Positions 1 through 64,000 of a DNA stretch of 64,000 nt are shown in pieces. Source of the DNA: Sphagnum magellanicum (taxonomy: Eukaryota; Streptophyta; Sphagnopsida; Sphagnales; Sphagnaceae); the NCBI GenBank assembly GCA_021904315.1, contig CM038923.1, positions 12,654,038-12,718,037 on the forward strand, read 5' to 3'. The first letter of the stretch is position 1; each line of letters begins with the position of its first letter. The position numbers were made by a program, and so were the translations under genes. A model generated the notes under the pieces. The model did not search any database. It was given only the letters and a program-made list of their open reading frames with translations, and was not told where the DNA came from.

Positions 1-307
1 TGACACAAAAAACAAAACCCATCAAAAAAAAAAAAAACCAAAAACCAAAACAAAAAAAAAAAAAAAAAAAAAAACAAAGGTCCGGGCAGTTTAACTGACA
101 CAGAAAACAAAACCATCAAAAAAACAAAAAAACAAAGGTCCGGGCAGTTTAACTGACACAGAAAACAAAACCCATAAAAAAAAAACAAAAAAACAAAGGT
201 CCGGGCAGTTTAACTGACACAGAAAACAAAACCCATCCAAAAACAAAAACAAAAACAAAAACAAAACAAAAAAAAAGGTCCGGGCAGTGCCTGGAAACTG
301 CCCGGAC
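1..307. repeat. A-rich minisatellite ending in a hairpin
   Basis: Tandem units begin with ggtccgggcagtttaactga at 79, 137 and 198, with a variant at 277 (spacing 58, 61 and 79 bp). Each unit has an A/C-rich spacer of variable length. The last unit is followed by an inverted copy of its own start: an 11-bp perfect stem, gtccgggcagt at 278-288 against actgcccggac at 297-307, with an 8-nt loop. The array may continue leftwards, outside the window. Confidence 0.85.
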
Positions 308-379
308 AGACGGACAAACAGACATGTAGCTTTAATATATAAGATGGCCACAAATGGAAATTGCAATGCAATATTTACA

Positions 380-665
380 AGTCTCTCTTAAACCCACATT
401 GTTTGTGGGTACCTTAAATGTAATACCCACATTGTGACGAAAATGCACTTAATCTATGGGTCGTGAAAACGCAATCACGACAAGCTAAAAAACCTTCTTC
501 CTATGGTTGGTGAAAATACAATACCCACATTACAAACTTAAAAACTCACTACTTATGGTTTGTGAAAATGCAATACCCACATGACAAATTTAAAAACTCA
601 CTATCTATGGGCGTTGAATATACAATACCCACATTATGACCTTAAATCCACATCGTTTATGGGTA
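380..665. repeat. Degenerate repeat based on 'aatacccacatt'
   Basis: About five diverged copies of a roughly 65-bp unit containing aatacccacat, then aaacttaaaaactcac, then a tatggt/gtgaaaatgc segment. No coding capacity is seen. From 680 to 1755 the DNA is AT-rich with no recognisable gene or repeat. Confidence 0.6.
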
Positions 666-1757
666 AACCAAAATTCAATATCCATATGTCAAACATGGAA
701 CATTCCTAGTGCATATTGATGTCTTTGTTCAATCCATCCAAGGAAAACAAAATTTCTTAAACTCAAAACAAAACACAAAAAAATTAAGTGAAATGATAAA
801 AAGATAAATTCATCCCGATCATGTTAAATGATGATGTGATGGTCAAAGGAGTCCTAGCCCATCTTAAAAACACAACCTTAAGTCAATAAACACACATTTC
901 ATTAAACCCCCAAATTCAAAACCCTTAATAATCCTAATGGTAATGGCCTTAACCCTAATATTATACAAACATATACAAATGGAAAACAAAATAGTTTCAT
1001 AATATTTAATTATGTTATGAACTTCAAAGTTAATCAAATGAAAAAACTAATGAATGAAAGAATTAACCATAGGGTTTAAAGCTAATTAATTGCAAAAAAA
1101 ATTTCACAAAATCTTAAAATAATCTTAATGGTAGATGCCATAAAACCTAACATCTTTATAAAACTATCTAAATGTAAAACACTTTTTTGAAATATTATCT
1201 ATTTATGCCTTACATTTTAAACCTAATTAACTATAAATAAATAAAAAAATGATGCATGTTTATTATCTTTTGTATAGACTCTCCAAGTTGAAACTTTTCC
1301 TCTCCCCTTCAAATGAAAAGATATAATGAGTGTCTTGTTTTATATATGTCTAACAAAAAATTTCCCCCCAAAATCCAATCTTGGGTTCATTTGAATTAAT
1401 GTTAAAAAATGCAAAAGTCATAATTATTTGTTATATCCAAAACGTATATCTATTGATCCATGTTGCTTAAATACATGTATCATTAAAATAAGTATGTCAA
1501 ATTGTTAAATTTATCATGTTGTTTAATTTAATTAGTTTAACAAAAAGTAAGTACATTATGCATTAAATTATCCAAAATGAAAAGAGGGTTATTAGACCAA
1601 TGTTGCAAAGTTGATCAAATTTATAATAATTGCATTTGGGGCTATTGTCTATCAACATCAAGGGGTTGAATATATTTAAATGGTTGTTAATTTGTTCAAT
1701 GCAATACCTTCATATTATGTGTATCATACATTGGCAATTGCTGACATTGTGTTACTG

Positions 1758-1930
1758 ATAGGTAGGTAGGTAGGTAGGTAGGTAGGTAGGAAGCTAGGTA
1801 AGTAGGTAAATAAATTATAGATGGATAGGCAAGTGATTGGGTGGGTGAGTAGGTAAGTAAGCAATTATGTAGGTAGGTTTAAAAGTAGGTAAATAAGTAG
1901 TTTAGTGGTTAAGTAGGTATGTATGTACAT
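1758..1930. repeat. (TAGG)n microsatellite and its decayed margin
   Basis: Seven clean GGTA/TAGG units near 1759-1790 run into a longer stretch of interrupted gtaggta/gtaagta units. It is a simple sequence repeat with no gene. Confidence 0.8.
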
Positions 1931-2034
1931 AAATAAGAAGCAAGTTAGGTCAATAATGTAGTTAGATGAATAGGTTAGCCAAAAAGATTTGTTAAAAGAT
2001 TTTGTTGAAAAAATAATTTTTAAACAATTAATTC

Positions 2035-2560
2035 AAGAAGATATAAAGGTTTTGTGAAGATTTAAAGGTTTTGTCAATAGACATAAGTTTAACCATGATG
2101 AAACAAAAGTTTTGATGATAAAAGTCGAACCATCAAGAGATAGAAGTTTAGTAAAGAAATAAAGGTTTAACTAAAAAAAGATAAAGGTTTTGCTAACATG
2201 TAGAGGTTAAACCATAAAGAGATGGAGGTTTTGCCAAGAGGCATATGTTTAACTAGGAAGAGTTGGATGTTTTTCCAAATGATTAATGTTTAGCCAAGAA
2301 AAGATAGAAATTTTGTTGAGAGATAAAAATTTAATGAGGATGAGGTAAAGGTTTTGCTAAAAGGTAGAAGTTTAACCAAGAAGAAATAAAGGATTTGTTG
2401 AGAGATAAAATCTTTGCCAAAAAAAAGGGGCTTTAATGTCAATAAGTAGTGATTTAGCCAAGAAGACATATAGGTTTAGCAAAAAAGAATTAGAAGTTGT
2501 GTCAAGAGATAAAGGTTTTGCTGAAAAGTAGAAGTTTAGCTTGGAAAAGATAATAGGTTA
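2035..2560. repeat. Degenerate tandem array of about 37 bp
   Basis: Repeated pairs of the phrases 'agataaaggttttgc' and 'agaagtttaacca', alternating every 35-40 bp, with much divergence. It looks like an old minisatellite. No open frame of interest crosses it. A poly-G/A patch and dispersed repeat pieces follow, up to about 2800. Confidence 0.6.
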
Positions 2561-4649
2561 GTAGGTAAGAGGTTGGTAGGTAGGACCAAGATATAGGTCA
2601 ATAATGTAGCTAGTTCAGGAACATAGCTAGGGAATTAGGATAGCTAGGTTGGAGGGTAGTATGGTCAGGTTGGCAAAAAAGCACCCCAAAAAAAAGGGGG
2701 GGAGTCAAAGGTCAGCAGCCAAAAAAGGTTGACTGGGGCACAATGTTGGTTAACGGAGGGTCAAGAATCGGATGAAGAAATGCAGCCCATCCTATGGACA
2801 GAATGGCCAAACTGTTGCATTGGTGGGTGCTGGTTCACTCTGGCCCAGTTCGTTCGTAGGCTTCATAATTGTGGTCTCACAAAACTCGAAGAACTGGTTG
2901 AAATATAGGATCGTGGTTCTCACAAATTTTTGGAAAAAGTCAATATGAGAGCCCACAAAACCAATCCTTTTTTGTAGGCTCTTTTTGTATGTTCTTTTGA
3001 GATTTTTAAATAACTGGAAGTAGCAGTTATTGACAAAATCAAATACCCACCCCACCACTGGACTATACTAGTGTTGGCTGGTTGGTGAGAGAACATAGCT
3101 TTGGTAATTCATCATTTTTGAAGTTTTCTGAAAACTAGTCATTGAACCTATCCACTTTGGTAGGTAGGATTCAGAGAATCCAAAAAGACCCAGATATAAA
3201 AAATATATTATTATAAATTGCACCAAATGTGGTGCAATTGTCTGTTGCTGAAGGAAAGCCAGATAACCAACAGACAATGTTTCTCTGGAACATTTTGGTG
3301 ACAGTCATCTAGCTAGCTCTCAAAGGCTTGTGTCTTGAGTTGGAGATTTCTTGGAGATTGAGCAAGCCACCTTGTCTCCACTCTGGCTTTAATGGCTGGG
3401 ATTGCTTGTGTGCTACAAGGCTCAAAGGAAGATGAAGGCCCACCATGCTTGTGTGTGCTCCAAAGGCTCAAATGAAGATGAGGGCATGGGCACACTTACA
3501 GTCAATAAGGTCATTTGTAAAAAGAAACCTGAACCCTATAACCTACCTCGGTGGTATCGTTGAGCAAATTCCCAAGGTGGGTATTTGATAACCAATCCTT
3601 ATGCAAAACAAGCAACTAATATCAACAACAATAATTGGGTTAATTGGTAACTGAGTGTATTAGTTTGACAATATAACATGCGGGTGGGTCTTCAAATTTT
3701 GAAGTCTTTTTGTTTTTTGATACCCCATGGAATGCCATAAAAAATGAAAATTTTAAAACTGCCAGTTCTGGGGGAAAAATCTCATTAACAAGATTTGTAT
3801 TCAAAGTTCATGGCAGATTGCCAATGCTATGAATTGGTCTGAAAAATGGCTTCCACGAATGCCTCAAATGCACAATCCTTACAATGTACAGCTGCCAGTA
3901 CTCACATGCTCTCAAGGACATGCATGCACAAACTTATTCAGTAATCTGTGAAATGGAAATGAAACAAATACACCAAGATAGATAGCTATCTGGTCTGAGC
4001 TTTCTGGTTTGTAGCAAAGCTTGACTTCTATAGAGACTTAGAAGCTTTGTCCTAATCCATCTGTACATTTAAAACTTTGGTGAGTAGAGAAAAACAGCTG
4101 GCCTGATCTGCTGCAGGAAACAATCAGAGTTTTCTCAATGTCTACTAGAGGCAAAGGACCATGTGCTTCACACATATGTACATGTTCAGTGAGTTAGAAA
4201 AGTCAGCTTAGAGACATGGACAAGTCATCAAATTTACTGCCCACAACTCAAAATTCAATCAGAGTTCCATGTGCTTTGAAACATCAAGCTATCTATCCAG
4301 GCTTCTAATTGTCCTGGACAGAAGCTTGGTCAAAATCGACAAACTGTAACGTTCTTGAATTTACCAACACAAATTGAATCCATGTTGGGGCATACAACTC
4401 TCAAGCTACCTATCCAAGACTTCTTTGTCTAGGTATGCAGCTCAACCCAAATCAATCAAGCTGTAGAGTGTAAGGTTTTCTGCAACTTGGAGAGTTGCTG
4501 TGAACTGCACACTAACAATCTCATGACAATTGTAAACATAATCTTCACTGGGTAGTAACATAATCTCACGAGAATTGTAAATATGCAGTCAAACCACTAG
4601 CTTGAAACCATACAATTCTGCTCAGAAGTGTACAAGTATCAAAAGTGTT
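2560..4649. other. Intergenic stretch before the glutaredoxin-family gene
   Basis: No gene recognised. The segment near 2822-2850 (ggtgggtgctggttcactct followed by ggcccagttcg) recurs in diverged form at about 10645-10675 and, inverted, near 10285-10310, so it is a dispersed repeat. The part next to 4650 probably contains the 3' untranslated region of the minus-strand gene that ends there. Confidence 0.45.
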
Positions 4650-6398
4650 TCAAGAGCAAAGAGTACACCTGATCAAGCCATTCTCATTACAATTGGGGCA
4701 CCGTTTCACATCATAGGTATCTGTGAGGATCTTGCAGCTTCCGTTGCATTCTGTACAGGGCACAAAACGAATCCCTCCACAACAGTCACAGACTTGTCTA
4801 GAAATTCGTACAGGCAAAGTCTTGACCAAGTCAGCGAGCAAGGCGTCCTCATGCAACTCGAAAACTTCTTCTGCTCCCCCTATGTAGTGACCCTTGATGA
4901 AAACTCTAGGGACTGGCACTGGTTTCCCAAAGAGGGCTTTGAGCTCCTCTCGGAAGCCGGCATGCATTGACACATCTCTTTCATCCACATACACATTGAA
5001 GCTCTCCAGTATCATCCTCAAGTTGTTACAGCTTTCAAATGTTTTTCGAATCCCCCGTAAGCTGGTCGTGTATAGCACAACTCTGTCCTGTCCGCCTGGA
5101 GGGCACTTGAGTTCATACCTTGACAGAGGATCCAGATCCTTCTGCTCCTCAACATCAATGGGTGAGACCTCCTCACAAGAAGATGTCTTTTTCTTAGTGC
5201 ATCTCATTGTCAACAGTGAAACAGACTTCTGCATTTCTGAATTGGTAGTTTTGGTTGTTGACTCCTGCTGCTGCTCATAGAAGGTCCTATGTGAGCTATG
5301 CTGCTGCAAATTGTCACTTTCCATCCAATGGAACTTAGGGCTGTCATCGTCTAAAGTGCTGATTGAGCAAGAAGTCACCTCTCCATCACTACCTACATGA
5401 CACCAACCATCAGATGCATCTGAATCATGCTCCAATGAATCTGCAAAGTCTGCCAAGATGTCAGGATCAAATAGATCCATGTCGTCGTTGCCATGAGCTT
5501 CCTGCAAACAGTCTGCTGCTTTCAGATTCCGACCACTGCCTTGTGGTGCACATACTTCTGTGAAGTCATGCTCCACAATGAGTCTGTTTGTGCCATTTGT
5601 TCGGTCTTGATGTACAGAGTAGCTTGAGTTGAGAACATGAACAGCATTTCCAAGCATTTGTTTCAATGTCGAGGAAGCAGGTGCGCCTGCATCAAACCCA
5701 TGAGTACTCATGGAATGTGATCTTGACTTTTGATCCAGAGATTTGTAGCACTGTGCCATCTTCTCGTCCATGTCAAGTGCTTCATTGGCAAGAAAAGTAC
5801 TAGCATGGGAATCTGGCAACAAGAGCAATGGAGAAGTGCTGCTAGGGTTTGATCTGTCTTCAACTTCAAGTCCCTTCATGAGCTCCCAAGCATCAATGAT
5901 TTCTATTTCCTGATCTTTCACATCCGCCTTGAAAATTTGCTGTTGCTGCTGCTTGATCAAGGGTTTGATCCTATCATCCTTCTCATGTTCGCATAAGATT
6001 GAGTTTCGAACAACACCCAAATCAGCCCATGAATTCGACAACGCAGAACTCTGGTACAACAACGCATCCATTCTTGGTGGCATAGAGTCCCACTTCTTGA
6101 CGCTCTTGTACAAGGGTGCAGCAGGTCTGTCGCTTCGACCTGCAGCTCCAGCAGTGATGACAGATGCGAGGCCGCGAGCGGCAGCAGTATTATCCGGCGA
6201 CTCCACCAGCTTCATGAATCCGCCGGTGGAGGTACTGGCCGATGTGAGCGCCACTGTGTGAGGGTTGTACTGCAAGTCTGCCTTCTTGGGTGGAGGTGGT
6301 GTGCGATAGTTCGACACGGAAAGGCTTCTGAAAGGACCTCTTTCTCTGTCCATTTGCAGAGTTGTAAGACCGCTGGATTTTGATGTGTTGCTTCCCAT
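4650..6398 (-). CDS. Glutaredoxin-domain protein with C-terminal CxxC tail
   Basis: Intact intronless frame of 582 residues. It begins MGSNTSKS, a classic N-myristoylation signal (Gly2, Ser/Thr at 6), so membrane attachment is likely. Residues 1-430 are low in recognisable domains. From about 439 a glutaredoxin-like thioredoxin fold begins with VVLYTTSLRGIRKTFESC, the hallmark of the plant family containing At5g39865 and At3g57070. The normal CPYC/CxxS active site is absent, as usual for this family. The fold is followed by four CxxC pairs at about 537-540, 548-551, 567-570 and 578-581, which look metal-binding. The family is mostly uncharacterised biochemically; redox or metal-linked roles are inferred. 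Single-exon structure is normal for it. The start ATG at 6396-6398 is the first ATG of the frame. Confidence 0.93.
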   Translation of the reverse strand: MGSNTSKSSGLTTLQMDRERGPFRSLSVSNYRTPPPPKKADLQYNPHTVALTSASTSTGGFMKLVESPDNTAAARGLASVITAGAAGRSDRPAAPLYKSVKKWDSMPPRMDALLYQSSALSNSWADLGVVRNSILCEHEKDDRIKPLIKQQQQQIFKADVKDQEIEIIDAWELMKGLEVEDRSNPSSTSPLLLLPDSHASTFLANEALDMDEKMAQCYKSLDQKSRSHSMSTHGFDAGAPASSTLKQMLGNAVHVLNSSYSVHQDRTNGTNRLIVEHDFTEVCAPQGSGRNLKAADCLQEAHGNDDMDLFDPDILADFADSLEHDSDASDGWCHVGSDGEVTSCSISTLDDDSPKFHWMESDNLQQHSSHRTFYEQQQESTTKTTNSEMQKSVSLLTMRCTKKKTSSCEEVSPIDVEEQKDLDPLSRYELKCPPGGQDRVVLYTTSLRGIRKTFESCNNLRMILESFNVYVDERDVSMHAGFREELKALFGKPVPVPRVFIKGHYIGGAEEVFELHEDALLADLVKTLPVRISRQVCDCCGGIRFVPCTECNGSCKILTDTYDVKRCPNCNENGLIRCTLCS

Positions 6399-6637
6399 TT
6401 TTTTGGGTAGGGTTCCAGATCAAATGGGTCGCGGCCGCAGATCTTTTCACTAGTTCAAGCTTCACAGATCAGAAGGAACCCCAGAACTACTACAACACGA
6501 ATCTATATTCTCCTACATGAAGCTGCCCGATTGTTTCCAAAGGAAGAAGAAGAACGTGAACTTCCCGTCAGAGATGTTCGGAATTAAAACTTCAGCAAAG
6601 AAACAGCAATCAGCCAACCAAAAAGGATTGCCGCTCC

Positions 6638-6960
6638 TCTAGAATCCAGCCCTCCAGGTTGAATCTCCGAAACAGAATCAGGTTTTTACCTTTTCCAAAG
6701 CAGTCGTGTTCTCAGCCAAATCTGAACGCAGAAGAATCTAGTGTAGAATCCACACCTCCAGGTTGAATCTCCGAAACAGAAGCTAGCTTCATTACCTCCA
6801 AAGCAGCAGTGTTCTGAGACAAAATCTGAACGCAGCAGGATGTAATCTAGAATCCAACCCTCTAGGTTGAATCTCAGAAACAGAAGCAAGCTTTACCTCC
6901 AAAGCAGCAGTGTTCTCAGACAAATCTGAACACAGATTAATCTACTCTAGAATCCACCCT
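6638..6960 (-). repeat. 104-bp tandem repeat upstream of the glutaredoxin-family gene
   Basis: Three full units and the start of a fourth. The anchor 'agaatcc' occurs at 6641, 6745, 6849 and 6949, giving periods of 104, 104 and 100 bp. Each unit contains tccaggttgaatctc, then aaagcagcagtgttctcag, then atctgaacgcag. It lies 240-560 bp upstream of the ATG, so it is in the 5' leader or promoter of that gene. Confidence 0.9.
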
Positions 6961-7165
6961 ACGTCCTTTTTCTCTTCTCTTCTGTTCTCTTCCCTCCCCT
7001 TCCTTCATGTGATTGAGTGATCTGATTTTCCAGGAGACAGAAAGCTCAGGAATATCGAGTCCTTGCTAGCGTGCGTGGAGTCTTCGCTTCCCTCCCGGCG
7101 GCTCTTCCCTCCTCTCTCCCTCCTTCCCTCCCTCGCTGGCTCGCTCGCTTCCCAGTAGTGTCTAA
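6960..7165. other. CT-rich tract, probable promoter-proximal region
   Basis: Pyrimidine-rich on the plus strand (ttttctcttctcttctgttc near 6967 and ccctcctctctccctccttc near 7107), hence GA-rich on the strand of the downstream gene. GA/CT tracts are common near plant transcription starts. No TATA element is convincing. The GC content drops sharply past 7240. Confidence 0.4.
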
Positions 7166-7259
7166 CTTTTGGCCAACACGTTTAGTTGCATTTCCTAGCT
7201 CCAGGCTCGCCAAGCTTCTGAGTTCTGACATGAATATAGCCAAAATGAGAAATTAAATA

Positions 7260-8600
7260 TGAAATTGCTAAAATCAAGTTCCTTTTATGAGATTTTTAGT
7301 AGCCACAATTCAACCAGTATTTTTTATTAAAAAAATATTACCATACTTCTTTCTATGTATGGTTAAACTTTAAAAGTAAAGTACGAAAAAGTACAGTAGA
7401 AGGAAGGATCAGTTTTTTTGTGAGGGGGCGAAATTTCGCCAAATTTCGACTGAAAAATAAGATTTCGACCTATATACAAAGGATATTCCATTCGAAAAAT
7501 GGCCCAAATTCGCCAGATTTCGAAAATAAAACTTTCCAAATCACCCGAATTTTATGATAAGTCCCCCTAAGGTAGCCAAAAATATAGAAGAATTCTGGTT
7601 TTTTTTAAAACTTTCATATCTAGTCTGTAGCCAAATCTGGCTAAATCATCTTATGAATGACACCCACTTCAACTACATCACAATTATTATTTTTTAAACC
7701 CCTGGGAAGTATGATGTTCTTAAAAAAATTATTTTCATATTTATCTTGTAACCAAATTTGGCTAAATCTGCCTTTGGACGATCGCCACTTTGGCGCTACA
7801 TCATAAATTTGACAAAAAAAAAAAAAAAAAAAAACCATTTTGGTCTCTAATGTCTGTCTGTCTCTCTATGCACATCCCTCCAGTTCTGCATGTCCCTGGA
7901 CCCCAAATGTCCTTTGCCAACTGTAATGACCGCGTCTTCCTCCTCGAACCCTTCAGCATTTTACGTAACAGTCCGGACTCATCAAGAGTGGACGAAGGGG
8001 GAGGGGAGAGGGACCCCACCTTAGATAGATAAATAGATAACCTTGCTGGCTCCCCCAGAGATTTGATGGCATCACAACACATTGTGTTTAACCCTTCCAA
8101 CACATTTGTGATGATTGATTACAACACTTTTACCCAGGAATTGTTTTTTGAGGGGTTCTTTTTTTTTTTTTTCCCCCAATTTTATGAGGTAGGTGGACTG
8201 GTGATCATTCACAAAAGGACAAGTAACCAAATTTGGCTAGAGGTTAAAGAGGAAAGTAAAATTATTGTGTGGGACATAAGTTAGTGTGATTCATTTCCAT
8301 TAGTTCATGGGTGCGCTTTTGTTTTTTATTTTGTCATTTTTTATTTTGGAAGGAGTCACATTAATTGGCCCATCTCCCAAGTTTTTTGGAACATTGGGCA
8401 ACCCCCCCCCCCCCCCCCCCCCCCAAGAGAACCACTCTTTTGACCTCGGAAAATATTATGTCGGCCAAAGAAATTGAATGCAGTCAGTACAAAAGTATTG
8501 CTGCAATTGTTTTCCCCAGTCTGCCCTAAGCCCCATTCATATTTTCTAAATAAAATTGCCTGATACCTCCTCGGCACGTTTTGCACCCATATCCTCTCAT
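7260..8600. other. Intergenic repeats including a long poly-C run
   Basis: No gene. The palindromic phrase 'accaaatttggct' recurs near 7750 and 8226, with a variant near 7630. Homopolymers include A-runs near 7815, T-runs near 8160, and an uninterrupted C run of about 24 at 8401-8424. The 8340-8400 segment is an inverted partial copy of the dispersed family described at 9195-9700. Confidence 0.5.
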
Positions 8601-8620
8601 GTTATGAATGTTTCAAATGG

Positions 8621-8936
8621 CACATAACATGCTCAGTGACATGTTACATACCCCTAATACCCATAACATGTCTCAAACATGCATAACATGGACCCAAAAT
8701 GTATTTAGGTATCACAAGGTATCAACAATCGGGGCAAAGGGCACATAACATGCCCAGTGACATGTTACATCCCCCTAATACCCATAACATGTCTCAAACA
8801 TGCATAACATGGACCCAAAATGTGTTTAGGTATCACAAGGTATCAACAATCGGGGCAAAGGGCACATAACATGCCCAGTGACATGTTACATCCCCCTAAT
8901 ACCCATAACATGTCTCAAACATGCATAACATGGACC
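8621..8936. repeat. 121-bp tandem repeat, about 2.6 copies
   Basis: Units begin cacataacatg at 8621, 8742 and 8863 (period 121 both times) and are more than 95% alike. Each is rich in 'ataacatg' phrases. The third unit is cut off after 'ataacatggacc', where the foldback repeat begins. Confidence 0.93.
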
Positions 8937-8939
8937 TGG

Positions 8940-9700
8940 TCTTGAGAAATAACTTGAGAACTTGGGGAACCTGATGAGAACCGTATGAGAACATGATGAG
9001 AGCACATAAAGAACAAGCGGAAAAAAAATCCTCCCTCCCTCCCTCCCTCTCTGCCCCTAAGAAAAAAACTGTACCCCTCATGCGTGCATGTTGAGCCTTC
9101 TCATTGGCTGCATGAAAGTTTTTATTTCCATAACTATTTGTCATCATTTTTGGCCTGGGCTAATGGCAAGGGCACAACTATGAGACTATGGTATGTCCCC
9201 AAATTTCTGCCCCTGCCATTAGCCCAGGTCAAAAATGGTGACAAACAGTTTTGGAAATAGAAATTTCATGCAGCCAATGGGAAGGCTCAGCATGCACTCA
9301 TTATGGACCCTGTTTTTTTCCTTTTGGGGGTGGGTTGGGGGGAGTTATAGTTTGTTTCTTTCTTGTGTGTTCCCAATCTGTTCCCAACATCTTCTGTTGT
9401 CATTCCTCAAGTTCCCATGGTGTTCTATAAGGCGTTCCCAATAGCACCTCAATTTTATCTGATATGGTTTGCCCAAACTTCAACTCTATGATGATGTGAT
9501 GAGTTTTTGGCGTTTTTGCCTTTTGGCTTTTCTCCAAAGTTCAACTCTCATGCATATAACCTGAAAGGTTAGGCTGTTGGGAAATACATTTGTTCCTATT
9601 TTGCAACTGGGATCCAAAGAGGTGCTTCCATTTGAGAGTGTTCAATGTTCCAAAAGAATTGCCAATGGACCAATGAATATGGCTCTTTCAAAAAAAAAAA
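8940..9700. repeat. Foldback pair of a dispersed repeat family
   Basis: Two copies of one repeat lie head to head. The left arm (about 8940-9180) read in reverse matches the right arm (about 9195-9440), strongest over the phrases ccaatgggaaggctcagcat, tggaaatagaaatttcatgc and ccattagcccagg. The right copy continues to about 9700, ending with 'ccaatggaccaatgaatatg'. Further copies are at 33920-34325 (+), 19340-19500 (+, partial) and 63520-63960 (-). No coding potential is seen, so it is probably a non-autonomous element. Confidence 0.75.
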
Positions 9701-10409
9701 AAAAAAAGTTTTGAGCACACTCATGAACTAATTAATATGAATCACACCATGTCTAAATCTGACAACTTTGGCCCCATTTTTCTCCAAAAACAACCTTTGT
9801 GTGATTTGGAGCCCCATTTTTTGGGTCACCCAAGTGGCCCAACAATTTTTCCCCAAAAAAGCACTTGTGTGTTACCATAGTAAAAACTAAAAATCAGAAA
9901 TATTTTTGGGTTGCTTCAAAACATTATAGATATCCCATCACTAGACTAAATCGGAGTCTTTGAGTCCAAATTTAATCTTCATTCCCTTAACTATTAACTC
10001 TAAGAGGCCTTACTCAAGAAGGTGAAGGTACCAGTGAAGATGCTGGTTCACCCAAGAGATGGGCCATATGGGGCAGAGCCATTACACAATGAGCTGCTTG
10101 TTTTGTATTTGCAGACTCTCCAAGTTGTTGAAGCTTTTGGCCTCAAACTCTCTTTGTTAGTTCAACAACATATAATACCTTATTCCAGAGAATGATTTTG
10201 CTCACCAAGTGAAAGATCATTGGAGATATTGACTATTAAGAATCAGGGAGAAAGTATGCAGAGAGTTTCAATTGGGTACCGGGGCCAGTGAACCAGCACC
10301 CACCAGCCCACCATGCAGGATGGATGGTAAGTGGTCAGGAAACAGTTTTCTGTTGGGTTCAAGTTGCTTAACTAACCATGGTGGTTAGCTCAGTGCTTTT
10401 TTCAACTAC
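9700..10409. other. Intergenic, dispersed repeat pieces
   Basis: No gene. The phrase gggcagagccattacacaat near 10073 recurs diverged near 10710. An inverted piece of the repeat seen at 2822 lies near 10285. Otherwise it is unremarkable AT-rich sequence. Confidence 0.4.
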
Positions 10410-10463
10410 CTACCTACTAACAACCCATAAGACTACCCACTTTTATGGGTTGTTAGTAGGTAG
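10410..10463. repeat. Perfect 21-bp inverted repeat (hairpin)
   Basis: ctacctactaacaacccata plus one a (10410-10430) is exactly complementary to 10443-10463, with a 12-nt loop. There is no mismatch in 21 bp, which is unusual in old intergenic DNA. It could be a recent foldback, a small MITE remnant or a small-RNA hairpin; the sequence alone does not decide. Confidence 0.85.
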
Positions 10464-10469
10464 TAAAAT

Positions 10470-13400
10470 CAGCCCTCACCTACGTATAAACATCTACTTA
10501 CCTAGTAGTTTACCTATTTTCCTACCTAGCAACCTATATATGAGATCTAGGTTACAGAATTGGTTACCAATGTCAAATCAAATATTAACTCAGTTGAGAT
10601 TTCATCCACAAGTGAGTAACATCGGCCATCCAGTGAATGGTGTGCTGGTGGGTGCTGGTTCATTGTGGCCCATTTGGTTTCACATTTTGAGGAATGTTGA
10701 AACATAATGGGCAGAGCCATAACACAACGAGTCGGTTGGTTTTAGAGTTTAAATCAACCAATCAAATTTCAACTGGCAGTTTGACTCCCGATCAAAATTT
10801 TATAAAATGCATGTTCTATGCAGATAGGTGAGGATCAATTTTTGGATAATTTTTTTAAAAATTTTGACTATCAAAATGCAAACTGTCAAAATTGTCAAAG
10901 GGTTTGGGTTTTGGACTCAAATTCTCCTTCCTAACTAACTTACTTCAGCAACATGTGTTTAACTTAGTCCAGAAATTTGTTGTGAAGTCAAGTTGAACTT
11001 ATTACAATTTGCAACAACTGCAAATAAAAGTTGTTTGAAGTGAGCTCCATGAGGTTTTGGATTCACCTCTCTGTTAAACAGTTCATCAACAGGTGCTATC
11101 TTTTTAAGCCCCACTGCACCAAATTTGTTTGGGGACCATAGAGGAGAATTGAATCCAAAGCTTCAACAATTCATGAATGACTAGGTAAACCCAATATTAT
11201 TGTTGTTCTGTTTCAGTTAGCATATCTTCTGAGATTTGTCCTCATGCAAATCTGAATTTTCCTTGTTGTTACCCAGTTCCTTATACCATAGTACCTTGGC
11301 AGCTCACACACTAATATTATTATTTATAGAAATGTTGCAATTTTTTGAAAACATTTATGTTAAAAAGAAAAATTATTGTGGAAGAAAATAAAGAATATTT
11401 TGAAATATCAGGAATCTCCTAATTTTCAACAAAGAATCTTTCAAATGAATTAATTATTTGGAAAAACACATGTTGAAGCTGCCCTTGTACTAATGCTAAT
11501 TTTGCTTTCACTTCTTCTTGTGGTAACAAAAGAGCTTCATCCACCCAACTACCCATTTTGCTGGGTAGTAACCTAGGGAATGAACCCTAGGTTATTAACC
11601 AAGCTCTTAGGTTAATTGCAACTAGCCCTAAAAGTAGCCTTCAAAGCAAGGCTGCAAAACGAAAGGAGAAAGAAATGACTACTACCTAAAACAAGGCATC
11701 ACAAACACGCTGGCCCTGCCAATAGGTGAGATGTTGTACATCTACCTACTGTGTCCACACTCTGAACACTGAAAAAAACAGTTCCAATCTAAACAGTCTA
11801 AACACTTTCACGAAAGAAACTGGTTCATCTAATGTGAAACCGGTTCTCATAAGGTAAAACCTTCCAAAAGTTGGACCCAATGTGATAGTCCAGGGCCCAA
11901 TAAAGGTAACTTGAAATATTGTAAATTAGGTGGGCACGAGGGTAAATTAGAGACAATGTATTGGACTATGGTTAGTAAAGGAAAAGGAGAGGAATTGGTG
12001 GTGAATGTGTAAGGTAGAACAAATATGAAGGTTTAGGGGTTAAGAATTCTGAAATTAGGAAGCCATGAAATACTAAGGTATCAACCAAATGATGAATGAA
12101 AGAATCTAATTTACACTAAATATCAAGGTTTAGTGATGAAAATAGTTGTGACATTGAGAAGTCATGAAAAATTAAGTTACAAAAGAAATGAAGGAGTGAG
12201 TCTTCTAAAGAAAACTTAATGAAATTTGGCTAAAGTGAGGGTTCAATTGAGGGGGGAAAAAACATTGGATAGTACAAGTTGATGGTTGCTCCATTCAATT
12301 ACCAAACAAAAAGTGAAACTATAGAAACAATAATTATCCAATTCGAATAAAAAACAACTTTAAGAACATATGCAATGAGAAGAGTTAAAGTTATGAAAGG
12401 TTAGGAGGATTAAAAAGATATTGGGTTATGGGCTATGACCTATGCATGAAAGCATAGAGAATTTGGTCGTGTTCCCACAACATTGTTAGTTCTTAACTTA
12501 AAAAAGTTCGACTTCATAATGATCATCAAACATTTGCTAAACAAAATCTTATGTCTTTCTGCAATAGTTACACAAGTGAAAAACATCATGGATTATTTGT
12601 GTTATGTTTAAAAACAATGAAGTTACCCTGACATTAAGTAATATACAACAACAAACATGTCATAAAGCATATCAAAAGGGAATGGGTAAATATGAAAGCA
12701 AACATACTCATGTGAAAAATCAACTGCTAACCTAGAATAAAATGAAAGTTCAATAATCGTTTGAAAAGCTACCATGAGTAACATGATTATGACCAAAACT
12801 AAATTAATAGTTTAATTTTGTGGTGTAAACCAAAGTGCAAATGTTGGAAACAACCCTTCATAAAAATAAAGTGCAATTCCAAAAACTTCAAAAGGCATTT
12901 GATAGCAAGCTTAAAGAAATGTTGAATGACTATTATATTAAGATAAAGTGAGTTGTTGGAATCTTATAAAAGATTTTTGGTTATATTTCGTTAAATATCA
13001 CATACTTTATAAGCACAAAGGCATCAACACACATGGTACGACCAAGGCCTTTATCCATTTCTGCATGTAGACCTTTACTAACTAATGTAAAATTATGTGC
13101 AAAATATAAATTAACCAATTAACAATACAACCATGGAAAAAATTTCACAAAATTTTGTGAAGATTTTTCTGACATTTCATATCTTTGATAATTGAGCATT
13201 GCACAAATATTTGATTAAAATAAAAATGCGTATGCCACATCAAATGGAATTGGACTCTCTTCATATTCCTTTCACACAATGACTATCATTAAGATTAAGA
13301 TTCAAGTATTAATTTCACTCCACTAAATTTATCAACTATGATGAATAAGTAATTTTTTTATCGTGATGAGGAACACTTAAGTCCATTCGCATATGGAGTT

Positions 13401-16400
13401 AAGTCAATGTTAAATCAATGTTTATTCATTGAAAAAAATAATATTATTCAAACATGTAATGTTAACTAAAACCAAAAACATTGAAATGGAATCTTTGTTG
13501 CCACACAATGTTAAGTTAATGGTAAGGGGAATGTTACTTATCACAAGAAGAAATTATGAAATTTGGAATTTTTGACAAAAAACAAAATGTTATGTGCATG
13601 GTTTAAAAATGAATTGATAAACCAATGTTTTGATGTTAAACAATTTAGTTTGTTTCAAAATTCTACTTGCCATTAATAATGTCTTCTAACTTTGTCAATA
13701 TCATATAAATGAAGTTTTTTTTTGTTCACCATTGCCAATGCCCTTTTGTCTTGTCATCATTTTCACAAAGTTTTTACCACCTAATAACATTTTCCAAGAT
13801 AATGTTGACAATCATCGACATTCTCCAAAGCAACATTCTCCAAGATACTATAGACTCTAATCCATTCTCCAAGATATTAGAAGGCCTTCCAACTTCATAG
13901 AATGGAAATCTTTGGAGGAATCTCAAGCCAACACAACAACAATCCTATTGATGAAGAAAGTAAGTGCACTCATCCTTTACAACTAGTCCATATTTCAGTT
14001 AGTTTTTAATTTATAAAACAAATAATGCAACATTTATTAGTAATTATGTCTAGATGATTTTTTTGAAACGACAAAACATGTCGATGACACAAGCAAACAA
14101 GGTGTATCAAAGAAAAAAACAAGGGCAAGAAGAAAATTTTCAACACTAGTTTTGATCCATCATTTTAAATGCATGAACAAGGAAACCAAAGCAACCAAAT
14201 TGGGTGTATAGAGAAAGGATGGCCTTCATCAAAGAAAAAAAGAATGAACATGTAATGTTTTTTGATAAGGTTAAACCATGGGATTAGTTTGAAACAACTA
14301 TAGTTAATTGGAATATTTTTTTTGTTATTGTCATGAATGTCAGTTGCTTTCAACACATGTGAATGTACTTATGTGTAAAAAAAGGGTTTTTGACTTCTTC
14401 CAAGGAATTGGGCAAAATGAAGATTATTAGACAATGGGCAAACATGACAAGGTTGTTCTGCACCTTCCTTAGTCTTTTAACAACACCTTCTATGACATTA
14501 TTATAGAATTCATAAGGAAGAGGCCCATAGTCAATCCTTCCCATATTTGGGATTTCATGAAAAACTAAAATCACATTTACAACATTGGAAAAACAATTGA
14601 TATTAATAAAAGATGAAATAATGATGATTATGGGTCTCAAAATGCTTCAATAATAATTGATGTGTCTCGTCAAATAATGCTTTTAGCAATGTATATTAAT
14701 CCAATCAACATTGTCATAGTTCACAAAAGTTACAAAAAAAATTGAAATGCATGTGACATACCAATGCTCATTGTGGTGTAGACTTTAATGTCAATTATAA
14801 TCAACAATACACCAATTCACACAACGTTCAACACCCCTATGCACACACACCATAATTGGTGAACAAAGCTAATTGAAATGTATATGAGATGGTGCATAAA
14901 AAGTTGTTGGTAGCAATGGTGTCAAATGTAACTATTCATCTACACAAAAGTCCATGGTTAAAGCAACATGTAATTTAAAAAATAATTGCTAGTCAATTCT
15001 ATTGATCACTTTGGTAGAAATTATACATTCCAACCTACACAAAAATCTATGTTAGAGTAACAACTTGTTTATTTCAAATGTAAAGATAAGGTCATTAATG
15101 ACATTTAGATGAACATGGTTGAAGTGATTATAAGCTTAACAAAGGTGATGAACATGGTTCTTACTGATAACAAAGGCTAATTATTGTCAACAACAACTAA
15201 ATTCCACAACAAAATTTAATCTATTTGTGAGAATTGAAATTAATGAAAAGGAAGCAGTTACAAATGACATGTAGTAATTTTTTGCATATGTTGCACACAA
15301 AAAAACAACATTGCAATGTTGATTGAATTTTATTTATCGATTTTTGAAGCAAAATGAAGGTTAAAGATTAAACCTTTTCTACAAACCATGTGAAAGATTG
15401 TTGACATTTTAAAAAATTGTTCAATTTTCTACACATTGCATCACCAAACCTCTCTTGCACAAGCAATATTGGATGAAAACATAGTCAAAAGAACTAAAGG
15501 CACCAAGGTAAAAGTTTTTTCCCAAGGATTGTACATGACACGTGTCATTTTTGTGTTGGTTTATAACTTAAAATTTTGTATCTTGGATAATTAGTTTAAC
15601 ACTACATGTTAGATATAAATACATTATGCATTCATGCCTTTTATCACATAAATATGAACAACTTTTGTTAAGGTGACATTTTCAAAATCCATAATTTTCA
15701 AAGTGAAAAGCACACTTGAACCAAATGTATTCAAATCGATTATAAAAACAATTTTCATTAGTTCAAGTCTTTTTGCCCTCTAATCATCAATGTCAAAATC
15801 CTCTCCAATTTTCCAAAGGAATGGCGTACATTTAATAGAAAAAAAGACATTTGAAAAAAAAAAATTGGCCATTTTCAAAATTTGAGTGCTTTGAACATGC
15901 AAAAACATTTTGGATTTATGTCAAGCTTTGAACATATAAAGTTTGCAATAAATGAAAAATATTCCAAAAACATTTATGCCAATTCAAATTATTATGCTTC
16001 CGTTGTGATATTTCAAACATACAAAAATGTAGTTTTAAGGAATGTCCATACACTTGGGTGGCTATTTTGATTGTGTTTTTACTCTATTTCCAATTTATTG
16101 ATACGTATGAAATTAAAATTAATAGGGGATCCACAAAAAGGTTTGATAATGAAATAATTAAAAGGACATTCTAAACCCTATGGAACACCAAACATGCACA
16201 GCAACAAAAAAATCCAAATTTATGAAGGAGATCCAAAACATTTCAATAGCATTAATGGAGTAGTTTCTTGTGCACTTGCAAAAACACAAAAACAATGTAT
16301 GTTAAACAAAAATGTTATTAATAAAAAAATCAAATGCCTTGCAAGGACCTTTGATGTAGTAATTAAACAACTTTTTACACACATAGAAACATAAAAACAT

Positions 16401-16985
16401 CGAATGCAAACAAGACTTTTAACTTAACAAAAAAAAAAACACGCTAAGGAAATAACAATTTGTATATGTAAAAACACTATTACAATGAATGGCATTGAAT
16501 GCAACACAAGATTGTTAGTACTAAAAGCCAAGGGCATAACCAAGCATATAGCAATATTGCAAAGCAAGGTCATAAAGCAAAATTGTAAAGTGAGATTACA
16601 AAATAAAACCTTAAATTGAGAAAAAGTAAGGTGTTTTAATGCATTATCCTCACACATGCATATGTCAAAAGAACAACTTTGGTGCATTGATTTGAAAGAG
16701 CTTCTCACACACAATGCCAAAAACTCAAGAAAAATTCACAAAACAACACTTCAAATAAAGATTGCAATGCAAAGAACTTTGATGAATTATTTTTACACAT
16801 GCAACTGATAGAAACAAAATAGCAATATTACAATTGGAGTTCCAACGCATTTATGAAAGAGCTTGTCACACATAGAATTAAAAAACCCAAGGGTAGATCA
16901 CAAAACAACATTACAAAACAATATCAAGGAGCTTCGACAAACTATTCCACTTAAAGAAATTTGTAAATTTATGAATACAATTTTA
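10470..16985. other. Long AT-rich gene-free stretch
   Basis: I find no supported gene. The segment 11690-11755 shares gcatcacaaacac and ggccctgcc plus flanking bases with 36247-36300, so it is a dispersed repeat. A 96-codon frame on the minus strand at 14350-14640 has protein-like composition but matches no family I recognise. The rest is low-complexity, about 70% A+T. Confidence 0.45.
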
Positions 16986-17249
16986 GTCATAAATGACATT
17001 TGTGATTATTACAATGTGTAATTGCTTAGGACAAGTTGTAAAAAACATGTGCAACTTTGTAAAAGACACCACATGGCACCCAATTGTACGTATAATCACA
17101 TACCTCTTGTAACTATATGGGAAGTTTTGTCCATTGCCTTGGATAACCATCCATTTAACATGGCATTGGTCAATCATAAGATGATGCAATTGCCAAGGTT
17201 TACAACTACCTATATGACTACATTTATAATCATATAGGTAGTCACATAT

Positions 17250-17767
17250 GGTGCCACAAACTTGAATTCCTATTTCATTAGAGTTCCATAATTGTGTTGG
17301 TTGTAGATCAATTGTAAGTTATTATAAAAAGAGTTATAAGAAGTGGGTGTCAACCCTTGTGTTTTGTAAACTTCTAGTCCTACTTGTTGTATGTTAACTT
17401 ATGGATGTTTGCATTTGAACTAGAACCACCAATTGTTGCTTAGTATTCCATCCTGGAACAATGTAGCCCTTGTTTATGTTAGTTCTACAACCTTCATTTT
17501 AAGTTGTTGTAGGCTAATGGATAGTCCATATTCTTACATTGCTAATGTCCATGTAATCATTGTTGCATCCTCTTTTTCTATAAGCACACCTCCTAGCGCC
17601 ATCTTCTTGGATTTGGTTTTTCCATTCAGGTGATAAAAAAAGGAGTTCATTGGGATGTTCCATGATTTGTTGGCCCTCTTTAAAGAATGTGTCCTTCTCT
17701 TAATAACATCCATGGCTACTTTTAATGTTTCATTTGTCCACATGCTTCTTCTAGTTGTTGAAGGCAC
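17250..17767 (-). pseudogene. Decayed pogo/Tigger-like transposase (CENP-B type DNA binding)
   Basis: The minus-strand frame from 17767 reads MPSTTRRSMWTNETLKVAMD and continues with the pattern of a psq-type helix-turn-helix: L-x2-A-M-x2-I, then S-L-x2-A-x-K-S-W-x-I-P, then a HLNGKT segment at about residues 47-52. A second, CENP-B-like segment, LIEKEDATMITWTLAM, follows. After a stop at about 17534 the same strand continues with recognisable but broken sequence, including FYNNLQLIYNQHNYG near 17310. The DDE catalytic part is not convincingly preserved. The family match is by pattern; the pseudogene status is directly seen from stops and frameshifts. Confidence 0.55.
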
Positions 17768-19125
17768 TTAATTTAGTTGTGTTGTTACTCTTTTTCTTTG
17801 TGTGTTAAGAGCAGGGGGAAAATTCTCCTTATTTGATGCAAGATCTACAACTTGTAAATCCAACATGCTGCTTCGTATCCCATGAATTGTGCAATTCATG
17901 ATTGTTTTTCTTTTCTTGGTGCTAGACTTTAACAACTTGGTGAAGTGCATTTTGGCCCCACCAAGGGTATGCCTTTTTTTTCCTTGCAAACAACCCATAA
18001 ATCCAAAAAATGTAATAAATTTTAAAATTTTGCTATAACATGTTCATGGATTACTATAGTAGAGTATAGTAATTTATAAAATTTTGCAAAATCATCCCAA
18101 TTTAAATCAACATCTTCTGTTGTTGTGCATGTAGTGGGGAAAAATCTATAGGAATTATTGATATGACTTAGTTGATCCCTAACTCTCTTGAAGCTCCTTG
18201 ATGTAGCATTTCGAACTATGGATTTCAGTCATCTAAATATTTTTGGAACTTGTAATTATAGGTTTGATTTACAATTTCAACTTGTATGTTTGATGTTAAT
18301 CCTTCTTTTACATGCTCCATTTTCACCTTTTGTAGATATGCTTTTGAACCTAGTTCTTGTTTTTCTACTTGCTCTAATTTCTCTTTGAGATTTGTTTTCT
18401 ACAAATAAATTTTTAGACTTGGACTATCATTCTTTACATGTTCTACTATCACTGGTAGATCATATTTTTTAACACTATAACATTAAGACCTATAAATTCT
18501 ATAAATTCTAAACAAAGTTTGAATTGTTCTTCTACCCTAGTTTGTAGAGGACATATTTAGAGCTTAGATTATAAGTACAAAATGATCATGAAAACCTTGC
18601 TTAAATTTAAGCTTTGATTTGCCCCCTTTTTTTTGGAAGGAATATAAAATTCTTATGCATAGTATGAATATGTAAGGATTATCCTTTGGGGACTAATAAA
18701 TATGTTGCCAAAATAGAATGTCCTTTTGTTGATTCTTGTGCATTGTATCCTTTTTAGGTTTAGGGTTTTATTAATGAACAGTTTCATGCCCTTTAATGGG
18801 AGGCTAAGCTCTTATAACCAAACACTTTTATTTATTTATTTGCATTTTGTTTATCTTGGTTATTTGTCAAACCCACCTTTAAAAGGTTCATTGTCACTAT
18901 ATTTGTTTTCAAGTATGTGCATTACAATGCGATGGTCTTTTCCCATAACCAAACATGATTATATATAACATTGTGCCTTTTTAAAAAATAATTATTTTTT
19001 TCCACAACCATAACTGCACAAATTTTTTTTGTTTGGATTATATAAAAAAACCAAACACATTTTTTCAAGATCAGGCATTTGGTCATAAAGTTACATTTAA
19101 ATGCTTACACAAATGACTACAACCT
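17768..19125. other. Intergenic, possible extra pogo-element sequence
   Basis: A minus-strand frame at 17768-17998 abuts the pogo-like frame and may be its 5' part, but shows no recognised domain. From 18000 to 19125 I see only AT-rich sequence without a gene. Confidence 0.35.
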
Positions 19126-19129
19126 TTCA

Positions 19130-19500
19130 CCAATGTTGGTATGCACAACAAGAAGGGTGTTTGGTCTCCGGGTGATGTTTGGTGGGGTGCATTTTAACCT
19201 TAAGATGTTTAGGTTTTTTTCCTTGGGCGAGGTGGGGTTTGGATTCTATGGAACTTGATGTTTTGAATGGGTTCCCACCATGTCCAATGATGTGATGTGA
19301 CATGCACTTTAGAGGATTAATATATTTTTCCGTTTGGGAAGTGGTATTTTTGAATTTTGATGTTCCCAATGTTTTCCCATCAAGTTTTCAAATTGTTCAA
19401 ATAGGTACTTCTATAATTCAATTTTGGGAGTGCAAACTTCGTGTTGGTGGAGTGCCTAAAGTTTCAGAATTTGTTTTGGTGATGGACCAATCAATGTGAC
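19130..19500 (+). repeat. Partial copy of the dispersed repeat family
   Basis: Contains gatgttcccaatgttttccc near 19359 followed by catcaagttttcaaattgtt, and ends with gatggaccaatcaatgtgac at about 19482. These are the same landmarks, in the same order, as the copies at 9195-9700 and 33920-34325. It is shorter and more diverged than those. Confidence 0.55.
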
Positions 19501-19849
19501 TCATAGCCAAAAAAACAAAAAAAAACATTGAGATGCACCTCACAACTAATTAATAGAACCAACAAATATACTTAGGTTTTCGAACTGCAATCAGCCATCT
19601 CATTGGGTCCTTGAAATTTGTATTCCTGACATTGGTTGGGATCATTTTTGGCTAGAACTGAATAATACCCCTTTCTAAGAGCCTGGGTACCTATATTAGG
19701 GACTCCTCGAGTACATACCCACGGAACAGAAGAAAATATTTTGTAAGTGTCCAATAGGTGACGTTGCTTGGTTTTTTTCGGTGAGTCAGTGACTTTACAG
19801 CTCAGATTGGTACCTAGCTAACCGTGAAGGACACACAGATGATAAACGG

Positions 19850-20195
19850 GTGGGGGTTGGTAGGGCTTGTGGATGTTTCTCATCCATGGCTTCTTCGTTT
19901 CCATCAACGGCCAAAAGGGGTGAACGCCGCGCGTCGGTCTCCCTCGGATTAGGGGACCCGTCCCGGTCCTACCGGTCTCCGGTCGCCGCTTACCGGGACA
20001 CCTGCCTGCGCCTCAGCTCCAGGGAGGAGGAACCCCGTGCGCGCGGCTTTGCTTGCCCTGCTCCTCCTCTGCTTCTCGCCATCGCCAGTCTGCCTAACCC
20101 TGCGATCGGCCACATTTGCCTTGGACTACTGCCGCGGAAGTCGCTTTGTTATCAGTCTCTTCACGTCTGGGAGGCAAGATCTGCTCGAATCCGAG
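19850..20195 (+). other. Probable non-coding leader exon of the V-ATPase B gene
   Basis: A GC-rich island in AT-rich surroundings, ending at a good splice donor (gag/gtaagata; GT at 20196-20197). An acceptor, tgtttggcag, ends at 20661, 41 nt before the V-ATPase B start codon. Splicing these would remove a 466-nt 5'UTR intron (20196-20661), a layout common for plant housekeeping genes. The exon carries an upstream frame starting near 19850. That frame could not join the V-ATPase frame, because after splicing it meets a stop within a few codons. The transcription start is not determined. Confidence 0.55.
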
Positions 20196-20702
20196 GTAAG
20201 ATATCCTGCAATTTGGTGAAAAACTGTGTACTTGTGTTTGCCCGTGTTCTTTGTTCTCTTTTTCTTCTTGTTGTGTTCCGGTTTTGTTGGGGGCTTCGTT
20301 GAGGTAATCCACGACGTGTCTCGTACGAGATCTGCGGGAGAATCATGGTGAAGAATGCTTGGTTTTCTAGAATCTTTTTGGAGCTTCTTGTCGTCTGTTT
20401 TTTTTTTCGCCTTGGATGCCCAGAGGAAAAACAGGCCGGCTTGATGAGTTGTTCCTATGCTCCTTTTCCGTGAGATTTATTCTTTCCGGAGTTTTCCTAC
20501 TGCGGCTGTCGAGACTGATGATGATGATGATGAGTTCCAGTTTGGACCTCGGGTGTCTTCCACATTCGGTTGTTTAGATCGGATCCTATGACTCCATCTT
20601 TTGGACTCAAATCCGTTAACTGTTGTAACGGTGTGCGCGCGCTTGTATATGTGTTTGGCAGTTCTCTAGAGGGGGCTCAAAGGGAAGAGTCGGTCGGACA
20701 AG

Positions 20703-28110
<7,408 letters not shown>

Positions 28111-29634
28111 CATGTGGTGTTGCAGGGTGCTTAGATGACTTTCTGTCTAGCATACTCCTCTCTTCATTGTTTGTGTAGCTTTTCCTATTGTAGTATTGTT
28201 TCAGTTGCAGTAGTGTGGGTCAAGAGAGCAATCCACAGTCGTCAATTTGAATCCTTGCTATGTATTCCCCATGGGGTTACACTTTTATGAGCAAATGTTT
28301 TCTGCACAAGAAAACTTGGCTGGTGTTGCAGAAGGAAATGTGCTTCAGCATGTCATACAAACTCAGACACAGAGTCACCTGAGTGTCTACACTTTGCCAT
28401 GAAGTCATGGCAGTTGCTTCTTGTGACATATAAAGAGAAGTGTTTTGATGGTTAACTATGCACTTTTGGGGCTGCCAGCAATTCTCAAAGTAAAAGCAGT
28501 TGGTGTCCAATCACTTGATCATCAAAACAATAAATCCCCTGCTTCAATTATACTTGCAGACTGCCAGTGACTGGTGGCATGATGGTAACTTACCAGCTGA
28601 TGACATCTAGATGTCAACCAGGAGTCACAGCAACTACGAGTCACAGTAGGTTGCATGTGCATCAGGGGTGTGTGCATTCAGCACATTTATTTTACTACTT
28701 TTCCCCATAGGCTGAGGTTTCAGAGCTAATTTCTCCCAATCGCAGATGCTAGAAACTGGAAGTGGCTTTTGTCTTCATGATCTAATTGAACTAAAGGATT
28801 GAACTTTCAGATTGAAGGTAGGCAAATTGCTGACAATAATCAGCAAATGGGTGTCATGATTGGAATAAATGCTTAAAATGATGGGGAGTTTTTTTCACTA
28901 CAGAATGCACGGAAGTATTGATAGCTTGATTATATTGAAACTTCCCTTGGTAGTTTTCTTACGGGTTTTCTTGCATGATTACTCTGGATCATTTCCAGCT
29001 TGACCAAATAGCCAAGATACTGATTTGACTACCCTTGAGGAGGAGATCATCTGCTTAGTTCTTGGCTTACACTTTGAAGAGAGTATGCTTATTCATAGCT
29101 CTCAACATGCAGCACATCAAGACAACATGCCATATGTAATTCATGAAATGGATAATAAAGAAATTACATATCACAAATTGCAAAAGTTTTGATTATCTAT
29201 AACTAGTTTAGCAGTTTGCACCTTGATGGACAGAAAGCCATGTGGTGGCTCTTCTACAAAGTGAGGGAGTGACAACTTCCATGTCCTCAATGAGTGGGCG
29301 GACAGTTGCTGGCTGTGGCCTTCCCATCATGCATGTTTACAGAGAAGAATCTTTGCTCAGGTCTCAGCACTCTTTGAGGCTACAGCAAAACTCTCCCTAG
29401 TATCAGGACTATTAGTTTGGCAACTTTGGAGAACTCTCAACAAAACTGCTCAGGTGATGTCAAATTTTTAAAACTCCTGAGTCCATATGCATATTGCTTC
29501 CAATAGTTTATGGGCAAAACTCACAAAACTCTATTGTTTTTCACCATGATTGTTTCTGTTGCACAATCTTGACTTCTAAGGACAATGTCCATTGTACCTA
29601 ATAAACAATGATACCAGCTTTGCACATGATGATC
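28111..29634. other. Convergent intergenic space between VHA-B and the GH9 gene
   Basis: Holds the 3'UTRs of both genes, which point toward each other. A possible plus-strand poly(A) signal, aataaa, is at 28529-28534, about 420 nt after the VHA-B stop; this is only a candidate. No gene or clear repeat is seen. Confidence 0.5.
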
Positions 29635-31479
29635 TCAGGGTAAATAAGGGGGAGGGGGAGGTGGTGGTGATGGACCTGACAGTGGAATTGCTCCAAATAT
29701 AGTGTTAGCATCTATGCCAGTGGATGTCACTGTTGAAACTGCAATCAGTGCAGCAGTTAATGCTGCATTTCCAGCCACAGTTGGCTCTGCCTGACCGTAG
29801 CTGTCACGGTAGTCTCTGTACTCATCCCGTACATTTGGGCCCCCAACCATTGCACCCACAATAACATGAGGATTGGGAGCATTCTTGTAAAGCCATTGGC
29901 GACCCTGTTGACAACCATACCGCACTCCATTCTTTGGAATTGATGCAGCTCGGTGATGAACTTGTTTTGGGTATTTGTCCCCGTACCCTACTACATAACT
30001 CATGTTCAAAGGATTCTTCCCTAGGATATAGTCTAATTGAGTTCTAGAGAAATTACGCAAAGTCTCCACAGGAAAACTATAGGGACCACAATTATAGCTT
30101 GGAACAGATGCAACCCTCAAATAGTCTGCATACAATGCAGACAGAAATGCAGCACTTGCTACATACTGCAAAGGCTGCCCACCTCCATGGTTCAATTCAA
30201 CAAGCCCACCTTTAGTGCGGTTGAACGTTTTGAAGTTGGGTAAGTACGAGCACATGACAGTATTTGTTTCATTCCAGTACTGCTGCAGTTGCGCCTCGTA
30301 TGGGTACCCAGGTGATTGCAATACATGCAGCCTTGTCAACAATAACTGGGCACCAGCAAGTTTGTTATCCCATGAGAAAATGCCATACCATGGGCCTCCA
30401 CCTTTTGCACCTGCATGAGCTGCCAGTATTGGGTTGGTGACAAGGGACAGGTATGAACTATTCCCTGTTGCGTAATACAGCCATGCACCCCCCCATATGT
30501 ACTCATCCCAGAAACCTGTTGAGTTGTAGAAGACTTGCTCTCCTGGGGGAAGCTGAGTAACAAAACGGTTCCGCTTTCCACCATCCCGAGCAAAGGTGAA
30601 AATATTTCTAGCAGCCATAAGCAGTTTTGAAGAATATGCAGGCGAGTCAGCCCTGAACACTATGGAGGCTGCTGCTAGGGCAGCTGCCATTTCTCCACCC
30701 AGGTCTGGACCAGATGAGACAGTGTAGGCTGGACGGGCATAATCCATGTCCTCTGGCCGCTCCCAACAACTATGGTCGTTAGCAATAGACTCATTTCCAG
30801 CACCTACCTGTGCAAAAACTGTCTGGATGTTGGTGGAAGAGATATTGAAGGTCTTCATCATGTAGTCCGTTCCCCACTTTATGATCTCCTTCACATGCTC
30901 GTACTCTCCAGCTGCTTGGTATTTCTCTGCATACTCAATAACACTCCAGCTCAACAGAGTCATTGCATATGCACCTGGGAACCCAAACTTGATGTTGTCA
31001 CCAGCATCATAGAAACCTCCAGAAAGAGATGTGGGTGGTGCACCAATTGCATCAGACCCATCCCGGACAGCTGATGTCCCTCGCCATGAAATATTGTTTG
31101 AAGAGGGCAATACACCAGATTTTTGTGCATCAAAGAACAAAAGAGATTTCTGCAAAGCGATTGTGTAATTGTCAAGTGGTTGTGGAGAGTGGTGCTTGCG
31201 AGGTGCCACTTTCCATATGAGGATGGCCAAGCCCACTGTTGCACTTGCACCAAAAAGCACGCACAAGAAAATGAAGAACAACTTGCGGCTACATGTCATG
31301 CACCCTAGATCGACTTGTGGTTTTGCCTTGTGTCTGGCTGGTTCCAAAAGCCAACTCTGCTGAGTCTCCTCCAGGCTTCTTACAGATGCACGATCAAAGT
31401 CCAAGTTTCGGCTCTGATTGTCCTCTGCACCAGAGTCCATTGCTGCTACATCCAATGGGCCTCCCCATGTATTGTACAT
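29635..31479 (-). CDS. KOR: KORRIGAN-type membrane endo-1,4-beta-glucanase (GH9)
   Basis: Intact 614-residue frame in one exon. It is a type II membrane protein: a cytosolic N-terminus starting MYNTWGGPLD with the LEETQQSWLL dileucine-type sorting segment, one membrane helix at about 67-90 (LFFIFLCVLFGASATVGLAI onward), then a GH9 domain facing the lumen or apoplast. The nucleophile/base block GGFYDAGDN is at about 154-162 and the acid Glu is in EPTVAGN at about 565. There are many N-glycosylation sequons and a Pro-rich tail of seven prolines. Length and order match Arabidopsis KOR1 (621 residues), which acts with the cellulose synthase complex in wall formation and cytokinesis. KOR1's second sorting motif YVDL reads QVDL here. 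The absence of introns is unusual, because KOR1 genes are normally multi-exonic. Confidence 0.95.
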   Translation of the reverse strand: MYNTWGGPLDVAAMDSGAEDNQSRNLDFDRASVRSLEETQQSWLLEPARHKAKPQVDLGCMTCSRKLFFIFLCVLFGASATVGLAILIWKVAPRKHHSPQPLDNYTIALQKSLLFFDAQKSGVLPSSNNISWRGTSAVRDGSDAIGAPPTSLSGGFYDAGDNIKFGFPGAYAMTLLSWSVIEYAEKYQAAGEYEHVKEIIKWGTDYMMKTFNISSTNIQTVFAQVGAGNESIANDHSCWERPEDMDYARPAYTVSSGPDLGGEMAAALAAASIVFRADSPAYSSKLLMAARNIFTFARDGGKRNRFVTQLPPGEQVFYNSTGFWDEYIWGGAWLYYATGNSSYLSLVTNPILAAHAGAKGGGPWYGIFSWDNKLAGAQLLLTRLHVLQSPGYPYEAQLQQYWNETNTVMCSYLPNFKTFNRTKGGLVELNHGGGQPLQYVASAAFLSALYADYLRVASVPSYNCGPYSFPVETLRNFSRTQLDYILGKNPLNMSYVVGYGDKYPKQVHHRAASIPKNGVRYGCQQGRQWLYKNAPNPHVIVGAMVGGPNVRDEYRDYRDSYGQAEPTVAGNAALTAALIAVSTVTSTGIDANTIFGAIPLSGPSPPPPPPPYLP

Positions 31480-33120
31480 CTTTCACCCTGTGTGGTTACA
31501 ATCGCTGGAGACCACTGATGAGTAAAGAGCAAGTGCAGCAAGCTCTTCACAGCAACAACTGCAATTTTTTCGCCTTAATGCAATCTGTCACAACCACCAA
31601 ACACAAAATGAAAGTGAGAAATAGAGACCACAAAGTGTAATAAGCTAAATGCACATGGGAAAGAAACAGATGGAAGGATGACCTAATTGCTCAAAATCTG
31701 CAGCCTTCTCTGGCTGTAATCTCTAGCAGTGCTGAAGGAACTTGAGAGATTCCTAACGTGAAAGTCTGAGTAGGAAGATGCAAGTGTCTGCAACAACAAA
31801 GGATTGTGAGAGAATGCTTTGAGAAGAAAGAGGTAAGACAAATTCAATCCTCTTCAGTTAGTTTCCCCTTGCTTCTGCTCGATTCAGTCTTCTCTGCCTC
31901 CTCTCTTGGTTGTTAGATTTCTTCAGTCTTTCTCTTGGATTTTCAGTTTTTTGTTTTTCTTTTTTCAATCCATTTCTCCTCCTTCGCATGTCTGTGTTTC
32001 TTCATCTTGTCCTCAAGCATTTCTTCATATCGTTCCTTGATCTTTTCCATTTTGAGTTGTCTTGTATTCTTCAAATTACAGCCTATACATTTGAATGCTC
32101 TTTCATCTGATGTGATCGAGTCCCAAGAATAATGAAGAATCATTTTCCTCTATCTACACGCTGTTGGTCAAGAAAGAAAAACCTTTGTGAATGTTGAGAC
32201 TAATATTTCTGCAAAGAAAGAACGTTGACAAACAGACGGCATTGTTCACAACAAGAGTGACGACGACAAGGATGATACACAGACAGCTCAAAGATTGTGC
32301 CTCTCTTACTGTCGCAGACGGAAAACTTGGAAGACCTTGTCCTGTGGCGCCTCCTCCTCTCCTTCTCCTTCTCCTCCTCCAGCTCGTATTCTTCTTCTTC
32401 TTCTTTTTCTTCTTCCTTCTCCTCGTCGGGTCTTCAGCGCCGATCTCTCTCAATCCCGAAAATAAAACTCTCTCTTCTACTCCCACACCTTCCAAGTCAA
32501 AAGTGGCTACAGCGAAGGCACAAAACAAAGTCTACAACAACAACATCATCATCTTCCTCCTCCTCATCATCATCATCATCACCTTCTTCTTCTTCTTATT
32601 CTAGAAGATCTCTTTCTCGAGTCCCTTCTGCCTGGAATCAAAAGTTTTTCCCCCAGCTGCAACTTTAAACAACCGACGTGCAAATTATTGTTCCACAAAC
32701 GTCCAAAAGGATCCAAATCAAACACACACACACACACACACACAACCACTCACTCTCAAGCTTCTTCCTCAGTCTCACTCAGATCACAAAAGCTCTTCAG
32801 CTGAGGGCGGAAGGGGGAAAGGAGCAGGCAAGCTACTCGAGAGCTGGAAGAAGAAATAAAAAAGCACCAAGCAAGCAAACAGAGAAGCAAGCAACCAGCA
32901 CAACCTGCAGCCCAAAAAAAAACAAAACAAAACAAAAACCGTCAAAAAATCAGTCAAAAAAATCAATCAATAATGCAGCTGGCTTCCTGACTGGCTGGGG
33001 TTGCAGTAGGGCAAAACTCAAGAACTGACATTGTTTCCATAGTACTCACTCGAAAAGAGTGAGTGGCAGAAAACACCACACAACAAAGCTGACACTCTGA
33101 CAAAGTGGAAGGGGGAAGCC
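31480..33120 (-). other. Upstream region of the GH9 gene with simple repeats
   Basis: Likely 5'UTR and promoter of the minus-strand GH9 gene. It contains a CT/TTC-rich tract at about 32340-32425 (GA-rich on the gene strand), a CAT/CTT trinucleotide tract near 32540-32600, an (AC)11 microsatellite at 32722-32743, and an A/C-rich run near 32905-32970. The exact transcription start is not visible. No additional gene is supported. Confidence 0.5.
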
Positions 33121-33124
33121 CCAG

Positions 33125-33585
33125 TCCGTGGGCTTTACTGGAATACGAGCCCATAAGTTCAACATTTTAGTGTCAAATTATTTATTTATTTTTAAAAATT
33201 CTCTATACATATATTTTTTATTTTCTGTTTTCCTTCGCAAAAAATTTGTTCTTTGCAAAGTTTTTTTTTTGGTGAAAATTTTAGAATTTGGAAAAATAAT
33301 ATCATTGGTATCGAAGTTGCTAAGGTATTAATAATGTACTAATAGCAAACCATCTGGACCAATCATTATGATTGAGGGATCAGAAACACAGAGTAGTAGT
33401 CAGATCATATTTAGTACACTGTTCTCTAGCAGGTGCACAGCTTTGTAACACATTTTACCCGCCTCAGCAAACCATGCAAATATACGGGATCAAAACCATT
33501 TTACTGACCCATATTTTGACTTTTCTTCATCCAATTTCAATGTGCACGGTGCAGGCCCTTATTCCAGTAAACCCCATGGCTGAGG
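33125..33585. mobile_element. Candidate MITE with imperfect terminal inverted repeats
   Basis: The left end has gtgggctttactggaatacg and the right end has the reverse complement of a close relative. The core tttactggaata at 33134-33145 is exactly inverted at 33560-33571, and the flanking 10 bases on each side match about two-thirds. The interior is AT-rich and non-coding. Target duplications were not found, so the element call is tentative. Confidence 0.4.
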
Positions 33586-33919
33586 GCTTTACTAGGCTTA
33601 AAGACTTGCTTCAATTTTATTTTTTAATATATTTTTTGCTTTGTATAGAAAGGAAAAAAAAAAAAACGGGGTATGTTTCAATAAACAGAACACCCACTCT
33701 GATGGGTGTTCCAGTTTTCAAAACACCCCGTCAAACAATGAAAGAAAAAAATATGCTGGGTAACATGCCCTCCCCTTACAAGAAAAAATTGGGGCCGGTC
33801 TTTACGACAGTATAAGTTGAGAGATTATGTAAAGGCCACCACCTGGGCCAATATTATATCTGGCCAATCAGAAGTAGTCTTTTTCTTCTTCTTTTTGGAA
33901 AACTCTGGCAACAAGCTTA

Positions 33920-34325
33920 CCCCATAGTCCCCAAAATTTGGCAAAAAATGATGACAAACAGATTTGGAAAGAGAAATTCCATGCAGCCAATGGGAAGGCT
34001 CAGCATGAACTCATGAAGGGTCCAGCTTTTTTCTTTTGAGAAGGGGGTGTGGGGGGAGGAGGGGATTTTTTCCCTTGTTCCCATCAAGTTCCCAAATTGT
34101 TCCCAAGTGTGTTCCTCAAGATGCTCCCAATAGCACCTGGATTTTATCCCATATGATTTGCCCAAAGTTCAACTCCCATGTATATAAACTGAAAATATAA
34201 AATCTAGGGGAGCACAATTGATTTTATTTTGCAACTGGAGGTTCAAAGAGGTGCTTCTATTGCGGGGCATGCCCAATGTTCCAAAAACTTGCTGATGGAC
34301 CAATCAATATGCCTCCTTGACATTG
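33920..34325 (+). repeat. Dispersed repeat family, best single copy
   Basis: Collinear with 9195-9700: tgatgacaaacagatttgga, then catgcagccaatgggaaggc, then several 'ttcccaa' phrases, then cccaatagcacctgg, then gcaactggaggttcaaagag, ending with gatggaccaatcaatatgcc near 34290. Similarity is roughly 75-80% by eye. There is no open frame. Confidence 0.7.
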
Positions 34326-34329
34326 ATTT

Positions 34330-36740
34330 GTACTGGGCCTTGTGGGGACCTCTTTAAAGGGTTTAGGATTTGAAGGCTACCACTTCAACCCTCTACTTCA
34401 ACAACAGGCCATCTTACTGCTGCAGGTGGACCTACTCTGAAGAGTGTTGTAATTTGCCTAACCTCACTCATTTATTGTTTTCTAGACAAATTTAGTTTGA
34501 TTAGATTATCTTGTAGCAGTTTATTAGTAGTCCAAGTTTAGTTTGCCAATGAATGAATAGTGATTGAGCTTATTGTAAAGGGAGACTATTTGATTTGTCA
34601 ACTAAAAGTGTGATTGAGAGATTTGTTGACAATTGAGACATTTTTTAATTTGAGAATGAATTTTTTAAAAAGAAAAAACAATACTAAATTTTTTTGAGAG
34701 AAGAGGTCTTTCTGAGTGAACGCTTCTTCTACATTGGCCAGGGTGAACCGGCACCCATGTCTATGCTTCACCTTTTTGAGTGAGGCCTCTTAGGGGTCAC
34801 ATATTAAGCCCAAAAAACATTAGATTTGAAACTCAGAGACCCTGATTTAGTCCAAACATCCCATATTTGTCATGTTTAGAAATAATTTAAATGGATTTGA
34901 ACATGGGTGCTATTTCACCCAAGGCCTTCTTCACCTTCTATCTCAATTTTAACAAGCAATTGAGTGATTCTTCTTTTACAGCACTATTTGTCTCTATTCA
35001 GACTTTCATTTTTTTCATCCTCAACTTCAGTTGAACAACTAGCTCCTTGACTAAAGCATCATATGGTCTACCATCATTGAGTGTCTTCACAGTCTACAAG
35101 GAAGGCTGCTGTTTCACCAGTGTTAGTTTGTAAACTAATTCAGTGGCTATTTGCCCAATAAGGCTGTTGTATCCACGAAGTGATTTCTTTCAACAAATAT
35201 GACTACTTATTGTTGTCATTGGTGTTTTTGTAGATTGTAAAAGACACATGTGAGTAGATCTGAAGTGGCCACAACTTGGAGATACTTAATTCTCAATAAT
35301 CGGACTTGCCACAAAAAGAGATTTTGGAGGCACGTTTGGGTAACCCATTTGAGAGAATGTGCTATTAGAGATACTTTTTTATGTTCCAGAATGTAGCAAC
35401 AAAATATATGCACATGATGACAACGGACCTCAACCTCATGGATGAGGTTTCAATTTTTGTTCAGGGTGGAAGCTTGAGGTCCTCATGGACCCCATCTCTT
35501 GGAGACCCTTCTGCAAATGCCTAGAGCACATGAAGCAACTTGTTATGGTAGGGTTTTCATACAATATGAACCTTCACACATGCTAGAAAAACTTAAGTGT
35601 GATTGGTCCTTAATGCCTTCTCAAAATTTTGCTAGTTGCCATTCATCAAACAAAATTGTGGAGTTCTTGAACAATTTGTCATGTATTGAACAAAGTGTAA
35701 ACCAAAAGGGGGAGTAGAATGGTTGAAAAAGAAGAGGAGAGAGAACAAGACTAAATACCTTGCAATATTTTAAATTAAATCTCAACTCACAATATTTTGT
35801 AATTGTGCTCACATATTAGAGTTATCCATAAAGTCACGCAATTAGGGGGTGAGAACTGCCAGTTTTGACACAATAAGGTATCAAATGCAGGGAATGAAAA
35901 TTTTACAAAACGAAATAACTGGGATCCAAACTAGTTTTTCCACCAATTTTGGTGGTAAATTGAGTTTTATCCTGTCTTTCCTTTTTCCTGACGGCCTCCA
36001 CTGCTGCTACATATATTTTCACTGCTCCTACCTGTGCAACTACTGTAATTAGTCTTGAACCTTGTGCATTAAATGCTGAGTTTTAGCATTTCATACTGAG
36101 ATTTAATAAAATTTCATTACTTTGCAAATACCATTGAAAGAGAGGATAGGGGGTGAAAGCAGGCCCAAGAGAGAGTGAAGACTTCACAGATAACTCTATT
36201 GAATAAAGTGATAACAAGGGGGTGGAAGAGAATGGCTCAGAACCAGGCATCACAAACACTTAGGCCCTGCCTATAGATGATATCTTGTAGATGTATTTTT
36301 CACATTTTTATAAAAATATATATGTTTGTGTCCATGGATGTATGTATGTATGTATGTAATCATATATAAGTGTGCATAGGTACATGTATATGTATTTAAA
36401 ACATCCCAAAACTTTTCTATCATATTTGAATTCTATGTTAAAAACCAATATAGACAAGAACAAGAATTTCAATAAAACACATGTCTCTCCACCGACAATC
36501 ATTTATAATTAAAAGAGAGATAGCAAAAGTTTTGATTAGGAAAATGGGGACAAAGGCTTATATATATATGGGAAAAGCCCTGCAAACATATATTGAATTT
36601 TTAATTTTTTCAACACGCTTATATAAATTCATTATTTGAAAATGGTTTTGATTTACAAATAAATTGAACCATTTTCCCATCACATCTATTAAGTGTTTTT
36701 TGGTGGTTGCTTTGCATTTAAATCTCACAGTTAATCTAGA
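34330..36740. other. Intergenic stretch with short dispersed repeats
   Basis: No gene. tagagttatccataaagtca at 35817 (21 bp exact, including the next c) recurs at 60089. The segment 36247-36300 matches 11693-11755 in part. An (ATGT) microsatellite is near 36335-36357. Confidence 0.45.
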
Positions 36741-36741
36741 A

Positions 36742-37262
36742 TTAAATATGTTTATGGAAATGATTAAAATATCTAATAATTTTATTTTTCTCATTGTGGT
36801 AATACAAATTGGGGGACATAATCAAGTAATTTGAAAGCAAGATATTAAGTTTATGATCTATCCAAGATGTTTGTGTTGATCCAGAATAACATTGTTGTAT
36901 TGGTGCATTTGTCCATATGTGATCTATTTGTGTGTCACTTATAGTAATGCTTTTTAAAAAGGTGAGTTTAAAATTGTATTTTTTCGTAAACGTTTGTAAA
37001 GTTGTTGATTGAATTGTATTTGTCAACAAATTTATGTTGAAATCTCCAATTATCACAATTGGACAATTTGAAGGCATTTTGTGTATAAATTTTTTAACAT
37101 ATAATTAAAATGTGATAGTTGCATTGATGGTGGTTTATGTACTACAAGTACATATAATGCATCATGTGTGTTATTATTGAAAAATGTAGTAATAAACTTA
37201 GTTCTTGAATGTGTCATTGTTGTGTTGTCTATTGATGAAACATTATCATCATAAAACATCAT
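36742..37262 (-). pseudogene. EEP-type endonuclease domain at the Helentron C-terminus
   Basis: Two frames, split near 37060-37080. The first has YVLVVHKPPSMQLSHFN. The second begins MPSNCPIVIIGDFNIN with the GDFN metal-site motif at about 37036-37047, then QIDHIWTN, then WIDHKLNI. GDFN plus DHI plus DH is the signature of endonuclease/exonuclease/phosphatase domains found in non-LTR retrotransposons and in Helentrons. It lies directly downstream of the helicase on the same strand, as in Helentrons, and no reverse transcriptase accompanies it. Confidence 0.75.
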
Positions 37263-37518
37263 AGTGCCATGTTCATCATAGCAAGATAATATTTGGAAAT
37301 TTATGATAAAACATTACAAAATTTTGAATTTATATCAAGAGTTTTCATTTTTCTTACATTTAAACAAAGAATATGAGATGTTAACAAATTTGGATATTAA
37401 AAAACATCTTCAAAATGCTATACCAAAGAACAAGCATTTAGAGATTGTATAATTATAAATTTTGACTGGTAGGATTGTGAAAATGCAATAGTAATTTGTA
37501 TTGTGCATGTGTTCTTAA

Positions 37519-39490
37519 TCATAACATTTCTTCTTGAATGAAATGATATATTTGAAAGTTCTTACTTAATAATGGGGAAAGTAAATACAAATGATTTTTG
37601 AAACAAACTTTTAAAAGTGATGTATATGTTAAGCCATATTTTGTCAAACCATTTGACTCAAATGCTAAATAATCAAAAGTTAACCCTTGCGAACGATGCA
37701 TAGTGCATGATATAACTAATTGGGAACTGATTTTTGTAATAGTGTGAAAAGGATTATTTCTTATTTGTATTTCAACAACTTTATGTTCAATTGGCGTCCA
37801 ATTCTTATCAAGCCTAGGAAATTTTTCATACACATGAAAATATTTTATTCATGTTTTATGTTCAATTTGAGAATTCAAAATGAGAAAGACATGTTTCAGC
37901 ATGAACATCATGTGCTAAAAATGTGAATGTTACACTCAATGTGTTTTGAAATGTTTTTTTGTTATGCATAGTTGTTTTGACATTTGTGTAAAATAAATAT
38001 GGTAAAGTGTTATCAATAGGTGGTATTTGAAAACAATTTTGATTCATAAACTTTATATTTCAGTTGTTTGTGAAGCGATTCAAAACCTATTTAATACATC
38101 AATAAAATCAATATCATCTTGTCGCATGATTTGTTTTAATTCATAACATCATACATATTTTGACCAATAGTTTATTGCAATAGAATATTAATAATTGATT
38201 TGAAAATCCATGAATTTTGAATATGGGGAGTTTGATGAAAATCATTGATCATTATTACATCCAATCTGCCCATGAATTCATTATCAACTTGTTTTATCAC
38301 ACATAATCTACAATCAATGAAATTCAACATCCTATTACCAACTAAAAATATTTCATCTATAGCAAATAAACAAAGTTGATCATATGTTTTTATAAAAATG
38401 TCACCTTTCGTCACTTAATGCATTAAGTTTTGTAAAGTTTTTGTTTAATGGAATTACAAATGCGGAATGTATTGTTGTCCATTAATGTTAAATTCTATTT
38501 TTCCAATATATGTTAATTTCATAACTTTTGGTTTTAAAAGGCCAACATTTGTAATTTGATTAATATAATATTGTAACATGTTTTGTATAATACATGTGGA
38601 AAAAAAAGGTTTTCTTGTGCCAACACCCCTTGCTAAAAAAATATAAAATGGTTTTGTTGAGTTTTTAGTTTTTTTGTATAAAATATCATTAACAATAGTT
38701 CTTTGTTCATTATTTAATTGTTTCATATGTAAATGAAATTTTTTATATGCCAGGAATTCATTTGTTTTTTTTAAACATTATGTGTTAATAATTTTTTAAA
38801 AATTATTTGATCTAAAAAGATTTTCATATGATATATCATATGGTTCAATATTTTTAGCATGTGTGAATAATATATTTTTATTTGGATTACTTGCATCATC
38901 AACTATTTCATTGGAAAATAGATTAACCAATAAATTTGTTTCATGAATTTTCACATTTTTTAAAAAATGTGATTCTAAATTGTCCCATTCAACATCATAA
39001 TTGTTTGATGGGTTAAAATTATACACAAATTGTTTTCTAATTTTTTATATTATTTTTTGGTTCAATGTAAGTGTTTTTCCAATAATCATAAGTTCTTCGT
39101 AAATTGAATTATGATATTTGAAAAGGCTTAAATAAAAGTAATAATTTTTTATAATGATTTTCTAGATTTTTTTGTTGATTAAATGATACCCAACAAATAA
39201 TTTTTCTTTTAGTGCATTTTTTTGTTTAGTTTTGTATCATAATTAGCTACAACTTCTACTAAACACAAATCATTTAACCTTTCATGTTGATTGATGTATT
39301 TATCAACCAATGATTTGTAATAAATTTTTATAGAATTTGGAGATAATTCTTGTAATTTTTTGTGATAATAATACAAATGTTCTATCTTGTTGTTACAAAG
39401 TGTTTCTAAATTGAAATGACCTTGTTGAATGATATAATGGTATAAATAAAGATATATGAACAACTTGTTGTATAGACATTTGTTATGCAT
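37519..39490 (-). pseudogene. PIF1-like helicase of the Helentron, broken
   Basis: Fragments in order: YINQHERLNDLCLVEVVANY (about 39280), then LNNEQRTIVNDILYKKTK with a ruined Walker A (LARGVGTRKPF) at about 38640, then Walker B FAIDEIFLVGNRM and a DFHQTPHIQ motif at about 38370-38220, and finally MHRSQGLTFDYLAFE plus a GLTYTSL segment at about 37700-37610. These are the helicase motifs I, II, III and V/VI of Helitron helicases. Stops separate the fragments. Confidence 0.8.
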
Positions 39491-39877
39491 TTAAAAATGC
39501 ATTTCCTAATTTTTGATCGATTCAAATATTTCAATTTGTTCAAATTTACATTTTTCCAATATGATTTTCAATTTTTGAGTTATATAATTGCCTATATTTG
39601 TTAAATAAGACGTACAATATGATGCACATGCATATGGATCCAAATTGTATTGGGTGTCAATATTTGCTTCCCATAAAAGTTTTGCATGTATGTTAAATAC
39701 ATTTGTATGTATATCACTTAATTTTCATTTAAAAAATAAAATTGGTTTTTATATAATATATTGTAATCCCAAAATGTATGTTTTTTCATCTATTTGTAAA
39801 TTTAATAAAATTTTTCAAAAGATATATCTTCATATGATCCCATATCAATAAGTTTTTTATACATCTTCATACTAATG

Positions 39878-40594
39878 TCATGATGTTTTGATATACAATT
39901 TTCTTCTTCTAAAGGTAATAATATTTTTGTGTGTTTCATTTGTGGTTTCGGATATTGAAATTGACAAATTGTTTAATGTTGTTTTCCTACACATTCGTTT
40001 ATGTTGATGTATTTGCATGTTTTGAATTTTGTGTTTAAGCATTATTTGATCAATTGTTAAAAATTTATCCACAAAACATTCAATTTCTTCATTTTGAAAA
40101 AACCATATCTTGGAACATTTTCTATCCATAATAATCTTTGGATCATGAGGTAAACCTCCTAATTGAAATTCAATTATGAAAAAATACTCTTTCACTTGAC
40201 CAAATATCAAATTAGTATTTTAAATAAGTTTACAAAAACTGTTCATTCTATGTTCATAATAACGTGCACAAGTGATAGGGTCATTTTTGACAAGTTCTTT
40301 AATGTCCAATGATTTGTCGTTTTTTAAACCTACATTTTTACAAATGTAATCATCATATAATTTTTAAAATAATTTTACTAAAATTGGCCAATTATTAACA
40401 TTGTTTGTAAATGTCACAAAAAATGTTGGTGGTCCAAATTGTTTAATCATTGCAAACACATCTTTATGAATATGATCTAAATAATCTGGAAATCTTCTTA
40501 TATGGCCTAATTTTCTATAACCTAAATCTGATTTTAATATTTTGTCTAAATTCACATTATTTGAAAAATCATTAATTGTTAGAACATGATTCAA
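39878..40594 (-). pseudogene. Helitron Rep (HUH nuclease) region, broken
   Basis: The frame at 40594-40364 holds the Helitron_like_N pattern (GHIRRFPDYLDHIHKDVFAM, then FGPPTFFVTFTN). The next frame, at 40210-39878, gives YFFIIEFQLGGLPHDPKIIM, where the family has an His-containing metal-binding motif after the 'EFQ..G.PH' stretch. Only PHD-P remains, so the HUH site is degraded. The following CFVDKFLTIDQ and HKRMCRKTT match the family's downstream Rep segments. Confidence 0.7.
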
Positions 40595-41039
40595 TAGTTT
40601 TGCTTTACAAATATGAATCCATGCACAAGGTAGAATAAAATGAATTAAAACCTTGATAGTTTTAAAATATATATTATTTATGTGGTGTGCAAATTTTCTA
40701 TTTACATTAGTTAACTATGTTTGTATAACTTTTTGGTAAGTACATGCAAATGATGGTCTTGAATGACCAAAAAATAACATTGAAAAATTATATTCTTTTG
40801 AATGTACATCATGAAATAATCCAAGAGGTTGAAAACCTTCTCTAGGTGCTATTGTTATTGATTTGTCATTATCATCAACAACTTGTTCAACATTTAAAAT
40901 ATTTTGCATTAACGTGTCTATGCAATCTTCATCACATATTTCTTTGAATGTATCTAGATTCTTTGCTTGTATATTTTCAACAATGACATTTTTTTTTAAA
41001 TCCACACTTTCATTTACATTAACTAATTCCATCAAATTT

Positions 41040-42755
41040 TGCCAATTTCATCTAATTGAAATTTTAGCAATTTTATACAATGGAATTTGACAAAGTTTCT
41101 TGTAATGCTTTTATCACCATGTTTGGACAAACATAACCTGATATGTATATAGATTTATATTCTAATTTTTTTTCAAAAATACTATAATCGAACTATCATC
41201 ATATGCCAATTGAAGTAACACAATTTGCACCAAATTTAAATTTATAGGAACATTAACAATGTTACCATGCATTCCATATTGTCCATATCCTTTTAATTAG
41301 AATATTTGTGCAAAAGCTAGATGAGGTGCAATAAGATGTTCTTCAATTTTGTTTAATATTGATCCAAATTATAAATTTAATGTATTATTTGTAATATGAT
41401 CACATAAAACCATGTTGATTGGTTTTCCCACAATCAATTTTTTTCGACAATAATTAAATATAAACATGTGATCTAATATCTTTTCTTGTTAAAAGTCATT
41501 GGGATTTTTTTTTCAAATATAATTTTGACACAAAACAAATTTGAAATCCAAAACATAATGTTTGGCAACAAGAACATGCATATTTAGCAATGTCTTCAAT
41601 GTTTTTTTTGTATTTTATAATACTTTTGTTATCATTACTTTGTTCAATAAATTAAAAAATATATGTATTTTGGAGTTGAATTTTTTCTTGGTAAAATAAA
41701 ATATTTTTTCATTTTTTTCATGTTTTATGGTTATTAGATTATTTTATTCAAAAAAGTCATCAAATTAATATAAGTGTTGTTTAGATTGTGAATTGAATCC
41801 ATTAATCTTTAAGTTCAATTTCTTTTTTGAATCATGTATGATGTTTTCATTTTGAATCATACTTTTGAATTCTATTTTCATTTTTTTTGCACTTTCTTTT
41901 ATTGTTGAACTTCTTGCATTTATTTTATTTTTATTGTTTGGATTGGTATTTTTATTGCATGTGTAGATTGTTCATTTTTTTGTTTCTTTCATTTATTTCT
42001 TACTTCCAAAAATTTCATAACTTAAATGAGTTTTTAAAATTGAATTGTTATGTAATAATTCAATATAATTATAAATGGAATCTTATTTTTTTGAAATTGA
42101 ATTGTGTAAAAAAAACACAATCCAAATCTACATGTTTTGATGTTTTAAATATATTTTGTGAAAACATTTTTTTTGTCATTGTTTTTAATCACACAAGTTG
42201 AATTAAAAACTTGTTCTTTTAAAAAATAGAATTTGAATCATTTGTATATTTCAAACTATTATTTAAACTATTATTCAAATATTCTTTGGGATCAATTTTA
42301 TTTTGGTTAGATTTGAGATATTTCAAATGTCCTTTTAACTTGTGATGAAGTAATATTTAAGTTTGGATACATTTTGATAAATGTTAATGCAATTTTTTGT
42401 GGTATCCAATTAGGATGCATTTTTATATTTTTAATAAATCATTGTTTAATTCAAAATTCCATCTAAACCTTTTATGTTTAAAATTAATTTCATTATTATT
42501 ATTTAATTCATTTTCCACATAACGATTTTAATTTTTTTTATATCTTACCATTTGAATTATTCACTATTTGGAAACAATATTCAACAAGTTCAAATGACTA
42601 TTACCATATATTATGTTCAATATTTGAATCTCACAATCATTCCCAACTTTCATCATTACTTGTATATTTTTTTATTCCAAATGTATATTAGACGTTGTAA
42701 ATATTGTGATAACCAAAAAATTGTTGTAAAATATCCCCATAATCCACCATGTCGT
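41040..42755 (-). other. AT-rich DNA, probably the decayed 5' part of the Helentron
   Basis: Very AT-rich. Short minus-strand stretches look coding, for example MHPNWIPQKIALTFIKMYPN near 42430-42360 (the initial Met codon is internal), but no domain is recognised. It is continuous in composition with the Helentron and is cut by the Gypsy element on its right. Confidence 0.35.
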
Positions 42756-42974
42756 GATGTGTAATGTCGTGACGTAAGGTGTCGTAAGGATGTAAATATG
42801 TAGTAAATTCTACTAAACAAAAAAACTAAAGCTAGTCAAAGGTATAAACTAATCAACTAAAAAGAGATGCATGCACACATATATATACAATGCACAAGGG
42901 AGGCTGAAATGAAATTCTCATGTATCCTCACCCAAACCTGAGTCGGGAAAAACATGGCATGGTCTGAGTAGGAA

Positions 42975-43145
42975 TCAAGGTGTTGTAGGAGAACATGATG
43001 GACAATACCAATTGCCGGCGGGAACTTGAATGAGCTTTGGTTTGAGGCAGAAGAGATGGTATCCACCATTACAGTTATCGCAAAGCAGCATCTAATCAGC
43101 ATTGTCTATCCTCTGACATACCTGACATGGATAATCAAGTGGAGG
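42975..43145 (-). pseudogene. PHD zinc finger at the C-terminus of Pol
   Basis: In the integrase frame and only 30-odd residues after its end: PCQVC, then 11 positions (one now a TAG stop at 43092), LLCDNC, GGYH, LFC, 14 residues, and WYCPSC, followed by a stop at 42975. The spacing C-x2-C-x11-C-x2-C-x4-H-x2-C-x14-C-x2-C is the canonical C4HC3 PHD pattern, including the conserved Trp two residues before the last Cys pair. PHD fingers read histone H3 tails, so by analogy with chromoviral chromodomains it may steer integration. The role is inferred; the motif is directly seen. Confidence 0.85.
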
Positions 43146-44266
43146 AATCCAAGTCGACGTGATGATGGTAGGATCCAAATTTGGCAGGTGGCAAGGCGCA
43201 CAATTTTTGGAATGATCTCGAATTGTGCGTCTGTCAGTTCCTTGCAACTCCAACACACCTGAAGGCCTAATCGCCTTAATCTTCAAGATAATGCGACCAA
43301 AAGAAATGTCTAAAGTATCATTGGGTTGTCGCTGAAGATACACAAAATCACCAACATCAAATTGTCTCACCTTAGGTTTGTAACTACCACCTCGTGTGTG
43401 TGCATATCGTAAGGTGTCTTGATGTTGTGTAATGGACAGGTTTTCCATGGCCATGGGCATAAGCCTCCTGAATAGAGCAACCCTTTCTGCAATGACCTTA
43501 ACCCAAGTGGATGGGGAGTCCAAGTCCACAACCTGGTCCATTTGAACAGTAATGGAAGAAGGTGGAATGGGGTGTCTCCCAAAAAGTAAAAAGTAAGGAG
43601 AAAAATGAGATAAAGAGGCATGTTTGAACACCCTATAACCCATGGCGATATATGGGAGGGCCAAGTCCCAATTCTCTTTGTTCTTAGTGAAGCAAATCTT
43701 CCAAAATCCCTTTTTGCACGTTTGAACCATCCTTTCTGCAAGGCCATCAGCTTGGGGATGATCTCTTGAAGTCCGACGATGGTCAATGAAAGCATGGTCA
43801 AGTAGGTCTTGGAATTCTCCCCTGAATTCTGATCCTTGATCAGTAAGGCACTCAGCACAAGCCCCAAACCTACTTAGAACTTGTTGTAAGAAAACCTTGC
43901 TAGTGTTGTGTGATGACTTGTCCAGTAGCGCAACAAATTCAACCCACTTTGAAAATGCTCAATCATAATCATGATGTAAACATTAACCCTAGAGGTTTGT
44001 GGTAACTCTTCAGCTAAATCACATGACCAACGATAGAACATGCCTTGAATAGGGAGTGGAAAAAGCGTGAGCTGTCGAGAGGAGAAAGAAGTTCTCACTC
44101 TATCACATTGTTCACACCTAGCAATGATGTCTTGGACCTGAGCATACATACCTCTCCAATGGTAATGAGGAGCGAAAAGGCTATAAGTACGCTTAATTCC
44201 AAAGTGTCCAAGCTCTGAGTGTACCTTTTGAATAAGACCAGGCCGTTCATGTGGTGGTGGAACCAT
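43092..44266 (-). pseudogene. Integrase
   Basis: HHCC zinc-binding N-terminus: VHSELGHFGIKRTYSLFAPH through CEQC (about 44230-44105). Of the catalytic core, the first Asp is in SCDLAEEL (about 44015), the second Asp in LTDQGSEF (codon at 43839-43841), and the Glu in ADGLAERM (about 43735). All three DDE residues are retained, but a frameshift near 43.87-43.93 kb separates the first from the others. Stops at 44327 and 44288 lie just upstream. The C-terminal part (FDVGDFVYLQRQ, then IRPSGVLELQG and NCAPCHLPNLDPT) leads directly into a PHD finger instead of a chromodomain. Confidence 0.9.
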
Positions 44267-44326
44267 TCTGTCGCCTTGTGGTAAGCATCAGACGAGGTGA
44301 TTGTCCCTCCACGAGTAGCATTTGGA

Positions 44327-46213
44327 TCATTGTTGTATGCGATCATGCTGATTTGATGTAACTTGGGGAGGGTATTCCCCATGTTGAAGAAACCCCAAAG
44401 TGTCCAAGTCCTCCCATATATCTAGAATGGGATGCTCAACCAGGTTACATTGCAATAGTGCAAGATAACTAAATGCCTCAAATACATGTATTGTTGGAAT
44501 TTGGTCAAAATCTTGCCTGGCTTCTAAAAAATCTTCAGAGGTAGTGAGGGGTCTTCGTGACATGGTATTCGCATTTTGATGTGTAATACCATGTCGGTGA
44601 ATAACCTTGAACTCATACTTTTGAAGTATAAGTGCCCAATGAGCTAACTTACCAGTAAGCTTATCGTTGGTCATCAACCACTTGATAGGCTGGTGGTCAA
44701 TATACAAAGTGAAATTGGTGCCATAAAGATAAGGCCTGAAATGTATGACGGCCCATACAACAACAAGGCACTCCCCCTCGTATGAAGAATAGTTGCTCTC
44801 GAGCAACTTGTTGTTGCTTCGAGATGCATAGGCGATAACATATTCCTTGCCTTCCTCATCAAGTTGGCCAAGAATAGCTCCAATACCAAGAACACTCCAG
44901 TCAGTGTGTAGAATGAAGACCTTGTTGAAATCAGGTCTTCTCAGAATGGGGAACTCTGAAAGCTTTTCCTTGAATGTGTTGAAAGCTTCTTGAGCCTCAT
45001 CGTTCCATGTCCAAACAACATCCTTCTTTAGCAATGCATAAAGAGGATGAGTAATAGTACTGAAATCTTGGACATAAATTCTGTAGTAATTACATAATCC
45101 AATGAAGCTCCTCAACGTGTGAACATCAGTAGGATTGGGCATCTCCAAAATGGCTACTACTTTGGTCCAATGAGCCATAATACCATTTGGCAAAATTCTA
45201 TGTCCAAGGTAGATTACTAAAGTGATAACAAACTCACACTTTTAAAGATGGATCTTCATATTGACTTCGTGGAGCCTCTTGAATAACTCCTCAAGATGGG
45301 CCAAATGCTATAGGAGTCCCTTGCTATGCACTAGGATGTCATCTATGTAACATTTCAGGAAATCTGCCCCTTCGAGAACATGGTCCATGACTCATTGAAA
45401 GAAGACAAGTGCATTCTTCAATCCAAAAGGCATCACAAGCCATTCCCATAACTTATTTCTTCCATGGAATGTTGTTTTCTTGCGATCCTTCGCAGTGAGC
45501 ACAATCTAGTTGAAACCTTGCCTTAGATCCACAATTGTGAAGATGTTTGAATCTCCAATGCTATCAAATAATTCTTCAAGGATGGGCATGGGGTACCTAT
45601 CCTGAGGTGTAACTAGGTTCAAAGGCCTATAATCCCCGCACATCCTTTTCTTAGTCCATAATCCAGCTGAATCTTTCTTTGCTGGCATTACTATAGCGAC
45701 TGCGAAATCAGAACTTGATGGCTGAATGAGACCGGCCTCATGGAGCTCTTTGCATCTTTCATCTACCAGTTCCCATTCATGTTTGCTCAACCTATGCCTC
45801 CTTCGATAGACGGGTGTTTCATCTGTAAGGTCTATAGATAATTGCATGGTCTTACACCTACCTAAGTCTTTCATTGAGCATGCAAACACATTCTCATACT
45901 TAATTAGCAAGTTTGTGACTTGGTCTCTTTCCTTCTTGGTGAGTTGGTTCCCCATAACGAAAGGGTAGTTGGAAACACATGGAATGGAGTTGGAAAGTAT
46001 GTTTGAAGAACCTGGTGTATTGGGTTCTCCACTATCCAACTGCGTAGATTCGTAGAAGGTTGTGATTGTTTCTCCAGAAGCTGATGTACCTCCAGGTGTA
46101 TTGGACACAACTTGAGTTAAATTACATGGTACCTTCCCCCCCAACACTGAGAATGAAATGTAAAGTGTTGAAGATAGGTAAGTGTACTTGGTCGGGGTGC
46201 CATGTGGTTGCAT
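44327..46213 (-). pseudogene. Reverse transcriptase and RNase H
   Basis: The RT reads KRMCGDYRPLNLVTPQDRYP at about 45640, with FTIVDLRQGFN before a stop at 45506, then MPFGLKNA and the catalytic YIDD at 45338-45349. Stops are at 45506 (TAG), 45392 (TGA), 45308 (TAG) and 45242 (TAA). The 288-residue frame 45193-44327 gives the thumb/connection (LRSFIGLCNYYRIYVQDFS) and RNase H (FILHTDWSVLGIGAILGQLD, then YASRSNNKLLESNYSSYEGE and YIDHQPIKWL). This is a normal Gypsy layout. The frame is shifted by one base relative to the methyltransferase. Confidence 0.93.
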
Positions 46214-46239
46214 TGCTAGAACTGCAAGTTGATTGAATC

Positions 46240-47393
46240 AGTGTTAGTGTTATGTACATTTGAAAAAGTACATAAGTTACCAACAACCATGTAAGAGAGT
46301 TCAGGTCCATGCTTCTCCCTAGTAGAGCATTACGCTCTAATATAGTCACCTTAGTGTGACTAGTAGTGCCAATTTGGAACCCCATAGCCCTTTCTCTTTC
46401 TTCTGGGCTTGGTTCATCCCAAGTGGTTGAAGCATGACAATACACCAGGCCTGGCCCATTTCCCTGAAAGGCGTGTGCTCCTGGGAAGGAGACAAAGGTG
46501 GGCCAAGCACCTCTTGGTTTTCCTATTGTGTTCGCAGGAAACCAAGGAGGTTTTTTTTGCCTTGTAATTGGTTGGCAAGAACTTTGATCCTCCAATATGT
46601 GAGAAACCTGCAAGTTCGGGTCTCCAATAGTGTATTTCAAAGCTAGCTACAGAACTGAGAGTGGTGCTAAGTTGGTCCACCAGTTGCACAGCTAGTGCGC
46701 ATAGGAACCACATTGTGTCGCATCAAGTAAGAGCGGCTCTCCAAGGTAATGTTTGACTAGTGTGTAGTGCTCCTGGACTTTCTCCCTTTGATCAAGCTGA
46801 GAAGGAGTGTTCTCAATTACATAATCAAGTGTAGGAAAAATGGATTGAGCCTAGGTGATCAATCGTATCATGTCCATGAAAAGACCAGATCTTGTGTCAC
46901 TCAAGCCTTCTCCAAATCCAGCCACTGAAAATCCTTGACACTCACAACTTGAAATGATGAGGTCGACAGGGCCAAGTAATTCCATATGTTTTTTTTGAAT
47001 TAGTTATATGTCAGAGGGCAAAAATGTGAAACTAGCCTTCCATGCGGTGGTTGCAAATCGTTGTGGAAATCTTGTTGTGAACTCCCTCATTCTTGATGCC
47101 GCCACTTGCCTTGTAATAGGATCAATGTCCACGTAAAAATACTTCCAAACCACCATCCCTGACTGTAGTAGGGCTTCAAGACCTATACCAATACCACCAA
47201 AGAACTCTAGTAATGTAATCCTTTCCTTCGGTGGTGTCCAGGTGATTAGTTGACGAAGTAATGGCTTAATCGGTTCGCCATGGTTTTCCATGCTCTCAAA
47301 ACTAGACAAAGCTTTGATCAAGGGCTTGTGGGCTACTTTGAACCTTTGTAAAACCTCTGGTCCATGTTGAATGTTAGTAGGAACCACCTTCAA
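46240..47393 (-). pseudogene. C5-cytosine DNA methyltransferase domain inside the retrotransposon
   Basis: In the same frame as Gag and protease, between protease and RT. Motif I is LLEFFGGIGIG (at about 47181-47210, SAM binding). Motif IV is DLIISSCECQGFS with the catalytic-position Cys codon at 46938-46940. Motif VI is DYVIENT (about 46805-46825). Motif VIII is LLLDATQCGSYAH then a stop (46692). Motif IX is ERERAMGF (about 46383-46400). Motif X is LLGRSMDLNSLTWL (about 46285-46326). The order I-IV-VI-VIII-IX-X is the linear one, not the rearranged DRM order. The H-(R)-x-x-x-W context and the LLGRS motif resemble DNMT3. Stops at 47004, 46851, 46692 and 46647 kill this copy. Motif IV has Glu-Cys where Pro-Cys is canonical. 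It would methylate DNA, perhaps the element's own cDNA (inference). Confidence 0.88.
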
Positions 47394-47456
47394 GCTTTCA
47401 ATAGCTTGAGCGTAAGCTATCTCCTCCTCATCTCCCTCTATCCATTCATGGCTAGC

Positions 47457-48989
47457 TTATTGGATGTAGGAAATGGTATGTGCTTCCTTGAGCATACAAT
47501 GGTGAGCCATAGGACTATGGTTCCCATGTAAATCAAAGGGCATGTATCCTAGGTGGTGGCCATCAGTTTCCCAATCCACTCGGTAGTATGCATGTTCGAA
47601 CCAGTTGTCAATTGTGAAACCTGGTGGAAACAAGGCCTTTTGCCCAATGAGCACATCATAACTTGTGGCATTGGTGACTAAACATTTGACCTATAAGCAA
47701 AGCTCTTGATCTGTACCTTCATTGAACTTAAGTGCAATCAAATCCGAGCTTTCCCCAAGTACCTCCTCTACGTTCCCACTAGCGGTGCGAATCTGCCACA
47801 TAGATTTCCGTAGTTTGGAATCAAGCATGCCCATCTTCTTGGCAAATTGAACTCCAAGAATCACTGGTTGGGCATCTGTGTCAAGAAGTACCATTTTGGG
47901 TGTATGTCCTCCCAGTTGGATTGTTGACCCAGTATTGTCGACAATGGCAACTCTGGTGGCGATGGAAGTTCTCTCACTAGGCACCACCTTCGGAAATGAG
48001 TGAGAGACTTTGTGGAGAGAATGGCTATCCACAATACCTTTGTTGAGTAACAAATCCACAAGTGAGGTGTTCTGAACTCCCTTCTGATATGTGAATGTAG
48101 AATCAGAGGTAGGAAAGCCCACTAGTTTAACCATGCTAGAACTAGTGACCAGATTACGAACACCATCTGCAACACGTGAGCTAATCGAATGTCTCTCTAA
48201 GGTGTTGGATGGGACCTCTATAACATGTGGATCATGGATTGGTAGAGGACCTGATGTAGTGTTCAAGGTATCCTCTAAGATTGCAATTATGTCCTTGGTG
48301 CTTAACTTCAAATCTTGAAAACTAAACAATGGTGTACTCACAAGCTTTTGTGCCACTTCATGCATTTGAAGTTGGCATTCCATAAGCTGATCAGTGGAAA
48401 ATTGTGTGTTTTCCTGATGTACATGTACTCCTGGGACACGAGAATTTGATGCCCTAACAGCTTGTGGTGTAGTAGTCTCCTCCCCCTTCGCCAATAAGGT
48501 GCATTCTTCTTCCATGTTGGGAGGACGAAAAGATTGTGGCATGACTGCTCGAGCTCCTTTAGCCTTGGTAATAGGACTTGAACTAGATGTGAGTCCATCA
48601 GTCTAAATTACCTGCCTAGTGGCAGAAACTTTTGGTGCCACACTAGCTTCTTGTGCCGCGACATAGGAAGGGCAAAAAGAAGTAGCAAATTCTGGTGTGA
48701 GAGTAGAATTGCGTGGAGTGGAAATAACATGCTCCCCAACCATGGCATCGTGTGGAAGGCCATAGAACGACCTAGGAGGTCCCTCTTGTGATCCTGAACC
48801 TTGTACAGGTTGGGCATGACTAGCTGGTTGGGAGGACTTACCTTTTAGATTAGCAAGTTGAGCCTTCAATGATTCGAGTTCATTTTGTAAAGTTTGAACT
48901 TGAATTGCATGGGCTTGAAGCACCTCCCTTTTGTCCGCATTGTGCTCCTTCTTCTTAACATTCTTGTTGGAATTACCCTTGGTGGGCAA
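47457..48989 (-). pseudogene. Retrotransposon aspartic protease region
   Basis: Same frame as Gag. The segment 48989-48850 has a short coiled-coil-like stretch (LQNELESLKAQLANLKGK). The protease core reads KMVLLDTDAQPVILGVQFAK, where the catalytic triad D-T-G is D-T-D at 47874-47882. The Gly-to-Asp change is a G-to-A transition and would inactivate the enzyme. The post-protease segment YDVLIGQKALFPPGFTIDNW follows at about 47655, after a stop at 47691. Other stops are at 48603 and 47457. Confidence 0.8.
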
Positions 48990-49073
48990 AACCTGAGTGG
49001 AAGGCTAAGGTGCCTTGGCTTTTGGTTGAGGGACAATGGAAGATGCTAACAGATTTTGCCGTTGTAATCCGAG

Positions 49074-50384
49074 TTACTTCCACTCTGGGAACTTGGCAAA
49101 ACAGACAGATTCCTGATGTCCCTCTTTCTCACAATAATCACAAAAGAGATCTTTGGAAGGAATGTTGCATTCACTAGCTTTGTGGGCAGGATTGCCACAG
49201 TAGTTGCAAGAAGGTAGGATGGGTGTAGCCGTGTGCACCGCTTTAGTCTTTGAAGAAGAATGTGATGATTTAGTTGGCGCAGCTTGTGTAGGTTGAAGCC
49301 TTGAACGTGATGGAGGCCTCATAATACTGGCCTCATAGTGTGCATGAGCAAGTTCCAACTTTTCGGAAATGTTGTACACATCTAGCAAAGTGTACAAGTC
49401 TCCAAATTCTACAAAAACCCATTGCAAAACCTGCGCGTGGAGCGTTGGAGTACCTTCCAACGAATGAAGATACCGGTGGGCAGCTTCCAAGTCGGTGATG
49501 CTCTAGGTATCCTCTTTGAGTTTGAGAAGCCTCCTGTAGAGCATCTTGAGGGTTTCATCCTTCTGTCGAAAGAAGGTGGCGAGCTGTAGAATTTTTTCAG
49601 AACTTTTGACTAGAAATTCCAGCTCAAGAATTTGAAAGAATTCCCCCACTAAATCAGCAAAAGCCGGCGCATCAGTTGTGGGAAGAATGTTTGTAGTAGC
49701 AATAATGAGTTGTTGAAGAGAAAGGTTTATTGAGGTAGGTACCGGGTCTGGATTATTCGGCATAGTCCCGTGATGTGCAATTGTAGCTTGCAATGCAGCT
49801 TGAGAGGCGGTGGCGATGGCTATGGCGTATGCTGGATTGGGAATCTAGGTGACACCCAAAATCCTTGCAGAATGTTGCTCGTAGACATCCAACGCCTCAT
49901 AGTGCACATAATGAGCCAATTGTTTGAATGCAAACGCCTCGATGTAATTAGCGCCATACTTGAGCTCCAATTCACAAACCATAGTTGAAAAAGTTGCCTT
50001 GAACTCCCTAAAAGAAATAGTACCTGGCCTTCCGCTAAACTTCTCAATTCTCCCAGAGGAATTACTGACCTCCATGGTGTATATGGGTGTTGAGGTCACA
50101 GTTTGCAACGAGATATACGGTGATGCTGTGAAAGTAGGTGCGGTAACAGGCGTACCCCACTGATGAGCCCCTCCAAATGGACTCTGATGTACCGTTGATG
50201 TAGTGTAACCTGAGCCTGAATTCCTGGTAGGAGTTGTACTAGATGACAATGGTGCTGTAGACACTTGATCGTATCGTCGTGAAGATCATGAGCTTAAAGA
50301 AATTGGCTCAAAGGATTGTGTGTTACTTCGTAGTTGATACTTGGGCTTTGGCTGAGCGGTAGTGCTCTCATCATCCGAGGACAT
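49074..50384 (-). pseudogene. Gag polyprotein with two CCHC zinc knuckles
   Basis: The start ATG at 50382-50384 gives MSSDDESTTAQPKPKYQLRS. Premature stops lie at 50286 (TGA), 49845 (TAG) and 49503 (TAG), and the stop at 49074 (TAA) also interrupts a continuing frame. The capsid-like part includes EKFSGRPGTISFREFKATFS at about 50070. Two adjacent CX2CX4HX4C knuckles, CNYCGNPAHKASEC and CDYCEKEGHQESVC, lie at about 49101-49208; these bind retroelement RNA during packaging. The frame is otherwise shared with protease and methyltransferase, so a Gag-Pol fusion is likely. Confidence 0.88.
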
Positions 50385-50499
50385 GGTGTTGTCCCATGCC
50401 CCAAAATTTTGTGATAGTACATAACACTAATTACAAAATTTTAACACAAAGTACAATTTGAAGAATACAGTGCGTTGTTGGGAATGAGCCGTGATACAC

Positions 50500-51400
50500 A
50501 GAGATCGCACGGAAGTCAAACAAATGTCCAGCGAAGGTCGGACGAAGATTGGACGAAGATCGAACGGAAGTCAAACAGATGTTGGATGAAAAGGTAGGGC
50601 AACAAAATAATATGTAGGACGGTAGGGCATAGGACGCATGACAGCAAGGCGCATGACGGCAAGATGCAAGATGGCAAGACGCAGGACATAGGACGAAAAT
50701 CCAACAAACGTCGGATGGAAGTCAATGGATGGATAGAAGTTCGACGAACGAAGTTGAACGAATCGTCCGACGAAGTTGCACGAACGAAGGTCGCAACGAT
50801 GGCAACATTGTCGCTTGCAATGCTACAACAATGATGGCGCTGCAACTCGCAACGCTATTGTTGTTGTGGTGCTGCGGTGTTGCAGCTCGCAACGTTGTTG
50901 TTGTTACGGTGCTACTACTGCTGCGGCGTTGCAACTCGCAACGCTACTGGTGCTACAACGCTGCTATTACTACTGCGGCGTTGTAGCTTGCAACGTTGCT
51001 GTTGTAGCAGCGTTACTGCTGTTGTGCGCGTTGTTGTTACTACAACATTGCTATTGCTATAACAGCGATGGCACTGCAATGTTGCGGCGCTGTAGTTCAC
51101 GACGCTGCAATGCTGCGGCGCTGTAATTCACGACGCTGCAATGATGCGGCGCTATAGTTCGCGACACTACAATGTTGTGGCGCTACGGCGCTACTGCTGC
51201 AGTGATGGCGTTACGACGCTATGGCGCTGCGGTGCTACAGTTTGCGACGTTGTAACGTTACAACGTTGTGACGCTATTGTTTGCGGCAACGGCTACCGAC
51301 AGCGCACTATGCAACGATGGCGAGTGGCGAGTGGCGAGTGGCACTAGAGCTCGCGACAACGACAACGTTGTGCAGGATGGTAGGTAGCACTATGCTACTC
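50500..51400. repeat. Minisatellites within the LTR
   Basis: Several arrays in a GC-rich block. Near 50500-50720 there are phrases like gacgaagatcgaacggaagt and ggcaagatgcaagatggcaa. The phrase tgcaactcgcaacg repeats at 50841, 50881, 50930 and 50982. A clean 31-bp tandem repeat has units starting gcggcgct at 51084, 51115 and 51146. Small reading frames here are by-products of this GTT/GCT-type repetition and are not genes. Confidence 0.8.
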
Positions 51401-51882
51401 TGCAGCGATGGTAGGTGGCGGCGGCCGAAATTTTTGTGTTTTTTTTTTTTCTACTTGATAGTTTCAAGAAAGAAAAAGAAAGCAAGATAGAGAGAAAAGA
51501 GACAGAGCTTTAAAACCTGTTTCCTGGCTCTATTTGTTGGCATAACACAAGTTCCTTCTTACAACGTTAACTTCCTTCGACAACAACAACACCAGCATCC
51601 TCCGGCAACAACACCAGTAGCACCAGCAACACTAGCAACACTAGCAATAGCAATGATAACTTAAAAACTCACATGCAAAGAAATATGCTGCTTTCAACAT
51701 GAAGCAACAAAAAGTGGAGTTTTTTTTCTAGAATTGAATTGCAATGAAAGAAGGAAATGAAATGTATGTAAACGGTGGCCGTGCAATGGTCACCGTGAGC
51801 ATCTAAAAATCCTAACTTATTATGGAGGAAGCTCCTAACAAAGGAATTTTAGAAAAACTAAAAGGAGAAGGAAAGGTTTGGG

Positions 51883-51891
51883 CCTTTTATA
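51883..51891 (-). promoter_or_regulatory. TATA box of the LTR promoter
   Basis: TATAAAAGG on the minus strand, about 150 bp inside the proposed LTR start and upstream of the Gag frame, in the right orientation. It is preceded by a GC-richer segment. Confidence 0.5.
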
Positions 51892-52032
51892 CCGTCGTCA
51901 ACAAACTGAAACCCTGAGTACCTAATAACGTATAATCGCCTAAAACCGTACATCAACCCTAAAAGTGCACATGGGCATGCCCGTAATTAGCCATCATGTA
52001 TGAGGCCATGTACGAGCATGACAACCATCACA

Positions 52033-52380
52033 TGTTGACATGGATATTTTTGTTATGTAAAAATCTTTTATTTGTCCACCATGTAAATGAACTAGGAATT
52101 CAAAAGTTAATTCTTTTTTACAACATTCTATAACTTCAGGTGTTCCAATATTTAAACAAATTCTCAAATATAACATATTATTTTTACAAATTGACTTTGA
52201 AGTTTCATTATACTTTAACAAATATCAATTGTTTTAAACAAACAATCACCAAGATTGTAAAAAAAATTGATAACTATTTTTAGTCCAAATTTTGCCAATT
52301 CTACATTTATGTTTTCTATACCCATTTTTCAATTCTTGTTAAACATTTGAACTTGAATGTTTTGAATTTTGATTTCTAAA
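52033..52380 (-). other. AT-rich flank of the Gypsy element, possibly Helentron sequence
   Basis: A minus-strand frame reaching from the LTR to 52221 reads SKSICKNNMLYLRICLNIGT, then PEVIECCKKELTFEFLVH. No domain is recognised. Its strand and composition match the Helentron on the other side of the Gypsy element. Confidence 0.3.
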
Positions 52381-53270
52381 TTAAAGGTCTGAAAATAAAA
52401 TTTAATCGTAGATTTTGAATTTAGGTTTCGATGTATAATAAAAAAGTTCAACTTGTAATTATGTTTTTGATTTAAAATGAAGGTTTACAATTAGGCTCCA
52501 AATTAGGGTTTAAAATTAAGATTAGAATTAAAGTTTCAAATTAAGGTTTAAATTGAAGGTTTAGAATTAAAGGTTCCAACTATGGTCTAAAGTGAAAGTT
52601 TGAAAGTAAGGTTAAAATTGAAATTAAAGTTTAAAATTAAAGTTTTTCCAATTAGGGTTTAAAATGAAAGTTTTAAATTATGGTTTAGATTGAAAGTTTA
52701 GAAATAGAGTTAGATTAGAAATATAGTTAGAATTAGGGTTTCAAATTAGAGTTTAAAATGAAATTTTCAAATTAAGGTTTAGATTGAAAGTTTCAAAATA
52801 CAATTTCAAATTAGAAGTTCCAAACAAGATTAAAATGAGGATTTCAAATTTGGGATTAAGTTTAAGGTTTTAAATTGAAAGTTTAGGATTAAGGTTTAGA
52901 TTGAAGGTTTATTAGTAAGATTGAAATTAGGGTTTCAAATTAAGGCTTAAAGTTAAAGTTTCAAAATAAGTCTTAAAATAAAAAATTTCACTTGAAAGTG
53001 TAGAATTAAATTTTGAATTAGATCTTTTATAATTTTAAAGTTTAAATAAAGGCTTAGAACTAAAATTAAGACATCAAAATAAGGTTAAAGGTTCAGGGTT
53101 TAGGGTTTAAAATAAAGGTCTAAAATTAGGGTTACGAAAATAAAGTTTAGAATTAGAGTTAAGAAATAAGGTTTCAATACAATATACAATTAGGATTTTA
53201 AATAAAAAATTTAATCAAGGTTACAAATTACAATTTAGGGTTTAAAGTTTGAATATCAAAATTGATTAAC
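52380..53270. repeat. Degenerate array of 'ggtttaaaattaaag' units
   Basis: Dozens of short diverged units of about 12-26 bp built on 'gttt(a/c)aaatta', with local telomere-like runs such as ggttcagggtttagggttta near 53089. Periodicity is obvious by eye but imperfect. There is no coding sequence. Confidence 0.7.
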
Positions 53271-55020
53271 AATGAAAGGAAAATTATTCAAAAATTCATA
53301 CATACACAATTCAAATATAAACAATAACCCATTGAATTCACCCTTGGCCCAAAACAATTCCCATGTTACCCAATAATTCAAAATTCACAACTCAAAATCC
53401 AAATCCAAAGTTCAAAATCCAAAAAATTTTAAATGTAAAGGATTTCAAATCTTACATAATTAATATTACATATTATATTCTATACATAAATACTATATCT
53501 TCTCATGTCTTGCATGTGCAAACTTTGAATGGAATAGGCTACTCATTCCATGCAATTATTTTCACCTTCCCCTTTAGTTAATGTTAATTTCTTTGACTAT
53601 TGAGTCTTTGTCTTTTTGTGCCTTTGGACTGAAGATTCAAGCATGTCTTCTTTTAAAGAAGTGTAAATAACCAACTCTGTAGTTAGGCTTGAAAAGATTT
53701 TTCATGTAGGTTTTTTTTTTCTAAACAAACAAAGGAAAAACCATTGCTTTGTTATAAAATTCTCGAGTTTCCAAATTGTGTTTGACCAACACTTTGATCC
53801 AAGGCTGGCATAAGGTGCAATCAAAATCCCTCACCACTTTTTTGCTTTATTGCAAGAGATGTGAGGCTCACTGTGGGTCTCAACCATGCATTTGTATACA
53901 TAACATCAATGTTTGGCCTCTCTACTAACTAAAGATGGTAATTAATGGCATTTTGCACATATTGTTTCAAAGCAAGATGCCCAAATTGGGATACCTAGCA
54001 TCCCCACAACCTACATCCAACAAGTGATTGTAAGTTCAATGCAACATGATTCAATGACCTATGCAAAAAAGAAAAATTAAAATGCCAAAGTAATTCAATG
54101 TTAGTTGTGAAATCTTATATTGTGGTTTTTTTTGTGTGCACTAATGTAAGAGGTTCAAGTGCTTTTGCATCATCAACAACATGGGGTGTAGGTATTACAA
54201 AAACATATGAGAAATTTGTAATCAACTCCTATCCACCATAAACAACATTCCCCACATTTTTTATTAAATACATGGTAGGTTCTCCGGTGTTATATACCTT
54301 CACTAGTTACACATATTGAGAATAAAACTCTAGATAGAAATCAAGTGCTTGTGTATCATCAACCAACCCATCTAATACAATTATAATGAAAGATTTTGCT
54401 AATCTACCATAAATATTAATGACAACAACTTTAATGATCCCTTAAGTTTTCTACATGAATTTTTGGTATGGTGTGTGTAAAAACAAAACATAATAATCAA
54501 GGAAAGGGGTCTATATGCTTAATTATTGTGTTGACCCCAACCTTAATCACCTTTTTCAAACTTCTTACAAAATGTGACACCAAACTTGCTGATTTGAATA
54601 AAACCCCCAATATTAAGACAAGGAGAAAATGAAGTCACAAAATATGACCCAATAGTCAATATCACTATCATATACCCTTCATAATTTGTTAAATCACAAT
54701 GTGTGTATATATATATATATACTTATACCCACTCTTTGGAACATCATATGAACCATATCTATTCACTATATACCCCTCAAAACATCCTCCACTCATCCTT
54801 TGTTAGATATTTAAAACCCCCCAAATTGTAATAGGAGTTACCTTTTTCTTGTTAGGGCTCACTTCCATGGTTGCCATAAGGATAGGTCCGATTTCACAAT
54901 ACCACACACAATACACTATGATTGGGCACTCAAGACTCAACTCACTAGTTTTGAAAAATAATCTCAAAAAACTCAAAAAGGTGAAAAGTGACGTTGGATA
55001 CAATGTTTGAAAAATACAAC
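53270..55020. other. Gene-free AT-rich stretch
   Basis: No gene. There is a (TA)n tract near 54706-54721 and small frames without recognisable domains. Confidence 0.45.
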
Positions 55021-55460
55021 CAGAATCCAAAACAAATTGCAAGACAATGTTTAAACAAAATGGAAAATAGACAAAAAACAAAATATAAACAAAATGCGAG
55101 ACAAACTTGAAACTCATTACAAACAAATGCAATAGACTTGAAACATATTACAAACAAAATGCAAGATAGACTTGAAATAGATCACAAACAAAATGCAAAA
55201 TAGACTTGAAACAAAATGCAAGATAAAAGTGAAACAAAATGCAAACAAACTTGAAACAAAATGCAAGGCAAACTTAAAATAGAATGCACATAGAATGCAA
55301 GCTACACATCAAATAGAATGTAAGACAAACTTCAAACATATTGCAAAAATGCAAGACAAACTTGAAACATGATCTAAGCAAAATATAATATTACAATGCT
55401 AATAATCCAAATAGAATGTAAAATAGAATGCAAGAGACAATGAAAACATAATGCAAGGAT
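55020..55460. repeat. Degenerate tandem repeat of 'aacaaaatgcaagacaaacttgaa'
   Basis: The phrase acaaaatgcaaga(c/t)a(g/a)acttgaaa recurs about ten times at intervals of 20-45 bp with substitutions and small deletions. It is a minisatellite-like array with no coding potential. Confidence 0.75.
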
Positions 55461-58400
55461 GCAAAACCAATACCACACTTATATAAAACCATATAGGCTT
55501 ATTCAATCTATTTACTTTGGTTACCTATTACATTTATGTTCTAGTTAACATTGATTGAGGTTTTAGTTGTCATTTGTCACATTGATTAAGGTTTCACTTC
55601 ACACTTGTCATTAAAATGGTACTTTTCATTTTAGGGTTTGTACCAACTTTTAGAGTTGTTACTTTATAAATGTTTTAATTTTATGTCTAGTGTAAAGCAT
55701 CATTTTAATGACAAGTGACAAATATTTGATGCTAACTATTAATAACCTATGTCTACTATCCATTAGCACACAATGATATTAATCCTAATTTTCAATTTTG
55801 AGTAAGAGAAGAAACACATGATCCTACAATCATAATATCATCATGATCTTGCGTAGAAGAACAAGATGAAAATAATATGCTAGGATCTATTGTAGAAGAA
55901 GAAGAAGAAAAGAAAATGATAGGAGAAGCAAACCACATTGGCACAATTCTTCACCTAAAATAACAAAATCATAAAAGCAACTCAAACATTTGTAAGAACT
56001 ATTGTTAGACCTAACCATGAATAGAAGAAGTTGAAGGCATAAAGGAATTTGTTGTCTACAACAATCAACAACTCTTTAGAAAGGTGGAGGTGTGGGGACA
56101 ATGGACTTCCTTACGAGGTTTAAGGTATGGAAAGTTTACTATCTATTCCATTATTTAAGGACCTCCTTAAGAGATTGATGATGTAGGAAGTTTATTGTCT
56201 AGAACATTATTCAAAGTTTTCTTTGTGGTAGTAGGGGGGATGGGAGGTTGGGGTGCAAAAGAAGAAGGCACTTACATAGACACACACCCCTTCTCTTTAA
56301 ACTTGCCCATCTGCTAATTTTTTGGGATCACACATCACTTGAAAATATTTGTCACCATTTGAGAATTCCCCAAAGATCACAATCCAGCTATCAATTAAAT
56401 CACCACCTGAAAAAAATTAATCACCCACAGAATCACCAAACACACAACACCTAAAAGAATTAATCACATGTAGAATCACCACACACATGCAGCTAATCAA
56501 TTAATTGAAAGATTATTGAACCACCATGACTTGAAGAAAAGGTCATCAAATATACCACCACTTGTTCTGAAGAAAAAGGATACAACAACATTTGCGTTTT
56601 TTTTTTGTGGGCTCTAAATAAATTAACGGTTGAAAGGGTAGCGCTCATTCTAGAAAAAAGACAAAGTCTTGCTCTGAAATAAAACACTACACACCTCAAG
56701 AGGTGACACCTTAGGGAGCAACACCCTATCACAAATTTTTCATACCTTTCAAAAGAAAAAGGGCACATCTGTTTCTCCAAAAAAAACACAAATGAAACAA
56801 CCACATTTAACTTTCATAGATCCAGTGCATTGTCTCTCTCACACTCCTAATCTTTTCCTTTTCTCTCTTTCACAACTAAACTTTAAGTCTCAACAACCAC
56901 TAATTGCCACCTTCAATATTTCAAAATAAAAACCTTGATTTTTTTCCCCCTCATTTTCAACCTTCCTAAACTCTAACTCTCAATAGCCCTCAGCTACCAC
57001 CTTCAAGATTTCAAAATAAAAACCCTAATTTTTTCCCACTCAATTTATTTGGCTTGTTCACATTGAAAACCTTTCCTCAATGAAAATAGGTTCATCAAAA
57101 GAACCAATTCAAGATCATAGTATGAAACAGGTTCCAATAAAGCAAACTTGAAGAAAACAATTCCCCCCCCCCCCCCCCTTCTCCCGCCCGCCCTCCCCAT
57201 AAGGAAAAAAAAAACTAGTTAAATTTACACTAAATTATTTTTCCAGATTTTATTGAAAAATTGAGCTCCAACCTTTACAAAGAGTTTTTGGGGATATTAT
57301 TTCAAAAAGTTCAACAAATAAAAAAAAGGAAAATAAATCCACTTTAAAAAAATAAAATTGCAACAGTGCAAAGTTTCACACCAAAAAAATCACTAATAAA
57401 ACCTCTTCCTTAGTGTAAACATGTCCATCAAAAGAACCAGTTCTCATAGTATGAAAGTGACTCCAATAAGGTAAAAGCTAGATGAAACAAAAGGACACAA
57501 TTTAGATAATCATGCAAAGAGAGGTCAACACACTAATTCACCTAAGTCTAATCATGTTAAAAACTTGCTCTACATGGATTGATAATTGTTCATTAATTTA
57601 TAGCTTCTATATTTCTACAATAAAAACATCATTCATTTATATATACAAATAGAAAATGCATGAATGTTTTATGCCTTCCAAGTTCCTCAGAAGACATTAA
57701 AACACAAGTAGGAAATTTGAAGCTTTTGATAATACATTTTAACCATAAAACTTTGAAGGATCTAGTTTTTCCATGCCAATAGTGAGGTTTTTATAAAAAT
57801 ATCTAGTTAAATACAAAATTTTTAAAAAAATAAAATGTTGTGGAATGGGGAAAAAATCAACTAGTGTGAGTGCATAATGGAACAATTTAAATATGATTTA
57901 AACGTTTTGCACACATTAAAAAAAGTTGTTTGTTTTGGTGTTTATATGTTGCAAATGACTTGTAATTTAAACCTTTTGTTTCAAACATGTGAAAATATTG
58001 GAAAATTGTTGACAAGATACTGACTAAAGAAGAATTACATACTTGATTTTGAAATAGGATTTTGCATGTTTCAAATCTTGGTAGAAAAACCATTTATTAA
58101 AATTGACAAGGATTTGTCATTATGGTAAAGATGAACCATGATAAGGTTCAAAAAACAATTGTCAAAGATGAAAGATTGGAAATTTCCAATTGGCGACATA
58201 ATAACATAATGATTTAATAGTTATTTTGGTTGTTTTGGAATAAGTTCAGATAATTTGCAAATGCTTGTTTATTGTGCCATCAGCAGATAAAATATGGTGG
58301 GGCATGGCATAATCATATCCTTACATTATATGTAAAAAAGGCATTACATGAAAAAGATAGTTTAAAACTTCATCACAATTTGCTACTTCCATTATTGTGT

Positions 58401-60215
58401 ATTTTTCCGATGGAAAATGAGAATTATTAGATGTAAGATCCATAAATGTCATTGAATTCAAAACTTAGAAACAAAACCATGGCCCACATTATTTGCATAT
58501 TTCAAAAAGAATAAATTTGAAATGAAGACATGGAGCACAAACATAGTGGTTCTTCAAATATGTTCCTAGATATTGTGGAAGGATACATTGAAATATTTTT
58601 GACCAAAAGTACATTTTGCACAAGCAAAAATTAGTTATAAACTATTACCTTTGATTTGTTGGATGAAAAAATTGAGCTCATGGAATTCACAATTTTGTTT
58701 AAAAAAGATTGCCGCTACTAAATCATCTACATAATTACCTATGAAATTAAGTCTAAAACTATAATTATTCCTCATACCAAAACCCATCACCATATTCAAT
58801 GCTTCTAATTTCTTTTACACATATGCATATGCATAAGTCACTTTCCAAGTCCAAGTTTCAAGCATAGATAATCTATTCAATGGAACTTGAAATACCATAT
58901 ACCAAATTGATAGATTGTATTCAATTTCACCTTTCAACCAAAGTTTATGATAGCTTGTTGTGTTGAGGAAGCACAATCATACTCTTTTGGGTGAAGAGTG
59001 GAGAAAATGCAGAACAAGCTTTGATTACAAGAAGTATTCGTATTCATTTTATTGGGGTTTGTGGAAACCACTTTGTTGATGTGTAAATTACGAGTCTAAA
59101 CTCCAAACCCCATTTCAAGATATTTGGAGACTGTTCTTCATCCAAAGTACAATGTATGGGCCATTTCTCTGCTGCCATTAGTAATTGGGTTCTTGAAGCT
59201 CAGATGTACTTATTATACTTGACTTAACCTCTTTATTTGTATTTTATACAATTTTGCCATGTTGGAAGAATAAAGATCAGTGATGCATTTTCAAATTACA
59301 ATAAAAGGTGTCCTTATATGCCAAGTGATTTCACTGGATTTTGAGTGAATTCATTGGACATAGTAAACATGATTAGTGAATTGCACCCACAGTTTATAAT
59401 AATTTTTGCTCTTTCTTGAATCCCTTATTTGTTTTGGTCATTGATTGAGTGCATTTGTGATCTGATTCTACGCCACTATAGTGCATGGTGATTTGAATTG
59501 GCAGATATGCAGTGATGGGGAATTTGGCTTAGATGCTTTGCGTGTATGGAGTTAATGAAAGTGAAACGATGCTTATTGTCACAAGCTTGTTGTAGCTTGA
59601 ATGAGGATACTACAGACTTTTGATTGGTTGTGCCATGAGTTTCAATAGGATTTTTTCTCTGCCTCCTTCTCATACCTATGTCTTTCACCTTCAATTTCAA
59701 TGTGATACATATTGTATGTATGTACGCAACACATTGAAATTGTGATTCAATGCAATTCTTGCCACACTGAACAACACACCTTCAATATCCATCCATTTTC
59801 TGCTCTGATTAAAAATTCATTCCCGATTCTTGTTTCACATTCCTTACCGACAATTGATGTTCAGCACAAAATAACTCCAAAAAGGTCTAATTGAAAAAAA
59901 GGGAAAGTTTTATTGATATTTGCCAAAATTGTTGAAAAATTATTTATTGTCTCAACCATTTATGTTGAAATTCTGGAAAATTAAATTTGAAATTGCCTAA
60001 CCTCATTTTCTAAAATAAATAAATATTTGGCCAAGAAGTGCTGAACATTAGTAGTAGGTACAGTATTATTATATTGCACGAGGACAAATAGAGTTATCCA
60101 TAAAGTCACCCTGTCTTTGGGACCTAGTTTGACCTTCTAAACCCTGTTTCATCCCCAATTTGAGTGTATTTGCAAAGTTAGCAAAATTGGGTACTGTTTC
60201 ACGAAACAAGGTATC
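55460..60215. other. Gene-free AT-rich stretch with homopolymers
   Basis: No supported gene. It includes an agaagaagaag tract near 55897 and a C run of about 17 at 57162-57178 followed by a C/T-rich tail. The segment 60089-60109 is shared with 35817-35837. Confidence 0.45.
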
Positions 60216-60216
60216 A

Positions 60217-60338
60217 GTTCAGAGAATTTGCAGGATGCTATTCTGACCAAGGCTGTGATTTAATGAAGAATATGAGAGTTCAGAGAATTTGCAGGATGCT
60301 ATTCTGACCAAGGCTGTGATTTAATGAAGAATATGAGA
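60217..60338. repeat. Exact 61-bp tandem duplication
   Basis: gttcagagaatttgcaggat and the next 41 bases at 60217-60277 are repeated without a mismatch at 60278-60338. This is a recent local duplication. Confidence 0.97.
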
Positions 60339-60779
60339 GGCAGTCAAGGTGCAGGTAATGCAAATCCAAAACTAGGGGTGAAACACCTCCCACGACCATG
60401 TTAGGCTAGAAAAATAATTGGGTTCCTTGTTTCCTCTCTGTGTACTGTTTTCATCCTGACTTATCATTTCGTCCCTAGTTTCAGCGAAACTGGGGCCCAG
60501 TATCCCAAGTTTGGTGTACTTTATGCATAAGTATCTCACATATATCAGCATCAATGAACAATATAGGCACCCATTAAATTTATTTGAATTCCAGTTTTGC
60601 CATGTGTGTGTTGCCCTTGGTTTGCATTAGCCAATTTCACATGTGATCTAAAAGGGAAAAACTGCATAGATTTTATTATTTTGGAATATTTTCAATAAGT
60701 TGGCATTCCTGCCCATTTTGCCTCTGCACAGAGGTCCTTTCCTTGGCTCTCTCTACTAGCCTAGTACCCATTGGATACG

Positions 60780-61319
60780 ACATTTACACTTTCAGATATT
60801 ATTTATAGTAAAGGAACGATGAAGCCGCCCGTGAAGCCGGACAAATGAAGCCGCCCCTGAACCCGCGCGTCCCGTCATCCGTCTCGCCATCCCTCCTCTG
60901 TCCATCTGTGTGTGTGGACAGGTGTGTTATCTTTCCCATATTTTTTAAAAATACATCTGACACTGCACAGCAAGTTTCTGGCCACCAAGAATGGGAAGGA
61001 AATAAACCAGGAATGGCCCTCCATCCATGTCCCTATTTAGATATATCATCATCCTCCATGTGCTGCTTGCTTGCTGGATGGTGCATAAATAATGTTTTTT
61101 TTTGTTGTTTTCCGGTCAATTTTGTAATGCACCGATGAGGTTGCCGGCTACACACCACCCCTCTGCTGAGTCTGACACTGCAGCATTCCGCCCACCAAGA
61201 CGGAAACTGATCACAACCATAACCAGTTTGCTCTATCAAAGAACTACTTCATCTCAGGCATCTTCAGCCTTCCGTCACTAGCTCAAAAGGAAGGAAAGTC
61301 GATACGGCAGCCGGGTGTT
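60780..61319 (+). other. GC-richer segment before the CKA fragment
   Basis: The plus strand has two related phrases, gatgaagccgcccgtgaagc and aatgaagccgcccctgaacc, near 60819-60865, and then a C-rich stretch. It may be leader sequence of the captured kinase gene or part of the Helitron. gaatgggaaggaaataaacc at 60989 has a near-identical copy at 63773. Confidence 0.35.
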
Positions 61320-61405
61320 ATGTCCAAGGCCCGAGTGTGTGCGGCCGTGAATGTCCAACATCCCAAAGACTATTGGGACTATGAAGCCCTAATTGTGCAA
61401 TGGGG
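61320..61405 (+). pseudogene. CKA: First-exon fragment of casein kinase II alpha
   Basis: ATG at 61320 opens [20 protein letters not shown] and continues YEALIVQWG, the N-terminus of plant CK2 alpha (catalytic Ser/Thr kinase subunit), and ends exactly where plant CKA exon 1 ends, at a good donor (tgggg/gtaagg, GT at 61406-61407). Without splicing the next codon is a stop. A few otherwise conserved positions differ by what look like single-base changes. The next exon (the EQDDYEV region and kinase glycine loop) is not seen in the following 2.6 kb, which instead holds a duplication and a Helitron helicase. It is either a captured or truncated fragment, or a real gene whose intron is filled with repeats and whose other exons lie past the window. 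Confidence 0.75.
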
Positions 61406-61440
61406 GTAAGGAGGGTTTCTTTCTTTTTTGTTGGCTCTGC

Positions 61441-61940
61441 CCTTCGGAAATTTGAAGTCTAGATGGTTGAGACAGGTTCTTCAAAGATTTTACGCCTGCT
61501 ATAATCGTATTTTGCATGAATATCTGACAAGGGTTACTTTTTTGTGCCTGGGTGTTGATGATGGCATGGTAAGATCAAACGCGAGATCAAGGTTCCCCCG
61601 ATCTTGAAGAGTTTCTGGAGTATCAGGATTAGTTGCACCTAGAGGAAGCTGCTCGAGAGTTATTGCATGTGGATATTGAGGACGGTACGACCTTCGGAAA
61701 TTTAAAGTCTAGATGGTTGAGACAGGTTCTTCAAAGATTATACGCCTGCTATAATAGTATTTTGCATGAATATCTGACAAGGGTTACTTTTTTGTGCCTG
61801 GGTGTTGATGATGGCATGGTAAGATCAAACGCAAGATAAAGATTCCGCCGATCTTGAAGAGTTTATGGAGTATCATGATTAGTTGCACCTAAAGGAAGCT
61901 GCTCGAAAGGTATTGCATGTGGATATTGAAGACGGTACGA
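61441..61940 (+). repeat. 250-bp tandem duplication
   Basis: Copy 1 is at 61441-61690 and copy 2 at 61691-61940; both start ccttcggaaattt and end gacggtacgac-type sequence. They differ at about a dozen positions. The interior has coding-like stretches (for example LHEYLTRVTFLCLGVDDGMV) that I cannot assign to a family. Confidence 0.93.
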
Positions 61941-61989
61941 CTATTGGACTTTCCTGAGCTCTTCCTTTTTTTTGTTCTTTTCTCTGTCC

Positions 61990-62345
61990 AATCGGAGTCA
62001 AGTGATTTTGTGTGTGTGTGTGTGTGTGATTTTGTTGCAATTTTTGCAAATTTTATGTGTTTTTGATTTTCTCTCAATTTTTGTTGCAAATTTTTAGTAT
62101 ATTGATTTTTTTCAGTTACTGCAATTTTTATGTGAGTTGATTTGTTTGAGTTTTTGTTGCAAATCTTATGTCTGTCAATTTTTGTCTCAATTTTTGTTGC
62201 AATTTTTATGTGTGTTGATTTTTTTGTGTCCTTTTTGTAATTTTTATGTGTGTTGATTTTTGTCTCAGTTTTTGTTGCAATTTGTGAGTGTGTTGATTTG
62301 TCTCAATTCTTGCAATTTTTGTGGGTGTTGATTTGTCTCAGGTTT
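61990..62345. repeat. Degenerate 'tttttgttgcaatttttatgtgtgttgat' array
   Basis: Six to eight diverged units of about 40-60 bp directly upstream of the helicase frame, beginning with a (GT)9 tract at about 62015-62032. T-rich, non-coding. Confidence 0.7.
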
Positions 62346-62355
62346 TTGGAACTTT

Positions 62356-63252
62356 TTGTTGTGTTTTGGAGCATCAGTTTGCCTTCTGGATGAAGAATAT
62401 TGTCAAGTTTTGCAACTTTTTGGGGGTTTTGATAGTCTTCCCGCCATTGCAAGAGAAGAAGGTGTTAATCCAGATTCGATCAAGATTCCATCCCATATGA
62501 GGCTGCTAGCAGAAGATTGCAGCTTAAGAGGATTAATCCGAACCATCTATCCGAATCACCGGTGCCACTCTGGGGATGCCATGTATCTTATGCAACGCAG
62601 CATTCTAGCACCCAAAAATACTAACGTTGATGAAGTCAACAATGCAATTTTTGAATCATTATCTGAAGAATCGCACACGTACCTAAGCGCAAATTCTTTG
62701 ACTCCAACAAAAGAAGGTGCAAGTGTTGCTGCAGGAGTTTCAATGGATTCATTGTATCCGGAGGAATTTCTGAACACTTTGCGATTCAGCGGTATCGCAA
62801 ATCATGAACTGCAACTCAAAGTGGGCGTGCCAATCCTTTTGTTGCGCAATCTCAATCATTTAATAGGATTGTGCAATGGTACGAGGTTGATTGTCAAGAG
62901 ATTGGGTCAGCGTGTCATTGAAGCGGAGATCATCACAGGGAACAATGTCGGCAAATGTGTGTTCATACCCCGCATCATCATGTCCCTCACCGGGACTGAT
63001 TGGCCATTTGTTCTACGTCGTCGTCAATTTCCTGTTCGAGTGGCATTTGCGATCATAATCAACAAGAGTCAAGGTCAAACATTGGACAACGTTGGGGTAT
63101 ATTTGCCGTCTCCGGTCTATTCCCATGGTCACCTGTATGTTGCTATTTCACGGGTCACAAGTAGTGCAAACATCAAGATTTTCAGCGGCCAGGGTCCCGA
63201 TGGATACATGCGGAATGTCGTATATAAAGAGGTAGCTACAGACAGTAGCTAA
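62356..63252 (+). pseudogene. C-terminal half of a plant Helitron PIF1-like helicase
   Basis: Open for 298 codons, but the first recognisable family residue is only around 62470 (IKIPSHMRLL, then GLIRTIYPNH). Next come ILAPKNTNVDEVNNAI (about 62605), SLYPEEFLNTLRFSGIANHE (about 62750), CNGTRLIVKRLGQRVIEAEI (about 62875), and the helicase motif V/VI block FAIIINKSQGQTLDNVGVYL (about 63047) with LYVAISRVTS (about 63135). Rep, Walker A and Walker B are missing, and the apparent start is not an ATG, so this is a 5'-truncated remnant. The high integrity of the remaining frame suggests a young or recently active source. Helitrons move by rolling-circle transposition and often carry host exons, which fits the CKA fragment upstream. 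Confidence 0.88.
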
Positions 63253-64000
63253 ATACAACAAGGACGTCGTGAAGCTTCCCCTTAATCCGGACGGACAATA
63301 GCTAAATATAACAAGACTTGCACATGTTAGCAGTTTAGCTTCTTGGGGAGGGAGGAAAAGGTGTAGCAAAAGAGCAGGCGTGCTCTTGAAGGGAATGGAG
63401 CAGCGGTTGTATGGCAGTAAAGGTGAAGCGCCCGGGCTTATAATAATTGCAGCCCCAACCACCCAGGCCCTGTGTTTCTCCAGGTGTCAAGACGAGGACG
63501 ATATGGGATTAAAGTGAGATGCTATGGAGAATATGTTGGGGAATACATTGGGAACTTGGGCAACATATTGGGAACCCATTAAGAACTTAAAGGGAACACA
63601 TTGGGAACGAGAGAAAAATGAAAAAAAAATCCTTCTAGCTCCCAGCAAAGCCTTGGGTGAGCACCTAATAGCAATTTAATTCAGTTTCCATGGCCACAAG
63701 GCATTTCAGTCCTTCAAAATGGTTCATTCTGTGAAGCAGAAGGCCCCATGCTAGATTTTATTGGACTCCACGGAATGGGAAGGAAATAAACTAGGAAGAA
63801 GAAGAAGAAAAAACCTTAGGACAAAGGATATGACTGACGTAAAGACAAGTATATACCTTTGGACAAAAGATGTGACCAACATAAGGTGTCACGTGTGGTG
63901 CTATTGGGAACAAGAGTTTGGGGAACCTATGGGAACATATTTAGCGCACCATTGGTTGGTTTCAGAAACTGTTGTTGTGGACAAAAAGAATACCACTGTG
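63253..64000 (-). repeat. Downstream flank with a minus-strand copy of the dispersed family
   Basis: From about 63520, phrases such as cattgggaacttgggcaaca and aagggaacacattgggaacg are the reverse complement of the 'ttcccaa' part of the family at 33920-34325. gtgctattgggaacaagagt at about 63898 is the reverse complement of its 'cccaatagcac' landmark. A copy of the 60990 phrase (aatgggaaggaaataaacta) lies at 63774. No gene is seen to the end of the window. Confidence 0.55.

Follow-up and report, generated by a model that had tools for sequence, protein, structure and literature searches.

A DNMT3-like methyltransferase domain inside the coding region of a Gypsy-type retrotransposon family of Sphagnum magellanicum

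The genome of the moss Sphagnum magellanicum (439 Mb in 31 contigs) harbours a multi-copy family of Gypsy-type retrotransposons that carry a C5-cytosine DNA methyltransferase (DNMT) of the DNMT3 type between their protease and their reverse transcriptase (RT). One copy occupies positions 42750..52023, on the minus strand, of the window, that is, the whole stretch of 64,000 nucleotides analysed here, located at C17:12654038-12718037, and this copy is dead, because four in-frame stops fall between motifs I and X of its DNMT and its RT lies in a frame other than the one shared by gag, protease and DNMT. A first-pass annotation of this DNA had proposed that a land-plant lineage of Gypsy elements carries, or carried, its own DNMT, which is supported here for a Gypsy-type lineage of mosses and liverworts, other copies of which have long open frames. 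The arrangement of a DNMT within a Gypsy Pol is already known from the alga Klebsormidium, and retroelement DNMTs also from dinoflagellates; the present findings add a wide distribution in the green lineage, bryophytes included, a catalytic motif that is altered in the main Sphagnum family, and repeats that do not fit the type of integrase.

Architecture of the window copy

The order along the transcript is repeat A1, leader, gag with two zinc knuckles, aspartic protease, DNMT, RT, RNase H, DDE integrase, a C-terminal PHD finger and repeat B1, all on the minus strand. The ends of the element (TGTC...GACA) were set by comparison of A1 and B1 with copy L012, and a 4-bp target site duplication (TSD), TGGT, is read on either side, at 52024..52027 (element 5′ side) and 42746..42749 (3′ side). 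Repeat A1 (51731..52023), with a TATA-like box, shows 70% identity to A2 of L012, and repeat B1 (42750..42925), which ends in GACA, 85% identity to B1 of L012, with A2-B2 absent behind it. The leader between A1 and gag (50290-51700) is CpG-rich and repetitive, with a CpG observed/expected ratio of about 1.1 versus 0.25-0.56 in the coding part; this ratio failed to separate the competing explanations considered below. Elsewhere in the window lie a host gene with a glutaredoxin domain (4650-6419, minus strand; PF00462, PF23733), an unbroken 615-aa frame of glycosyl hydrolase family 9 (29635-31482, minus strand; PF00759, 8e-139), a Pif1-like helicase fragment, perhaps of Helitron origin (62332-63252, plus strand; PF21530), and degenerate AT-rich tandem repeats (52455-53250) that adjoin the insertion site of the element.

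The gag region (49503..50285, one in-frame stop) is 82-88% identical to that of 16 of the 17 main-family copies described below, with a partial match in the remaining one (L014), and its piece 49503-49844 gave no Pfam match. Two CCHC zinc knuckles (49167-49208 and 49101-49142) can be read in the sequence of the region 49074..49502, followed by the aspartic protease (47691..48010; Asp_protease_2, E 6e-4, under the curated cut-off), whose active-site motif (47853-47891) is LDTD in the window versus LDTG in relatives. Behind the DNMT come the RT (45326..46237, YIDD at 45326-45352), located by tblastn to the 17 main-family copies (76-95%) and with Pfam RVT_1 matched in copy L015; the RNase H region (44327..45241; PF17917, 4e-33); and the integrase (43092..44287), with a zinc-binding domain (PF17921, 2e-16) and a DDE core (rve in copy L015) whose residues were assigned by motif reading (D 44000-44032, D 43824-43850, E 43725-43763). 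The PHD finger (42978..43130), with one in-frame stop, was recognised by its motifs, and by PF00628 (8e-12) in copy L015. Protease, RT, RNase H and integrase, the last with its DDE core and HHCC zinc finger, thus follow the Pol order of Ty3/Gypsy elements with the DNMT interposed, an assignment made on domain order and not on an RT tree with named Gypsy clades. No LTR pair was found at both ends around the window copy or in the family, where split repeats are present instead, so that the element is termed Gypsy-type because of its domains, not its repeats.

The DNMT itself extends from motif I to motif X (46287..47213). The first-pass annotation had placed motifs I, IV, VI, VIII, IX and X in order between protease and RT, in the frame continuing from Gag, and their positions (47181-47213, 46926-46952, 46800-46820, 46662-46709, 46377-46409 and 46287-46325, respectively) confirm it, together with a match of the translation, read through with X at the stops, to Pfam DNA_methylase (E 5e-9, 36.4 bits for a cut-off of 22). 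On its own, the segment 47004-47456, free of stops but limited to motifs I-II, gave no such match. Among solved structures, those of DNMT3A match best by sequence, and the canonical order of motifs I-X is joined by a complete DNMT3 catalytic fold predicted for the element enzyme, as in the DNMT3 family. At the sequence level a chance resemblance to methyltransferases is excluded, because 164 database proteins match the DNMT at E<=1e-3, with up to 92% identity over the aligned part, and a genome search with relative P0002 scored at least 100 places (of 1158 candidates) at 74-87% identity, mostly over the full domain.

Genomic copies, selection and the altered motif IV

Twenty places were fetched from the PF00145 matches in the genome, picked mostly for long open frames, and all of them carry DNMT, RT, RNase H, integrase and PHD finger in the same order. 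Seventeen belong to the main family, in which the window's gag, zinc-knuckle and protease pieces match upstream of a DNMT 86-90% identical to that of the window. The other three (L025-L027) form a second family, with a DNMT of 38-39% identity, a normal Pro-Cys and an unchanged domain order; in these, the protease piece of the window had no counterpart by search, its gag matched weakly in one of the three and its zinc knuckles in two, and the protease motif LDSG is visible in frame ahead of the DNMT in L001, which is the same place as L025. Long open frames occur in other copies, and one fetched copy reads open in a single frame through 2379 codons. Scans of viral contigs with P0001 and A1 confirmed nothing.

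The broken window copy, taken alone, could be an accident in which a host methyltransferase gene had landed by chance in one Gypsy copy with no meaning for the element, a reading that would call for other copies without the domain at this site, or for a domain that is a separate host gene. Neither was observed. Besides the 20 fetched copies, a genome search with the RT piece scored at least 144 places of 3522 candidates, and when the best 101 of 145 RT matches were compared with 100 and 124 DNMT places, 74 of those 101 were preceded on their own strand, at a distance of 0.3-2.6 kb, by a scored DNMT match. Four RT places without a scored DNMT match were inspected: in three the DNMT region is present, with a DNA identity of 95-98%, and the fourth is broken within it. 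The host DNMT places found, read by eye, are DRM-like with a rearranged motif order (L002, L005, L044) or DNMT1/CMT-like (L045), with no host DNMT3 among them, and for this reason the element DNMT is, judging from its sequence, not a copy of those host genes. The domain in the other copies refutes a chance insertion, and the two families that share one order at 38-39% DNMT identity, the relatives known from several bryophytes and a green alga, and the purifying selection on the DNMT make it next to inconceivable.

This selection was measured as pooled, uncorrected dN/dS over the 17 main-family copies and the window, a sample mostly picked for open frames and hence biased against stops, not obviously against missense changes. 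The pooled value for the DNMT is 0.28 (median of pairs 0.26), versus 0.61 and 0.76 in the other two frames, and the remaining domains gave 0.31 (RT), 0.34 (RNase H), 0.21 (integrase), 0.15 (PHD), 0.27 (gag) and 0.54 (protease); for the protease the frame test is indecisive, one alternative frame being lower (0.32) than the true one. DNMT variants common to at least three copies fall 7/5/21 at codon positions 1/2/3, whereas singletons fall 42/52/43. This pattern and the dN/dS values indicate that the DNMT was under constraint while the element moved and has been drifting in each copy after insertion. The private changes are mostly C-to-T, with 23.7 (CG), 18.8 (CHG) and 8.8 (CHH) per 1000 versus 1.4-4.3 for other changes, a decay that peaks at CG and CHG, as methylated DNA would show, and that can stem from host enzymes alone. 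Some copies are young: in L016, A1 and A2 are identical over 310/310 positions, and B1 and B2 over 178/178.

Motif IV is normally PCQ, with a near-invariant Pro-Cys. The window DNMT reads Glu-Cys-Gln (ECQ) at 46926-46952 instead, and Glu-Cys marks the main Sphagnum family, with Pro-Cys in the second family and most relatives. Of the 17 main-family copies, 16 matched the scan pattern W[EP]CQG, and all of these have Glu-Cys; on the DNMT tree described below the change from Pro to Glu before the catalytic Cys requires at least four steps (21 Glu and 86 Pro in the 107 rows scored, with 8 unscored). Rows with Glu on this tree include P0188, P0198, P0205, P0211, P0218, P0226, P0181, P0182 and P0185, among others. 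From its position, the Glu could lower or alter activity, and both its near fixation in the main family and its recurrence would fit an enzyme that is catalytically dead or weak there and retained in the polyprotein for DNA binding or for structure. We regard this as unlikely, given that at least 90% of 28 aligned relatives retain the Cys of catalysis, Glu-Asn in motif VI, Ala-His-Arg in motif VIII and Trp-Thr-Asn, that dN/dS is low across the domain and that most relatives have the normal Pro-Cys.

Split repeats and a DDE integrase

The 3′ end of the element is B1-A2-B2 in nine of the 17 main-family copies (L009, L011, L012, L014, L016, L021-L024) and B1 alone, as in the window, in the other eight. 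At the 5′ end A1 was read in L009, L012, L015, L016 and the window, and partly in L010, so that the full A1-coding-B1-A2-B2 arrangement, like that of DIRS elements, was read in L009, L012, L016 and the second-family copy L025. These split repeats explain the missing ordinary LTR pair of the window copy. A1 begins with TGTC where it was read, and the last B ends in GACA, except for AACA in L012, with L009 altered (TGACA). DIRS retrotransposons use a tyrosine recombinase and are not known to make a TSD. A DDE integrase is found here instead, with a 4-bp TSD in all five main-family copies of which both ends were available (TGGT in the window, CAAT in L009, GTTC in L012, CTCT in L015 and TAGG in L016) and in L025 (TTTC); the split repeats are thus at odds with the integrase.

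A polypurine-tract-like run of G, decayed in the window, directly precedes B1. By retroviral logic the LTR would be B-A, with the integrated form permuted in the way that opening of a circle between B and A would produce; at this B|A junction a palindrome, GACAGCTGTC, was found in five of the six copies examined, from both Sphagnum families, and not in L026. One-LTR circles would then give A-coding-B and two-LTR circles A-coding-B-A-B; alternatively, the short form with B1 alone may have arisen by recombination between B1 and B2. As to priming, the first 12 bases that follow A1 in L016 can pair with a stretch located 33 bases downstream of where the TATA box starts, a length reached in 1 of 3000 shuffles. 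The complementarity between the A1-adjacent bases and the presumed transcript start also spans 12 bases in L032; it spans 10 in L012 and L015, only 9 in L009 (43 of 2000 shuffles) and only 7 in the second family. Tf1 elements are self-primed, and the resemblance to this type of priming is a lead, not a result. A hairpin behind A1 was rejected, being no better than shuffles (z -0.73).

Relatives, known systems and possible roles

The distribution of these DNMTs in the green lineage is wide, comprising mosses, liverworts and a green alga. Relatives with a name come from Sphagnum magellanicum, S. balticum, S. troendelagicum, S. fallax, the liverwort Calypogeia fissa, Marchantia polymorpha and the chlorophyte Cymbomonas tetramitiformis, and many further ones are unnamed metagenomic sequences; no Klebsormidium, fern, seed plant or Physcomitrium was named among the matches listed in three length-limited protein searches. 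Two domain orders can be told apart among 231 sequences. In type I (32 as labelled), found in bryophytes and others, the DNMT lies ahead of the RT, and in type II (37), found in Cymbomonas and others, it lies behind RT and RNase H and ahead of the integrase where this is present. The type I label of P0215 was rejected, as it came from a 14.5-bit match inside its own DNMT.

The DNMT tree holds 115 of the 231 rows (125 with a domain of 240-460 residues, minus 10 near-duplicate Sphagnum-like ones), 62 of them with no order label, and has several long branches, with support given as SH-aLRT and not as bootstraps. It separates 40 rows, including all 34 of type II, from 75 rows, including 18 of the 19 labelled type I, with P0215 as the exception (SH-aLRT 99). 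An RT tree, reduced by a length filter to 19 of the 69 sequences with an RT match, likewise separates 7 rows of type II from 12 of type I (SH-aLRT 99). The two trees, of which the DNMT tree has no host DNMT3 outgroup, fit one old capture followed by a move within Pol, and also fit two captures of related enzymes. Two bryophyte lineages are not claimed: an AU test of a single clade of the named bryophyte rows (p 5e-8) was badly posed, near-identical unnamed Sphagnum-like rows having been excluded, and with these rows included a single clade is not rejected (p 0.134). A tentative scenario, which we consider rather doubtful, is that a green-plant lineage of PHD-bearing Gypsy-type elements caught a DNMT3-type enzyme once, before the split of Chlorophyta and Streptophyta, moved it once within Pol, from one to the other of two sites (protease-RT and RNase H-integrase), and retained it as a functional component of retrotransposition. 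The DDE integrase would take cDNA circles that open within the LTR, at the palindrome of the B|A junction, and the enzyme would methylate the circle or cDNA before insertion.

Elements of the CrREM1 type of Chlamydomonas are likewise Gypsy elements of the green lineage with a PHD finger, but unlike the Sphagnum element they have it in a separate reverse-strand ORF and are not known to carry a DNMT. The DRM methyltransferases of plants share a DNMT3-related catalytic domain, with a rearranged motif order in the DRM-like genes of this genome as opposed to the canonical order in the element. The closest known system by description (no Klebsormidium record was among the matches listed) is KnitGypsy-Dnmt3 of Klebsormidium nitens (de Mendoza et al. 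2018, PMC5890265), which, in the available part of that source, likewise combines a Dnmt3-type DNMT in a Gypsy-type Pol frame, purifying selection (Ka/Ks below 0.2, versus the pooled dN/dS of the Sphagnum family) and DIRS-like repeats. The Sphagnum element differs in its land-plant host, its C-terminal PHD finger (the word PHD is absent from the main text of PMC5890265 as far as available) and its motif IV Glu. In the same part, the Klebsormidium acquisition is regarded as independent and a wide distribution in the green lineage does not figure, both SymbioDIRS-Dnmt3 enzymes of dinoflagellates were active in yeast, on CG, and the KnitGypsy-Dnmt3 and SymbioLINE-Dnmt enzymes showed no activity there, which was judged inconclusive. 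As described there, SymbioDIRS-Dnmt3 resembles the Sphagnum element in a Dnmt3-type DNMT in Pol and split repeats and differs in its tyrosine recombinase; SymbioLINE-Dnmt, also of dinoflagellates, is a retroelement that encodes a C5 methyltransferase, but it is a LINE with the DNMT in ORF1 and of its own lineage. DNMT3 members in streptophyte and dinoflagellate retrotransposons are also mentioned, citing de Mendoza et al. 2018, in the available part of PMC12344493. A search of the open-access literature listed no account of a DNMT in a Gypsy element of bryophytes; the available parts of PMC6453930, PMC10714607, PMC9516144 and PMC2836005 do not mention one, and those of PMC9033089 and PMC12477816 hold nothing on C5 DNMTs in Gypsy elements.

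RT and DNMT were both credibly matched in 68 of the 231 sequences, where they share a single reading frame and no separate DNMT ORF was seen, which favours work in the particle. What the sequences show is a dead member of a Gypsy-type family, present in many copies, whose polyprotein includes a DNMT3-type enzyme; the reading we prefer, to which we give about an even chance, adds self-methylation in the particle and targeting by the PHD finger. The DNMT would be made as part of Pol, be freed from it by the protease and ride in the particle alongside RT and integrase, where it would methylate the double-stranded cDNA of the element no later than at integration; the PHD finger would direct the integrase to chromatin. 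New copies would arrive pre-marked. This would make them less harmful to the host, whose maintenance methylation they could prime, up to a reactivation of the element. The DNMT might instead act mainly on non-self targets (host chromatin, competing elements or the RNA of the element) and be kept for shifting host silencing in favour of the element. A constraint on the DNMT as strong as on the RT, an altered motif IV that could mean an altered substrate and a PHD finger that suggests action at chromatin would all suit such a role; with RT and DNMT in one frame it seems rather improbable.

DNA methylation is a classic host weapon against transposons. Here selection preserves a methyltransferase carried by the very kind of parasite that hosts silence through methylation, and an arrangement known in print from one alga and dinoflagellates now extends to land plants. 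The DDE integrase with split repeats and the recurrent change from Pro to Glu beside the catalytic cysteine are separate, testable oddities. Why a genomic parasite would methylate DNA becomes testable through the long open frames in Sphagnum and through the relatives in Marchantia, for which laboratory genetics and methylomes of this liverwort are available.
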